In this document: one piece after another, positions 1 through 64,000 of the stretch | Position numbering within the stretch: the stretch's first letter is position 1 | Layout of the letters: each line of letters starts with the position of its first letter | NCBI GenBank assembly: GCA_903919975.1 | Contig: CAIXKE010000109.1 | Span: forward strand, 1 to 64,000 | From: Akkermansiaceae bacterium | Lineage (GTDB): Bacteria > Verrucomicrobiota > Verrucomicrobiia > Verrucomicrobiales > Akkermansiaceae | Direction of reading: 5' to 3' | Length of the DNA stretch: 64,000 nucleotides | The notes under the pieces: model-generated | Databases searched by the model: none | The model's input: the letters and a program-made list of their open reading frames with translations, nothing else | What the model was told of the DNA's origin: nothing | Made by a program: the position numbers and the translations under genes

Positions 1-1
1 G

Positions 2-190
2 CGATGCCGGGTGCGATATTTCACAGACGGCGCGGTGATCGGCAGCAAAGAGTTTGTGAACGAGGCGTTTGCAAATGCGCGGGAGCGCTTCGGGCCGAAG
101 CGCAAGGACGGTGCGCGGGCGATGCGAGGGAGCGGTAGCGGGGCGAAGGGCCAGCTGTGGAGCATGCGGGACCTGCGGGTGAGGGTTTGA
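2..190 (+). CDS. C-terminal fragment of a Y1/REP-associated (RAYT, IS200-like) transposase, cut by the window edge
   Basis: Open frame from the window start reads RCRVRYFTDGAVIGSKEFVNEAFANARERFGPKRKDGARAMRG...LWSMRDLRVRV*, resembling the C-terminus of PVC RAYT-type transposases (VxYFxDG..GS..FV...F...R..FG.KRKxGAR...SLRDLR). Confidence 0.7.
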   Translation, partial: RCRVRYFTDGAVIGSKEFVNEAFANARERFGPKRKDGARAMRGSGSGAKGQLWSMRDLRVRV

Positions 191-272
191 CTTCCGTTTG
201 CGCAGTGGTGTCATCTTTGAAATGCCTCGCTTGCCTGCGGTTGGCAACCGAGTAAGGATCTACCCGACAAAC

Positions 273-294
273 CCCGCATCCCATGAGATGCGGG
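273..294. repeat. Perfect 8-bp stem hairpin (CCCGCATC-ccatga-GATGCGGG)
   Basis: Read directly from sequence, just downstream of the transposase fragment. Confidence 0.6.
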
Positions 295-537
295 AAACAG
301 GAACTTTACGGGCTTGTTGATGCGCCGGATGAGTCGCTCCAAAGCAATATGGGTGGTGGCGACCCCGCCGTGGCTGGAGACTTCACTGTTAGTGCTGGAA
401 TTGGCGATGGCGAAGGAGTTTTTTTGCCGCTCCTTGATGATCTTGGGTGGCGGTTGAATCATCCGGATGCGGATGGGTGCGTGGTTTTCCTGGGATTCGC
501 CTTGCGGCGGGAGGGGGGCGGCGGCAAATATCCGTGC

Positions 538-1869
538 GTGACTCCTGCACTTGAAGATCTGTTTTCGTTTCTGCGTTTTGCAAGTATTTCGACGGATTCG
601 CGTCATGCGGGTGACGTGCGTGCTTGCGCGGATTGGTTGGTTGGGAAGCTTTCGGGCATGGGCCTTGCGACGGCGCTTCATGAAACGCCGAAACATCCAG
701 TAGTCATCGCGCGAAACGCCCATGTGGCGGGCCGCCGGACGGTGTTGATTTATGGTCACTACGACGTTCAACCGGTCGATCCGCTGCATTTGTGGACGAG
801 CGATCCATTTCAGCCGGAAATCCGTTGCGGTAAAATCTGGGCTCGCGGAGCTACAGATAATAAGGGGCAGATGATGGCCCACGTTTTAGGGGTCGAAAAG
901 ACGCTGCGGGAAAACGCCGAGTTGCCGGTGAATTTGATCTTTTTGTTTGAAGGTGAGGAGGAAATCGGTAGTCCGAACCTCGCACCGTTTTTGCTCCAAC
1001 ATCGCGAGGAAATCCGCTGCGATGTCATCGCCATTTCCGATACCGGAATGGTCGCGCCCGGCGTGCCGACGCTCGGTTACGGATTGCGCGGTGTGACATG
1101 CTGCGAAGCGATTTTGCGCGGGCCGAAAGGGGATCTCCACTCCGGGCTTTTCGGCGGTGCCGTGGCAAATCCGGCGGCGGCTGTCGCGCGATTGGTCGCC
1201 AGTTTGCATGCGTCTGACGGTCGGGTTGCGATCGATGGATTTTACGATTCGGTTCGTTCGTTAGAGGATTGGGAGCGGCAGATGTGGTCGCGGGTTCCTG
1301 GGGTGAGCGACGCGGATTTCCTGCAAGTGACGGGTTCGCCCGGCATGTTTGGCGAGCCGGGTTATTCGTCGGCCGAGCGTGTTTGGTCGCGTCCGACGGC
1401 GGAGATCAATGGCATTGGCGGCGGCTATCAGGGGGAAGGCTCGAAGACGGTGATTCCGGCCGAGGCCTTTGTGAAACTTTCCTTCCGTCTGGTGCCGGAC
1501 CAAAGCCCGGAGGACATCATGAAGAAGGTGGAAGCGCATTTGGTGCGGAATTGCCCGCAGGGGGTTGAGATCGAGGTCATTGTGGGCCACGAGGGGAAAC
1601 CGTATATCACCGATCCCAATTCGGCGTTTGGTCTCGCCGGACAAGCCGCGCTGCGCGCCGCTTTCAATGCGGAGCCCGTGTTGATCCGCGAAGGTGGAAG
1701 TATTCCGATCGTGCAAACTTTCCGTGAAATTCTTGGTGCGGACTCATTGTTGCTGGGGCTTGCTCTGGCCGATGCCCAGATCCACGCGCCAAACGAGAAT
1801 TTTCCGGTCGAGAACTTCGAAGCCGGCATTCGTCTGAACCAAGCGTTGCTCGTCGAGCTAGCAAAATGA
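538..1869 (+). CDS. M20-family dipeptidase/metallopeptidase
   Basis: Motifs YGHYDVQPVDP, GATDNKGQ, EGEEEIGSPNL, GPKGDLHSGLFGGAVANP. The ORF opens at 283 but homologous-looking sequence begins near a GTG at 538. Confidence 0.88.
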   Translation: MTPALEDLFSFLRFASISTDSRHAGDVRACADWLVGKLSGMGLATALHETPKHPVVIARNAHVAGRRTVLIYGHYDVQPVDPLHLWTSDPFQPEIRCGKIWARGATDNKGQMMAHVLGVEKTLRENAELPVNLIFLFEGEEEIGSPNLAPFLLQHREEIRCDVIAISDTGMVAPGVPTLGYGLRGVTCCEAILRGPKGDLHSGLFGGAVANPAAAVARLVASLHASDGRVAIDGFYDSVRSLEDWERQMWSRVPGVSDADFLQVTGSPGMFGEPGYSSAERVWSRPTAEINGIGGGYQGEGSKTVIPAEAFVKLSFRLVPDQSPEDIMKKVEAHLVRNCPQGVEIEVIVGHEGKPYITDPNSAFGLAGQAALRAAFNAEPVLIREGGSIPIVQTFREILGADSLLLGLALADAQIHAPNENFPVENFEAGIRLNQALLVELAK

Positions 1870-1887
1870 ATTTCATGTTTTTCACCC

Positions 1888-3576
1888 ATGTCCGAATCCG
1901 ACCCAACTTCCAAATCCGACTTCATCCGCGACATCATCGCTGATGATCTGGCCAGCGGCAAACACTCCACCGTCATCACCCGTTTTCCGCCGGAGCCGAA
2001 TGGCTATCTGCACATCGGCCATGCGAAATCGATTTGCTTGAACTTCGGTGTTGCGCTGGAGAATGGTGCGGTTGGAGCGAAGTGCCATTTGCGCTTCGAT
2101 GATACCAATCCGGAAAAAGAGGAAAGCGAATACGTCGAGAGCATCAAGGCCGACGTCAAATGGCTTGGTTTCGATTGGGGGAAAGACCTGTATTTCGCGA
2201 GTGATTACTTCCCGTTTTTCTATGATTGCGCGGAGCATCTCATCGGGCAGGACCTTGCCTACGTCGAGGACGATAGCGCGGAGGACATGCGCTTGAAGCG
2301 TGGCAATCTCACCACGCCCGGCACCCGATCGGTATCGAGTGAGCGGTCGGTGGAGGAAAACCTCGCCTTGTTCGCCAAGATGCGCGCCGGGGAGTTTCAG
2401 GAAGGGGAATGTGTGTTGCGGGCGAGGATCGACATGGCGTCCTCGAATATGAATCTGCGTGATCCGGTGCTTTACCGCATCATGCACGCCCATCACCACA
2501 ACACCGGCGATGCGTGGTGCATCTATCCGATGTATGATTTCGCGCATCCCTTGGAGGACGCGCTCGAACACATCACTCATTCGCTCTGCACCTTGGAGTT
2601 TGAAAACCACCGGCCGCTATACAATTGGTTTATCGAGCATTGTCCGGTGCCGTCCAAGCCGCGCCAGATTGAATTCGCCCGGCTGAGCCTAACTTACACG
2701 GTGATGAGCAAGCGCAAGTTGCTGCAACTCGTGCAGGAGAAACTCGTCGGCGGTTGGGACGATCCTCGCCTGCCGACCATCTCCGGTTTGCGCCGCCGCG
2801 GTTATCCTGCCGCTGCGATTCGTGATTTCTGCAAACGCATCGGCATCACCAAGTTCAACGGCACCACGGACGTCGCGTTGTTGGAGTTTGATGTTAGGGA
2901 TTTCCTCAATCGCGAGTCGCCACGCCGTATGGCGGTGCTCGATCCGGTGAAAGTCGTTCTTGAAAACTGGGCGGCGGAGCCGCTGGGTCACGCTGATGTT
3001 TCCAATCATCCGCAAAACCCGGAGCTGGGTGAGCGGCAAGTGCCGATTTTCAACGAAGTTTGGATTGAGCGTGAGGATTTCATGGAAGATCCGCCGAAGA
3101 AATTCTATCGGTTGGGTCCGGATCGCCACGTGCGTTTGCGCGGCGGCCATATCATTCATTGCACATCGTTCGAGAAGGATGCGGAAGGGAACGTCACGCT
3201 GATCCGTGCGGAAATCCTGCCTGGAACCGTTGGTAAAGACTCGCCGGAAGGCGTGCAATGCAAGGCGGCCATTCACTGGGTGGATGTTGCCACGGGCATC
3301 GATGCGGAGGTGCGGCTTTACGACCGGCTTTTCAGCGTCGAGGACCCGGATGCGGCGGATGGGGGGTTCCTAAGCGTGCTCAATCCGGATTCTTTGAAAA
3401 CCATCACCGCGAAGGTCGAGCCCGCGCTGGCCACTGCGGAACCGGGTTTTGCGTGTCAGTTTGAACGCATCGGTTATTTCGTGGCCGACAGCAAGGATCA
3501 CCAATCGGGCGTGAAGCCCGTCTTCAACCGCACCGTCGCCCTCAAGGATTCCTGGGGCAAGCAGGCGGGGAGGTAG
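1888..3576 (+). CDS. glnS: Glutaminyl-tRNA synthetase
   Basis: Class I aaRS signatures PPEPNGYLHIGHAKSI and VMSKRK; full-length GlnRS-like protein of 562 aa. Confidence 0.95.
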   Translation: MSESDPTSKSDFIRDIIADDLASGKHSTVITRFPPEPNGYLHIGHAKSICLNFGVALENGAVGAKCHLRFDDTNPEKEESEYVESIKADVKWLGFDWGKDLYFASDYFPFFYDCAEHLIGQDLAYVEDDSAEDMRLKRGNLTTPGTRSVSSERSVEENLALFAKMRAGEFQEGECVLRARIDMASSNMNLRDPVLYRIMHAHHHNTGDAWCIYPMYDFAHPLEDALEHITHSLCTLEFENHRPLYNWFIEHCPVPSKPRQIEFARLSLTYTVMSKRKLLQLVQEKLVGGWDDPRLPTISGLRRRGYPAAAIRDFCKRIGITKFNGTTDVALLEFDVRDFLNRESPRRMAVLDPVKVVLENWAAEPLGHADVSNHPQNPELGERQVPIFNEVWIEREDFMEDPPKKFYRLGPDRHVRLRGGHIIHCTSFEKDAEGNVTLIRAEILPGTVGKDSPEGVQCKAAIHWVDVATGIDAEVRLYDRLFSVEDPDAADGGFLSVLNPDSLKTITAKVEPALATAEPGFACQFERIGYFVADSKDHQSGVKPVFNRTVALKDSWGKQAGR

Positions 3577-4788
3577 TCAGGTCCTAAATGTGTCGCGGTG
3601 GCGGAGTACGCTTTCGAAGGTGGGTTCCGGGTTGCAGATGCGGTGGATGAGGTCGTCCCAGATTTCCTGGCCTTTGAGGATTTCCACTTCGATGCGGAGA
3701 AAATAGATGGGCACATCGATGGAGGAGGGTTTGGGGAAACGCACGGCGTCCTTCTCGGTGGTGACGATGAGTTGCATGTCCCGCTCGACGCAGCGGTGCA
3801 TGAATTTTTCAACTTCCTTGCGGGAAAATCGATAGTGATCGGCGAATCGGCGTTTGATTTCGACGCGGGCGCCGAGTTTTTCCAAGGATCCTTCGAAAGC
3901 TTCGGGCACGGCAATCGCACTGATGGCGCCGACCCATTTGTCTTTGAGGAAATCGAGTGGTTGGCGTTCGCGGGTGAAGACATTTTCCAGATGGATCGGT
4001 CCATGGGTGCACTCGATGATTTCCGCGGTGCGGTTGTGGCGGCGGATGCGCTGGATGAGGTTTTCGTTAGATTCTCCGGTGCATTTGGTGATTAGAATAT
4101 AACTGGCCCGGCGCAGGTTTTTCGGGGGTTCGCGCAAGGTGCCGCGCGGCAACAACGCCTCGGTGCCGAAGGGTGCGCCGGAATCGATGAGCACGATGTC
4201 GAGGGCGTGGGCGAGATTGAGGTATTGCATGCCATCGTCCAGCAGAAGTGTGTCGGCATGGAGTTCCTCGATGGCGAAACGCCCGCCTTTCACCCGGTTT
4301 TTATCGACTACCACCGAGACACCATGGAGGTTTTTCGCGAGCATGAATGGCTCGTCGCCGGCGAATTGGGAGTCGAGGAGTAGGGCGCGGCCGGTGGAGA
4401 CGACCTTGGGCATGCGCTCCTCGGGAATTCTCCGGCCTTTGGAATCCTTCCATTTTTGGGGTTCATCGAGTTTCTTGCTTTTATAGCCGCGGGAGAGGAT
4501 GGCGACGGATCGTCCTTGTTCGCGGAGTGAGCGGGCGAGGAGTTCGACGACCGGGGTTTTGCCGGTGCCGCCGACGGTGATATTTCCGACGGAGACGACT
4601 TGGGTGCCGAGGTGATGTTGGGGTTTCCAGCCGCTGCGATAGCGCCATAGGCGAAGGGCGACGAGGCAGCGGAAGATTCCGGAGAGCGCTCGCATGAGGA
4701 AGCGCATCAACGCGGCGCGGAAGCCTTTGGCGCGCCCGAAAATCACATCCGCGCCCCAGCGTTCGAGTTCTTCGATCAGCTCCTTCAT
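3577..4788 (-). CDS. lpxK: Tetraacyldisaccharide 4'-kinase
   Basis: [21 protein letters not shown] Walker-A-like motif, [30 protein letters not shown]. Probable start at [12 protein letters not shown]. Confidence 0.9.
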
Positions 4789-4921
4789 TGTGCGAGCCGA
4801 CGATGCGCTGCGAGCAAGCACCGGGGCAAGCGCCAAACCTGCGGTGCTGGATTTAAGGAAAAAAACATCCGGATTTCAAAGTGAGGCTGGAAATTCGGCA
4901 CGGTGTGTGCTAGTGAGAGTC

Positions 4922-5347
4922 ATGTTTCGTTACGGAAAGCTGGCGCGTCAGGCGGTCTCGGCCATTAGTTACTTGGCGGAGAAATACACGCCGGATGCGG
5001 CGGCGGTGTCGTCTGCCGAGGTTGGCCGGGCGCGAATAATCCCGACGGCGCTGGCGGCGAAGTTGTTGAGTCAGATGGCGGGAGCGGGTTTGACGTTGGG
5101 GACAACGGGTCCTGGTGGGGGGTATCGTTTGGCTCGGCCGCCAGAGGAAATCCATTTATCGGAGATTGTCGCTTTGTTTGAGCGCGCGATGCACGAGTTT
5201 CCCTGTCCATTCGGTGAGGGTTGGTGTGGGTCGGGTGCGCCGTGTCCCTTGCATGAAGATTTTCTCAAGCTTGAGGAGAACGGGCGCAAGTTTTTGGAGC
5301 AAACGACCTTGGCGGTTTTTGCGGCCGGGAAATCCGCCACCGAATAA
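4922..5347 (+). CDS. Rrf2-family transcriptional regulator with a Cys cluster
   Basis: MFRYGKLARQAVSAISYLAEKY..., wHTH wing GTTGPGGGYRLARPPEEI, C-terminal CPFGEGWCGSGAPCPLH as in Fe-S Rrf2 proteins. Confidence 0.85.
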   Translation: MFRYGKLARQAVSAISYLAEKYTPDAAAVSSAEVGRARIIPTALAAKLLSQMAGAGLTLGTTGPGGGYRLARPPEEIHLSEIVALFERAMHEFPCPFGEGWCGSGAPCPLHEDFLKLEENGRKFLEQTTLAVFAAGKSATE

Positions 5348-5385
5348 TCTTCTTTGCCCGGTGATTTCGGCCAAGCATCCCGGCC

Positions 5386-5736
5386 GTGAACGATTCGATT
5401 TCTTCCCTGACCTCCAGCATCCAGGACTTCGTGGATGCCCGCGAGTGGCGACAATATCACAACCCGAAGGATTTGGCCGTGGCGATTTCCGCTGAGGCGG
5501 GTGAGTTGATGCAGCATTTTGTTTGGCAGCAGGAGGACCAGATCGAGGAGCGCATGCGCAAAAACCGCGATGAGATCGCTTCGGAGATTGCCGATGTCGC
5601 GATTCTGCTTTTTGAGTTTGCGGATAATCTCGGATTCAAACTCGGTGACGTGATGGCGGATAAGATCGCCCGCAATGAGGTCCGTTATCCGGTGGGCAAA
5701 TCCCGTGGGAATAATCTGAAATACTCCGAGTTGTAA
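5386..5736 (+). CDS. MazG-like nucleotide pyrophosphohydrolase
   Basis: Short alpha-helical protein with SAEAGELMQHFVW...EIADVAILLFEFADNLG motifs. Confidence 0.85.
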   Translation: MNDSISSLTSSIQDFVDAREWRQYHNPKDLAVAISAEAGELMQHFVWQQEDQIEERMRKNRDEIASEIADVAILLFEFADNLGFKLGDVMADKIARNEVRYPVGKSRGNNLKYSEL

Positions 5737-5740
5737 GGGA

Positions 5741-6205
5741 TTATCGGAGGCGTGCTTGGAGGCCGTCGGTCCATAGGTGGGCGACGATGGATTCCTGGAT
5801 GGTTTCCATGGCGGCGCATTCGGTGGGGTCCTCATCCTCATGGCCGGCGAGGTGAAGCAGGCCGTGGACGAAGTAGCGCAGGATTTCGCGGGCGAGGGGT
5901 TCGCCATATTCGAAGGCTTGGCGTTCGGCGACTTCGGCGCCGATGACGATTTCGCCGTGGTGGAAAGTGATGACGTCGGTGGGGCCTTCGATGTCCATGA
6001 AATCCCGGTGGACGCGGTCGCTGGTGGTATCGTCTACCAAGGCGACTTCCAGGGTGGCGAGGTGGGCGAGCGGGGAGTCCCCGAAGGCGGCGTTGGCGAG
6101 AGCGAGATTCGCCGCTTCGTTGGCGATGGCTTCAAGTGCGGTCAGCCAAGTTTCAGGAATTTCCGTAATTTCCTGGTGATTGCCTACGATGACTTCGAGC
6201 GACAT
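5741..6205 (-). CDS. ybeY: Endoribonuclease YbeY (rRNA maturation)
   Basis: PTDVITFHHGEI and the HGLLHLAGHEDEDP zinc motif; adjacent to a PgpH-type HD protein, a common neighbour. Confidence 0.92.
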   Translation of the reverse strand: MSLEVIVGNHQEITEIPETWLTALEAIANEAANLALANAAFGDSPLAHLATLEVALVDDTTSDRVHRDFMDIEGPTDVITFHHGEIVIGAEVAERQAFEYGEPLAREILRYFVHGLLHLAGHEDEDPTECAAMETIQESIVAHLWTDGLQARLR

Positions 6206-6231
6206 GGCGGTGGTTCCGGTTTCGGTGAAGA

Positions 6232-7974
6232 TTAGGCCCGCTTGGGCATGGCGATGACGCGGCCGCCATGGGTGGCGGTGTCACGATCCGATGAAACCAG
6301 GGGGGAGGCGGGCGTCACTCGATCATCGCTTTTCGGGTAGTCGATGCGGCTGTGGAGCATGCTGCGCAGGGTGCCGGCGAAGCTTTCCTTGATCATGGCC
6401 AATTCCTGAAGCGTCAGGGGGCAATCATCGAGTTGGCCGTCTTGGATTTTGGCGTGAACGAGGTCTTCGACGAGCGCGCGGATCCGAGTGGGGGTGGGCT
6501 TGCGTAGGGTGCGGGAGGCGCTTTCGATGGTATCTGCTAGGGCGATGATGCCGCTCTCGCGGGTGCGCGGGCGTGGGCCGGGATAGCGGAAATTCTTTTC
6601 ATCGATCATCGGCAGGTCTTCCGGGTTTTCGAGGCGACGGTCGACCTTTTCGAGTTCCAGTTTTTTCTGATCCTGTGCGCGGCGATAGAAATAGGCGACT
6701 AGGGAATCGCCGTGATGTTCTTGGATCACATGGATGACGCGCGGGTTGAGCTTGTGTTTGACGGCGAGATCGACGCCATCTTTGACGTGGGCGATGATGA
6801 TCAGCGCGCTCATGGTGGGGGTGAGCGAGTCGTGCGGGTTTTCGATCCCATCCTGTTGGTTTTCGATGAAATAGCCGGGTTTTTTCAATTTTCCGACGTC
6901 ATGGAAATACGAGCACACGCGGCACATTGGGGCGTTGGCGCCGATTTTTTCGGCGGCGGCCTCGGATAATGCGGCGACGATCAGGCTGTGATGGAAAGTT
7001 CCCGGGGCCTCGAGCTGCATCTGCCGCAGCAGTTTGTGGTTCAGGTCGCTGAGTTCCAACCAGCTGATATCGGTGGTGAGCTGAAACGTGCCCTCGAAAA
7101 CTGGTAGAAATCCGCTGATCAGGAGAGCTGTCAGGACGGCGGTGCTGAAAGCGACGATGCTGCCGGAGCCGAGTAATTGCAGGTGATCCATGGAGTCCGG
7201 TCCGAACACCGAGGCGATGTCGAGGTGACCTAGCAACAAGCTAAGCAAAAGCGTCAGGGCGCCAACGTAGATGCCAGCTTGCAGAAGTTGCTGGCGTTTA
7301 CGGACTTGATGGGCGAGCAAAACGCTCGTCACTCCGGCTACTAGGCTCAGAATCATGTAGCTCAGAGTCGCGTTCTGCGGAACGAAAAGGCAGCCGATCA
7401 AGGTGACGAAAATCGCGGAAAATGCGCCGACTGCCCGGCCGAGCAAGACCCCGTGGAGCATCGGGGCGAGGGCGAAGGAAACGACAAAAAACCGGTAAAC
7501 TTCCGGGATGTGGCCGGTATTGACCAACGCCATGGTTACCCGCACTAGGAATAGATGCACGGCCAAGCCGCCGAGCACCAAGACCACTCGGCTGTTGCGG
7601 CGGCAGGAAGTCTTCAAGCTGACTTGAAACATCACGATGGCGGTGATGGCGATGATGAGTCCGTAGAGCGCGCCCTTGTGAGGAGCGCTGGAAAACGAGG
7701 TGCCGGGAGCGGACTTGAGCACCATGACAGCGCACATGCAGGCGAAGGTGGCGAAGAGCGCGAGTTTCACCCATCGGCTGTCCTCCAGCGTCTGGATCAC
7801 CGGATTTTCGCTGTGAATACGGCGTTTTTTGCCTGACGAAAGTCCCTGTTGGGCCAAGCGCCAGCGTTTGAGGGCATCTAAATATCCCACTGCGGTAAAG
7901 AGGTCGGTTGGGCGGCGGGCCCCGTTTGGGCGACGCCGGGGGGGGAATCTAGACTCCATTTGAGCCCTTGGCAA
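6232..7974 (-). CDS. 7TM-HD (PgpH-like) HDIG-domain membrane protein
   Basis: Multiple TM segments, then GTFHHSLIVAALSEAAAEKIGAN...YFHDVGKLKKPGYFIENQ, HVKDGVDLA, IQEHHGDSLVAYFY. Confidence 0.9.
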   Translation of the reverse strand: MPRAQMESRFPPRRRPNGARRPTDLFTAVGYLDALKRWRLAQQGLSSGKKRRIHSENPVIQTLEDSRWVKLALFATFACMCAVMVLKSAPGTSFSSAPHKGALYGLIIAITAIVMFQVSLKTSCRRNSRVVLVLGGLAVHLFLVRVTMALVNTGHIPEVYRFFVVSFALAPMLHGVLLGRAVGAFSAIFVTLIGCLFVPQNATLSYMILSLVAGVTSVLLAHQVRKRQQLLQAGIYVGALTLLLSLLLGHLDIASVFGPDSMDHLQLLGSGSIVAFSTAVLTALLISGFLPVFEGTFQLTTDISWLELSDLNHKLLRQMQLEAPGTFHHSLIVAALSEAAAEKIGANAPMCRVCSYFHDVGKLKKPGYFIENQQDGIENPHDSLTPTMSALIIIAHVKDGVDLAVKHKLNPRVIHVIQEHHGDSLVAYFYRRAQDQKKLELEKVDRRLENPEDLPMIDEKNFRYPGPRPRTRESGIIALADTIESASRTLRKPTPTRIRALVEDLVHAKIQDGQLDDCPLTLQELAMIKESFAGTLRSMLHSRIDYPKSDDRVTPASPLVSSDRDTATHGGRVIAMPKRA

Positions 7975-7982
7975 TCCACTTT

Positions 7983-8582
7983 TCAGCGCTCCAAATACCC
8001 GCCGAGCGTCTCACGCAAACCGGTCCGTGCGCGGAAAAGCAGACTTTTGACGGCGGGGAGGGATAGCCCGAGCACCTCGGCGATTTCCTCGTAGGGGAGT
8101 TGGTCATGGCTCCGGAGAACGACCGCGATGCGCTGGGTTTCGGGCAAGGAGTCGATGGCGGCATCGACGGCGCGCCGGAGTTCGGCTTGCAGCATTTCGG
8201 CGTCCGGTTGGTGGTCCGGGCTGTCCTTGATCAGGTGGTGGGAGTTTTCCTCCCGTTCGTCGGCGGACACCGTTTTTTTCCGTCCGCGGCGGCGGGTTTC
8301 GTTGAAAACGAGGTTGCGGGTGATGGTGAAGAGGTAGGTGGTGAATTTTGCGTCCGGGCGGTAGCGTTTGGCGTTGCGCCAGATGCGGAGGAAGACTTGC
8401 TGGGCGACATCTTCGGCATCGCTGGAGTTGCCGAGCATTTTGGCTACGGTCCCGATCACGATATTTTGGTGGCGCTCGACGAGGGCGCGGAATGCCGTGT
8501 GGTCACCCGCGCCGATGCGTTCCATCAACGCGTGGTCGAGGGTGCTTTCATTGTCTCGGACTGGCGTGAGGGGTTCCTCCAT
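7983..8582 (-). CDS. RNA polymerase sigma factor, sigma-70/ECF family
   Basis: Region 2 DAEDVAQQVFLRIWRNAKRY.PDAKFTTYLFTITRNLVFNETRRRGRK; region 4 SLPETQRIAVVLRSHDQLPYEEIAEVLGLSLPAVKSLLFRAR. Confidence 0.92.
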   Translation of the reverse strand: MEEPLTPVRDNESTLDHALMERIGAGDHTAFRALVERHQNIVIGTVAKMLGNSSDAEDVAQQVFLRIWRNAKRYRPDAKFTTYLFTITRNLVFNETRRRGRKKTVSADEREENSHHLIKDSPDHQPDAEMLQAELRRAVDAAIDSLPETQRIAVVLRSHDQLPYEEIAEVLGLSLPAVKSLLFRARTGLRETLGGYLER

Positions 8583-8679
8583 GGATAGGAAAGCAGGTAT
8601 CGCGGCGGCAATGACGCTCAACATGCGTCATTGAACCTCAAGGATTATCCGAAGTTGCGGGATAAAAACTTGGTGGTGG

Positions 8680-9081
8680 TTATAGGGTTCCGGTTTTCGC
8701 CCATTCTTCCACTTCGGGATCCAGAAACACGTCATCGAGAACCTCGCGCGCCCAGTCCTCCCGTTTGGCCAGTTCCCGGAGCATCCGCCATGCGACGACC
8801 TGCACGGCGGGGAGTTCGCTCCAAACCGCCTCCGCCAGACATTGCCAAGCGCGCCCTGCGAGGCGTTGCGGATGTTCCAGCATCTCGTGGCACTCCTCGG
8901 AAATGAGTAAGGTGCGATCGATATCCGGGTGTTCTCCCACCGGCGGGACTTCATAGGGCCGCAATGGAATGCCAGCCGCTCCGGTGAGTTCGCATTTGGA
9001 TTTCGCACGCCGAGCAAGGTCTTTGCCAATCGCCTGCAATGCCATCATGCGTGCCTGATGCAGTTCGTGTCCCTTGGCCAT
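8680..9081 (-). CDS. PhnA-like/uncharacterised protein
   Basis: MAKGHELHQARMMALQAIGKDLARRAKSKCELTGAAGIPLRPYEVPP... resembles PhnA-domain proteins (CELTGA..L.PYEVPP...CHE). Weak, motif-level call. Confidence 0.5.
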   Translation of the reverse strand: MAKGHELHQARMMALQAIGKDLARRAKSKCELTGAAGIPLRPYEVPPVGEHPDIDRTLLISEECHEMLEHPQRLAGRAWQCLAEAVWSELPAVQVVAWRMLRELAKREDWAREVLDDVFLDPEVEEWAKTGTL

Positions 9082-9149
9082 GGGGCGCATGTTAGCGGAA
9101 AAATGAGGGGATGGAATCTGGAAATCAGGGGATTGAATGAAATAGGGAG

Positions 9150-9215
9150 CGGGGACCTTACTGTCCCTTCTTCCGTAGCTGGGACGATGAAGAAGAGGCG
9201 ACAGTAAGGTCGCCA
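9150..9215. repeat. Imperfect inverted repeat (GGGGACCTTACTGTCCCTTCTT ... AAGAAGAGGCGACAGTAAGGTCGCC)
   Basis: Arms complementary by eye; intergenic between the PhnA-like gene and kdsB. Confidence 0.75.
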
Positions 9216-9330
9216 CTCCTTATTTCCGGCCGTGTTCGGAGTTCGCTGTGTGCCTTGCCAAAGAATTTTCCGAAACCGCTCTTGTCCGTGGGTGAGTCCT
9301 TGGCCTACGCTCGCCCAACCTTCCGCAGGC

Positions 9331-10092
9331 GTGCCTCAATCCATCCCAAATATCCGAATTCTTGGTGTCCTTCCATCTCGCTGGGGGTCTACCCGCTTCC
9401 CCGGGAAACCCCTCCATCTCATCGCCGGAAAGCCGTTGATTCAGCATGTTTGGGAGCGTTGTCGGCAATGTTCCCGGCTTGATGATTTAATCGTCGCCAC
9501 TGATGACGCACGCATCCGGGATGCCGTCATCGCCTTTGGCGGCAAGGCCGTGATGACCTCGTCGGATCACCCGACCGGCACGGACCGGATTGCTGAGGCG
9601 GTCCGCGCGTTGCCGCAATTCACTCATATCGTCAACATTCAGGGCGACGAGCCGCTCATTGATCCCGCATTGGTGGATGAACTCGCCCAAACCATGGCGG
9701 GTGATCCATCGCTCGACATGGCCACCGCCGCCAACCCGCTCGATCCTGCCGATCCGGCGGTGCAGGACCCAAACGTCGTGAAAGTCGTCACCGCGCTGGA
9801 TGGTCGGGCGCTCTATTTTTCGCGCTCGCCGTTGCCGTATTTTCGCAACGCGGTGGCAGGCTTGCCGGTCCTTCGCCACAAGGGAATTTACGCCTACAGC
9901 CGTGGTTTTCTCGAGCGCTTTGTCACGTGGCCGCCCTCTCCTTTGGAACACGCCGAATCCCTCGAGCAACTTCGCGCGCTTGAAAACGGCGCTTCTATCA
10001 AGGTTCTTCTGACTCACGACACTTCGCCCGGCGTTGATACTCCGGAACAAGCTAGGGAAGTAGAGGAGATCTTATTGAAACTTAAAAGTTAG
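9331..10092 (+). CDS. kdsB: 3-deoxy-manno-octulosonate cytidylyltransferase
   Basis: [84 protein letters not shown]. Probable GTG start at 9331. Confidence 0.93.
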
Positions 10093-10166
10093 ATGCGGTT
10101 CTTTCATCTCCACTTGCTCCCTTTACTCATCAATTTAAACACATCACACTTAATTCAATTATCTAC

Positions 10167-11786
10167 ATGAAATATATTTTTGTCACTGGCGGCGTTGTCT
10201 CCTCACTCGGTAAAGGACTGGCAGCCGCCTCGATCGGGACCTTGTTGGAAGCGCGCGGTCTCAAAGTGCTGATGCAGAAGTTTGATCCTTATCTCAACGT
10301 CGATCCGGGAACGATGTCGCCTTACCAACATGGCGAAGTTTACGTGCTCGATGATGGCGCCGAGACCGATCTCGATCTCGGCCATTATGAGCGATTCACC
10401 TCCGGTGTTTTGTCGCGAATGAACAACCTGACCTCCGGCCAGGTTTTTGATTCGGTCATCAAAAAAGAGCGCCGTGGCGAGTATCTTGGGAAAACCGTGC
10501 AATTCATTCCGCACGTCACCGATGAGATCAAGGACCGGATGCGCCAAGTCACTGATAACAATCCGGATGTCGATGTGTTGATCACTGAAATCGGCGGCAC
10601 CGTCGGCGACATGGAAGGTCTCTTGTTCATCGAGGCTCTGCGTCAGTTCGCGCTCGAAGCGGGCAAGGAAAACGTCTGCTTCATTCACGTCACGTTGCTG
10701 CCCTACATCAAGGCGGCCGGTGAGGTGAAAACCAAGCCCACCCAGCAATCCGTCGCCAAGCTCCGCGAACTCGGCATCCAACCGGATATCATCATCTGCC
10801 GCACCGAGGCGGATCTCGATGAAGACAACCGGAAAAAAATCGCGATGTTCTGCAACGTCGAGCGCAAGAATGTGGTCGCCTTCCGCGATGTGGATCACAC
10901 GATTTACGAGTGCCCGCTGGATTTGCGCAGGGATAAAATCGACCGTTTGGTGGTGGACAAGATCGGGCTCGGTCACACGCCATCGCCCGCGCTTGAGGAT
11001 TGGGAACGGTTCGTGCAACGCGTGATTCATCCGAAGCACAAGGTGACCATCGCCGTCGCCGGCAAATACATCGAGCTGCAGGATGCTTACAAATCGATTT
11101 ATGAATCGCTCATTCACGCCGGAGCGCATCATGACACCAAGGTGGAGATCATCCGGGTGGACACTGAATCCATTGAGGATCACAGCGCGAAGGAAATCAT
11201 CGGAGATGTGGACGGTGTTCTGGTTCCCGGAGGTTTCGGCGACCGCGGCACGGAGGGAAAAATCCTCGCTGCCAAATACGCCCGGGAAAACAAGATCCCA
11301 TATTTTGGGATCTGTTTGGGCATGCAGATCGCCACCATTGATTTCGCGCGCAATGTTTGCGGGCTGGAAGGTGCGAACTCCACCGAGTTCGACAAAACCA
11401 CCAAGCACCCGGTCATCTGTCTTCAGGAAGAGCAAAAGGGAGTTGAGGACATGGGCGCCACCATGCGGCTCGGTTCCTGTGAATCCATTCTTTTTGCGGG
11501 CACCAAGGCGTCGGATTTGTATGGCAACAAGGATCGTATCCATGAGCGCCACCGCCATCGCTATGAATTCAACTCCGACTATCAGGACCGTCTGCAGGAA
11601 GCCGGCCTGGTGATCTCATCCGTATCGGCAGATGACGGCCTCGTTGAAATCATCGAGTTGCCGGATCATCCGTTTTACATCGGCGCGCAATTCCACCCGG
11701 AGTTTCAATCCAAGCCGAATTTTCCGCACCCGCTCTTTGCGGGATTCATCGCCGCCGCGCTGGAGCATGCGCAAAAGGGGGAGTGA
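10167..11786 (+). CDS. pyrG: CTP synthase
   Basis: [32 protein letters not shown]..., glutaminase GICLGMQ and HPEF motifs. Confidence 0.98.
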
Positions 11787-11805
11787 GGGGCTCTGCATGC
11801 TTGCT

Positions 11806-11840
11806 CATGGAGCGGCGGAACGTGTCCGCCGATGTCCATG
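11806..11840. repeat. Hairpin CATGG-ag-CGGCGGA-acgtg-TCCGCCG-atgt-CCATG downstream of pyrG
   Basis: Two nested complementary stems read from the sequence. Confidence 0.6.
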
Positions 11841-11849
11841 GGAAGCGCT

Positions 11850-12363
11850 GGTTGCTGCGTTGTTGGGTGCCGGTTTGCAGGATCACCTTGTTATCGCGAA
11901 CGGCGCGGACGACATGTTTGCCTTCGTCGATGGTGAGCGTGAGGGGTTTTTCCGAATAGATGTCCTTGCCGGCCTTGGCCGCGCCGATGTTGATCAGGCT
12001 GAGCCAATGGTCGGGCGTGCCGTTGATGATGGCGTCGATGTCCTTGCGTTCGAGGAGCTTGCGGAAGTCCGTGTAAGTGTCGATTTTCTGGCCGGGGTCA
12101 GAGAGGCTTTTGACGGCTTTTTCGATGTGCGATTTGTCGACATCGCAGACGGCGACGAGGTTGGCGTAGCGCTTGGAATTCCGGGCGTCGCCGGTGCCCA
12201 TGCCGCCGCAGCCGATGAGCGCGATGTTGAGGCGTTCGTTGGGCGACTTAATGGCTTTCGAGGGTTCCGCTGCATTTGCGAGTTCACGCTCGACAAACCA
12301 GAGCGGCAGGCCGGTGGCGACGGCGGTGGAAAAGACGCGGCGGATGAAGAAACGGCGGGAGAG
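11850..12363 (-). pseudogene. Truncated Gfo/Idh/MocA-family oxidoreductase remnant
   Basis: LSRRFFIRRVFSTAVATGLPLWFVERELANAAEPSKAIKSPNERLNIALIGCGGMGTGDARNSKRYANLVAVCDVD...INGTPDHWLSLINIGAAKAGKDIYSEKPLTLTIDEG...ILQTGTQQRSNQRF, then homology ends. An in-frame TAG replaces the expected upstream start region, and the C-terminal half is missing. Confidence 0.8.
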
Positions 12364-12433
12364 CTAGATGCATTTTTCCCGATGAATGGCCATATCGGAG
12401 GTATACGGGCCATACCGTAAACCGATCATTTTC

Positions 12434-13231
12434 TCAGTGATTTTTCACTGCGGCGATGAGTGGGGCGGCGAATGCTCGGACGGCGGCGGCGGGGTTTTCC
12501 TGATTCAATTCGACTTGTTTGACAATGGCTGAGCCGACGATTACGCCATCGGCAACGGAGGCAACGGCGGCGGCTTGTTCGGGTGTGCTGATGCCGAAGC
12601 CGACACAGACGGGGACATCGCTGTGGGCTTTGATGGAGGCGATGAATTCAGCGATATTCGCTGCGGGTGCGCCGTGGGCGCCGGTGACTCCGGTGCGGGA
12701 AAGTGCGTAGATGAAACCTTCGGAGGACTTGGCTAACAACTCAACGCGTTCCGGTGGAGTGGTGGGGGCGATGAGGCGGATGTGCTTGAGGCCTGCACCG
12801 ATGGCTAGATCTGTGTTGAGTGCGGCTTCGTCGGGAGGGAGATCTAACAAAAGAATTCCATCAGCCCCGGCGGCAGCGGCGTCGTGATGGAATTTTTCGA
12901 AACCATATGTGAAGACCGGATTGAGATAGGTGAAGAGTACGAGCGGTGTCTCGTGAGTTTTACGAAACTTGGCGATGAGTTCGATAACGCGTGGCGTGGA
13001 CATACCGGCTTTGAGTGCGCGATCAGCGGCCATTTGGTTGACGATGCCATCGGCGAGCGGATCGGAAAACGGCAGGCCGAGCTCGATGATGTCCGCGCCG
13101 ATGTCGGCGAGGGCTTTCATGATTTCGAGGGATTTATCGAAATTTGGATCACCGGCGGCGATGTAGGCGACGAAGGCTTTTTGGTGGGAGGCGCGGAGTT
13201 TCTCGAAGGTGGAGTGAAGGCGGTCGGTCAT
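12434..13231 (-). CDS. trpA: Tryptophan synthase alpha chain
   Basis: FVAYIAAGDPNFDKSLEIMKALADIGADIIELGLPFSDPLADG...GADGILLLDLPPDEA...LIAPTTPPER...YALSRTGVTGAH...VGFGISTPEQA. Confidence 0.96.
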   Translation of the reverse strand: MTDRLHSTFEKLRASHQKAFVAYIAAGDPNFDKSLEIMKALADIGADIIELGLPFSDPLADGIVNQMAADRALKAGMSTPRVIELIAKFRKTHETPLVLFTYLNPVFTYGFEKFHHDAAAAGADGILLLDLPPDEAALNTDLAIGAGLKHIRLIAPTTPPERVELLAKSSEGFIYALSRTGVTGAHGAPAANIAEFIASIKAHSDVPVCVGFGISTPEQAAAVASVADGVIVGSAIVKQVELNQENPAAAVRAFAAPLIAAVKNH

Positions 13232-13247
13232 GGGAGATGAGTGGGAA

Positions 13248-13333
13248 GTGATCAGTGATCAGTGATCAGTGATCAGAAAAGAGGGAGAAAAGAGAAAAGA
13301 GAAAAGAGATTGGAGATTGGAGATTGGAGATTG
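13248..13333. repeat. Three consecutive heptamer tandem arrays: (GTGATCA)x4, (GAGAAAA)x3, (GAGATTG)x4
   Basis: Copies at 13248-13275, 13285-13305 and 13306-13333, counted base by base. Confidence 0.95.
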
Positions 13334-13343
13334 GAGAGGTGGA

Positions 13344-13721
13344 TTAGAGTTGATAGGGAATGTGGACGTCGGCTTGGTCGGTGGGGAAATCGCGGGTGTT
13401 GCGGGTGGTGAGGCGGCAGCCGATGAGGCGAGCGGAGGCGAGGATGATGGCGTCTGGGAGGCGGATTTTGGGGATGTGGTGGCGGCGCAGTGTGATGGCG
13501 GCCTCGGCGGTGTCCGCAGTGATTTCGTGGAGTTCGAATTGGGTGAGGAAACTGCGGGTGAGGTCTTCGTCCGGAGTGTCCTTGACGCCGGCCATGACTT
13601 CCATCCAAGTGATGCGGCTGATCACGCGGCGTGTGAACGGGGTGAGGGCGGCTTGCGCCTGAGGGATGCCGTTGAGGAAATCGATCAGGATATTCGTGTC
13701 GAAAAATCCGGTCATTCCCAC
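13344..13721 (-). CDS. PIN-domain (VapC-type) toxin
   Basis: MGMTGFFDTNILIDFLNG..., SRITWMEVMAGVKD, RLPDAIILASARLIGCRLTTRNTRDF: PIN acidic residues present. Confidence 0.9.
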   Translation of the reverse strand: MGMTGFFDTNILIDFLNGIPQAQAALTPFTRRVISRITWMEVMAGVKDTPDEDLTRSFLTQFELHEITADTAEAAITLRRHHIPKIRLPDAIILASARLIGCRLTTRNTRDFPTDQADVHIPYQL

Positions 13722-13948
13722 TCGGCGCGAAGGTTGTCTTGGTAGGCTTGGCCATCATGGAGGCGGCCCTTGAGTGCCCCAAAACCTTGCAGCGGCTTGG
13801 GCGGGGCGGCGGGGACGCGTTCGCGTTTGACGAGGTATTCGGCGACGGCGTCCCGCAGGACTGCGGCGCGGGAGGTGCGCCAATCTGCGGCGAGGTGGTC
13901 CAATTCCGTGAGATCTTTTTCTTCCAGATCAACCAAAGTGCGTTTCAT
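13712..13948 (-). CDS. Cognate antitoxin, ribbon-helix-helix-like
   Basis: MKRTLVDLEEKDLTELDHLAADWRTSRAAVLRDAVAEYLVKRE...; overlaps the toxin start by 10 nt. Confidence 0.8.
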   Translation of the reverse strand: MKRTLVDLEEKDLTELDHLAADWRTSRAAVLRDAVAEYLVKRERVPAAPPKPLQGFGALKGRLHDGQAYQDNLRAEWE

Positions 13949-14010
13949 AGGGTGAATCTGTGTCTGAATGCGAATGATGTCAATAAGTGATATATCCGTG
14001 TGGTGGGGAA

Positions 14011-16158
14011 TTATCCACGTTTCACGAGGGCTTCGCAGCCTTTGATGTCGAGTTTTCCGGAGGCGAGCACGGGGATTTCTCGGACTGGGACGATGTGTTT
14101 CGGGCACCAGAGTGAGGACAGGCCTTCGTCGAGGAGTTTGTAGCGGAGGTCGATGCATTCCTGTTCGAGGGCGGGTCCGGCGATGGTGGAGAGCAGGAGG
14201 ATGGCCTCACCTTTGTGTTCATCCGGGACGCCGACCACTGCGATGCGGCGTTCGGTTTCGGCATCGAGGCCGAGGACTTTGTTGATGGCGGCCTCGACGG
14301 TTTCGTGGGGGACCATTTCACCGGCGATTTTCGAGAAGCGGGAGATCCGGCCCTCGATGTAGAGGAAACCATCATCATCGACACGGCCGACGTCGCCGGT
14401 GCGGAACCAGCCGTCTTTGAGGACTTCGGCGGATTTTTTCGGGTCGCCGAGGTAGCCTGGGAAAACGTTGGGGCCTTTGAACCAGATCATGCCTTGGCGG
14501 TTGAGGGGGATTTCTTCTTCGGTGGCGGGATCGGTGATTTTGATGGCGAGGCCAGGGAGCATTTGGCCGACTGAGCCATTGCGCGACGAGGGGATGGTGA
14601 TTGTGTCGGTTTCGGGTGCGGGGTTCGGGAGATTGACGTTGGTGGCGGGTGAGGTTTCGGTGAGGCCGTAGCCTTCTTGCGGGCGGATGCCGAATTTTTC
14701 CTCAAAGGCATTGGCAAGGGATTGCGGGAGTTTTTCCGCGCCGGTGACGACGAGTCTGAGGGACGAGAGTTGGGCGGGATCGATCCGCTTCATGTAGCCG
14801 CGGAGGAAAGTGGGAGTGGAGAGAAAGACGTTGATTTGGTGGAGGGCGATGAGCTCTGCGAGGCGTTTGGTTTCCAGTGGGGATGGGTAGGTGACGAGGT
14901 TGACGCCCTCGATGACTGGAAACCAAAGGGTGACGGTGCAGCCGAACGAGTGGAAAAGCGGCAGGCAGCCGAGGATGGATGAGTTTTCCGGGAGATCGAG
15001 GCGGGTGCCGAATTGGGTGACGTTGGACAATACGTTGCGGTGGCTGAGCACGACGCCTTTCGGATCGCCCGAGGAGCCGGAGGTGAAAAGCAAGGTGGCC
15101 TCGTCGTCGCCGCGGCGTTTGTTCAGACCGAGGATGGCGCCGAGGATGCGGGTGGGGAGGAGTTTGGAAATGACTGCCCAGGTGACGATTTTCTTTTTGA
15201 GGGTGGGCAGAACGCGCTCGATGAGGATGAGGTCCCGGTTAGGCGGCCAGGGGAAGGAGGAAACCTTGCGGACGAAGGGATCGGCGGTGATGAAGCGATC
15301 GACGCCGGCTTGGCGGATGCACGAGCGGATGGCTTCGGGGCCTGCGGTGAAGTTGAGGTTGACGGGCGTTTTCCCGGCGAAAAGCACGGCGAGATTGGCG
15401 ATGAGGCCGGCTTTTCCGGGTGGCAGGACGATGGCCACACGGGCTTGGTCGGTCTCCAATTTTAGAAATTTGGAGAAGGCGAGGGCGGCGGCGAGGATCT
15501 TGTCGTAGGTGAGCTCCGAATCGTCGGCACCATCGATGATGCGATTTTTAGTGCCATTTTTGCAAAGTCCTTCGAGCAGGGTCATCGCAATGGATTTGTT
15601 AAATAGGGCGCGCGAGCTGTAGGCTTCTTCCGCCGCTTCGAGCAGGGCCTGCTGATAGTTAGCGACGCTGGATTTCTCGGCGGCGATCGGCTGGGCGATC
15701 GCGAACACCGACGAGGGGAGGGATGAGTGGCGCTCGATGGACAGGCAGGACTCCTTGGGGCAATCGATGGCGATGGCGAGAAGCGGCAACCCGAAGGTGC
15801 AGAGGGCCCGGAGGTGGGCGGCGGGGATGTGGCAAAAGGTGGCGTTGCGGGCGGTGGCCCGGCCGGGGACGAAGATGAGGACACCGCCATCTTCGAGATA
15901 GGTCTTGAGCTGGTTTCCGGCATCGGCGGGCTCGGCATCAGCGGCGGAAAACATCGCGCCGGAGCCGGATTTCTCCAAATATCCACGCATCGAGGGATCG
16001 TGGTGAGAATGTTCCTCGACGAGCCAGGTGATCTTGCGCCCGGCGAAAAGTTTTTCGAGTTGCAGGAGTTGCTCGAAATTGAGGCGGCCGGGAATGACCA
16101 AAACCCCGGTGGCGGGGATGCGCTCTTTGTTGAGAATTTGAATGGAGGCGGAGGACAT
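14011..16158 (-). CDS. AMP-dependent acyl ligase with an N-terminal Aas-like/uncharacterised domain
   Basis: LLFTSGSSGDPKGVVLSHRN, GYGLTETSPATNVN, GWFRTGDVGRVDDDGFLYIEGRISRFSKIAGEMV, SGKLDIKG. Confidence 0.85.
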   Translation of the reverse strand: MSSASIQILNKERIPATGVLVIPGRLNFEQLLQLEKLFAGRKITWLVEEHSHHDPSMRGYLEKSGSGAMFSAADAEPADAGNQLKTYLEDGGVLIFVPGRATARNATFCHIPAAHLRALCTFGLPLLAIAIDCPKESCLSIERHSSLPSSVFAIAQPIAAEKSSVANYQQALLEAAEEAYSSRALFNKSIAMTLLEGLCKNGTKNRIIDGADDSELTYDKILAAALAFSKFLKLETDQARVAIVLPPGKAGLIANLAVLFAGKTPVNLNFTAGPEAIRSCIRQAGVDRFITADPFVRKVSSFPWPPNRDLILIERVLPTLKKKIVTWAVISKLLPTRILGAILGLNKRRGDDEATLLFTSGSSGDPKGVVLSHRNVLSNVTQFGTRLDLPENSSILGCLPLFHSFGCTVTLWFPVIEGVNLVTYPSPLETKRLAELIALHQINVFLSTPTFLRGYMKRIDPAQLSSLRLVVTGAEKLPQSLANAFEEKFGIRPQEGYGLTETSPATNVNLPNPAPETDTITIPSSRNGSVGQMLPGLAIKITDPATEEEIPLNRQGMIWFKGPNVFPGYLGDPKKSAEVLKDGWFRTGDVGRVDDDGFLYIEGRISRFSKIAGEMVPHETVEAAINKVLGLDAETERRIAVVGVPDEHKGEAILLLSTIAGPALEQECIDLRYKLLDEGLSSLWCPKHIVPVREIPVLASGKLDIKGCEALVKRG

Positions 16159-16270
16159 GGCGGAAAATCTGGGCTGTGGAGAGGTTTACGACCGCACTCC
16201 ACCGGCATTTACACGAATTTCCGTCGGAGTGGCACGGAATTTCTCAGAGAAATAATATCAGGAGGAATTG

Positions 16271-17356
16271 TTAGGATTGGCGCAGGTGGGCAATGGCTTC
16301 GTGGAGATCGTCGAGAGTGATCGCATGGCTGACCGTGGCGCTGCCAAGGGCATCGAGAACAACGAAGCGAATAACCCCGGCGGAGAATTTTTTATCGGTG
16401 GCAAGTTTTTCCATGATCGTTTCCGTGGTGATGGCTGCCGGCAGGACGAGCGGCAGGTGGAAGTGCCGCAACACGTGCAGGATGCGTGCCGAATCATCCG
16501 GGGAAAGCCCGCCATGGCGTTCGGATAGAAACAAGGCCGCGCGCATGCCGAGCGAGATCGCCTCGCCATGGAGCATTTCACCGTAGGGGACTGACGCTTC
16601 GATGCCGTGGCCGATGGTGTGGCCGAAGTTGAGCAGGGCGCGGATGTCGAGCGTCTCATGCTCATCGGCTTCGACCACGCGGGCCTTGATGGCGATGTTG
16701 CGGGCGATGAGTTCCGCGGGAACCTCGCGACTGGCGGGATCGAGCGCGGCGAGGTCGTCGAGCATCGCCGCATCGCGGATGGCGGCGTGTTTGATCGCCT
16801 CGGCGAAGCCTTCGTGAAACTCGCGGTCCGGCAGCGTGCGCAAGGTTTCCGGATCGACGATGACCAAGCGCGGTTGGTGGAAAGAGCCTAACAGGTTTTT
16901 TCCCTCCGCGACGTTGACACCGGTTTTTCCGCCGACCGAGGAATCGACCTGGGCGACGATGGTGGTGGGGATTTGGATGAAGGGAAGGCCGCGGTAGAAA
17001 ATGGCGGCCACGAAGCCGGCCAGATCGCCCACGACGCCTCCGCCGAGCGCGACGACAATGGATTTCCGGTCGTGTCCGGCGCGGATCATTTCGCGGGAGA
17101 GGGATTCCGCATGGGTCATCGACTTCGAGGCCTCGCCTGCGGGCACCGTGTGCAGCGTGGGGTGGAAACCTTCAGTTTCCAGCGAGGCGAGCAGCGTTTC
17201 CGCATGTAGAGCGGACACGGTTTCATCGCTGATGACTGCCGCACGACGCCCCCCAAGTCCGGCCGCAGCGATCAAATGTCCGGCTTTGGAGAGCGTTCCG
17301 GTTTCGACGATGACATCGTATGAGCGCTCTGCGAGATCGACGTGGACGGTGGGCAT
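16271..17356 (-). CDS. aroB: 3-dehydroquinate synthase
   Basis: ALGGGVVGDLAGFVAAIFYRGLPFIQIPTTIVAQVDSSVGGKTGVN..GKNLLGSFHQP, LNFGHTIGHGIEA. Confidence 0.96.
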   Translation of the reverse strand: MPTVHVDLAERSYDVIVETGTLSKAGHLIAAAGLGGRRAAVISDETVSALHAETLLASLETEGFHPTLHTVPAGEASKSMTHAESLSREMIRAGHDRKSIVVALGGGVVGDLAGFVAAIFYRGLPFIQIPTTIVAQVDSSVGGKTGVNVAEGKNLLGSFHQPRLVIVDPETLRTLPDREFHEGFAEAIKHAAIRDAAMLDDLAALDPASREVPAELIARNIAIKARVVEADEHETLDIRALLNFGHTIGHGIEASVPYGEMLHGEAISLGMRAALFLSERHGGLSPDDSARILHVLRHFHLPLVLPAAITTETIMEKLATDKKFSAGVIRFVVLDALGSATVSHAITLDDLHEAIAHLRQS

Positions 17357-17538
17357 GCCGATGAGCATGAAAAATCCGGCGGGCATGTCCATCCCAGATC
17401 ATCGCGCACTGTTAGCCCCCCTTCGTTTAAAACAGGAAATCCTAGCTTCTCAGATACCGCATTCCCGTCTTGCAGAGGGCTCTGAGCTTTCCTTAATCTT
17501 TGTGGAAGAATCCCAAATCCCTCACCGTAAGACCTCGC

Positions 17539-19083
17539 ATGCCTCAAGATATCCCAGCGCCCCGCACCGAAAACCGCCCGTGGGTCATTACTTTTTTCGG
17601 TATACTCGCCATGGCGGGCTTGATTTCGATGCCGCTTCTCGCGGGCGCTCCGACGGCGGCGGATCTGCCGGATTTGGTGCGTTTCATCGGCCATTTCCAC
17701 CCGCTTGTGCTGCACCTTCCCATTGGGGTGTTCGCGCTGATTCTCTTGCAAGAACTCGGGGCGATTTTCGGTAGCCGCAGCCGCCCTCCGGCCGCCGGTT
17801 CGTTGTTTCCGATGTTTATAGGGGCTGCAAGTGCGGCCGCCGCGGCGATTGCGGGATTTCTGCTCTACCACGGGCATGGTGCGGATTATGCCGGAAACGC
17901 GCTTGCGGAGCGGCATTTGTGGGGTGGCTTAGCATTTGCCGTTGCGGCGGTGCTGACCTTCGTCGTCAAGGTCTGGACGGTTTCGCTTGCCGCCAATCCG
18001 GCGTGGTTCCGCTTGCTGCTTTTCGGAAGTGTCGGCGTGATGGGATTTGCCAGTCATGACGGCGCCTCGATGACGCACGGCAGTGATTACCTCACGCAAT
18101 ATGCTCCCGAACCTCTACGCAAAGCACTCGGTCTGGACCCCGGGAAAATCGAAAACGCTCCGGTGAAATCCTCTGCGGAACAAGTGGTCTATGCGGACAT
18201 CGTCGCGCCGATTCTTGAGCGCCGTTGCGTCCAGTGCCACAAGGAGGAAAAAGCCAAGGGCAAGTTCCGCATGGATACCTACGAGTTGCTGGTCAAAGGC
18301 GGCAAGGAAGGACCCGGAATCGAGCCCGGAAATGCCGCAAAGAGCAACATCATCGTTCGCATGGAGTTGCCTGAAGACGATGACGATCACATGCCGCCCG
18401 AGGGAAAACCTGACATTGAGGATGCGGAGGTGCTAGTCATCAAGTGGTGGCTCGATGGTGGTGCCGATCCGAAGAAAGCGTTGAGCGAATTTGAAGTGCC
18501 GGACAAGATCACGGATGCGCTCGCTTCGATCACTTCCATGGCGCCAATTTCCTCGGCAGCGGCTGGCGGTCATGCTGCGCCTGCCACCCTTGAGGGCCCC
18601 TCAGAGTCCCTTAAATCAGAGGTCGCAGCACTCTCCGCGCAATTTCCCGGAGCTCTTTCCTTCGAATCCCAGCAATCCGCAGCGATGACCTTCACCGCCG
18701 TTTCCCTGCGTGGAAAATTCGATGATGCAAGCTTCGGGAAACTGGCTTCGATCCTGCCTCATCTGGTGACCTTGGACCTCTCCGCCACCTTGATCACGGA
18801 CCAGTCCGTCGGCTTGTTGAAATCGGCCGCCAAGTTGCGCATGGTGCGCCTATCAGAAACCGGAGTCACGGATTCGGCCATCGACACCTTGCTCAAGTTG
18901 CCCGCATTGGAATCCGTGAATTTCTACGGCACGAAAATCACCGATTCCGGCATCCTGAAATTGGCCGCGATGCCAAAGCTCAAGCGCCTCTATCTCTGGC
19001 AGACCGCCGTGACGCCTGCCGCGATTAAAGCGCTTCAAGAGAAACTTCCGGAATGTGAAATCGTGACCGGAGCGGATGCGTGA
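17539..19083 (+). CDS. DUF2231-like membrane and planctomycete-type cytochrome c (CxxCH) protein with C-terminal LRR-like repeats
   Basis: N-terminal TM helices, DIVAPILERRCVQCHKEEKAKGKFRMDTYELLVKGG, then LVTLDLSATLITDQSVGLLKSAAKLRMVRLSETGVTDSAIDTL LRRs. Confidence 0.82.
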   Translation: MPQDIPAPRTENRPWVITFFGILAMAGLISMPLLAGAPTAADLPDLVRFIGHFHPLVLHLPIGVFALILLQELGAIFGSRSRPPAAGSLFPMFIGAASAAAAAIAGFLLYHGHGADYAGNALAERHLWGGLAFAVAAVLTFVVKVWTVSLAANPAWFRLLLFGSVGVMGFASHDGASMTHGSDYLTQYAPEPLRKALGLDPGKIENAPVKSSAEQVVYADIVAPILERRCVQCHKEEKAKGKFRMDTYELLVKGGKEGPGIEPGNAAKSNIIVRMELPEDDDDHMPPEGKPDIEDAEVLVIKWWLDGGADPKKALSEFEVPDKITDALASITSMAPISSAAAGGHAAPATLEGPSESLKSEVAALSAQFPGALSFESQQSAAMTFTAVSLRGKFDDASFGKLASILPHLVTLDLSATLITDQSVGLLKSAAKLRMVRLSETGVTDSAIDTLLKLPALESVNFYGTKITDSGILKLAAMPKLKRLYLWQTAVTPAAIKALQEKLPECEIVTGADA

Positions 19084-19349
19084 GTCGGAGCGGTGGCCTG
19101 ACGCGCCGCCAGGCTGAAGGCCCGTAAAATGGTTTTCGGTCAGTCGTGGCCCGTCTCTTCGCTCCCATGGATCGTGATTGCGCCTCGGGCGCCAACAAAT
19201 TGCAGATTTCCTGTTCTTGATACACCCAGAAATTTTTCGGCTTTTTGGGTTTGACGGGCAATATGGAATTTATTCTTCTTTCTTTGTTGCGAATGAATCG
19301 CAATAACTAAAGCTGATTTCAGCAACACCACGCTAAATCCATCCTCAAC

Positions 19350-20123
19350 ATGACCAGACCACGCCAATTCCACGGGTTCCGCCGCATGCTGCCATGCCTC
19401 GGAGTCGCCCTAGCCCTGACTTCGATCTCGGAGGCAGGAAGTCGCCGATTCACATACAGCTACGAGACCACCACCATGGCGAAGGGAGCCATGGAGCTCG
19501 AAAGCTGGGTGACTTGGAAAACCAATCAGGCTGACGATCCTGATTTTGAACGCTTCGACATTCGGCATGAGTTCGAATACGGCGTGACGGACAGGCTTCA
19601 GTTGGCGTTTTACTTTGCCGATTGGCGTTATGAGAAGAACGCGGATGAAGCCGGTGATGCCGAATTCCATGACGTGGCGATCGAGGCGATTTACAACCTA
19701 ACCGATCCCAACACGACGCCGTTCGGTTCCGCGCTCTACGGCGAGATCAAGGGTAGCGACGATTTCATCGAGCTGGAAGCCAAGCTCCTGCTGCAGAAAA
19801 ACATGGGTCGATGGATCTTCGTTTACAACATCGGCGGTGCCATCGAATGGGAGGACGAATACACCGAGGATGTTGCGGAACTCATGCAGAGTGTCGGTGC
19901 GAGTTATCAAATTAACCCGTCATGGTCGATTGGAGCTGAATGTCTCCATGAAATCGAAGTTCCGGACGTCGATAGCATCGGGGATAGCGCGGTCTATCTT
20001 GGTCCGAATATCGGCTGGAGGAGTGAGCGGTTTTCCATGGCGCTGACTGGTCTTTGGCAGTTGACCTCGCTTGGCGGCGAGCCGGACTTTCAGTTGCGCA
20101 CCATTTTTGCCGTTGATTTCTGA
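19350..20123 (+). CDS. Predicted outer-membrane beta-barrel protein
   Basis: Signal-peptide-like N-terminus, alternating aromatic/polar strands (FRYSYETTTMAKGAMELESWVTWKT...RLQLAFYFADWRYEK), C-terminal FAVDF. Confidence 0.6.
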   Translation: MTRPRQFHGFRRMLPCLGVALALTSISEAGSRRFTYSYETTTMAKGAMELESWVTWKTNQADDPDFERFDIRHEFEYGVTDRLQLAFYFADWRYEKNADEAGDAEFHDVAIEAIYNLTDPNTTPFGSALYGEIKGSDDFIELEAKLLLQKNMGRWIFVYNIGGAIEWEDEYTEDVAELMQSVGASYQINPSWSIGAECLHEIEVPDVDSIGDSAVYLGPNIGWRSERFSMALTGLWQLTSLGGEPDFQLRTIFAVDF

Positions 20124-20128
20124 TCGCG

Positions 20129-20476
20129 ATGTCTGTTAGGTTGGATATTTCCGTTGCATGCATCTTCCGCCGCACCTGCGCGGGTGCGGTGGTTTTGCTA
20201 CTTGCTGGTTCCTGTGCTCCCGCGTGGAACGCGCCACCGGTATCGACTCCGCTCATGGCGTTTGCCCAGGCCCCCGTTTCCCGGATCGAGCGTGGCTATC
20301 AGATCCATCAGACGCAGTGCGCCAAATGCCACCCGTTCGAAGACCCGGCGAACTATGCCCCGGCCGAGCTTGCCGGGGAAATCATGCCGGTCATGGCGCG
20401 GAAGTCGAAACTCGATAAGGCGGATGAAGAGGCAGTGCTTGCCTATCTGCTTGCCGCGCGCCGTATGCCGCCCTGA
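20129..20476 (+). CDS. Mono-heme c-type cytochrome-like lipoprotein
   Basis: Lipobox-like VLLLAGSCAPAW, CAKCH heme motif, late Met (EIMPVMARKSKL). Confidence 0.7.
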   Translation: MSVRLDISVACIFRRTCAGAVVLLLAGSCAPAWNAPPVSTPLMAFAQAPVSRIERGYQIHQTQCAKCHPFEDPANYAPAELAGEIMPVMARKSKLDKADEEAVLAYLLAARRMPP

Positions 20477-20506
20477 AGAGGCCCGGCTTCACGTGCCCAT
20501 GTGCGG

Positions 20507-21985
20507 TCAAGCGAGGAGATCCGTGATGACTTTGGCTGGCTTCACACCGACTAGCTTTTGGTTGAGTCCTTGGTAGGGGTAGCTGAAACGGCTGGCCTCG
20601 ATACCCATGAGATGCAACAGGGTGGCGTGGTAATCGCGGATGTGGACGGGGTTTTTCGTGGCCATGTAGCCGAGGGCGTCGGTCTCGCCGTATTGCAGGC
20701 CGGGTTTCACGCCGGCACCAGCCATCCAGAGGGTGAAGGAGTTCGGGTTGTGATCGCGGCCGATGAAGGCGGCGAATTTATTGTCGAGGCCGTCACGGTT
20801 TTCCTTCATCGGCGTGCGGCCGAATTCGCCGGACCAGATGACCAGCGTGTCTTCCAAGAGCCCGCGTTGTTTGAGGTCGGTGAGCAGGGCGGAGATGGGT
20901 TGGTCGATCTCACCGCACTTGCGCTTGAAGCCGAGGTTGATGGCGTGTTTTTCGCTGTCGCCGTGAGAGTCCCAGCCCCAGTCGAAGAGTTGGACAAAGC
21001 GGGTGCCGTTTTCGACGAGGCGGCGGGCGAGCAGGCAGTTGTTGGCGAAGGATTCCTTGCCGGGGGTGGCGCCGTAGGCCTGGCGCACGGATTCGGGTTC
21101 GCGGGTGATGTCCATGACTTCCGGTGCGGTGAGTTGCATGCGGAAGGCCATTTCATATTGGGCGATGCGGGTGGCGGTCTCGGCATCGCCGAACTCGGAT
21201 TGGGCTTGGTGATTGAGCTTGGCCAGGACGTCGAGTGCGGCGCGGCGGCTCTCGCGATCAGTGCCTTCCGGGTTGCGCAGGTTGAGCACCGGATCGCCGA
21301 CGGAGCGGCACTGGACGCCTTGATAGACGGAGGGCAGGAAACCGGAACCCCAGACGCTTTTGCCGGCGCGCGGCATTTGGCCGCCGGACATGAGGACGAT
21401 GAAACCGGGTAGGTTCTGGTTTTCAGAACCGAGGCCCCAAGTGACCCACGAGCCGATGGAGGGATGGCCGAGCATGGAGTGGCCGGTGTGCGCCATGAGT
21501 TCGGCGGGGCCGTGGTTGAATTGGTCGGTGACCATCGTGTGAACGAAGCAGAGATCGTCCACGTGTTTGGTTAGGTGAGGCAGTTGATCGGAGACCCATG
21601 CGCCGGACTGGCCGTATTGTTGGAAAGGAAACTGCGGACCTAACAACTTCGGGATTCCTTGGATGAAGGCGAAGCGCTGGCCCTCGAGGAATTCCTTTGG
21701 GCAGTCCTTGCCGTCGTATTTGACGAGTTCGGGTTTGTAATGAAAAAGATCGAGTGTGCTGGGTGCGCCGAGCATGTGGAGGTAGATGACGCGCTTGACC
21801 TTGGGTGCGAACATCGACGGCGTGGGAAGCAAGGGCGCGGCGGGATCGGGCGCGGCGGACGCGGTGGCACCGAAATTACGGCCGAGCGAGGCGAGGTAGA
21901 GCGAGCCAAGCCCGGTGGTGCAATCGCGTAGGAAATGCCGACGCGTGCGGTGCTCAAGAGCGGCGCGGTGGAGGTGGTGATTCAT
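20507..21985 (-). CDS. DUF1501 (sulfatase-like) protein
   Basis: TRRHFLRDCTTGLGSLYLASLGRN Tat-like signal, FAPKVKRVIYLHMLGAPSTLDLFHYKPELVKYDGKDCP, GEFGRTPM, GRDHNPNSFTLWMAGAGVKPG. Confidence 0.9.
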   Translation of the reverse strand: MNHHLHRAALEHRTRRHFLRDCTTGLGSLYLASLGRNFGATASAAPDPAAPLLPTPSMFAPKVKRVIYLHMLGAPSTLDLFHYKPELVKYDGKDCPKEFLEGQRFAFIQGIPKLLGPQFPFQQYGQSGAWVSDQLPHLTKHVDDLCFVHTMVTDQFNHGPAELMAHTGHSMLGHPSIGSWVTWGLGSENQNLPGFIVLMSGGQMPRAGKSVWGSGFLPSVYQGVQCRSVGDPVLNLRNPEGTDRESRRAALDVLAKLNHQAQSEFGDAETATRIAQYEMAFRMQLTAPEVMDITREPESVRQAYGATPGKESFANNCLLARRLVENGTRFVQLFDWGWDSHGDSEKHAINLGFKRKCGEIDQPISALLTDLKQRGLLEDTLVIWSGEFGRTPMKENRDGLDNKFAAFIGRDHNPNSFTLWMAGAGVKPGLQYGETDALGYMATKNPVHIRDYHATLLHLMGIEASRFSYPYQGLNQKLVGVKPAKVITDLLA

Positions 21986-22007
21986 GGGGCTGGAGAAAAA
22001 ATTTTTT

Positions 22008-22083
22008 AACCACAGATTTCACAGATTGGCACAGATGGGATTTATGAATTCAATATCTGTGTCTAGCTGTGAAATCTGTGGTT
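22008..22083. repeat. Inverted repeat with 17-bp perfect arms AACCACAGATTTCACAG / CTGTGAAATCTGTGGTT
   Basis: Arms at 22008-22024 and 22067-22083; intergenic between the DUF1501 and PSCyt1 genes. Confidence 0.9.
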
Positions 22084-22095
22084 GGAATTTTTGGC

Positions 22096-24915
22096 TTATT
22101 TGACGAGAGCTTCATCGAGATTTAGTAGAACGGATGCGAGTATGGTGAACGCCTTTTTGGGGTCTTCTGTTTTTTGATAGAGGCTAACCAGTTCCGCCAG
22201 CCGTTTTTCGCCGGGCAAACGCGAGGTCGTGATGCGGTGGCCGGTGGCGATCTTGGTGGCGAGGTCACCGGAGATTTCCGTGGCCATGCGGCGGCCAAGG
22301 GCTTCGGCGAATTCGATGTGGGCGGGCGAGTTGAGGGTGTCGAGCGCTTGCAACGGGGTGTTGGAGAGGATGCGGCGGGTGGTGCAGAGTTCGCGGGTGG
22401 GGGCGTCGAAGGCGGGGTAGGGGTTGGTGTGTTTGATGTAGGTATAGAGCGAGCGGCGGTAGCGGTCGGGCTGGCCGGGCGCTGGAGTGTCCCAGCGTTC
22501 TTTGCTTTCGAAGGGTGTCCAGCCGCCGGCTGGCATCGGAGGAAAGACGGGCGGACCTTGGAGTGTGGGCGCGAGCAGGCCGGAGGCAACGAGGCCGTGG
22601 TCGCGCACGGCTTCGGCGCTGAGGCGGACGCGCGGGCCGCGGGCGAGCAGGCGGTTTTGGGGGTCGGCGGGCTGGGCGGCGGCGGATTGGCGATAGGTGG
22701 CGCTGGTGACGATTTCCCGCAGCATGGTTTTCTGGCTCCAGCGGTGGGCGTCGCGGTAGCGCAAAGCGAGATGATCTAGCAATTCCGGGTGGCTGGGTTC
22801 GTCGCCGGAGGAGCCGAAGTCTTCGAGGGTTTCGACGAGGCCGCGCCCGAAGAGTTGTTCCCATAGTCGGTTGACGGCGACGCGGGCGGTGAGCGGGTTA
22901 TCGGCGGAGACGAGCCAATTGGCGAAGGTGAGCCGATCGGCGGTGATGCCTGCGGGGAGTTTTCCGAAGAGCGCGGGAATGCCGGGTTGCTGGGCGGCGG
23001 GTTCTTTTTGGAGCCAGTTGCCGCGGATGAAAACGTGGGTCGGGCGTTGGAGGTGCGGGGCTTGGGAGTCGATGATCGGGAGTTCGGTGGCGCGGTGTTT
23101 GGCGAAGGCGGCGTCGATCTCGGCCACGCGGGCGAGGGATGCGGCGGTGGCAGGGTCGTTGGCGAGGTCCGTCCAGCGGGCGTCATTCGTTAGGAAAACA
23201 CGTCCGCGCTTGCTTACCATGGGGACGCTGAGGGCGGCGTTGAATTTGTGGGCAAGTGTGAGGCGCAGGGAACCGACGGGCATGGGTTGGGCGAAAATGA
23301 GAACGCAGGACCGCGGGCGGTCGATTTTCGGAAATGGTCCCCAGCCAGCGGGGTTCTTGTGGTCTAGGCTGAGTTGCGGGTTATAGAATGGATCGGGTTC
23401 GTCGGCGAGGACGCGGGCGATGGAGACGGGGGCTTCTGGACCACCGGCGGGGGTGACGTGGAGTTGGATGCTGGAAAGCACGGCGCCCCACTCCGGAGTG
23501 TGGATGGCGGTGGCCGGATCCTCGGGCATGATTTCCACACGCAAGGCGGTGATTTTCGTTAGGTCCGTGGGCGGGGTGATGCGGAGACCGAAGATGGAGC
23601 CCGTGGAGGCGGTGCCGGCGGTGCGGAATTCCGGGTTGCCATCGCCCGGCGTGACTTCGAGGGCGACTTGTTTGGACTCGGCCTGCATAGCTGCGGCCGC
23701 TTGCCATGCGGTGGCGGCACGCAGGGCGTGCTGGTGGGCGTGATTTTTTTCTAACAAAGATTTTCGCTCGTTCCACCAAGCGGTGAAATCTTTTGCTAGA
23801 GCGGGATCCTTGGGGACGGGGATTAGGGGGAAATGTTGGCTCAAGTCATAATCGCGGGCGTTGTTGAAGAAGGCGTATGAGGTATAATACTCGTTGTGGA
23901 GGATGGGTTCGTAAGGGTGGGAGTGGCATTGCACGCAACCCATGGTGACGCCCTGCCAAGCTTCCCAGGTGGTGGCGACGCGGTCCATGACGGCGGCGAC
24001 GCGGAACTCCTCGTCGTCGGCTCCGCCTTCGCCGTTGTTTTGCGATTGGCGGTGGAAATTGGTGGCGATCAGGTCATCGAGGGTGGGCGTGGGCAGGAGG
24101 TCGCCGGCGAGTTGTTTGATGGTGAATTGATCGAAGGGCATGTCGGCGTTAAAAGCGCGGACTACCCAATCGCGGAACGGCCAGGCGGTGCGCGGTTGGT
24201 CGTGGCCGAGGCCCTCGGTGTCGGCGTAGCGGGCGAGGTCGAGCCAATTGGATGCCCAGCGTTCGCCGTAATGCGGCGAGGCGAGCAGGCGGTCGATTTC
24301 GCGCTGCCAGGCGGATTCCGGATTGGTTTTCCATGCGGTTTCGAACGCGTCGAGTTCGGCGAGAGTGGGCGGCAGGCCGATGATGTCGATGGACAGACGG
24401 CGTAGCAGAAGGGCGGGCTCGGCTTCGGTGTTGGGTTGGAGTTTCTCGGCTTCGAGGCGGGCTAGGACGAATTGGTCGATGGGGATTTTCGGCCAGTCGG
24501 CCTGATAGACTGGCGGTGGAGGGGTGGCGACGGGTTTGACGAAAGCCCAGTGTTCCTGCCACTTCGCGCCTTCCTTGATCCACTGGCGGAGCTTGGCGAT
24601 TTCGGAAGCGGGCAACCGCGGGCCGTGCTCGGGTTGGGGCATGATGACATCCGGGTCGGCGGAGGTGACGCGTTTGATGAGCTCGGACGCATCGGGATCA
24701 CCGGGGATGAGGGTGCGGTTGCCGGATTCGCCTGCGGCGAGGGCTTTTTCCCGGAACACGAACGAGATGCCGCCGGCCTCCTTCACGCCGCCGTGACAGG
24801 CGGTGCAGTGACTGGTGAGGATGGGGCGGATGTCACGGTTGAAATCGATCTCATTCGCCGCTGCGGGGAGCATGGCGAGGGCTAGGATGAGGAAGGGAAG
24901 CGCGCGACGGGTCAT
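22096..24915 (-). CDS. PSCyt1/DUF1549/DUF1553 planctomycete-type cytochrome protein
   Basis: [107 protein letters not shown]. Confidence 0.93.
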
Positions 24916-25021
24916 GGGGACGCCAATCATACGCCTGTAAAAACGGATTATTGCGAGAATGATGTTTTCGTCATCGGGGATAGCCAGCGGGGCGGGAGGC
25001 GGTTATGAAACGGCTTCGCCG

Positions 25022-25050
25022 CCACCCTAATTCCACCCTAATTCCACCCT
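25022..25050. repeat. 11-bp tandem repeat (CCACCCTAATT, ~2.6 copies) abutting the murJ start codon
   Basis: ccaccctaattccaccctaattccaccct read directly; ATG at 25052. Confidence 0.85.
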
Positions 25051-25051
25051 G

Positions 25052-26647
25052 ATGTCCGCCAAAGCCACTTGGAAAGTCAGCGCCGCCGTGATGGCGAGTC
25101 GGGTGCTGGGCTTGTTGCGCGAAATGATGTTTGCCGGGTTGTTTGGCGGGAGTCGGTGGATGGATTGTTTTTACTTGGCTTTTAAGGTGCCCAATCTGCT
25201 GCGTGACTTATTTGCCGAAGGGGCGCTCTCGCAGGCCTTCGTGACGACGTTTTCCAAAAAACTCAAAGCGGACGGCGAGGAATCGGCGTGGGCGCTGGCC
25301 AACAAGATGATGACGCTTGCCGCCGTGTTCATGAGTCTCGTCACCTTGCTCGGCATACTCATCGCGCCGTGGATTGTGGACTTCCTGACATCGCTTTCGC
25401 GGGAGGGAAGCTCGCCGCGGACTTACAATCCGGAGGAGATCGCGCTCACGATCACGATGGTGCGGGTGATGTATCCGTTTATCCTGTTAGTATCGCTGGC
25501 GGCATTGGTGATGGGGATGCTCAACGCACGCAATGTGTTTGGAATGCCGGCGCTCTCATCGTGTTTTTTCAACCTTGGCTCGATGATCGGCGGGGCGGCG
25601 CTCGGTTGGTGGATGGACCCGGCATGGGGTCCGCAAAGTCTTGTCGGTTTCGCCATGGGCGTGGTGATCGGCGGATTGGCGCAGTTGATGTGTCAATTTC
25701 CCGCTTTGCGGAGAGTGGGCTATCGGTTTGTGGCGGATTTCCAATGGCGAGACTCTGGCGTCCGGCAGATTCTTAAATTGATGGGGCCGGCGGTGATCGC
25801 GGCATCGGTGGTGCAGATCAATGTGGTGGTGAACGCGATGTTTGCCTATGGCGTGGGCGAGGGCGCGGTGAGTTGGTTGAGTTATGCGTTTCGCTTGATG
25901 CAGTTGCCGATCGGTGTGTTCGGAGTGGCGGTGGCCACGGTGACCTTGCCAGTGCTTTCGCGGGCGGCGGTGTCGGGCATCGGCCCGGATTTCAAGCCGA
26001 CACTTGCCAAAGGCTTGCGGTTGGTGGCGTTCCTCGTGCTGCCATCGACGATCGGACTCGCGCTGTTAGCGGAGCCGATCGTGAGCGTGCTGTATGAACG
26101 GGGAGCCTTCGATGCTGTGGACCGCGCACAGACGGCGGTGGCATTGCGGGCGTATGGCTACGGGTTGGTTTGTTATGCGTGGCTCAAGGTTTTGCAACCG
26201 GCGTTCTATGCGATCGAAAAGCGTTGGCTGCCGATGGTGGTGAGCATTTTCGCGCTTGGGCTGAATCTATGCTGCAACTGGTTTTTTGTTTTTGTCATGC
26301 GCTGGGGCCATGAATCGCTGGCATTGACGACGAGCATCAGCGCGACGTTCAATTTCCTGATTCTGTTCATCGCCATGCGGAAATTCGCAGGTGACATCGG
26401 CACGGTGGATTTGCTCACCTTGTTGATGAAACTGGCGCTCGCCGGCACCGCGATGGCGGGCGTGTGCGTGGCGGCAAATCGCTTCTTCTTCATGGACCCG
26501 GCGCATCTATCATTCGGGCTGCGGGCGGTCGGCTTGGTAGTCACCGTAGGTGTGGCGGCGCTGATATACTTCGCCGCGGCGCGATTGCTCAAAGTCAGCG
26601 AAGCCAAAGACGCGCTGGAAATGGTGATGCGGCGGATGCGGGGCTGA
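25052..26647 (+). CDS. murJ: Lipid II flippase MurJ/MviN
   Basis: SRVLGLLREMMFAGLFGGSRWMDCFYLAFKVPNLLRDLFAEGALSQAFV MviN signature; polytopic. Confidence 0.95.
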   Translation: MSAKATWKVSAAVMASRVLGLLREMMFAGLFGGSRWMDCFYLAFKVPNLLRDLFAEGALSQAFVTTFSKKLKADGEESAWALANKMMTLAAVFMSLVTLLGILIAPWIVDFLTSLSREGSSPRTYNPEEIALTITMVRVMYPFILLVSLAALVMGMLNARNVFGMPALSSCFFNLGSMIGGAALGWWMDPAWGPQSLVGFAMGVVIGGLAQLMCQFPALRRVGYRFVADFQWRDSGVRQILKLMGPAVIAASVVQINVVVNAMFAYGVGEGAVSWLSYAFRLMQLPIGVFGVAVATVTLPVLSRAAVSGIGPDFKPTLAKGLRLVAFLVLPSTIGLALLAEPIVSVLYERGAFDAVDRAQTAVALRAYGYGLVCYAWLKVLQPAFYAIEKRWLPMVVSIFALGLNLCCNWFFVFVMRWGHESLALTTSISATFNFLILFIAMRKFAGDIGTVDLLTLLMKLALAGTAMAGVCVAANRFFFMDPAHLSFGLRAVGLVVTVGVAALIYFAAARLLKVSEAKDALEMVMRRMRG

Positions 26648-26649
26648 GC

Positions 26650-27852
26650 CTAAATGCCGAATCGGTGGATCAGCCAGCCGATCAACAAGACTTGCGGCGT
26701 GGAAATCAAGGGTAGGGCGAGTGTGGCTTTCCAGGAGAGGGTGGTTTCCTTGAGGCTCATGATCTCAGTGTAGTCGGTGGCCGCGCCGGACATCAGGAAC
26801 ACAAAAGCATTGCCCGGCGCATGCGCGCGCGTGAGTAGATCGGCGGCGATCGGCGAGGAGCCTTCGGAACATACTTCGAGAAGTGTCGTTGCTAATAGAG
26901 TTAGAAATAATCCGGCGATGGTAGGGCCGAAGTAATGTTGGAACGAGGCATCCGGCACGAATGCGCGGATTGCTCCAGTGAGCACGAAGCCGAAAAAGAC
27001 CCAGCGTAAAACCATTTTCGAGCCGCTGAGGCCTTCGCGGGCGAGCTGTAGGTAGTTTTTTCCGCCGGGTTTCAGCGATTTTAAAACGCCTGAAATCGCC
27101 GGACCGATGCGGTATCCGGTGGGCAGGGCGACCGCGTTCGGGTTGTGCGGGATTTTTCCGGCATCGACCAAGCGGTCGGCGATCCAGCCGGTGACGAGAC
27201 CGATGATCATCGAGAGTAGAATGAAAAGCAGCACCCATTTCCAGCCGATGAGTGCGGCGAGGATCAGGGTGAGCGAGAGCGAGTTCCATGGGCTGGCGAT
27301 GAGAAACGCAATCGTTTGGCCGAGCGATGCGCCGCGTTTGTAGAGGCTCATGCCAACCATCAGGATGCCATGGTTGCACATATCCAGTAGGACACCTGCG
27401 CCCACCGCGCGGAACAAGCCGGAGACGCTGCCGCCCCGTCCGAGGATGGTCGCCACCAATTCCCGTGGGAAGCGCCCGATCACCGCTACGGCCACGATTC
27501 CAAATAACAATCCCCACCACGCCCGGGTCATCAATTCATAACAAGCGTGCCCGAACACGTGCAGCCACTGCGGTGCGCTTGGAACCAGAAGATGCACCGA
27601 CACGCCTGCCAGAAACAGCGCCAAAGATCCCCCAAGGAGAAAATCCGGTCGGCCTTTTTTTCCGTTTCCGCCGCAGCAGGAATCTTCGGATGGTGTAGCT
27701 TCCGCTCCGCAGCAGGATGCTTTCGCTTCAAGCTTCGGCGCGCAACACGTAGGTTCTTTGGATGGCGAGATGGATGGCGGCGTCAGTTTTAACAGCGAGC
27801 GGCGGATGGCATCGCGGTCTTCCGGCGGGGGAGGTGAGCAGCAATCAGACAT
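26650..27852 (-). CDS. Permease of the SO_0444-like Cu/Zn efflux family with a Cys-rich N-terminus
   Basis: N-terminal CC dyads (MSDCCSPPPP..PTCCAPK..ASCCGAE..DSCCGGN), then two-part permease (DUF318-like) with LLDMCNHGILMVGMSLYKRGASLGQTIAFLIASPWNSLSLTL. Confidence 0.8.
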   Translation of the reverse strand: MSDCCSPPPPEDRDAIRRSLLKLTPPSISPSKEPTCCAPKLEAKASCCGAEATPSEDSCCGGNGKKGRPDFLLGGSLALFLAGVSVHLLVPSAPQWLHVFGHACYELMTRAWWGLLFGIVAVAVIGRFPRELVATILGRGGSVSGLFRAVGAGVLLDMCNHGILMVGMSLYKRGASLGQTIAFLIASPWNSLSLTLILAALIGWKWVLLFILLSMIIGLVTGWIADRLVDAGKIPHNPNAVALPTGYRIGPAISGVLKSLKPGGKNYLQLAREGLSGSKMVLRWVFFGFVLTGAIRAFVPDASFQHYFGPTIAGLFLTLLATTLLEVCSEGSSPIAADLLTRAHAPGNAFVFLMSGAATDYTEIMSLKETTLSWKATLALPLISTPQVLLIGWLIHRFGI

Positions 27853-28018
27853 CGGTTCGCGACCATCCTAAACGTCAAATTCCCGGGTGTCCAACTCTGG
27901 AAGAGATTCGGATGATGTTAGGAATCGGGATTTCGGGAAAATCTCCGAAAAATCGGGATTGGGCGAAATGGGAAAATAGCGGTTCATTTCCCGCGGGTTA
28001 TCGTGGTACAACCCCGCC

Positions 28019-29032
28019 GTGAACCCCGCCCTCGATTCCCTGATGCTCGTTTTTTCGGCAAATGACGGACTCTCCGTGCCTGCCCGGACTTTATTTCTTG
28101 GCGCGGAATTCCATCCGGCGCTGAAGAACTGGCCGCAAGTCACCGGTTGGCAAACGCTCAAGCCCAAGGCGGATGGCTGGGATCAAGCGGGCTTCCGCCG
28201 TTGTGATGACCCGCCGGACGGGAAATGGCCGGTGGTGCTCGTGCTGCCTGGGAAATGCCGTGATGAAACGCTGGCTTGGTTCGCCATGGCTCGCGAGCGT
28301 CTGGAACCCGGTGGCCGAATCGTAGCCGCCATGCCGAACACTGCGGGCGCGGGCCGCTTCGAAAAGGATCTTTCCAAGGCCGCGGGCAACATCACCTCCC
28401 TGCAGAAACACAAATGTCGCGCCTTCCATGCGATCGAGGATGGCGGGTGGAATGAGGAAACCTTCGAAGCATGGAGTTTGTTAGGAGAGAAACGGAAAAT
28501 CCTCGGAACGGACTTCGTCACCCAGGCCGGGATTTTCAGCAGCGAGCACATCGATCCTGGTTCACAGTTGCTCGCCGATCACTTGCCTACCAGTCTCCAC
28601 GGTCGTGTGGCGGATCTTGGTGCAGGTTGGGGTTTTCTGGCAAATGCCGCATTGAATCGATGCCCGAAGATCGAGCGCATCGATTTGTTCGAGGCGGATT
28701 CCCGGGCTCTCGACTGCGCGAAGATCAATCTCTCGCACCAACCTGACGAGAAGTTCATCCATTTCAACTGGCATGATGTCACCACTGGCCTGCCGGAAAC
28801 CTACGATGCCATCCTCATGAATCCGCCGTTCCACATCGGCCAAGCGACTCATGTGGATCTGGGGCGCGCATTTTTAACGACCGCCATCGCATCGCTCAAA
28901 CGTGGCGGAAAATTATTCCTCGTGGCGAACCGCCAACTCCCCTACGAAGCGGTGCTGGAAGTCAGCGGGCTGGCTTGGCGCAAATCCGCCGAAACGAAAA
29001 CCTACAAACTTCTTTTCGCTGAAAAGCGCTGA
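28019..29032 (+). CDS. RsmC-like class I SAM-dependent (rRNA guanine) methyltransferase
   Basis: VADLGAGWGFLANAAL, ILMNPPFHIG, GGKLFLVANRQLPYEAVL; GTG start. Confidence 0.85.
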   Translation: MNPALDSLMLVFSANDGLSVPARTLFLGAEFHPALKNWPQVTGWQTLKPKADGWDQAGFRRCDDPPDGKWPVVLVLPGKCRDETLAWFAMARERLEPGGRIVAAMPNTAGAGRFEKDLSKAAGNITSLQKHKCRAFHAIEDGGWNEETFEAWSLLGEKRKILGTDFVTQAGIFSSEHIDPGSQLLADHLPTSLHGRVADLGAGWGFLANAALNRCPKIERIDLFEADSRALDCAKINLSHQPDEKFIHFNWHDVTTGLPETYDAILMNPPFHIGQATHVDLGRAFLTTAIASLKRGGKLFLVANRQLPYEAVLEVSGLAWRKSAETKTYKLLFAEKR

Positions 29033-29040
29033 ATCCTCTC

Positions 29041-29784
29041 ATGAAACTCATCAAACTTCTCGCCAATCTCGGTTACGGCTCGCGCAAGGAAGTGCAGCGC
29101 ATGATCCGCGCGGGCGCGGTGACCGATGACACCGGCCGTGTCCTCGGTGAGAAGGAAGTGCCGCCGCACGAGCGTATCCGCTTTCGTGGCGAGCCGCTGG
29201 ACCCGCCGTTTCCAGTGGTTATAGCGCTGAATAAACCCGACGGCTATACGTGCAGCAGTGAGGATCCGGGTGAGACGATTTACGATCTGCTGCCGGAGCG
29301 ATTCGCTCATCGTAATCCCGGACTCAATCCGATCGGACGGTTGGACAAGGACACCACCGGACTTCTGCTCTTGACGGACGACGGCAAGCTCTTGCACCGG
29401 ATCATCCATCCGAAGTCCGGGTGCCTTAAAGTCTATCATGTGAATTTGGACCGGCGGTTAGAAGGACACGAAGGAGAGCTCTTTGGATCGGGGGAACTGA
29501 CGCTCAATAGCGACGTCAAGCCCTTGCTGCCTGCCGGATTCGAAGCGCTGGGCGAAAAGGAAGCGCTCATTACACTGCACGAAGGCCGCTACCACCAGGT
29601 CCGCCGGATGTTCGCCGCCGCGGGAAACCACGTCACCGCGCTCAAGCGGATCTCGATTGGTGGTCTCCGCCTGCCCGAAGATCTTGAGGAGGGCGAGTGG
29701 AGGGAACTCACGCCGGATGAACTTGCTGCTGTTTTCGAAATCCAAGATCAAGGTGCGGCAGATTGCCTGAAGCTGGTAGATTGA
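29041..29784 (+). CDS. RsuA/RluB-type pseudouridine synthase
   Basis: S4-like N-terminus MKLIKLLANLGYGSRKEVQRMIRAGAV; LNKPDGYTCS; NPIGRLDKDTTGLLLLTDDG; EGRYHQVRRMF. Confidence 0.9.
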   Translation: MKLIKLLANLGYGSRKEVQRMIRAGAVTDDTGRVLGEKEVPPHERIRFRGEPLDPPFPVVIALNKPDGYTCSSEDPGETIYDLLPERFAHRNPGLNPIGRLDKDTTGLLLLTDDGKLLHRIIHPKSGCLKVYHVNLDRRLEGHEGELFGSGELTLNSDVKPLLPAGFEALGEKEALITLHEGRYHQVRRMFAAAGNHVTALKRISIGGLRLPEDLEEGEWRELTPDELAAVFEIQDQGAADCLKLVD

Positions 29785-29945
29785 GTCAGTCAGGCTATCT
29801 GCGCTCCGGTTCTGATCCGCCGATTTCATGAGAAGCCAATGAACTGAGAGAGGCGCCTCCCATTGTCACCTCATGGTCTGGGCGAACACTCGTCTTCGCT
29901 GCGCTACGCCGAGGCAAGCGTTTCGCCCTTCCTTGCGTAGAAGAG

Positions 29946-30602
29946 TTAGCGACGGCGGCGGAGAAAGCCGAGTAGGCCGAGCGCGCTTAAAACGGCGATG
30001 GATGGCTCTGGAAGTGCTGTCAGAACAACGTCGTCAATCCGGTAATAGGTGGTATCAAGATTCTCATTCTTCCAACGAAGTGACAGTGTTGAAGAAATCG
30101 GAATATTTGTATTCTGAATAGAGATCGAACGCCAAATTGAAGTGCCCGTTCCTGTGGGCTCGGCGAGAGTGGTGATGGGTGTCCAGTTCGTCGCATCCGT
30201 GCTGTATGCCAAGAGCAGGGTAGACATCGTCGAAGCGATAGCGCTCTTGTATGCTCCGAAGCTAATTCCGACGGTTCCGGCCGTGTAACCGATCGTCGAA
30301 ATTCCGCTGATGACGATGGTTGGCGTTCCGGTACTCGTCAGGTAAGCATTGGCCTCGCCGCTCGCTCCTATGTATTTGTCCGATGGCGTGGCATTGCGGA
30401 TATCGCCCGTTCCTAAAAACGTGAATCCGTCATTGTCAAAGCCGTTAGCAGTCTCGTGTGTGGCGATAACCGTTGTTCCAGTCACCGTTCCGAATGATTC
30501 GGTGAAAATGACCGCGCCCATCGTTGTTGTCTGGAAGAGTAGGGAAGCAACGGTGCCGGCCAGGAGGAGGAGTGTTGTTTGGCGCTTGTTTTTTGGAATC
30601 AT
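29946..30602 (-). CDS. PEP-CTERM sorting-domain secreted protein
   Basis: Signal peptide and C-terminal LPEPSIAVLSALGLLGFLRRRR. Confidence 0.85.
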   Translation of the reverse strand: MIPKNKRQTTLLLLAGTVASLLFQTTTMGAVIFTESFGTVTGTTVIATHETANGFDNDGFTFLGTGDIRNATPSDKYIGASGEANAYLTSTGTPTIVISGISTIGYTAGTVGISFGAYKSAIASTMSTLLLAYSTDATNWTPITTLAEPTGTGTSIWRSISIQNTNIPISSTLSLRWKNENLDTTYYRIDDVVLTALPEPSIAVLSALGLLGFLRRRR

Positions 30603-30728
30603 GAATTTGTTTTTGCGAGAGACGATCTAACTTTTCATTAGGCTTTCAACTTGCCAACCAAAAAAACCTGAATTGTTATTTTTTAACAATTTGTTGCTGT
30701 TTGGGATTTCTTCCCAAAGGGTGACCGG

Positions 30729-31568
30729 TTATTCCGGCATTTCGACTTTTTCGCCGAGGTGTTTCGGACGGGTGTCGAGGAAGTTCACATCCAGCCACAT
30801 TTTCACGCGTGCGCCGACCTCGCGAAGTTTGGTTTTGAGGCCGGCCTGGGTTTGTACATCGCGTGCGTCGAATCCATAGGCTTCGATTCCGTTTGCTTTG
30901 GCCAGATAGATCGCGCGTTCGTTTTGGAAACGCTGGCTGATGAACAGGATTGGATCCGCTCCGAAAATCTCTTTTGCCCGCACCACTGAGTCCAAAGTCC
31001 GCAAACCCGCGTAATCACAGACAATGCGATTCTCCGGAATGCCGCGTTTGATGAGCGCCTGCTTCATTTTTTCCGGCTCATTGTAATTGCGGTATTGATT
31101 ATCGCCGGAGACGATCAGCGTTTCGAGTTTCCCAGTTTGCCAAGCCTCGTCGGCGGCATCGATGCGGTAGCGGAAATAGAGGTTTTCACGGCCTTTTACG
31201 AGGGCACTGGTGCCGAATACCAAGCCGATCTTGGTGGCGGGAATGTTCGAGGCGTTCGTGAAAATCCGTCCGCGCGAGGACCAGATTGCGGTGATGTTCG
31301 CGTGGGCCACCACCGCGATGAACGCGAGAAAGAGCGCCAGCGGCAGGGCTCGCAGAAATCTACGCGTGGCCTTGGCCGTCTTGGCAGGCCAAGGCAGGAA
31401 GTAGGCAAGCGCGCCGATCGTGATGAAAACCCCGACATGGACGGCGAACACTATCGGACTGGTGAAGCAGAAATCCACCATTGCTCCGATCACCAGCGGC
31501 GGCGCGATCAGTGCCAGAGCCAGATATTCAGGCAAACTCCGCCGGTCGATTTTCAGGCGCCACTTCAT
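30729..31568 (-). CDS. SanA/YdcF-type DUF218 membrane protein
   Basis: TM segments then KIGLVFGTSALVKGRENLYFRYRIDAADEAWQTGKLETLIVSGDNQYRNYNEPEKMKQALIKRGIPENRIVCDYAGLRTLDSVVRAKEIFG. Confidence 0.85.
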   Translation of the reverse strand: MKWRLKIDRRSLPEYLALALIAPPLVIGAMVDFCFTSPIVFAVHVGVFITIGALAYFLPWPAKTAKATRRFLRALPLALFLAFIAVVAHANITAIWSSRGRIFTNASNIPATKIGLVFGTSALVKGRENLYFRYRIDAADEAWQTGKLETLIVSGDNQYRNYNEPEKMKQALIKRGIPENRIVCDYAGLRTLDSVVRAKEIFGADPILFISQRFQNERAIYLAKANGIEAYGFDARDVQTQAGLKTKLREVGARVKMWLDVNFLDTRPKHLGEKVEMPE

Positions 31569-32548
31569 TGGCTGCGGGAGGTTTGGAGTTCGGGTTGGTG
31601 TCGCGGCCAACTGAGTAGCGTTTTCAGGGTTTGCGCGAAATTTCCGGCCAGCGGTCCATCCGGTGCGAGCACGCGCAGATGATGCGGTGTCTCTTTGAAG
31701 CGGACTTCTTGAAACCGGCCGATCCACTCGCCGTCCACTTCCACGGGAACCTCGCGGTCCGCGGTCACCGTGAAACTCTCGGTCTGGAAATAACTGGTCG
31801 ATTCCATCAGGTCGATGCCGCCGAGGGCCAATCCGCGCAGCGAATCGAGCACCAATCGGTAGCCGGATTCTTTGTAAACCAGCACATCAAGCTTCGAATC
31901 CTGGTTGTTGGCATTGCGGAAAAATTTGAACTGGCCGCCATAGAGCGAGCCATTGCCGGCCAGCACCGCCACGCCCGTATCGCGCCTGCCGTCTGCGAGG
32001 ATGATCTCCATTTTTGGTGGTTTCTCGCCGAGCACTTTCACCGCTGCTAATAAATATGCGAGCGGGCCTAACCTCTTCTTCGATTCCCAGGTGGTTTCCT
32101 CGATGACCTGGGCATCAAAGCCTACGCCCGCCATTTGCACGAAGGGCGAGCCGTTCGCCTCGAACAAATCCACCTCGCGGATCAGTCCGTGCTCGATGAT
32201 CTCAAAGGCGCGCTCGAGCGAATCGCAGGGAATTCCCATTTCCCGGGCAAAAACATTCATCGTTCCGGCGGGCAGAATGCCTAGAATCGTGTTGGACCCG
32301 GCAAGGCCGCTGACCACTTCGTTGAGCGTGCCATCGCCACCGGCGGCGATGACCACCAGTTCGCCCGCGGCCGCGAAGCGGGCGGCAAGTTCCTGCGCCT
32401 CGCCGGCGTGGTTGGTGGCGTAGAGCGCGAATCGGTTGGCATGGCCCATGAGAAAACGCAACACCCTGGCCCCCTTTTGGCTGCGTGCCTTGGGGTTGAA
32501 AATGACCGGATATCGTTGCGAAATCGCCATGGCCGATTTTTCACTCAT
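31565..32548 (-). CDS. Diacylglycerol kinase-family lipid kinase (YegS/DagK-like)
   Basis: VIFNPKARSQKGARVL, VIAAGGDGTLNEVVSGLAGSNTILGILPAGTMNVFAREMGIP. Confidence 0.9.
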   Translation of the reverse strand: MSEKSAMAISQRYPVIFNPKARSQKGARVLRFLMGHANRFALYATNHAGEAQELAARFAAAGELVVIAAGGDGTLNEVVSGLAGSNTILGILPAGTMNVFAREMGIPCDSLERAFEIIEHGLIREVDLFEANGSPFVQMAGVGFDAQVIEETTWESKKRLGPLAYLLAAVKVLGEKPPKMEIILADGRRDTGVAVLAGNGSLYGGQFKFFRNANNQDSKLDVLVYKESGYRLVLDSLRGLALGGIDLMESTSYFQTESFTVTADREVPVEVDGEWIGRFQEVRFKETPHHLRVLAPDGPLAGNFAQTLKTLLSWPRHQPELQTSRSQ

Positions 32549-33122
32549 GGCCGCCCATTCCGCAACCCGATTCCTCGTCCAGCGCCCTGATGACCAAGTC
32601 AACCGGCAGGCCCATCACATTGTCGAAATTCCCGCGAATGCTTTCAACGATGCGTTCACCGTGTTCTTGGATGCCGTAAGCCCCTGCCTTGTCCAGCGGG
32701 TTGACGAGGGCCAAATAGGCGTCGATTTGGGCTTCGTCGAGTGGTAGAAAGGTCACGTCGGTGGTGCCGTGGAATGTTTTTTTCCCGCCACCCGGAAAGA
32801 TCACGCAAACGCCGGTGCAGACCTGATGGACGCGTCCTGCAAGCCGCCGCAACATGCGGCGTGCTTCATCGATATCCGCCGGTTTGCCGAGCGGTTCGTC
32901 ATCGATAAACACCAAGGTGTCCGAGCCGATCACGGTGGCATCCGGCCGCAAAGCCGCTACGGCTTCCGCCTTGAGGGCGGCGTTGTGTTCGCACAGGATA
33001 TCGGGTTTCAGTGAAGCGTCATGAATTTCCTCCGCGGGCGAAATGATGATTTCAAAAACCACACCGGCTCGCTCTAGCAATTCGCGGCGGCGTGGGGAAG
33101 CGGAGGCGAGCACAATCGGCAT
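32541..33122 (-). CDS. maf: Maf-type nucleoside triphosphate pyrophosphatase
   Basis: MPIVLASASPRRRELLERAGVVFEII, VIGSDTLVFIDDEPLGKPADIDEARRML, GAYGIQEHG. Confidence 0.93.
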   Translation of the reverse strand: MPIVLASASPRRRELLERAGVVFEIIISPAEEIHDASLKPDILCEHNAALKAEAVAALRPDATVIGSDTLVFIDDEPLGKPADIDEARRMLRRLAGRVHQVCTGVCVIFPGGGKKTFHGTTDVTFLPLDEAQIDAYLALVNPLDKAGAYGIQEHGERIVESIRGNFDNVMGLPVDLVIRALDEESGCGMGGHE

Positions 33123-33163
33123 GGCGCTGTCATGCACCGGATCGCCCGTCCGGGCAAGCTTGC

Positions 33164-34363
33164 TCAGCGGTTTGGCTCCAAGCCGTCCATTTCTTCCCGC
33201 ATGAATTCCATCAAACGCTGCATTTCCGATAGATGGCGGCGCATCCGTTCTTCGCCGCCGGGGCGTATCCCACCGGGCGGTGCGTTCTGCGTCACGGGCA
33301 CGTCGGCCCGCTCTTTCGCCTGTTGCGCCTGCGCGATCGTCGGATCTTGCGCGGGTTTTTTCAACAACTCCTCCACTGCGGACGAGGGCATGATGAACGA
33401 TCGTGTGCGGTCCGCTCTAGCCATGGTGATGCCGATGACCTTGCCCTGCAAATTCACAACCGGGCCGCCGATCTGATTCGGTTTCGGGCGCATGTCCGTC
33501 TGGATCGCGCGGGAAAATGAATCGCGCACCTGGCTGATCGCGCCGCCCATGAGTTCCATTTGGCGCAGGCGGTCGCCAAGCATGTTTGGGAGTTGCGGAC
33601 GGTTGACCAACAAGACATCCAAATTTTTCACATCCTTACCCACGCGGACTTGCAACGTGACCTTAGCGCCGGGTTTTACCTCGACCAACGAGCTTTTCAA
33701 CTCCATCACACCGGAAATCGTGCGTTCGCCGACTTTCAGAATGACATCTCCCGCCTGCAAACCGGCCGCCGCGGCAGGGGAATCCGCTGCGACATCTTGG
33801 ATCTTGACCCCCGAGCCTTTGAAGTCCGGTGCACCGAATACTCCCAAGTATGCGCGGTCCGTCTCCCTCAGGTTTCTTTCCAAAACGCTGACGACGCCGA
33901 AGGCGGCGGGCCGTCCATCCGGTTGGGGTGCGATGAGAAAACCGCCGAGTGCGGGGCGGTCGCCCGACCACTTCACCGGCGTAAGTCGTGTTCCGCGGAT
34001 TTCCAAAACTGCTAGATCCTCTTCCTCGTAAACGCCGGCAATCGTCGCTGGCGCGACCACGCCATCGGCTGACTCCACGCGCAGATTGCCATTCGCCCGA
34101 GCGACCTCGCTCCATTTGGTTAGGATTCGGTCACCATTGCCGATCACCGTGCCATACGCCATACGGCGCTTGCCGGCCCAGATGCGAACAGTGGACTTGG
34201 CGGCATCCGTTAGAGCAGGGGCGATTGATTGATTGAATTCTTCGGCCTGCTGGTCCACCGCCTGGCGCTCCTCGGGGCGGAGCAAGGGGATGTCGCTCTG
34301 CGCTTGCGCAAAACCGGGCAACAGAACGCCACCCATCATGAGGAAGAGAATAGTGGTTTTCAT
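33164..34363 (-). CDS. HtrA-like PDZ protein lacking catalytic residues (pseudoprotease)
   Basis: Signal peptide; degenerate His region (ILTKWSEVA), retained DLAVLEIRG, PDZ-like DVAADSPAAAAGLQAGDVILKVGERTISG, then QTDMRPKPNQIGGPVVNLQGKVIGIT in place of GNSGGP. Confidence 0.75.
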   Translation of the reverse strand: MKTTILFLMMGGVLLPGFAQAQSDIPLLRPEERQAVDQQAEEFNQSIAPALTDAAKSTVRIWAGKRRMAYGTVIGNGDRILTKWSEVARANGNLRVESADGVVAPATIAGVYEEEDLAVLEIRGTRLTPVKWSGDRPALGGFLIAPQPDGRPAAFGVVSVLERNLRETDRAYLGVFGAPDFKGSGVKIQDVAADSPAAAAGLQAGDVILKVGERTISGVMELKSSLVEVKPGAKVTLQVRVGKDVKNLDVLLVNRPQLPNMLGDRLRQMELMGGAISQVRDSFSRAIQTDMRPKPNQIGGPVVNLQGKVIGITMARADRTRSFIMPSSAVEELLKKPAQDPTIAQAQQAKERADVPVTQNAPPGGIRPGGEERMRRHLSEMQRLMEFMREEMDGLEPNR

Positions 34364-34377
34364 GAGAGGAAATCGAT

Positions 34378-35379
34378 TCATCGTGCTTCAAAAAGTTCGT
34401 TGCGGCGTTTTAGTGTGACGTCCATGGCGAGAGAGTCCTCGTCCCGGAGCAATCCGAGTTTCACCTGATCACCGGCTTGGCGTTTTGCGAGGATTTGCAA
34501 CAACTCCGCGGCATTCCGGACAGCGCTGCCATCGAGCGAGCGGATGACGTCGCCAGGCCGCACTCCCGCAGCTGCCGCAGGTGAGCCATGCACCACGCTT
34601 TCGACGATCACTCCCTTGATGCCGCGCATCATTCCCATGCCGATTCCGAGCACGGGCATTTCCGGATTTGCAAATGGATTCAACGAAAGTTCACCCCATG
34701 CCTCGCCGGCAAACATGCGGTCCCAATCCTCACGGAAGCCATCGATTCCGGCATGGTTGTTGTTAGTTAGCGATTGTCCGATTGATGAATGGATGCCGAC
34801 GATTTTGCCTTCCAGATCAAACAAGGGCCCGCCGGAATCGCCGCCGATCAATGTGCAATCGGTGGTTAGGAAGTTTCCCGGGCCTTTTGAAATCACGCGG
34901 CCGAATCGAACCGGTGGCGGGCGGTTCGCATCGAAGCCCGCCGAGTGTCCGAGCGCGACCACCCAATCGCCGGCTTGGAGTGGTTTGGACGCACCCATTT
35001 CCACAAAAGGCCACTTCCCGTCATCCGCGATGCGCACCATCGCTACGTCCTTTGAATAATTCGCGCCGAGCACCTTGCCCCTCACCTGTTTTCCATCGGG
35101 GAAAACCACCAGCAGTTCCTCCGCGCCCTGCACCACGTGGGCAGCGGTTAGGATTAGTCCGTCCGCCGTGGTGATCACGCCGGAGCCGGAGGATCCCGTT
35201 TTTTCGGAGAGCAGTGCCACCGTTGCCGGCAGCACCTTGCGGGAAACCTCTTCCACTTTCGCTTCAAGCCGGGCCAAATCCTCAAGATTGCGGGTTGGCT
35301 CGCGAGCCGCCAGTGGAAGGCATGCCAGTGCCAGCCCAAGGCCGGGCCCCGTGATCCGGATCATTCGTTTCATGTTCAT
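34378..35379 (-). CDS. HtrA/DegP-like S1C serine protease with C-terminal PDZ
   Basis: LILTAAHVV (His), KDVAMVRI (Asp), GGDSGGPLFDLEGKIVGIHS (Ser), PDZ VVHGSPAAAAGVRPGDVIRSLDG. Confidence 0.9.
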   Translation of the reverse strand: MNMKRMIRITGPGLGLALACLPLAAREPTRNLEDLARLEAKVEEVSRKVLPATVALLSEKTGSSGSGVITTADGLILTAAHVVQGAEELLVVFPDGKQVRGKVLGANYSKDVAMVRIADDGKWPFVEMGASKPLQAGDWVVALGHSAGFDANRPPPVRFGRVISKGPGNFLTTDCTLIGGDSGGPLFDLEGKIVGIHSSIGQSLTNNNHAGIDGFREDWDRMFAGEAWGELSLNPFANPEMPVLGIGMGMMRGIKGVIVESVVHGSPAAAAGVRPGDVIRSLDGSAVRNAAELLQILAKRQAGDQVKLGLLRDEDSLAMDVTLKRRNELFEAR

Positions 35380-35561
35380 CGTTTCGTGCTGCAAAGCGAT
35401 GCGCACAAGGGGAATTGTCTCAAATGATGGAAGTCCCCACTCCGCAACTCAAGCCAGCAGGTGGTCAATGATGAGGGATGGAAAAAAATCACCCTACAAA
35501 TCCGCTTTCCGGATTGCCTGACTATTTCAAAGTCGTAGATTTCGGCGCAAACTTAATTCCC

Positions 35562-36320
35562 ATGGCCAATCCTACCGCCCGCCCTCTCGGCAAACGCGTG
35601 CTCCTGATGGGCACCTGCCTCTGTGATGCCTTTTATGACGATGTCGCCCGTGCGACCGTCGAAGTGCTTGAACATCTTGGTATTTCCGTCGTTTTCCCTG
35701 AAAATCAAACCTGCTGCGGCCAACCGGCCTTCAATTCCGGCGAGTGGAGTGCCTCCCGCAAAGTCGCGAAACACACTGCCGAAGTCTTCGCCGGCGAGCT
35801 CCCCGTCATCGTTCCCTCCGGCTCCTGCGCCGCGATGAACCGCCACGGGAATCTCCTCCAATTTGAGGAAAACCCGGATCCCGAGATCACCTCGCTCGCC
35901 AACCGCACCTGGGAAGTCATTGATTTCATCTACAACGGCCTCGGTATCAAAACCTGGCCCGGCAAGTTCGAGAAACCGACCCGCATCGCCTTCCACCGCT
36001 CCTGCCACAGCCGCGGCACCACCACCGGCGAGGCCGTCCGCACGCTCCTGACCTCGATCGAAAACGCCGAGGTCATCCCGTTCGGCCAACAGGAGCAATG
36101 CTGTGGGTTCGGCGGCACCTTCTCCGTCACTTTCCCCCACATCTCCGGCCAGATGGGTACCCTCAAGCTCGACAATATCCTCGATACCAATCCCGACCTG
36201 CTCGTCGGTATCGACATGTCCTGCCTCATGCATCTCTCCGGCCTCGCCACCACCCAAGGCCGCCCGGTCCCTCACATGCACACGATCCAGATCCTGAGAA
36301 ATACGCTCATTGGCTCATAA
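35562..36320 (+). CDS. lutA: Lactate-utilisation Fe-S oxidoreductase subunit LutA/LldE-like (CCG domains)
   Basis: CLCDAFYDDVARATVEVLEHLGISVVFPENQTCCGQPAFNSG..., SCHSRG, EQCCGFGGTFSVTFPHIS. Confidence 0.9.
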   Translation: MANPTARPLGKRVLLMGTCLCDAFYDDVARATVEVLEHLGISVVFPENQTCCGQPAFNSGEWSASRKVAKHTAEVFAGELPVIVPSGSCAAMNRHGNLLQFEENPDPEITSLANRTWEVIDFIYNGLGIKTWPGKFEKPTRIAFHRSCHSRGTTTGEAVRTLLTSIENAEVIPFGQQEQCCGFGGTFSVTFPHISGQMGTLKLDNILDTNPDLLVGIDMSCLMHLSGLATTQGRPVPHMHTIQILRNTLIGS

Positions 36321-36365
36321 ATCCTGCTTTCGCAGCGAATCATCGCAGACTACAATTGCCACATC

Positions 36366-36608
36366 ATGATCAATCTCGACCGCATCACCTCGAACCCCGA
36401 CCAACTCAACGGGCAACCATGCCTGAGAGGAATGCGCTTGACCGTAAGGCGGGTGGTTGAAATCGCCGCTCTATATCCGGATCCGGCCGAGAGACATCAG
36501 GAATTCCCCGAACTCGAAGACGAGGATGTCAAACAGGCGTTGCACTACGCAGCGCTCCACCTGCCCGATCAAATTATTTCTCTCCCTAGTGATGCGCTGG
36601 TTGCTTGA
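36366..36608 (+). CDS. DUF433 antitoxin-like protein
   Basis: DRITSNPDQLNGQPCLRGMRLTVRRVVEIAALYPDPAERHQEFPELEDEDVKQALHYAA. Confidence 0.9.
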   Translation: MINLDRITSNPDQLNGQPCLRGMRLTVRRVVEIAALYPDPAERHQEFPELEDEDVKQALHYAALHLPDQIISLPSDALVA

Positions 36609-36960
36609 TCAAGGTCTTCTGCGGACAGGGGCGCATCTGCTCCGCGAGCAAAGCTTGGACGCCATGCATGTGGGCGACATCGGCATGTCCGGGGCCAGCG
36701 ACCCGGAGATTATTACAATTGCCGCGCTCGAAGAACGGATCATTGTGACTCTCGACGCTGATTTTCATGCGCTGCTGGCGAAATCCGATGCCGCTGAACC
36801 TTCAGTCATCCGTATTCGTGAAGAAGGACTCAAAGGACCAGCCCTTTGCCAACTTATTCTGCAACTCTGGAAGCAGTTCCAGGCAGATCTTACCACGGGA
36901 TGCGTAATAATCGCCACTCGATCCCAGGCTCGCCTACGCATGCTTCCCATCAAATTCTAA
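36592..36960 (+). CDS. DUF5615 PIN-like toxin
   Basis: MRWLLDQGLLRTGAHLLREQSLDAMHVGDIGMSGASDPEIITIAALEERIIVTLDADFHALLA; overlaps the DUF433 gene. Confidence 0.9.
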   Translation: MRWLLDQGLLRTGAHLLREQSLDAMHVGDIGMSGASDPEIITIAALEERIIVTLDADFHALLAKSDAAEPSVIRIREEGLKGPALCQLILQLWKQFQADLTTGCVIIATRSQARLRMLPIKF

Positions 36961-36974
36961 GTATTATTACCCCT

Positions 36975-38372
36975 ATGATTGGTAACCAACTCATCGACCA
37001 ATACGCACGGAACATCACCGACGAGAAGCAGCACTCGGTTCTCAACGGGTCTGCCGCCGGCACGGAGAAACGCTATCAGGTCCTTCACAAGGATTTTGAA
37101 AATCCCGACGAGCTGCGCAAACTCGCCGCCTCCATCAAGGATCACACACTCCACCACCTCGGCGACTATCTAGCCAAAGCCGAGCAAGCGCTCGTTTCGC
37201 GCGGTGTAAACGTCCACTTCGCCGCCACCGGCGATGATGCGAAACAAACGATTCTTTCGATCCTCCAAGGCCACGGCGTCACCGCGCTCACCAAGGCGAA
37301 GTCGATGGCCGCCGAGGAAATCCACCTCAACCCGTTCCTCATCGAAAACGGTATCGAGTGCCTCGAGTCCGACCTAGGAGAATTCATCATCCAACTCGAC
37401 GACGACATCCCGTCCCACATCGTCAAACCGATCATCCATAAGAACCGCCGTGAAATCGCCAAGACCTTCCTTCGCGAGGGCATAGCCGCCGATTACAACG
37501 ACGATCCGGAAACCATCACCCGCCGCGCCCGCGTTCATTTGCGGGAAAAATACATGCAGGCCCAAGCCGGCATCACCGGCGCAAACTTTGTCTGTGCCGA
37601 TACCGGTCGTATGTTGTTAGTCACCAACGAAGGTAACTCGCGCTTCGGTATGGCTCCGTCCAACGTCCACATCGCGCTGGTCGGCATCGAGAAGCTCATC
37701 CCGCGCGAGAAGGATCTATCGGTTTTCTTGAACCTGCTAGGTCGCTCCGCTACCGGCCAACAACTCACTGTTTACACTGAGTTTATCAACGGCCCCAAAT
37801 CCGCCAACCAGCCGGACGGGCCCGAGCACATGCACGTCGTCTTCATGGACAACGGCCGGACCGATGTGCTCGCCTCGAACTGCAAGGAAATCCTCCGCTG
37901 CATCCGTTGTGGCGCCTGCCAGAACGTCTGCCCGGTCTATCGCCAAGCTTCCGGCCATGCCTACCGCTCCACTTACGGCGGCCCTGTTGGTGCGGTGCTC
38001 TCGCCGTTGCTCTTCGGTGACCGTTTCCCGGAACTCGCCGATCTCCCGAAAGCCTCCTCGCTCTGCGGTGCCTGCAACGAAGTCTGCCCCGTCGATATCC
38101 CGATCCCGGATTTGTTGTTGCGCCTGCGCGACAAAGCGCACCGCGAGCACATTCACTCGCCCGCCGCCATTCCGATGGCTCCCTTCGCCACTCTCGCCAC
38201 CTCGCCCTCGCTCTGGCGCACCGCGATGACGATGTCCAAGGCGATGAACCACCTGCCGATTCACGTGGCACCGATCAAGCCGCTCCAAGATTGGTTAGGC
38301 CAACGCACTCTCCCCGAATCCCACGGCGGCGATTTCCGGAAATGGTATAAAGCCCGCAAGGCTGATCAATAA
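36975..38372 (+). CDS. lutB: Lactate-utilisation Fe-S protein LutB-like (LUD domain plus 2x4Fe-4S)
   Basis: VVTNEGNSRFG-type LUD sequence (LLVTNEGNSRFGMAPSNVHIALVGIEKL), CIRCGACQNVCPVYRQASGHAY, LCGACNEVCPVDIPIPDLLLRLR. Confidence 0.92.
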   Translation: MIGNQLIDQYARNITDEKQHSVLNGSAAGTEKRYQVLHKDFENPDELRKLAASIKDHTLHHLGDYLAKAEQALVSRGVNVHFAATGDDAKQTILSILQGHGVTALTKAKSMAAEEIHLNPFLIENGIECLESDLGEFIIQLDDDIPSHIVKPIIHKNRREIAKTFLREGIAADYNDDPETITRRARVHLREKYMQAQAGITGANFVCADTGRMLLVTNEGNSRFGMAPSNVHIALVGIEKLIPREKDLSVFLNLLGRSATGQQLTVYTEFINGPKSANQPDGPEHMHVVFMDNGRTDVLASNCKEILRCIRCGACQNVCPVYRQASGHAYRSTYGGPVGAVLSPLLFGDRFPELADLPKASSLCGACNEVCPVDIPIPDLLLRLRDKAHREHIHSPAAIPMAPFATLATSPSLWRTAMTMSKAMNHLPIHVAPIKPLQDWLGQRTLPESHGGDFRKWYKARKADQ

Positions 38373-38375
38373 GGA

Positions 38376-38398
38376 GTGGGGGACACTTCTGTCCCCAC
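38376..38398. terminator. Hairpin GTGGGGGACA-cttc-TGTCCCCAC followed by an A/T-rich run; terminator-like or REP-like
   Basis: Immediately after the lutB stop; followed by aaagaattttttt. Confidence 0.5.
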
Positions 38399-38414
38399 AA
38401 AGAATTTTTTTCGG

Positions 38415-38858
38415 ATGACTCAACCTCAAAATTGGTGGTTGCGGATCTGCGTAGCGGGTTTGGTCCTGTTGATGCAGGGCCCGGCAATGCTGACGCAGGA
38501 AGTCGCTTGGGTGAGAATGCTCGTGAGCTACACCCGGGATCGCGGTTTGGCCCGCGGGGTGATGGAGACTTTCGATGGAAATCATCCGTGCGCGATGTGC
38601 GTCAAGGCTTCCAAAATGCGAGAAAACGACGGTGAGAAAGAACCCACCGAGCGCAATCCCGACACAAAACGCATGCTTCTCGCTTGGGCGGAAATGATTT
38701 CTACCTACGGTTTGCGCCTTAAAAATCCTTCCGCAGTGGATTGCCGCGTGGAAAATCCGCACGGTCTGTTGCTGGCATGCGGCAGGGAACGAATTGCTCC
38801 TGGAACGCCGCCGCCAAGGTTTGCTTTTCTTAGTCGTTCGAGTCTCAGATTCAGTTAG
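38415..38858 (+). CDS. Uncharacterised membrane-anchored/secreted protein with HPCAMC motif
   Basis: N-terminal hydrophobic segment, ETFDGNHPCAMCVKASKMRENDG; directly upstream of the TonB receptor on the same strand. Confidence 0.6.
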   Translation: MTQPQNWWLRICVAGLVLLMQGPAMLTQEVAWVRMLVSYTRDRGLARGVMETFDGNHPCAMCVKASKMRENDGEKEPTERNPDTKRMLLAWAEMISTYGLRLKNPSAVDCRVENPHGLLLACGRERIAPGTPPPRFAFLSRSSLRFS

Positions 38859-39167
38859 CATCGGTCATAGAAACGCTGCTAAATTCTGCGAATGAACCGC
38901 TTGTAGTGTCATTCTATGAGTGTCGATTGCGGTGAACCGTGCGAAGCCTCAGGCATCCTGAACTATAGAGGAATTCCGGGCAATATCCGTGAAATCTCGT
39001 GACCCAATTTGGCTCCGCCCGCCGCCATCTCATCTGTAGGTCATCCCATTTCCCGGCGCTTCAGGATGTCTGGCCTCTTCATCGGCTATTCATGGACATC
39101 GGCGGATAGATTTCGCTACTCCTTGACCCTGTTTAACTCTTTTTTTCATATTTTCAAACTTACTATA

Positions 39168-41240
39168 ATGACCTTTAATCCTTTGATTTCACTGGGGATC
39201 GCGTTTTGCGGTCTCTCCGCAGCCTCACTGGCACAAACTCAAAACCGTCTATTAGACCCGCTTTATGTGCGTTCAAAAAAAGTCCCCGAACCGTGGAGCT
39301 TTACTGAAACCATCGTTGGAACTGAACATCTACGGAGCACAGACGCAGCGGCGATGATCAGCAAATTGCCCGGCGCGGCAATCGTGCGCAACGGCGCGCA
39401 AACCGGCATCGTTCAACTCCGCGGTTTGTCCGGGGATCGCGTGGGCGTCCGCGTGGACGGGATGTCGATCACCCCGGCCTGCCCGAATCACATGGACCCG
39501 CCGCTGCATTACGCTTCAGGCGGGGCAGGAGATTTGGTGGAAATGTTTGCCGGAATTTCGCCGGTGAGTGCTGGCGGCGATCATATTGGTGGCTCGCTGA
39601 GTATCTCGCGGGTTGCCCCGGTGTTTGCGGATGCGGATGCTTTCCTGTTTCTGGGTGAACTCGGAGCATCGTTTCTGGGAAGCCAGGATACGGCGATGCT
39701 CAAGGCGGATCTGCGATACGCGCAGGGAGACGCGGCATTCGCATACCGTGGCTCTGGTGCTACTGCCGACGACCTGCGGTTTCCCGGCGGTATAGTTAGA
39801 GACAGTGGTTACGAAACAACACATAACGATCTAACCACTTCATGGCGCACGGCTGGTGGCTACATCGCGCTGGACTTCGGGTTTTCCGCCACCCGCGATG
39901 CAGGAACCCCCGCGTTGCCGATGGACATGATCACCGACGACGCGTGGAAATTCGGCCTCAGCCAGCAGGAGAAATTCGCTTGGGGTACGCTGGAAAGCAG
40001 GATCTATGTGCATGACATCGATCACCTGATGGACAATTTCTCGCAACGTCCCGCGCCGATGGGTCCGATGGGCATGGCGATGGAGTCTCCGTCATCGAGC
40101 CGTGATTATGGCTGGCGCAGTGACGTGTTGTTGCCCTACGGAGAAAACAAACTGCGATTGGGGATTGATCTCCACCGCAATGAGTTCGCCGCGGAGCAAA
40201 TCGCACGGTCCGGAATGTTTGCGGGAAAATTGCGTGATACATTCCATGACAACCGTCGCGGTCGGACCGGAGCCTATGTCGATTGGGAACAGGAATTGTC
40301 GTCAAAATGGACCACCCGCATTGGTCTACGCGGCGATGTGGTTTCCAGCGATGCGGAAGAAGTGCGCAATGAAATCATGCCGATGGGAATGATCCTTGCT
40401 GATCAGATCGCGTTTAACTCCGCCGACCGCTCATTTACGGATGTTTTGCCCTCTGCGACGGCCGCATTGCAATTTGCCCCGGATGCAAACACCGGAATCG
40501 AATTTGCGGTGGCGTTTAAAAGCCGAGCACCTTCATTGGTTGAGCGCTATCTCTGGACGCCGCTCAATGCCAGCGCCGGTCTCGCCGATGGACGGACGTA
40601 TTTAGGAAACTTGGATCTCGATCCTGAGACAGCTTTCGAGATTGCGCTGGGCCTGGAAAAAACGGGCGACGAATGGTTTGCAAAACTGACGCCGTTTTAT
40701 CAGAGCGTTTCCGATTACATCCAGGGCATGCCGCTTGCGCGCCTCGATTCTGGTGGTAAGCCAGTCCTTCAATACCAGAACATCAAGCGCGCCGCACTCT
40801 ACGGTTTTGAGTTGGCGGGGGCTTACGATATCACTCGGGAGTTCTCGATCGATGCTTCTGCGAGTTATGTTCGTGGTCGCAACGAGGATGACGGCGGCGA
40901 TCTTTATCGAATCGCGCCGCTGCGCGGATTCGTCGATTTGGCATATCACAAAGATGATTGGGAAGCCCACATTGAATGTGTCTGGGCGGATTCCCAGAAC
41001 CGCGTTTCGGAAATGCAGAACGAGGAAAGCAGTCCCGGCTACGGATTGTTCAATCTTCGCCTCACGAAGGTTTTTGCGAAGTCCGTGCGCGTCGAGATCG
41101 GTGTGGAGAACTTACTGGATAAACGTTTTGCAGATCACCTCGGCGGAGTGAATCGCGTCGCGGAGAGTGATCTCAGCATCGGCAATCGGATTCCAGGAGC
41201 CGGGCGCTTCGCATATAGCTCGGTTTCTTGGGAGTTTTGA
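39168..41240 (+). CDS. TonB-dependent receptor, Met-rich, probably metal (copper)-related
   Basis: Plug domain LPGAAIVRNGAQTGIVQLRGLSGDRVGVRVDGMSITPACPNHMDPPLHY, beta-barrel, C-terminal FAYSSVSWEF; Met clusters MGPMGMAM and MPMGM. Confidence 0.85.
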   Translation: MTFNPLISLGIAFCGLSAASLAQTQNRLLDPLYVRSKKVPEPWSFTETIVGTEHLRSTDAAAMISKLPGAAIVRNGAQTGIVQLRGLSGDRVGVRVDGMSITPACPNHMDPPLHYASGGAGDLVEMFAGISPVSAGGDHIGGSLSISRVAPVFADADAFLFLGELGASFLGSQDTAMLKADLRYAQGDAAFAYRGSGATADDLRFPGGIVRDSGYETTHNDLTTSWRTAGGYIALDFGFSATRDAGTPALPMDMITDDAWKFGLSQQEKFAWGTLESRIYVHDIDHLMDNFSQRPAPMGPMGMAMESPSSSRDYGWRSDVLLPYGENKLRLGIDLHRNEFAAEQIARSGMFAGKLRDTFHDNRRGRTGAYVDWEQELSSKWTTRIGLRGDVVSSDAEEVRNEIMPMGMILADQIAFNSADRSFTDVLPSATAALQFAPDANTGIEFAVAFKSRAPSLVERYLWTPLNASAGLADGRTYLGNLDLDPETAFEIALGLEKTGDEWFAKLTPFYQSVSDYIQGMPLARLDSGGKPVLQYQNIKRAALYGFELAGAYDITREFSIDASASYVRGRNEDDGGDLYRIAPLRGFVDLAYHKDDWEAHIECVWADSQNRVSEMQNEESSPGYGLFNLRLTKVFAKSVRVEIGVENLLDKRFADHLGGVNRVAESDLSIGNRIPGAGRFAYSSVSWEF

Positions 41241-41263
41241 GCGCGACCCGGAGTGGAGATGCA

Positions 41264-41538
41264 TGATCGCGTTGGCTTGCCTCACGTTGGCGGCGGTGTG
41301 TTTGCTGGGCAGGCTCAGGAAGCATGCCATTCCGCTGGAGAATTTCAGCAAGACGATCCTTGCGTCACTCTCTAACCACGTGGCGATCTTGGATCGGAAC
41401 GGGATGATCATTGCTGTGAACAAAGTTTGGGAGAACTTCGCCCGGGCGAATGGTGGCACTTCTTCGGCGGTCGGTCTGGGCTGCAGTTATCTCGATGTAT
41501 GTCGGGGTGGTGCCGATGCGGGGGAATCGACGGTATAG
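41264..41538 (+). pseudogene. PAS-domain sensor kinase remnant (N-terminal fragment only)
   Basis: ILASLSNHVAILDRNGMIIAVNKVWENFARANGG...VGLGCSYLDVCRGGADAG, then stop; no kinase domain follows. Confidence 0.7.
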
Positions 41539-41642
41539 CGGGCTTTTGATGGTGTCCGGTCCGTATTGGAGGGATCGAGCGATTTTTTGAGATGAATTAC
41601 CCGTGTCACTCCCCGGAGGAATCCCGGTAGTTACTGACGCGG

Positions 41643-42090
41643 TTGATGAGTTCGGCAGGTTGTGCATGCGAATCCTTCGTATCCGCCGAGACTTTCCTGC
41701 AGCGCGATCGCCATGCCGGCCCGGCCCGGCCCGGCCCGGCTTGTCTGGTGCTGGACCCTGTAAATGCCGCAAGTGATCGGTATCGAGTTACAGGACAGTT
41801 TGGAAAGGCTCGGCTACCAACTCCCCGTCATCTTTCTGACCGGCCACGGCACGATCCCTCAAACCGTGCGGGCGCTGAAGCAAAGGGCCCTGAATTTTTT
41901 CAGCAAGCCGGTGGATGATGGTGTGTTGTTCGAGTCCATTGAGGAAGCTCTGGCTTGCAGTGAGCGGTGGTTGTTGCCGCTCAGGAAAAGGCGGTCATTC
42001 TCGTTCGCGTGAAATTACTCACGGCCCGGGAATTGGGAGTGATGTAGCTTGTCATCTCCGGTGTCCTCAATAAGCAGATCGCCGCTTCGG
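41643..42090 (+). pseudogene. FixJ-like response-regulator remnant (receiver plus LuxR HTH), multiply frameshifted
   Basis: Frames spell CLVLD..., LPVIFLTGHGTIPQTVRALKQRALNFFSKPVDDGVLFESIEEAL, then in another frame LLTARELGVM*LVISGVLNKQIAA before an IS remnant. Confidence 0.75.
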
Positions 42091-42091
42091 G

Positions 42092-42591
42092 ATCTCGTTG
42101 CGAACCAAAGAGGAGCGCATCCGCGCCAAGGGCCGCCGTTTCCTGCTGTTGAAACGCTCCACTAAGGTTCGCGGTACGACACTAGGGCCAAACTCAACGC
42201 GGTGCTTGCCGCGTTGGGGGCCTCGTCGCGCGCCTGGGAACTCAAGGAAGGCTTTTGGCGCTTTTGGCTCTACCGCAGCCCGACCTGGGCTGCGGCCTAT
42301 CTGAAGGCATGGACCACCGTCGCCATACGATCGCGCCTCGAACCGATGAAGAAGGTCGCCCGCATGCTGCGTGCTCACGAGGAACTTTTGCTCAACCACT
42401 TCCACGCCAAACGCCAATACCACAGTGGCGTGGTCGAGGGCTTGAACAACAAAGCCCGAGTTTCGCTTGCGCATGGTTATGGGCATCGCTCTTCAGAGAT
42501 ACTTAAACTCGTTCTTTATCATTCACTTGGAAAGCTTCCGAAACCTCATTCTCCACACAAATTCTGCTGACGAGGCAAAAAACATTTCCCA
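42092..42591 (+). mobile_element. ISL3-family transposase remnant (C-terminal part, frameshifted)
   Basis: ELKEGFWRFWLYRSPTWAAAYLKAWTTVAIRSRLEPMKKVARMLRAHEELLLNHFHAKRQYHSGVVEGLNNKARVSLAHGYGHRSSEILKLVLYHSLGKLPKPHSPHKFC. Confidence 0.85.
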
Positions 42592-42716
42592 AAGAAAAAA
42601 CTTGAATGACTACATGCCTGCGGCTTTGCGGTAAATCTTGTGTGTTTTGATGCGTCGGCACTGAGGTCCGGGCTTGCATGAACCCGGAAGCGGGCTAAAA
42701 ACACCGGATCCGTATT

Positions 42717-44060
42717 GTGAAAAGCTATTTCCTCCGCCGTCTGCTGTTGATCCCGCCCACTTTGGTGGGAATCACGCTGTTGGTGTTCACGATCACCCGC
42801 TTCGTGCCCGGCGGCCCGCTCGACCGGATGCTGCAAGAGGCCACCCGCGGAGCCGATGAAAGCGGAAAACGCGGATCGTCCAGCCAAGCCCAGGGCGGAC
42901 TGAGCGAGGAACAACTCGAAGAACTCGAAGAACAATTCGGCCTCAATAAAAATGTCCTCGTCGCTTATTGCCAATGGCTCGGCATCGCTCCCCGCGAGGT
43001 CCGGATTTCCAAGGGCGAATACGGTGACCAGGGTGATGAGAAGATCGGCACGTCGATCGATTCCGAGACCACCGCGGAAGTCGTCCTGCGCGGCGATGGC
43101 CGGGCAGTGCTGGTCAAACGATCCGGCGAGCAAATCGAATCCGCTGTTTTTGAAAAAACCGGAAAACCGGTGGCCGAAGAAGGCTGGAAAGTCCGCTACG
43201 AAACCAAGCTGGACCGCCAGGATCGCTTCAAGCGGCGGAACACCGGCGGCGGAGAAGCCCCGAATTACGCACCGCGCGCGGTGATCTATCAAACCCGCGT
43301 TTCCGGCTTGCTGCAAGGCGACCTCGGCCGCTCCACGGTTTACAACGATCCCGTTCACGAAATGATTTTCGCGCGCATGCCGGTCGCCGTTTACTTCGGC
43401 CTGCTCACGGCCTTCATCACCTATGCCGTCTGTCTGCCGCTCGGCGTGTTGAAGGCACTCAAACACCGGACCTTCATCGACTCCGCCAGCTCGGTGCTGA
43501 TTTTCCTCGGCTATTCGATCCCAGGTTTCGCACTCGGCGCGATCTTGCTGGTCCACTTCGGCGCGCGCATGAACCTGTTCCCGCTCTTTGGCCTCATCAG
43601 CGCGGATTTCGACCAGCTCGGCACGTTCGAGAAAGTCAAAGACCTCGCACACCACACGGTGCTGCCACTTATTTGTTACATCATCGGCTCGTTCGCAGGG
43701 CTCACCATGATGACCAAGAACAACTTGATGGACAACCTCGCCGCCGACTACGTGCGCACCGCAATGGCCAAAGGAGCGAGTTTCCGCAATGCGGTCTTCG
43801 GCCATGCTTTCAGAAACTCGATGATCCCCGTGGCCACCAGCCTCGGCGACCTGGTCACCGTTTTCATCGGCGGATCGATGCTTGTTGAGACCGTGTTCGA
43901 CATCCAGGGCTTCGGCCTCTTGCAATACCAATCGGTCATCGCGCGCGACGTGCCGGTTATCATGGGCACTCTGACCATCGCCGCGTTTCTCATGCTCATC
44001 GGCCACGTGATATCCGACTTCATCGTGGCGTTGGTGGACCCCCGCATCAAATTCGAATAA
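42717..44060 (+). CDS. OppB/YejB-like peptide ABC transporter permease with a periplasmic insertion
   Basis: RRLLLIPPTLVGITLLVFTITRFVPGGPLDRM; EQFGLNKNVLVAYCQWL; GLLQGDLGRSTVYNDPV; TMMTKNNLMDNLAADYVRTAMAKGAS. Confidence 0.92.
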   Translation: MKSYFLRRLLLIPPTLVGITLLVFTITRFVPGGPLDRMLQEATRGADESGKRGSSSQAQGGLSEEQLEELEEQFGLNKNVLVAYCQWLGIAPREVRISKGEYGDQGDEKIGTSIDSETTAEVVLRGDGRAVLVKRSGEQIESAVFEKTGKPVAEEGWKVRYETKLDRQDRFKRRNTGGGEAPNYAPRAVIYQTRVSGLLQGDLGRSTVYNDPVHEMIFARMPVAVYFGLLTAFITYAVCLPLGVLKALKHRTFIDSASSVLIFLGYSIPGFALGAILLVHFGARMNLFPLFGLISADFDQLGTFEKVKDLAHHTVLPLICYIIGSFAGLTMMTKNNLMDNLAADYVRTAMAKGASFRNAVFGHAFRNSMIPVATSLGDLVTVFIGGSMLVETVFDIQGFGLLQYQSVIARDVPVIMGTLTIAAFLMLIGHVISDFIVALVDPRIKFE

Positions 44061-44062
44061 TC

Positions 44063-45637
44063 ATGCGATTAATCGGCATATTCAGCATTTTGTTAGGTTC
44101 GCTCGCCGCAGCGGGCGAGATGATGCACATCGCCTTCCCCACCGCCCGCTGGTTTTTCGAAACGAGTCGGCAAGTGCCGTGGCTGCACATGAAACTGGGG
44201 GCGGGCCCGGATTTCCCGTGGTTTGGCTGGCTCTGCGCGGCGATTCTAATGGTGTCTGGAACCACGATGCTGGTGCGCTCATTCACCCGCGGTCCGGCCA
44301 ATCCGATCACCGCGCGCCGCATCAAGCGCTTCCGCGAAATCAAACGCGGCTATTATTCGCTCATCATCCTCATCACCCTCGGAGGCCTCGCCTCACTCGA
44401 CCAACTGGTCGTCGGAAAACAGGCGCTCGCCGTTAAATACGAAGGCCGCTGGGTATTCCCCGCCTTTCAACCCGTTGCCCTGAAAAACAAGGATTTCGGC
44501 ATCACCGGAGAATCTCCCGACGCCCCGGTCAGCTACCGCAAAATCAAGAAAATCTTCCAGGCAAACAACCTCGGCCGCGTGATCATGCCGCTGGTTCCCT
44601 ACGACCCTACCGGTGATACCCTGCCGCCGCGGTCGCGCCAACTGCTCGAACGCGAAGGCATCTATCACGAATCCGGCAGCAGCAAACCCTACTTCGGACT
44701 GGCCGCCCGATACTTCGATGTCGACGAGGCGAAAATCCATCTCCGCTACACGCTGCGCAACGGCATATTCTCCGGACCCGTGGATGGCTGGAACACCGAG
44801 GGCACCCCGATTTACAACGCGGAATACTTCGAAGGGAAATTGCTCAGTGAACGATTCAACGGCGTGGGCGACAAGGAGTCTTTCCTCGCGCTCGCCACCA
44901 GCGACCTCCGCGCCGTGAAATACCACCCGGCATCGCCCATCCCCGAGGAAGGAAACTGGCTCGGCACCACCTCGCAGGGATACGACGTGCTCGCCTATCT
45001 ATACGGTGGCTTGCAGGTGAATTTCAAAGCGGCGATCATCTATCTGCCCATCGTCTATCTGATTGGCATCACCATCGGCATGATGATGGGCTACTTCGGC
45101 GGATGGTTCGATCTCATGATGCAACGCTTCATCGAGATTTTCTCGAATATGCCATTCCTCTTCGTCGTCATCATTTTTTCCAGCATGGTGCCGGATCAAT
45201 TCAAAGGACTCCCGATCATCCTCACAATCCTCGTGGCCTTCGGCTGGATGGGCATGACTTTCCTGATGCGCACCGCCGCCTACCGCGACAAGGAGCGCGA
45301 TTACATCGCCGCAGCACGCGTGCTCGGCGCCGGCACACCTCGCATCCTATTCCGCCACCTGCTGCCCAACACGGTCGCCATCATCGTGACGCTGGTGCCA
45401 TTCACCATGTCCGGCCTAGTGTTCTCACTCACCTCTCTCGATTACCTCGGCTTCGGCCTGCCTCCCGAATACGCGACTTGGGGTCGTCTGCTCAATGATG
45501 GCCTCTCCAACTTATCCGCTCCTTGGCTTGTCACCTCCACCTTCGTTGTGCTCGTCGGCTTGCTAGTGACTATCACCTTCGTCGGCGAGGCCATCCGCGA
45601 GGCTTTCGATCCGAAAAAATTCACCTATTACCGATGA
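44063..45637 (+). CDS. OppC/YejE-like peptide ABC transporter permease with a large insertion
   Basis: NWLGTTSQGYDVLAYLYGGLQVNF, DLMMQRFIEIFSNMPFLFVVII, RDKERDYIAAARVLGAGTPRILFRHLLPN. Confidence 0.92.
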   Translation: MRLIGIFSILLGSLAAAGEMMHIAFPTARWFFETSRQVPWLHMKLGAGPDFPWFGWLCAAILMVSGTTMLVRSFTRGPANPITARRIKRFREIKRGYYSLIILITLGGLASLDQLVVGKQALAVKYEGRWVFPAFQPVALKNKDFGITGESPDAPVSYRKIKKIFQANNLGRVIMPLVPYDPTGDTLPPRSRQLLEREGIYHESGSSKPYFGLAARYFDVDEAKIHLRYTLRNGIFSGPVDGWNTEGTPIYNAEYFEGKLLSERFNGVGDKESFLALATSDLRAVKYHPASPIPEEGNWLGTTSQGYDVLAYLYGGLQVNFKAAIIYLPIVYLIGITIGMMMGYFGGWFDLMMQRFIEIFSNMPFLFVVIIFSSMVPDQFKGLPIILTILVAFGWMGMTFLMRTAAYRDKERDYIAAARVLGAGTPRILFRHLLPNTVAIIVTLVPFTMSGLVFSLTSLDYLGFGLPPEYATWGRLLNDGLSNLSAPWLVTSTFVVLVGLLVTITFVGEAIREAFDPKKFTYYR

Positions 45638-47784
45638 CCCGCCGCTTCATCATCCGCTTGGCTATCCTGCTTTCCGGCACCATCGTGCTGCTGGGAACCA
45701 GTTGCCGCCGTGACACCACTGAAGTTTCCCGCTCGCTTGGCTTCGAGGACTTCATGCCGGTTTACAACCGCCACATCGAAGGCTGGTTGAAGAACCAACA
45801 GGAAACCACCAACAAGGAAGTGGCGCGTATCGAAGCCGAACTCACCCAGGCGGATGACAAGGCAAAAACCGCACTGCAAAATCAATTGCAGATGCTCCAA
45901 CACGATCAGGAGAAATGGAATTTCCGCCTCTCCATCGGCGACTTCCTGAAAATTGGAAAACCCTCGGAAATCCCCGCAACCCTCGTTTGGGAAAATGGCA
46001 TGGACCAACCGGAAATCGGTGACCCCGCCGCCAAAAAAGGCGGCGTTTTCCGCAAGTATATCCCGACATTCCCCCCGACCATTCGGCCCTTCGGCGATAA
46101 TTCCAACAACTCGTTTCGCGGCGATCTCTACGATTATATCGATATCCCCCTCGTAACGCTCCATCCGGAAAGCATGAAAATCATTCCCGGCCTCGCCAAG
46201 GAATGGGCGGTCGCCGAAGACGGACGCACGATCTATTTTAAAATCGACCCCGCAGCCCGCTACTCCGATGGCAAACCCGTCACCGCCCGCGATTTCCTAG
46301 TCGGCGCCTATCTCAGAATCTCGGACTACATCGTCAATCCATACTCCAAACAATACTATCGGGAAAACGTCGCCCAAATCGCCATGTATGACGATCATAC
46401 GGTCTCGGTGTCCCTTCCCGAAGCCAAGATCTATGCGCCGGTCATTGCGGGGGCCATGCAGCCATCGCCCTCGCATTTCTACTCGGAATACGGATCCGAT
46501 TACAACGAACGCTACCAATGGAGTTTCCCCCCGACCACCGGTGCCTATGAAGTTCTACCCAAAGACATCATCAAGGGAGCCTCCATCACTCAGACGCGCA
46601 TCAAAAACTGGTGGGCGAAGGACCGGAAATACTACCGCTATCGTTTCAATCCGGACAAAATCGTCCACACCGTCGTGCGCGACGATTCGAAGGCCTTCGA
46701 ATTGTTCCGCGCCGGAGAACTCGACACCTTTTTCTTAACAAGACCTGAGCGTTGGTATGAAAAATCCGAGATCGAACCGGTTTACAAGGGATACATCGAG
46801 CGAGTCACGTTCTACAACCGTTTCCCGAAAGTCCCGCTCGGCCTCTATTTGAATGTCAGCAAACCACTACTCGACCAGCGGGACATCCGCATTGGAATCC
46901 ACCACGCCATGAACTGGCAGAAGGTGATCGATGTGATGTATCGCGGCGATTACCAACGACTCAACGCATTCAATGAAGGCTACACCCTCTTCAGCGATCC
47001 ATCGATCAAGGCTCGCCCATTCTCCATCGACCTCGCCCGCGAGTCCTTCCGTGCCGCCGGTTTCACGACCGAAGACAGGGATGGAATCCTAATGAAAGTG
47101 GATGGCACCCGACTTTCGCTCGCCGTGACCTATCCAAGCATGCCCATCTATGAACGAATTTTCGCCATCCTCCGCGAAGATGCGAAAAAGTGTGGCTTCG
47201 AACTCCGCCTCGACGGTTTGGAAGCCACTGTCTCATATAAGAAGGAAATGCAGAAACAACATGAGATCGGCTTCGGTAGCTGGCTCATCCAGCCGCCAGT
47301 TCCGGATTTCCACCAGTTCCTGCATTCCATGAACGCTTACGACGAAAAGGGCCGCCCCAAGCCGCAAACCAATAACACCTTCGTCTGGGCCCGCGCCGAT
47401 ACCGACGCGCTCTCCGATCAAGTCCGCACCGGCCGCACCGCCGAGGAACTCAAAGACGCGGCATGGAAACTTCAAAACATCATCCACGATGAAGCGATTT
47501 TCGTGCCCGGCTTCTCGGTGGATTTCGTGCGCCTCGGGTCATGGCGCTGGGTCCGCTGGCCCGATTGCGAAACCACACGCTTCAGCCCACCCGTCGTCTA
47601 TGACCCGCATGAGGTTTTCGTGTTCTGGGTGGATCAGGAAATTCAGGCGGAAACCCAAGCCGCCCGGCGCACTGGTAAAGCTTTCCCTGAATCCACGAAA
47701 ACTGTAGATGCCTACCGCATCACGGCTAAACCCAAACCAGAATCCGACGCGTCCGCTCCCGCTGATCATCTCGAAACACCATGA
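45634..47784 (+). CDS. Extracellular peptide-binding lipoprotein (OppA/YejA-like, SBP family 5)
   Basis: Lipobox [11 protein letters not shown]_bac_5 features [37 protein letters not shown]. Start overlaps the upstream gene end. Confidence 0.88.
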
Positions 47785-48776
47785 ACGGCGACAGCGACAA
47801 CATCCTCGAAGTCGATAAACTCATCACTTCATTCGAGACCGACCGCGGCTTGCTGCGCGCCGTCGATCAAGTTTCGTTTTCCGTCCCAAAACGAAAAACC
47901 GTCGGCATCGTCGGCGAGTCCGGTTGTGGCAAAAGCGTCACCGCCATGTCGATCATCCGGCTGCTCCCGCAACCGACTGGCAAAATTCTAGGTGGCCACA
48001 TCCATTTCAAAGGCCGCGACTTGCTCCGTGCCAGCGAGGCGGAAATCCGCAAAGTCCGCGGCGGCGAGATTGGCGTGATTTTCCAAGAACCCATGGCCGC
48101 CCTCAACCCGGTCCATCGCATCGGCCGCCAAGTATCCGAGGTCATCCGCCTGCATCAAAAAATCTCCAAAAAAGATGCTTGGGACGCCGCCACCGAGATG
48201 CTCGATCTCGTCCGCATCCCCGCGCCGGAGAAACGCATGATGGATTACCCACACCATCTATCAGGCGGAATGCGCCAGCGCATCGTGATCGCCATCGCCC
48301 TCGCCTGCCGCCCGGATCTCGTCATCGCCGACGAACCCACCACCGCCCTCGACGTCACCGTCCAAGCGCAAATCCTCGACCTCATGGGCCGCCTCCAATC
48401 CGAAATGGGCATGTCCATCATCCTCATCACCCACGACCTCGGCGTCATCGCGGAAACCTGCGATGAAGTCGTCGTGATGTATGCCGGACGGGTCGTCGAG
48501 CGCACCTCCGCCGAGGAACTCTTCGCCAATCCGCTCCACGCGTACACCAAAGGCTTGCTGCGCTCGATCCCCACCCTCGAAACCCCATCCAAATCCATCC
48601 TCAACACCATCCCCGGCATGGTCGCATCACTCGCCGAGCACACCCACGGATGCCGCTTTTGCCAACGCATGGGCAGAAGTGATCGCCGAAGCCGCGAGCG
48701 CCCGAAATTCGAAGAAGTCTCACCAAGCCACTGGGTGGAAACCTGCCCGGAATGCACGTCGAACATCGAACATTGA
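47781..48776 (+). CDS. OppD-like ABC transporter ATP-binding protein
   Basis: [64 protein letters not shown]. Last residues TSNIEH* are encoded by the flanking repeat. Confidence 0.93.
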
Positions 48777-48808
48777 ACGCTTAACATTCAACGTTGAAAT
48801 GAAGAGAA
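48760..48808. repeat. Left inverted-repeat arm of the four-helix-bundle cassette
   Basis: CGAACATCGAACATTGAACGCTTAACATTCAACGTTGAAATGAAGAGAA; reverse complement aligns with 49223-49271 (~41/49 identical by eye). Confidence 0.85.
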
Positions 48809-49182
48809 TGAAAAACGAAGAAACTACGGTTTATGATTTGGAGGAGCGTTTGTTGGACTATGGTGCAGCAATTATTAACTTAACGAGAAAGCTCAATGGA
48901 GATTTTGCCGAGCGCCATATCGGAGGCCAACTACTACGTTCCGGCACCGCGCCCGTTTCACATCACGGTGAGGCACAAGCCGCCGAATCGACAGCTGACT
49001 TTATCCACAAAATGCGACTCGCTCTCAAAGAACTTCGCGAATCAGATCGCTGGATGAAACTTATCCAACGCGCCAAAATGATGCCAAAAGCAGCTGAAAT
49101 ACCACCCCTACTCGACGAAACAGACCAGCTCATCCGCATCTTCGTCACCAGCATCAGAACCGCCGAATCCCGCCGCAAATAA
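48799..49182 (+). CDS. Four-helix bundle protein (S23 / 23S rRNA intervening-sequence protein family)
   Basis: LEERLLDYGAAIINLTRKLNGDFAERHIGGQLLRSGTAPVSHHGEAQAAESTADFIHKMRLALKELRESDRWMKLI. Confidence 0.88.
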   Translation: MKRMKNEETTVYDLEERLLDYGAAIINLTRKLNGDFAERHIGGQLLRSGTAPVSHHGEAQAAESTADFIHKMRLALKELRESDRWMKLIQRAKMMPKAAEIPPLLDETDQLIRIFVTSIRTAESRRK

Positions 49183-49222
49183 CTTTTCTTAATTCTCTTC
49201 TCTTTCTGCACTTCTCTATTTC

Positions 49223-49271
49223 TTCTCTTCACTTCAATGTTCAATGTTTGAAGTTCAACGTTCGATGTTCG
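49223..49271. repeat. Right inverted-repeat arm of the four-helix-bundle cassette
   Basis: TTCTCTTCACTTCAATGTTCAATGTTTGAAGTTCAACGTTCGATGTTCG; contains the likely ATG (49265) of the downstream ATPase gene. Confidence 0.85.
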
Positions 49272-50305
49272 CAACCCCACCACTGCTATCAGTAAGCGAT
49301 CTCCGCGTCCACTTCCCGGTGCGCGCCGGCTTGATGCTACGCCAGACGACTGCCGTGCGCGCGGTGGACGGAGTCTCGCTCGAGATCGCTCCCGGGGAAA
49401 CCCTTGGCCTTGTCGGTGAATCCGGTTGCGGGAAGTCCACACTCGGCAAGGCCGTCGTCCGCCTCCTCAAGCCAACGTCCGGCTCGATTCATTTCGAGAG
49501 CAACGACATCTCTCATCTCAAACAGAGCGCACTCCGCCCGCTGCGTCGGAATTTTCAAATGATCTTCCAAGATCCCGCCGAATCTCTCGATCCACGCATG
49601 AGCGTGCGCTCGATCATTGAGGAACCGCTCATCATCCACGGCCTTGGCACGCGCGCGGAACGCCATACTCAGGTGAATGAATTATTAGACAGAGTCGGCC
49701 TGCCCACCGCCGCCTCCGAAAGATACTCATTCGAATTTTCCGGCGGTCAGCGCCAGCGAATCGGTATCGCCCGCGCGCTCGCCCTCAAGCCGAAACTCAT
49801 CGTCTGTGACGAACCGGTCTCCGCCCTCGATGTCTCCATCCAATCTCAAATCCTCAACCTGCTCGTCGAACTCCAGAAGGATTTTGGAATCTCCTATTTT
49901 TTTATCGCCCACGATCTATCAGTCGTGAAGCACATCAGCGACCGTGTCGCAGTGATGTATCTCGGGAAAATCGTCGAACTAGCCCCGGCGGAAACAATTT
50001 ACCGCGATCCACGCCATGCCTATACCAAGGCGCTGCTCTCCGCCATCCCCTCGACCGATCCAAAAGCGCGCCGCAAAAAAATTCTATTGGAGGGCGATGT
50101 CCCATCACCCATCGATCCACCTGCAGGCAGCGCTTTCGGCCACCGGATCAAGCACCCGCTCTATCCGGATACCATCGGCATGCCTCTTGGACTAACAGAA
50201 ATTGCCACTGGCCATTTCGTCGCCGCCGACCCCTGCTGCTTGACACCGGAAGATTGGGATAAGGTCAAACCGGGAAACATCGGCAAATCCCATGAAACTC
50301 CCTGA
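49265..50305 (+). CDS. OppF-like ABC transporter ATP-binding protein
   Basis: [69 protein letters not shown]. Confidence 0.93.
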
Positions 50306-52004
50306 AGCACGCAAAAAAATATCGTCAACTCCACGTTGCTGGGCAGCCACGGCACTCATTTGGTTCGTCGTTCTTCTAACTGGAATTGCTTTCAGCGGAT
50401 TTTTTTATTTTAAAAGCGTGGATGATCAAGAAGCGCAGAGGCAACTACGACTGACCTCGCTGGAGCGCAGAGGAACCGAGTTCATCGAAAACCGCCGCTG
50501 GCAGGAAGCATCCGCAATCTTCGCGGAAATCGAAACCCTGATTCCAGGATCGGAACTCACAAAATTCGGCCGCAGGAGCATCAAGGCCGGCATGAACGAG
50601 GAGCAAAACCAGTTCATCGGCTACTGGACTGGCCAGGCCATGGCCGAACTCGAAGCCGATCGTCTCGACGAGGCGGCGACCGCCGCTCAACGCGTGCTTG
50701 AAAAGTTTCCCGCAGAACCGGAATCCACGAAAATCCTAAACCGGATCGCTCAATCACGGGCTAACCAAGCACGAAACACCGCGATCACAGCCGCCCGTAA
50801 GCAACTCGACGATGGCCAACACGAAGCCGCCAACGAAGCCGCCCGCAAACTACTGGTGACGGATCCGAATGACAACGATGCCAAGGCCATCCTCGAAGAT
50901 GCGTCCGCTAAACTGGCAAAACAGGTTGCCAATCGCGCCCAGGCCACCAGCCTGCTCAATCGAGCCATCGCAAGCGATAAAGGCGAGTTTGATCAACAGT
51001 CGCTCGACTGGCTGCGTGAGGCGGCATCCCTCGCACCGGAAGAACCGGAAATCGCCAAGCGACTCGAAGCGATGGCCTCCTACGCCCGCACCTTAAGGGT
51101 GCCAGGCGATTTCGCCACACCCGCCGAAGCCATTGCCTCGGCGCGCGACCGTGACCGCATCGTGCTCACCGAAGCCATCTGGAAGGGCCCGCTCATCATC
51201 AACGTTGCCGTCGATCTACAAGGCGCGGGTTTCGAAAAAACCATCGTCGAATGCCCCGCAGCGGATGGCAGCGCGATCACCATCAGCCCCGATGCCAAAG
51301 GCGCACGCATCACCGGCATCACCTTCCGCCATGAATCGTTTCTAGCGGTAGGTGCCGATCGATTTTCCGCAGCCCTTGTCCGGGGCGGCACGGCCGCTTT
51401 CACGGATTGTCACTTCGAGAATGCCAGCGGACATGGATTGGCGGTCATCGAAAACGGTCAGGCCACCGCCAATCGCTGCCGATTCTCCGGCAACGGCTGG
51501 AACGGCGCGGCAGCCATCGGCAAGGGCTGCAAACTCGAAGTGCGCGAATCCGAGACATTCGAAAACTTCGAGCACGGCATCGAGACATGGGATGGTGCCG
51601 CCGCCATTCTCGTCAACAACCGCTGCGAAGGAAACACACGTAACGGCATCCACGTCGATAACGGCGCGTCCGCCGCCGACATCCAAGGAAATCAACTCAT
51701 CGCCAACCGCGAATTCGGAATCGTGCTCGATAGCGCCGGCTCGGGAAAAATTTCCGGCAACACCATACGCAATAATTTGCTAGGAGGCCTCGTGATCCGC
51801 GCCGCCGCCGCCAAAGTTTCCGTTAAAGGCAATCAGATCACTCTCAACCAAGGCCCGGGCCTGATCCTCGAAAAAGGGCTGGACGCAGCCTCCTGCTCGG
51901 AAAATACCGTCAAAAAAAACACCGCACCCGATATTCTAACCGACTCTATACTCACTCATGAGGACGACAAAGCGCCCGATTCTTCCGAAAACTCACCCCG
52001 CTGA
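50292..52004 (+). CDS. Membrane-anchored TPR-like plus right-handed parallel beta-helix protein
   Basis: N-terminal TM, helical repeats, then beta-helix repeats (ENASGHGLAVIENGQATANRCRFSGNGWNGAAAIGKG...NRCEGNTRNGIHVDNGASAADIQGNQLIANREFGIVL). Confidence 0.85.
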   Translation: MKLPEARKKISSTPRCWAATALIWFVVLLTGIAFSGFFYFKSVDDQEAQRQLRLTSLERRGTEFIENRRWQEASAIFAEIETLIPGSELTKFGRRSIKAGMNEEQNQFIGYWTGQAMAELEADRLDEAATAAQRVLEKFPAEPESTKILNRIAQSRANQARNTAITAARKQLDDGQHEAANEAARKLLVTDPNDNDAKAILEDASAKLAKQVANRAQATSLLNRAIASDKGEFDQQSLDWLREAASLAPEEPEIAKRLEAMASYARTLRVPGDFATPAEAIASARDRDRIVLTEAIWKGPLIINVAVDLQGAGFEKTIVECPAADGSAITISPDAKGARITGITFRHESFLAVGADRFSAALVRGGTAAFTDCHFENASGHGLAVIENGQATANRCRFSGNGWNGAAAIGKGCKLEVRESETFENFEHGIETWDGAAAILVNNRCEGNTRNGIHVDNGASAADIQGNQLIANREFGIVLDSAGSGKISGNTIRNNLLGGLVIRAAAAKVSVKGNQITLNQGPGLILEKGLDAASCSENTVKKNTAPDILTDSILTHEDDKAPDSSENSPR

Positions 52005-54724
52005 GCCGTTTCCATCTTGGCAATCCGCACAGCCACGACTTTGTATTCGGGGCATTTTGTCTCCTCGTCGGCTCCTTGGCCAATGATGTGGTTCACCCTC
52101 AATTCTGGAAAATGAAATGATGTGAAAAGAATTCCCGGATTCACCTCGTCCGTGACTTTTGCCGTTAGTATAATCTCCCCACGCGCAGAAGAAACCCGCA
52201 CACGGTCTCCGCTCAGAATCCCTTCAGTCCGTGCATCCTGCGGATGAATCTCCAGCATATCCTCATTCACCATACGGATATTTCCTTCACGGCGGGTCAT
52301 GGTTCCGGAGTTGTATTGCGTCAAAATTCTTCCGGTTGTTAAGATGAATGGATATTTTTCACTGTGTCTGGCGATTTCCTCAGACTCCACCCATTCAAAA
52401 AAATGGAATTTTCCGAGGCCACGCTTGAACTTTTCCACATGAAGAATTGGCGTTCCTTCGCCATCACTACGGATCGGCCATTGTTTTCCGAAATCACCCA
52501 ACCCATCCCACGTTGCCCCGGCATAAGAAGGGACGGCATTGGCGATTTCCGCAAAAAGCCTCTCAGCCGCGTAGTCGGCTTGAGGATACCCAAATCGTTG
52601 CATGATATCACATAAAATCCGCCCATCAGAACGGGAATCCGCATAAGGAAGCAGAGCGGCATGAACCCGCTGGATTCTTCGCTCGGCATTGGTGAACGTT
52701 CCATTTTTTTCCAAAAATGACGATGCCGGGAGCACCACATCCGCGAACCTCGCCGTTTCCGTCATGAAGAGATCCTGCACAACCAAGAAATCAAGAGAAC
52801 GCATCGCCTGTTCGACATGGAGCGAGTTCGGATTCGTGTGAACCAAATCATCACCGATCACCCACAGCGCTTTCATCTTACCGTCGATGGCGGCATCGAT
52901 CATTTCAGTCAGACCTAATCCAGGGTGCCCATCCAGCTCCACGCCATAGATCATTTCCAACCGCACACGGCTTTCCGGATTCTGCAAATCAAGATAGCCC
53001 GGCCCCTGCCACGGATGGCAGCCCATGTCTGCGGCACCCTGCACATTGTTCTGCCCACGCAACGGATTCATCCCAGTTCCTGGGCGACCGATGTTGCCCG
53101 TCATCATGACTAGATTTGCGATTAACATCACACTCTTCGCACCCTGTTCATGCTCAGTCACACCGAGACCGTGAAAACACATCGCAGCAACCGCAGAGGC
53201 ATATTCAATCGCCGCAGACTTTACGAGCTCACGATCTACTCCGGTGATTTCCGCCATCCGCTCGACATCAAGCATCTTCAATCCATTCTCAACCTCCGCC
53301 CATCCCTCACAGCGCCTCGAAATGAAATCCGTATCCACCAACCCCGCATCCAAAATGAAACGCGCCATCAGATTGAGCAATGCCACATTCGTTCCGGGCC
53401 GGTTTTGAAGATGATATTTCGCGTATTTCGCCAGTTCAATGTGACGGGGATCGATCACAATCAATGGCAAACCCTGGATCGCTCGCTGCTTGATCCGCGC
53501 GCCGGTGACCGGGTGGGCCTCAGTTGGATTCGCGCCAATGAGTAGAATGCAGTCAGTAAAATCAATATCTTCAAAACTGTTGGTGGCCGCGCCGGTCCCG
53601 AAACTCTGTTGCATTCCGAATGCTGAAGGTATGTGGCAAAGGCGGGCACAACTGTCGATATTGTTGCACCCGATCACCGCACGCATGAATTTTTGCATCA
53701 GATAGTTTTCCTCGTTCGTGCAACGGGATGAAGCAATTCCACCGATGGTACGCGCCCCGCTCGCCTCTCGGATACGGCTAATATTCTTCACAATGCAATC
53801 ATAGGCCTCATCCCATGATGCCACCTCCAGCTGACCGTCTTTTCGCAACAGTGGACTGCGAAGACGATCCGGATGCTTGTGAAAAGTGAATGCATAACGC
53901 CCCTTCAAACAAGCATGTGCCGGATTTACCATGGAGTCTTCAGCCGCCTCGATTGAGAGCACCTCGTCACCCTTGGTCGCCACGATGAGATTGCACCCAA
54001 CCCCGCAATACGTGCAGACAGTGCGGGTTTTCCCCGATGCTTCGATGGCCTTCGATTCGAAGACATCTGAAATCGCCGAAGTCGGGCAAGCCTGAGCACA
54101 GGCCCCGCATGAGACGCAGGGTGAATCGGCAAACGAAACATCTAGCCCCTTGATGATGCGGGCGTCAAAACCACGACCATGCATCGAAAGCACGAATTGT
54201 CCCTGCACTTCATCACATGCCCGCACACAACGCGCACAGTTGATGCATTTCGACAAATCGGTCGTCATGAAAACATGGGAATGATCTTTGGCGCGGCCAA
54301 GGTGGCTTTCTCCAGTGGGATAGCGGACATCCCGGATGCCGACCTTTGCTGCCACGGTTTGCAATTCGCAGTTGCCATTCACCTCGCACGTCAGGCAATC
54401 CAGTGGATGATCGGTCAAAACCAATTCAATTAGATTCCGTCGGAGTCGCTGAATCTTCGGTGACTCGGTGAAAACATGAAGACCGGAAGTAATCGGAGTG
54501 TGGCAAGACGCAACGACTCTGCGCGGTCCATCGATGATACAGGAAACCTCAACGGAACATATACGGCATGCCCCAAATGGCTTCAACTGCGGCGCATCAC
54601 AAAGAGTCGGAACATGTCCGCGCCCACGATGGCGATCGATGAATCCAAGCAACATATCACCCGATTCAAACATGAAGGACCGACCATCAATGAACGCCGT
54701 ATTCAGTAAGGAATCATCTTGCAT
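51956..54724 (-). CDS. NAD-dependent type formate dehydrogenase alpha subunit (molybdo/tungsto-pterin, Cys active site)
   Basis: 2Fe-2S N-terminus, CINCARCVRACDEVQGQFVLS, CVSCGACAQACPTSAI, CTYCGVGCNLIV, NIDSCARLCHIPSAFGMQQSFGTGAATNSFEDI, NPLRGQNNVQGAADMG, C-terminal molybdopterin dinucleotide-binding domain. Confidence 0.92.
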   Translation of the reverse strand: MQDDSLLNTAFIDGRSFMFESGDMLLGFIDRHRGRGHVPTLCDAPQLKPFGACRICSVEVSCIIDGPRRVVASCHTPITSGLHVFTESPKIQRLRRNLIELVLTDHPLDCLTCEVNGNCELQTVAAKVGIRDVRYPTGESHLGRAKDHSHVFMTTDLSKCINCARCVRACDEVQGQFVLSMHGRGFDARIIKGLDVSFADSPCVSCGACAQACPTSAISDVFESKAIEASGKTRTVCTYCGVGCNLIVATKGDEVLSIEAAEDSMVNPAHACLKGRYAFTFHKHPDRLRSPLLRKDGQLEVASWDEAYDCIVKNISRIREASGARTIGGIASSRCTNEENYLMQKFMRAVIGCNNIDSCARLCHIPSAFGMQQSFGTGAATNSFEDIDFTDCILLIGANPTEAHPVTGARIKQRAIQGLPLIVIDPRHIELAKYAKYHLQNRPGTNVALLNLMARFILDAGLVDTDFISRRCEGWAEVENGLKMLDVERMAEITGVDRELVKSAAIEYASAVAAMCFHGLGVTEHEQGAKSVMLIANLVMMTGNIGRPGTGMNPLRGQNNVQGAADMGCHPWQGPGYLDLQNPESRVRLEMIYGVELDGHPGLGLTEMIDAAIDGKMKALWVIGDDLVHTNPNSLHVEQAMRSLDFLVVQDLFMTETARFADVVLPASSFLEKNGTFTNAERRIQRVHAALLPYADSRSDGRILCDIMQRFGYPQADYAAERLFAEIANAVPSYAGATWDGLGDFGKQWPIRSDGEGTPILHVEKFKRGLGKFHFFEWVESEEIARHSEKYPFILTTGRILTQYNSGTMTRREGNIRMVNEDMLEIHPQDARTEGILSGDRVRVSSARGEIILTAKVTDEVNPGILFTSFHFPELRVNHIIGQGADEETKCPEYKVVAVRIAKMETAQRGEFSEESGALSSS

Positions 54725-54736
54725 GACGAAGATCGT

Positions 54737-56401
54737 TTAGCTTGTGAAATACGGTTCTAACTCCACATTGAAATATTCGAGAATATTGCGGACTGACAAT
54801 GGCAGTCCGCCGCCAAGACCGCACAGCGAGGTTTCCTCTAAAGTTTCCAAAAGATCATCGAACAGCACGCGATCCACCTTGAATTTCTCACCATCAATCG
54901 CCCGGGAAATAAGCTCCCGCCCGCGAACCGATCCGATCCGACAAGGGAAACACTTGCCGCAGCTTTCATTGGCAAGAAATTGAAACAGATGCTCCAGCAA
55001 GCGGATCATCGGAAAGTCCTTCGGAATCGCAATAATCCCGGCATGCCCGAGGCTGAATCCTGCTTCAGCGAAGGAATCATAATCCACATGCAAATTATCA
55101 ATCCTAGAAACCGGCACCACACATCCGAGCGGTCCGCCGATTTGCAGTGCCTTAATCGGTATTCGGAACCCGCCAGCCGCATCGACTAGGTCCGACAATG
55201 GCATGCCTATCGCGATCTCGTAAATTCCGGGTTTCATGAAATGGCTATCGAGTGACAGGAGCTTGGACCCGCTGAAGGATCGGGCTCCGATCGATTTGAA
55301 CCCCCTTCCTCCGAGCACAAGAATACTCCGAACATTCGCGAAGGTTTCTACATTGTTGATGATGGTGGGTTTACCAAACAATCCATGAACGGTCGGGTAT
55401 GGCGGCCGCACGCTTACTTCCGGCCGCTGTCCTTCGATACTCCTGAGCAGAGCCGTCTCTTCACCACAGATATAAGCGCCCGCACCCTTGATGATCCTGA
55501 TGGTAAAATTGAAACCATATCCATGAATATTGGATCCCAACCACCCCGCTTCAACAAGCTCATCGATGGCATTTTGCATCCTCAATATAGATTCAGGATA
55601 CTCGGCACGAATGTACACCAGCCCGACTTCAGCGCCTGCGATCCAACCTGCGGCAATCATCCCCGCCAAAATAGCATGAGGACGCCACTCCAACAAATAC
55701 TTGTCGATGTATGATCCCGGGTCGCCTTCGTCTGCATTGCAAACCACATATTTCTCCGCCTCTTCCGCCATTCGACAGGCGTTCCATTTGAGATAAACCG
55801 GGAAGCCCGCCCCGCCCCGACCACGCAGACCGGATTCCCGTAACTCCTCTGCTAAATGAGTACGCCCATTAGCTAACATTTCTTCAATAGAAGTATAGTA
55901 GGATTCTATCCCATAAAATGGCGACGTCAGTTGTGGGAAATCAAGAAGTGAAAATACCCCATGGTGATCACCACGATCTTCGATACCACCATCTGCAAAC
56001 ACACCGTCCAGCTGTGATTGAGATAAACCGGAATAGTTATGACCATCGTATTGAAAAGCTCCTGCTTCGTGACAACGTCCGAGACAACAAAGACTCCCGA
56101 TTTCAGAGTCCTTGAAATGATGACTGATCACATCGCGCAATCCATCTTGTGTTCCAGCGCATAAGCAAGCAGTGCCATTGCAAACCCAAACCTTTTTTCC
56201 GGAATTCGATTTCCGAAGCAGGTCATAGAAAGAAACAGCACCAGCCGTGCAGGCATCGCCAAACAACGATTCCCCGCCCAGTCGATGCATGAATTCCGGC
56301 TTCTCCGCCGTGCCCGATTGCATCGCAGCATCGGTCATTCGTTCCAATAGATTGCGCCGAACGCCACTTCTCGAGGAAATGGAACTGAGGTTTTCGGACA
56401 T
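54737..56401 (-). CDS. NuoF-like (NuoE-like fused) diaphorase subunit of formate dehydrogenase
   Basis: N-terminal thioredoxin-like VWVCNGTACLCAGTQDGL...LCCLGRCHEAGAFQYDG; GLRGRGGAGFPVYLKWNACR, CNADEGDPGSYIDKYLLE, ICGEETALLRSIEGQRPEVSVRPPYPTVHGLFGKPTIINNVETFANV, ESCGKCFPCRIGS. Confidence 0.92.
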   Translation of the reverse strand: MSENLSSISSRSGVRRNLLERMTDAAMQSGTAEKPEFMHRLGGESLFGDACTAGAVSFYDLLRKSNSGKKVWVCNGTACLCAGTQDGLRDVISHHFKDSEIGSLCCLGRCHEAGAFQYDGHNYSGLSQSQLDGVFADGGIEDRGDHHGVFSLLDFPQLTSPFYGIESYYTSIEEMLANGRTHLAEELRESGLRGRGGAGFPVYLKWNACRMAEEAEKYVVCNADEGDPGSYIDKYLLEWRPHAILAGMIAAGWIAGAEVGLVYIRAEYPESILRMQNAIDELVEAGWLGSNIHGYGFNFTIRIIKGAGAYICGEETALLRSIEGQRPEVSVRPPYPTVHGLFGKPTIINNVETFANVRSILVLGGRGFKSIGARSFSGSKLLSLDSHFMKPGIYEIAIGMPLSDLVDAAGGFRIPIKALQIGGPLGCVVPVSRIDNLHVDYDSFAEAGFSLGHAGIIAIPKDFPMIRLLEHLFQFLANESCGKCFPCRIGSVRGRELISRAIDGEKFKVDRVLFDDLLETLEETSLCGLGGGLPLSVRNILEYFNVELEPYFTS

Positions 56402-56644
56402 TTATATCAATCCCATCGAAAAGACACGCAGTCCACAGGCAAAGGCAAGGTGACGCGATCAGCGCCAAGCGCAACATGTCTAATGAAATCACCTATGCGG
56501 GACTGCATCTTCCCCGAATGGTCGATCTGACACAATCCGGTCATACTCCGTCACGAAGGCACGCCCCACGATGGTCATTCGACTTCATGGGGCCAGCCCA
56601 CACCACTCATTGAAATCAGCAACTTGCAAATCTCGCTCACACCG

Positions 56645-59068
56645 ATGAACACCCAGATCATTCCACTCTATGCCAGACCATTCAAAGACCTCACTCTGGA
56701 TGACTTGCCACTCGTCGGAGGAAAAAACGCATCAATCGGAGAAATGGTTCGGGAGCTTTCATCCAAAGGAATCCGGGTTCCCGATGGATTTGCCATCACT
56801 GCGGATGCCTACCATCACTTCATTCAAGAAGCCGGACTTGACCGCGTGATCCATGAAATCCTCTCGGGCTTGGATACCCGAAACATGGCAAACCTCAGCC
56901 ACCGCGGGCAAGCCATACGCCATGCCATTCTAAATGCCACCATCCCGGGTGATTTGGAAGAGTCCATCATCGAGGCCTACCGCGATTTGAATCATGGAAC
57001 TTATCCGGCGGATGTCGCCGTGCGATCCTCCGCCACCCTCGAGGATCTACCAGACGCCAGCTTCGCCGGACAACAAGAAACCTATCTGAATGTCCGAGGC
57101 AACCGGGCACTACTCGATGCCTGCAAACATTGTTACGCATCCCTCTTCACCGACCGCGCTATCAGCTACCGCGTGGACAAAGGCTTCGATCACTTCCAAA
57201 TCGCCCTCAGCATCGGCGTGCAACGCATGGTGCGCTCGGATCTCGCCTGCTCGGGAGTAATTTTCACAATCGACACGGAAAGCGGTTTCCGCGACGCCGT
57301 TCTAATCAGCGCCAGTTACGGATTGGGCGAAAACATCGTCAAAGGCACCGTGATTCCGGATGATTACTGTGTTTTTAAACCCACTCTCAAGAAAGGTCAT
57401 CGGCCGATCCTGAGCAAGCGTGTGGGCAGCAAGGAGTCCAAACTTGTCTATGATGATGGTGGTGAAAAAATGGTGAAAAACATCCCCGTTTCCACTGCGG
57501 AGCGGGAAAAATTCGCGCTCACCGATGACGAGATATTGCGACTCGCGCGCTGGGCCTGCATCATTGAGGATCATTACTCTGCCAAACACGGACACCCCAT
57601 GCCGATGGATCTGGAATGGGCGAAAGATGGAAAAACCGGCGAGTTCTTCATCGTCCAGGCTCGCCCGGAAACCGTGGAATCACTCAAAGACCCGGACGTG
57701 ATCGAAACCCACCTGCTGAAAGCCCGCGGCAAAATCCTTGCCTCCGGACGTAGCATAGGAGCGAAGATCGCTTGCGGACGAGTGCGGATCATTTCCAATC
57801 CCGATCACATGCATCTCTTCCAGGATGGGGAAATTCTTGTCACGGAGAAAACTGATCCCGACTGGCAACCGATCATGAAAAAGGCCGCAGCGATCATCAC
57901 CCGGCGCGGTGGTCGGACCTGTCACGCGGCTATCGTCAGTCGCGAGTTAGGGATTCCGGCGGTAGTCGGCATCGAGCAACAAGCTTTCGCCCTGAAAGAC
58001 GGGCAAATCGTCACCGTGAGCTGCGCCGAGGGTGATGAGGGTTTCATTTACGAAGGCGAACTACCCTTTGAGGTGCAACGCACCAACATCAGAAATCTCG
58101 CGCGTCCGCTCACGGAAGTAATGATGAATCTAGCCAATCCGGAAAATGCTTTTTCACTCAGCCGCATTCCCAACGATGGCGTCGGTCTTGCGCGGATGGA
58201 ATTCATCATCAGCAATCACATTAAAATCCATCCCATGGCATTGCTGAACTATGAAAATCTCGCCGACCCCGCCGCTAAAGCGGAAATCGCCAGACTCACC
58301 GCCAATTACGATGACAAACCCGCGTTCTTTGTGGATCAACTTGCGCAAGGCGCGGGCATGATCGCCGCCGCGTTTTATCCGAAAGACGTGATTCTCCGCC
58401 TCAGTGATTTTAAAACCAACGAATACGCCAACCTGATCGGAGGCAAAGCCTATGAACCGGACGAGGAGAACCCGATGCTCGGATTTCGTGGTGCAAGCCG
58501 CTACTACCATCCGCTCTATCAGGATGGTTTCGCGCTTGAATGCCAGGCTGTGAAAAAAATCCGCGATGAAATGGGACTCAATAATCTCAAGTTGATGATT
58601 CCATTCTGCCGCACGATTGAGGAAGGCCTCCGGGTCCAGGAGGAAATGGCCAAACATGGACTCAAGCGCGGTGAAAACGGCTTGGAAATCTACGTGATGT
58701 GCGAAATCCCCAGCAATGTCATTCTCGCCGATGAATTCTGCGATATCTTTGATGGCTTCAGCATCGGCTCCAACGACCTCACCCAACTCATTCTCGGCGT
58801 GGATCGTGATAGCGAAATCGTCGCCCCGATTTTCGATGAACGGAATCCAGCGGTCAAAGCGATGATCGCCCAAGCCATCTCCACCTGCAGGGCAAGAGGG
58901 CGTAAAATCGGTATCTGTGGGCAGGCTCCAAGCGATTATCCGGAATTCGCGAAATTCCTCGTCGAGCAGGGCATCGACAGCATTTCCCTCAACCCCGACA
59001 CCGTGCTCAGCGCCACCTTGGTGATTGTTGAAACCGAGCAGCAACACGAGCAGTCACGCAGGGTATAA
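56645..59068 (+). CDS. ppsA: Phosphoenolpyruvate synthase
   Basis: LVGGKNASIGEM, SSATLEDLPDASFAGQQETYLNV, GGRTCHAAIVSRELGIPAVVG, C-terminal GICGQAPSDYPEFAKFLVEQGIDSISLNPDTV. Confidence 0.96.
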   Translation: MNTQIIPLYARPFKDLTLDDLPLVGGKNASIGEMVRELSSKGIRVPDGFAITADAYHHFIQEAGLDRVIHEILSGLDTRNMANLSHRGQAIRHAILNATIPGDLEESIIEAYRDLNHGTYPADVAVRSSATLEDLPDASFAGQQETYLNVRGNRALLDACKHCYASLFTDRAISYRVDKGFDHFQIALSIGVQRMVRSDLACSGVIFTIDTESGFRDAVLISASYGLGENIVKGTVIPDDYCVFKPTLKKGHRPILSKRVGSKESKLVYDDGGEKMVKNIPVSTAEREKFALTDDEILRLARWACIIEDHYSAKHGHPMPMDLEWAKDGKTGEFFIVQARPETVESLKDPDVIETHLLKARGKILASGRSIGAKIACGRVRIISNPDHMHLFQDGEILVTEKTDPDWQPIMKKAAAIITRRGGRTCHAAIVSRELGIPAVVGIEQQAFALKDGQIVTVSCAEGDEGFIYEGELPFEVQRTNIRNLARPLTEVMMNLANPENAFSLSRIPNDGVGLARMEFIISNHIKIHPMALLNYENLADPAAKAEIARLTANYDDKPAFFVDQLAQGAGMIAAAFYPKDVILRLSDFKTNEYANLIGGKAYEPDEENPMLGFRGASRYYHPLYQDGFALECQAVKKIRDEMGLNNLKLMIPFCRTIEEGLRVQEEMAKHGLKRGENGLEIYVMCEIPSNVILADEFCDIFDGFSIGSNDLTQLILGVDRDSEIVAPIFDERNPAVKAMIAQAISTCRARGRKIGICGQAPSDYPEFAKFLVEQGIDSISLNPDTVLSATLVIVETEQQHEQSRRV

Positions 59069-59150
59069 TTTTTCACAGTTCCAAGAGACCCATCGTCCCA
59101 GAAAGAGCAATCTCCGGGCATGTGGAGAACCCAGTCGCAATTCCTCCAGC

Positions 59151-60224
59151 ATGAGCGATCCGGAATCCAGACAAGCGGAAATCTCCAACCCCGACCGCAA
59201 GAATGCATCCGGAGAAATCAACGGTCACATCCTAACGGCAGTCACCCTGATCGGTCTTTATCTCTGCTATCGACTCGTCCAGCCGTTTCTGCCCGCCCTC
59301 GTCTGGGCGCTCACTCTAGCCGTAATTTTCGCCCCGTTTCAACGAATGCTCGAACGCAGAATCGCGCATCCCAATACTACCGCGGCCATTTCATTGCTGG
59401 TGATCGCGGTGATTGTCGTATTGCCCGCCACTTTCGTGGCGAATCAACTGCTCCTGGAAATCGCAAAAGGCGCGGACTACGTTCAAAAAATCACCACCAC
59501 GGGCGATCTGCGTGAAACCCTCAAGCACCAACCGCTTCTCGCTCCATTCAGCGGATGGATCGAACAACAAATGGATCTCTCGGAAACCATTCGTCACATC
59601 GCCACTTGGCTTACCAACAGCGCCGCCGCATTTGTCCGGGGATCAGTCACCCAACTGATGGGGATATTCATCACGTTCTACTTGTTATTTTATTTCCTGC
59701 GCGACCGACGCCTGGCGCTGGAATCTCTGCGAGCGATATCGTTTCTACCTTCCGGCCAGATCGACCGGATGTTCGCACGCGTTGTCGATACGATTCACGC
59801 CACGGTTTATGGCACACTCGCCATGGCCGCACTACAAGGCCTGCTCGGCGGACTGATGTTCTGGATTCTCGGCCTGCCCTCCCCCTTACTATGGGGAATT
59901 ATCATGGGCCTGCTGGCTATTATTCCGGTGCTGGGCGCATTCATCATCTGGATTCCAGCCGCTCTCTGGCTCGCCTCGCAAGGGCAATGGGGAAAAGCCC
60001 TGGTCCTCACCGCATGGGGAGGCATCGTAGTGGCTGGAATCGACAATCTGATCTATCCGATCTTAGTCGGAACCCGGCTAAAACAACACACTGTTCTCGC
60101 ATTCATTTCATTGGTTGGCGGCCTGATCATTTTCGGTTCATCCGGCCTGATTATCGGCCCGCTCTCGGTGACGATCACACTTCTCCTGCTGGAAATCCGG
60201 CATGACCGCAAAACTATGAGTTAG
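59151..60224 (+). CDS. AI-2E family transporter
   Basis: Polytopic; LQGLLGGLMFWILGLPSPLLWGIIMGLLAIIPVLGAFIIWIPAALWLASQG, GSSGLIIGPLSVTITLLLLEI. Confidence 0.9.
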   Translation: MSDPESRQAEISNPDRKNASGEINGHILTAVTLIGLYLCYRLVQPFLPALVWALTLAVIFAPFQRMLERRIAHPNTTAAISLLVIAVIVVLPATFVANQLLLEIAKGADYVQKITTTGDLRETLKHQPLLAPFSGWIEQQMDLSETIRHIATWLTNSAAAFVRGSVTQLMGIFITFYLLFYFLRDRRLALESLRAISFLPSGQIDRMFARVVDTIHATVYGTLAMAALQGLLGGLMFWILGLPSPLLWGIIMGLLAIIPVLGAFIIWIPAALWLASQGQWGKALVLTAWGGIVVAGIDNLIYPILVGTRLKQHTVLAFISLVGGLIIFGSSGLIIGPLSVTITLLLLEIRHDRKTMS

Positions 60225-60677
60225 ATCGGATTCCGAGCTCTTGCTCCATCACGCGGATAAAGTCCGCCTCGCCGGATTGCAAACCGTGGAGAACCCGTTT
60301 GCCGGTTATTAGAAGCTTTGAAAGGTATTTTTTTCGCGATGAAAACGATACCCAATAGGCGATATTCACCCGAATCAACTCATCATTCCATGGATCGCGC
60401 ATGTCGGACTTCAGGGCGATTGCCGAAACATTTTCACGAGGGTTTACCATGACCGCCACTGGATCTGGCGGTGGATCCGAGAGTAAATTCCCGTGAAATG
60501 TGGCATAGAAATCCGGATTCACCCGCCACACCGCCAAGGCGATTCGGGTCAACTCACAACTGCCAGGATGCCCCTTATCGATCGGAGAAAGCACTGGATT
60601 ACAACCATGATCGAGAGGAACCGGCAGCGGATCGAATACTTGCATCGCTGCGATCCCATGCCCGGCCGGGCAATCTT

Positions 60678-60902
60678 TCACACTTGCGTATACGCGGGGT
60701 CGCAGTGCCAATTGATTGGATCGTTTGAAACCTCGACTGTCACGTTCACATCGCGATCTTGTCGGCGTGGAATCGTGATCACGAGATGGTCACCCGAGAT
60801 GGAAACGGGGGTATTTGTAGGTGGCCCGTGTTTGCTGCGATCGGTTACGAAAGCAAATTCCATAATGTTTTCCATGCCGTCGCCATCTTCAAGGTGAGAA
60901 TT
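60678..60902 (-). pseudogene. C-terminal fragment of a large secreted verrucomicrobial protein (EDGDGMENIMEFAF... / VTVEVSNDPINW)
   Basis: Reads KNSHLEDGDGMENIMEFAFVTDRSKHGPPTNTPVSISGDHLVITIPRRQDRDVNVTVEVSNDPINWHCDPAYTQV*, like the common (D)GDGxxNxxEYAxGTDP...YTVExSxDLxxW C-termini; abuts the ISL3 remnant. Confidence 0.55.
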
Positions 60903-60904
60903 TT

Positions 60905-61200
60905 TTTCGCCTCGTCAGCAGAATTTGTGTGGAGAATTAGGTTTCGGGAGCTTTCCAAGTGAATTATAACGAACGAGTTTAACTATCTCGGAAAAGCCAT
61001 TCCCATAACCATGCATAAGCGAAACTCGGGCTTCGTTGTTCAAGCCCTCGATCACTCCACTGTTGTTTTGGCGTGAAAGTAGTTGAGCAAAAGTTCCTGG
61101 TGAGCACGCAGCATGCGGGCGACCTTCTTCATCGGTTCGAGGCGCGATCGCATTGCGCGGGTGGTCCATGCCTTCAGACGAAGGTCCGCATGGTCCTGCC
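60905..61200 (-). mobile_element. ISL3-family transposase remnant, inverted relative to the 42.1-42.6 kb copy
   Basis: HPRNAIAPRTDEEGRPHAACSPGTFAQLLSRQ... / GVIEGLNNEARVSLMHGYGNGFSEIVKLVRYNSLGKLPKPNSPHKFC; shared terminal sequence CTCCACACAAATTCTGCTGACGAGGC(A/G)AAAAA. Confidence 0.85.
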
Positions 61201-61227
61201 ATGAAGGATGCCGACATTCAGGCTCAA

Positions 61228-61748
61228 ATCGGAATATCCATCCGCAACCGCGAACGACTCCGGGGCGTGAGGCAATGAACTACGAATACGTCGGCGAGGG
61301 TAGCGTGAGTGGATTTATGATCGCCATACCGCATTTGGGAAAACGTGATGTTTTCGTGGGTGGAGACGGACGCCGCACTTCGTTGGATTTTGCCGCCTGT
61401 CTCGACCATCTGGCGAACATTCTGCTGCCAAACGCTGAGAAAATAGTATTGATCATGGATAACCTCAACACCCACAAGGAAGCCCCGCTTTATGATGCCT
61501 TCCCGCCCGAAAAGGCACGTGCTTTATGTGAACGATTCGAGATGCACTGGACTCCCTATCACGGCAGTTGGTTAGGCATGGCCGAGATCGAAATCGGACT
61601 TCTGGGGCGAACTTGTCTGGATCGCAGGATCGTCTCGGTCGGAGAATTCACAAACGAAGTGAAAGCCTATCTCGCCCGGAAGAATGAGGATTCCAAATCG
61701 ATCAATTGGCAATTTATTAATGAAGAATCCCCGATCAAACTCAAATAA
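61228..61748 (+). mobile_element. IS630-family transposase, 3' part (DDE domain)
   Basis: [110 protein letters not shown]. Confidence 0.85.
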
Positions 61749-61769
61749 CTCTATCCAACAATTTGGATT

Positions 61770-61988
61770 TTACGAAACACTAGAGAGCTTGCGTGCATCG
61801 TGCGGGGTGCTGCCTTTGAATACCGCCGCGGTGAAGGTGTCCGGGTGGCAATCCAGGCCAATGACCCGGTTAAGGGTGGAGGCAACCGGCGCGGGCAGCC
61901 GTTCGGACGGGCCTACGGACGGAAGGTTGCAGTCAGGCATTCGGGGTCTTGCGCCCCACGATGGTGCTTTCCGCCAGGATTCAATCAC
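61770..61988 (-). mobile_element. IS110-family transposase N-terminal fragment
   Basis: VIGLDCHPDTFTAAVFKGSTPHDARKLSS resembles the IS110 N-terminal DEDD motif start (IGLDCHPDSFTAA...). Confidence 0.65.
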
Positions 61989-62204
61989 AAATTGGAGGAG
62001 TTACCTCATGTCCATTCCCGAACCCTTGGACCTTCTGCCACCCGTGCGTGTTGCAGCACTCCGGCTTCCGCGAGGGACGTTGAACCAAACCTTGCATTCC
62101 TCCGCGGGCTTTGCGTCTTTGCGGTGAAAAAATCTCTCATGTTTTGATGCGATGGCCTTGGTCTCGACCTTGCCAGAACGGCAAACTCGTGAGATAGCCG
62201 TGGT

Positions 62205-63527
62205 GTGTCGGCCCTGTTACATCGCACCGGACCCTTTGAGAGGCGGAATCCCCGCCTTTTCGTGCTTTTTACGACACTCTATAACGCTCGCGCCTATTAT
62301 CCGGTGCTGGCGATTCTGTTCACCGACCTCGGGTTGCGCCTGGATCAATTCGTCCTGCTCAACGGCGTTTGGGCGGCCGCGATTTTCCTGTTTGAGGTGC
62401 CGTCCGGGGCTCTGGCTGACACGATCGGCCGCAAGCGCTTGCTGGTTTTTTCCGCCACGCTGATGGTTCTTGAAATGGGGGTGCTGCTATTTGCGCCGAA
62501 GGATGGTGGTTGGTTGTTATTTTCGCTTTGTTTGCTCAACCGGTTGCTATCCGGCACTTCCGAGGCGGCGGCGAGCGGCGCGGACGAGGCAATAGCCTAC
62601 GAGGCGCTGCCCGAGGAGAACCGCGAATCGGCCTGGGATCAGGTGATGGCGACCGCGATGCGTTGGCGGTCGGCTGGGTTTCTGGTGGCGATGACAGCGG
62701 GTGGCCTGCTCTACGACCCCTCGTGGTGGAACCGGTTGGTGCCGGAAAATTTTCAGCTTAGTGTGGAATTAGCGCATCGTCTACCGGTGGCGTTGGTGTT
62801 CCTTCAGGCGTTGGGGTGTTTGTGGATCACCCTGCGTTTTGAGGAGATCGCGCCTCATCGTGATCATACTGCCGATCGCTGTCGGTCGGCGTTGCGGCTG
62901 ACCATGCAGACTGCGCTGAAGGCATTTGGCACGCGGAGCATTGCGCTTGTTTTGTTAGGTGGGTTGCTGATCGATGCGGTGGCGCGGAATTTCGCGACTT
63001 TAATCAGCGAATATTACCGATTGATCGGAGTTCCTGCGTGGGCTTTTGGGGTGATTGGTTCGCTGATTGCCGTTGGGAACTGGTTTATTCCGAGCATCGC
63101 CATGCGGGTCAACCAGCGCTTCAGTCCGACGGCGAGCCTCTCCTTGGGCGGTGCCGTGGCCTGCGTGGGATTGTTTTTGCTGGTTCCGGGCTGGCCGTGG
63201 GTGGGATTGGTGCCGGCGCTGTTGTTGATGATGATGCTGGGTTTTGTGAGTTTCACGGTCAGTCGGTTTTTGCACGGAGTCGCGGAGTCTGAGCAACGGG
63301 CGACCTTGTTGAGTGTGAAGGGCTTGGTGTTCAATCTCGGCTACGGCGCGTATTCGCTCGGGTTCTCGCTGATGTTGGCGGGCTTGGGCAAGCAGGGTGG
63401 GGGAGTTTTCCAGCGGGCGCTGCTCTGGCAGGCTGGTTTTTTTGCGCTGGTTTTGCTTGGGTTTGTGGTGATTTCGGAATTCAAAGGCAGGGCGCGGAGA
63501 AATTGGCCCGGTGTCGAGGAGCCATAG
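62205..63527 (+). CDS. MFS transporter
   Basis: 12-TM pattern; QFVLLNGVWAAAIFLFEVPSGALADTIGRKRLLVFSATLMVLEMGVLLFAP MFS motif A region. Confidence 0.88.
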   Translation: MSALLHRTGPFERRNPRLFVLFTTLYNARAYYPVLAILFTDLGLRLDQFVLLNGVWAAAIFLFEVPSGALADTIGRKRLLVFSATLMVLEMGVLLFAPKDGGWLLFSLCLLNRLLSGTSEAAASGADEAIAYEALPEENRESAWDQVMATAMRWRSAGFLVAMTAGGLLYDPSWWNRLVPENFQLSVELAHRLPVALVFLQALGCLWITLRFEEIAPHRDHTADRCRSALRLTMQTALKAFGTRSIALVLLGGLLIDAVARNFATLISEYYRLIGVPAWAFGVIGSLIAVGNWFIPSIAMRVNQRFSPTASLSLGGAVACVGLFLLVPGWPWVGLVPALLLMMMLGFVSFTVSRFLHGVAESEQRATLLSVKGLVFNLGYGAYSLGFSLMLAGLGKQGGGVFQRALLWQAGFFALVLLGFVVISEFKGRARRNWPGVEEP

Positions 63528-63579
63528 CGACAATTACCCCGGGAATATGCAGAATACAGGCAGGTGCGTCGATATCCTA

Positions 63580-63700
63580 CGGAGCGCCGACATTTTGTCG
63601 GCTGTCGGTAGGGGGACATTCTGTCACCCGACTTCCGCGAAGCGACTCGCCGGACAGTATGTCCGTCATCCAGCAGCGCGCAGAATGCACGCGCTCCGAC
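63580..63700. repeat. Cluster of GACA...TGTC hairpins (REP-like)
   Basis: GCCGACA-ttt-TGTCGGC (63586-63602), GGGGGACA-ttc-TGTCACCC, CGGACA-gta-TGTCCG read from sequence. Confidence 0.85.
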
Positions 63701-63806
63701 AAGCCGAATCCCTAAAGGCATTGGGCTGAATCCGGCGCTCCGTGATCAACCATTTTTCGGTTCTTCGCTTTACGGCGGACATCTGTGGGTTTAAGTCCTG
63801 CGCGCG

Positions 63807-64000
63807 ATGCACGGATTTTCCTACAAAAACGCTTCCCTTTTCTGCGAGGACGTCGAACTGGCCACTCTTGCCGACGAATACGGTACGCCGCTCTATGTTT
63901 ATTCTGCGGCCACGATTCTTGACCATTATCGTCGGCTCGACGCTGCGCTGGCGGGTGTGGAGCACGAGGTGGCCTATGCGGTGAAAGCGAATTCCAATCT
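63807..64000 (+). CDS. lysA: Diaminopimelate decarboxylase, N-terminal part (cut by window end)
   Basis: MHGFSYKNASLFCEDVELATLADEYGTPLYVYSAATILDHYRRLDAALAGVEHEVAYAVKANSN: PLP-binding AVKANSN motif. Confidence 0.88.
   Translation, partial: MHGFSYKNASLFCEDVELATLADEYGTPLYVYSAATILDHYRRLDAALAGVEHEVAYAVKANSN

Follow-up and report, generated by a model that had tools for sequence, protein, structure and literature searches.

What does a catalytically dead HtrA protein with a PDZ domain inside its protease fold do next to an intact HtrA protease? The window (the whole stretch of DNA analysed, 64,000 nucleotides in length) has two such genes in tandem on the minus strand. The answer was sought first in the two proteins themselves, then in their relatives, and finally in what is known of signalling between the subunits of HtrA proteases.

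An intact protease followed by a dead one

The upstream gene (34378..35379) encodes an S1C protease, P0002, which has a signal-peptide-like N-terminus. Pfam matched a Trypsin_2 domain (residues 65-196; 34792..35187) and a C-terminal PDZ_2 domain (residues 242-323; 34411..34656), both over the cut-offs and in the usual order. The residues His81, Asp111, and Ser182 (the last at 34836-34834) are invariant in 36 orthologues, and the triad is intact in all 105 active partners aligned. Thus, P0002 has a His-Asp-Ser trypsin-like domain with a PDZ domain C-terminal to it, as expected of an HtrA protease. Its AlphaFold2 model (pLDDT 85) superposed on Rv0983 with TM scores of 0.75/0.81 in Foldseek, which served as the control for the comparison of the second protein.

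The downstream gene (33164..34381) encodes the pseudoprotease P0001, whose residue numbers are given here for the 399-residue product counted from the ATG at 34363. The sequence-only reading of this DNA had placed both genes correctly and had chosen that ATG for the second gene. Most likely the gene starts at an ATG at 34381, which gives 405 residues and shares an ATGA with the TGA that ends the active gene; among 91 active/pseudo pairs, a stop/start spacing of -4 occurs most often.

P0001 has Ser in place of the catalytic His (LTKWS; 34111-34109) and Ile in place of the catalytic Ser (NQIGGP; 33472-33470), while the Asp is kept (34018-34016). Is this loss general? In a comparison set of 108 non-redundant pseudoproteases and 105 active partners, the His site of the pseudoproteases is Ser in 104/107, within a K-x-S-E motif whose Lys is found in 105/107, and the Asp is retained in 105/107. 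Only one pseudoprotease has Ser at the Ser site (L072), and it lacks the His; the others have Ile, Cys, Val, Ala, Met, Leu, or Thr there. A catalytic His/Ser pair was found in none of the 108, and their alignments contain no invariant or near-invariant His; an alternative catalytic His or Ser was thus rejected.

The order of the domains is also unusual. Pfam matched the N-terminal part of Trypsin_2 at residues 71-163 of P0001 and PDZ_2 at residues 182-251, with the C-terminal half of the trypsin domain after the PDZ domain. In a phmmer alignment with the DegP-like PDB chain 22kg, residues 68-150 corresponded to 97-180, residues 280-329 to 199-248, and residues 182-252 to 291-361. In the AlphaFold2 model (made with 36 relatives; pLDDT 86, pTM 0.70), the six strands of barrel 1 and strands 1-2 of barrel 2 are followed by a complete PDZ domain, a helix, and then strands 3-6 of barrel 2. 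The Pfam match, the modelled strands, and conservation place the first trypsin part, which takes in barrel 1 and strands 1-2 of barrel 2, at 33875..34153; Pfam and the model place the PDZ domain at 33599..33847; and the remainder of barrel 2, strands 3-6, falls at 33359..33526 according to phmmer, the model, and conservation. The chain ends in an amphipathic helix (RMRRHLSEMQRLMEFMREEM...; 33167..33255), which is conserved among close orthologues and is modelled as a helix at residues 346-371.

Where exactly is the PDZ domain inserted? In P0001 the insertion is bounded by GVVSVLER and AIQTDM, which HMMER pairs with GIVSALGR and FIQTD of DegQ. Since loop L3 consists of residues 176-189 in DegS numbering (PMC11642142), the predicted insertion site in this register is L3, between strands 2 and 3 of the C-terminal barrel. 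The Gly-to-Asp segment across L3 is 104-144 residues long in the pseudoproteases, 23 in DegS, DegP, and DegQ, and 13-15 in the active partners. P0001 matched Rv0983 with TM scores of just 0.35/0.44 in Foldseek and gave no sequential superposition on HtrAs, as expected because the domain order differs; no whole-length superposition was present among the best 50 PDB matches listed. The nested architecture is not due to chance, since it was found in 108/108 pseudoproteases; both Trypsin_2 and PDZ_2 were matched by Pfam in each of 30 diverse members, and the carboxylate-loop Leu-Gly of the nested PDZ domain (L124/G125) is nearly invariant.

Thus, P0001 has the two-barrel trypsin-like fold of the S1C family with neither its catalytic triad nor a PDZ domain after the protease domain. 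The sequence-only reading had described the upstream gene as an intact S1C protease followed by PDZ, and the downstream gene as a protease without His and Ser that keeps Asp and carries a PDZ domain inserted into the C-terminal barrel. The former description agrees with the Pfam order and the invariant triad. The residue losses were confirmed and extend across 108 relatives with no conserved replacement, and the insertion is borne out by structure prediction of P0001 alone and by the HMM order. The HMM order and the AlphaFold2 model ruled out a canonical protease-then-PDZ order for P0001, and Foldseek likewise showed a non-canonical one. The interpretation as a domain insertion into a dead S1C fold is therefore correct.

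A pair conserved throughout the order

Is this common in related bacteria? The pair was found in 172 of 240 sampled genomes, representing 40 of 48 genera, of the order that includes Akkermansia; Akkermansia muciniphila, Luteolibacter, and Haloferula are among the holders. Since the genome-wide search patterns were derived from one sub-type of the pair, its presence elsewhere may be underestimated: in a phylum-wide sample, matches were confined to this order and to one family of another class, f38, in which 3 of 149 genomes have the system. One metagenome-assembled genome labelled Planctomycetaceae carries a fused form (L142). In g18, an Akkermansia-like genus (G063, G109, G126, G162, G194, and 13 others), the members of 2.7-3.5 Mb have two pairs, and those with genomes of 2.0-2.7 Mb have neither, an apparent loss accompanying genome reduction. 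The genome of the window itself has a second, paralogous pair (L007; contig C23, 6998-8978) with the same nested PDZ domain, its pseudoprotease being 29% identical to P0001. Another Trypsin_2 protein of this genome (L152; C97:18253-18576) has neither His nor Ser at the aligned catalytic positions.

The two genes are almost always neighbours. Of the 64 loci found by scanning 84,980 species genomes, 61 have a complete unfused context, and in all 61 an active HtrA lies directly upstream on the same strand. When an automatic rule was applied to all loci collected, the partner adjoined 91 of 96 unique unfused pseudoproteases. Two of the other five are on truncated contigs and two are ORF overlaps in which the partner is present (L123 and L124). 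The one true exception is an unlinked pair (L057, genome G056), in which the best match to an active partner, 49% identical, lies on another contig.

The two ORFs are fused in some lineages. Twelve fused ORFs were found in the first set of loci, and further fusions in later ones. On a quick tree, fusion and splitting require at least seven changes of state, at least four of which are forced by starred branches. In a single-contig genome of the window's genus, the orthologous pair is cleanly fused (L157); the linker of this fusion, which contains no internal signal peptide, ruled out a frameshift artefact as the source of the fusions. Two fusions from another class (L072 and L156) have the reversed order, with the pseudo half first.

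Most active partners retain a PDZ domain of their own. The active part has none in three unfused pairs (L064, L074, and L078) and in five fusions (L052, L066, L070, L071, and L142), and in these eight loci the sole PDZ domain is the nested one of the pseudo part. L083 was rejected as a further case, since the missing part lies in the next ORF after a frameshift.

The genes downstream of the pair vary (Maf, a diacylglycerol-kinase-like gene, and others), so that conservation is limited to the two genes; a conserved larger operon was ruled out on the same grounds. Upstream of the pair, an opposite-strand ORF of one family was found in 30 loci (for example in L037, from the same genus), often across a short gap, which suggests a shared divergent promoter region. 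Elsewhere in the window, a DUF433/DUF5615 pair, which is presumably of the antitoxin/PIN-like toxin type, lies on the plus strand (36366-36957) between LutA-like (35478-36320) and LutB-like (ending at 38372) lactate-utilisation genes. An ORF on the minus strand (29946-30602) has no Pfam match, and its C-terminus LPEPSIAVLSALGLLGFLRRRR resembles a PEP-CTERM sorting signal.

In summary, an HtrA and a pseudo-HtrA with a PDZ domain in its regulatory loop form a system that spans the order, with genes that are nearly always linked and have been fused repeatedly. The proposal that the dead protease is a partner of the neighbouring active HtrA, already made from the sequence of this locus, is strongly supported by the adjacency, the repeated fusions, and the PDZ-less active partners; the conservation of the pair and of the insertion, which had been named as a check, extends through the order and to every pseudoprotease compared.

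A possible division of labour between the subunits

In DegS and DegP, L3 relays the occupancy of the PDZ domain to the LD, L1, and L2 loops of the neighbouring subunit, and in DegS, Arg178 of L3 and Gln191 make up an activation cluster together with that subunit's LD loop (PMC11642142). Which of the two proteins has kept this relay? In the HMMER register to DegQ, the equivalent of Arg178 is present in 107/107 pseudoproteases and that of Gln191 in 108/108; in P0001 these are the invariant Arg163 (33877-33875) and Gln288 (33502-33500). Both residues are shared by Escherichia coli DegS, DegP, and DegQ, and also by L145, a DegP-like protease from the same genome. The active partners have mostly Pro and Thr at this register, with Gln in 11/105 and with Pro as the usual residue at the position of Arg178, in a comparison based on sequence and strand register within a loop of different length, the strand register being supported by the P0002 model. 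They carry other conserved Arg residues, R131 and R134 (36 orthologues). Thus, a relay like that of DegS appears to be kept in the dead subunit, and the simplest reading is that the dead subunit transmits and the live subunit receives. The location of the insert in L3, the retention of the Arg/Gln pair in the dead subunit, and the spread of the pair of genes through the order go beyond the sequence-only reading.

It is proposed that the two proteins form a hetero-oligomeric HtrA in which the dead subunit is a PDZ sensor and an allosteric transmitter, with a probability of roughly 55%. The two genes would encode the components of a single exported HtrA machine, with a catalytic subunit from the upstream gene and, from the downstream gene, a non-catalytic one that has the HtrA fold and a PDZ domain in L3. 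An exposed peptide, such as the C-terminus of a misfolded protein or a stress signal, would bind to the nested PDZ domain and move L3 of the dead subunit. Arg163 and Gln288 of this subunit would in turn impose order on the activation loops of the neighbouring catalytic subunit. The steps differ in strength. The genomic data argue strongly for a physical complex of P0001 and P0002; peptide binding by the nested PDZ domain is reasonably expected, and the pseudoprotease probably has a regulatory role, while allosteric activation, as opposed to adaptor or inhibitor action, is suggested more tentatively. The fact that most active partners retain their own PDZ domain counts against this proposal, since they may be self-sufficient; so does the genome with an unlinked pair.

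The pseudoprotease may instead be a passive adaptor or chaperone that associates with the active HtrA and uses its PDZ domain to hand over clients, without changing catalytic competence. This is a possible reading, though a distinctly less probable one. A PDZ domain that is always present, with its Leu-Gly nearly unchanged while the catalytic residues were lost, would suit an adaptor, as would the active partners without a PDZ domain and the unlinked genes of one genome. Against this reading, every member carries the PDZ domain in the allosteric relay loop rather than at the usual C-terminal place, and a mere tether would not need the invariant Arg and Gln.

An inhibitory role is doubtful. The pseudo subunit would act as a safety catch, capping or diluting active trimers until its nested PDZ domain binds a stress peptide. 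The ATGA overlap and the fusions would provide the stoichiometric coupling that this requires, and the unliganded PDZ domain is indeed inhibitory in DegS (PMC11642142). Yet the conserved residues are the activating Arg and Gln and not merely inhibitory contacts, and inhibited and activated states could coexist in one switch.

Reuse of the former active site for metal or ligand binding, or for Lys/Ser chemistry of a new kind, is improbable. The nearly invariant K-x-S-E motif and Asp might be remnants put to such a use, and MamO has turned into a metal binder (PMC4794232), but the Ser site varies freely, no His is invariant, and neither the nested PDZ domain nor the fusions would be accounted for. 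A decaying duplicate or an assembly artefact, to which the lost catalytic residues might point, is refuted for practical purposes by the prevalence of the pair, by its presence in single-contig genomes, and by a dN/dS of about 0.05-0.24 between close orthologues, which indicates that the pseudo gene is maintained by selection and is in the same range as that of the active gene.

To return to the sensor and transmitter, the chances seem evenly balanced that the pair represents an undescribed class of hetero-oligomeric HtrA with catalysis on one subunit and allosteric sensing on the other. It would extend through the order, with chains that have been fused on several occasions, with either half first. 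In that class, the active chain would have a clipped L3 and a dispensable PDZ domain, and the dead chain, with its PDZ domain in L3, would be a dedicated trans-activator.

Comparison with known systems

Full-text literature searches on HtrA pseudoproteases that have a PDZ domain, on inserted PDZ domains, on Akkermansia HtrA, and on pseudoproteases of Verrucomicrobia gave no description of such a system in the papers covered, which included a minority of subscription papers and no preprints. The nearest functional precedent is MamO, a dead S1C protein that is required for MamE-dependent proteolysis (PMC4794232). MamO functions by means of a TauE transporter domain and a metal site of two His residues (di-His). 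In both systems an active HtrA works, or is paired, with a catalytically dead S1C paralogue. However, the system described here has a PDZ domain within L3 and includes fusions; a Pfam scan of P0001 gave no match to a TauE domain, and the pseudoprotease alignments contain no conserved di-His site of the MamO type.

A regulatory PDZ domain is inserted within the protease in the site-2 protease RseP. The same is true of the carboxyl-terminal processing proteases Prc and CtpA/B (PMC6686036). In contrast to P0001, these hosts are active proteases of unrelated folds (M50 and S41, respectively). Arabidopsis Deg5, a PDZ-less HtrA, shares a compartment with the PDZ-bearing Deg8 (PMC3640471); neither has a nested PDZ domain, and Deg5 retains its triad. 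P0001 is an example of a PDZ domain nested in a chymotrypsin-type fold, where a domain has been inserted naturally into an allosteric hot spot, and no matching topology was present among the best solved structures listed.

The fold, the PDZ type, and the use of Arg178 of L3 and Gln191 for activation across subunits link the pair to the homotrimers of DegS and DegP (PMC11642142). In those proteases, however, every subunit is catalytic and the PDZ domain follows the protease domain, whereas here sensing and transmission on the one hand and catalysis on the other are proposed to reside in separate polypeptides or halves. Sender and receiver are hard to separate in DegS and DegP because all subunits are identical. 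Here they appear to be separated, the transmitter (PDZ domain, L3, Arg, and Gln) being on a chain without catalysis and catalysis on a chain with a shortened L3, so that mutations in one chain or the other would give a direct test of trans-activation. The pair is a candidate envelope quality-control system of Akkermansia muciniphila and its relatives, in which the two roles combined in each DegS or DegP subunit may have been divided between two proteins.
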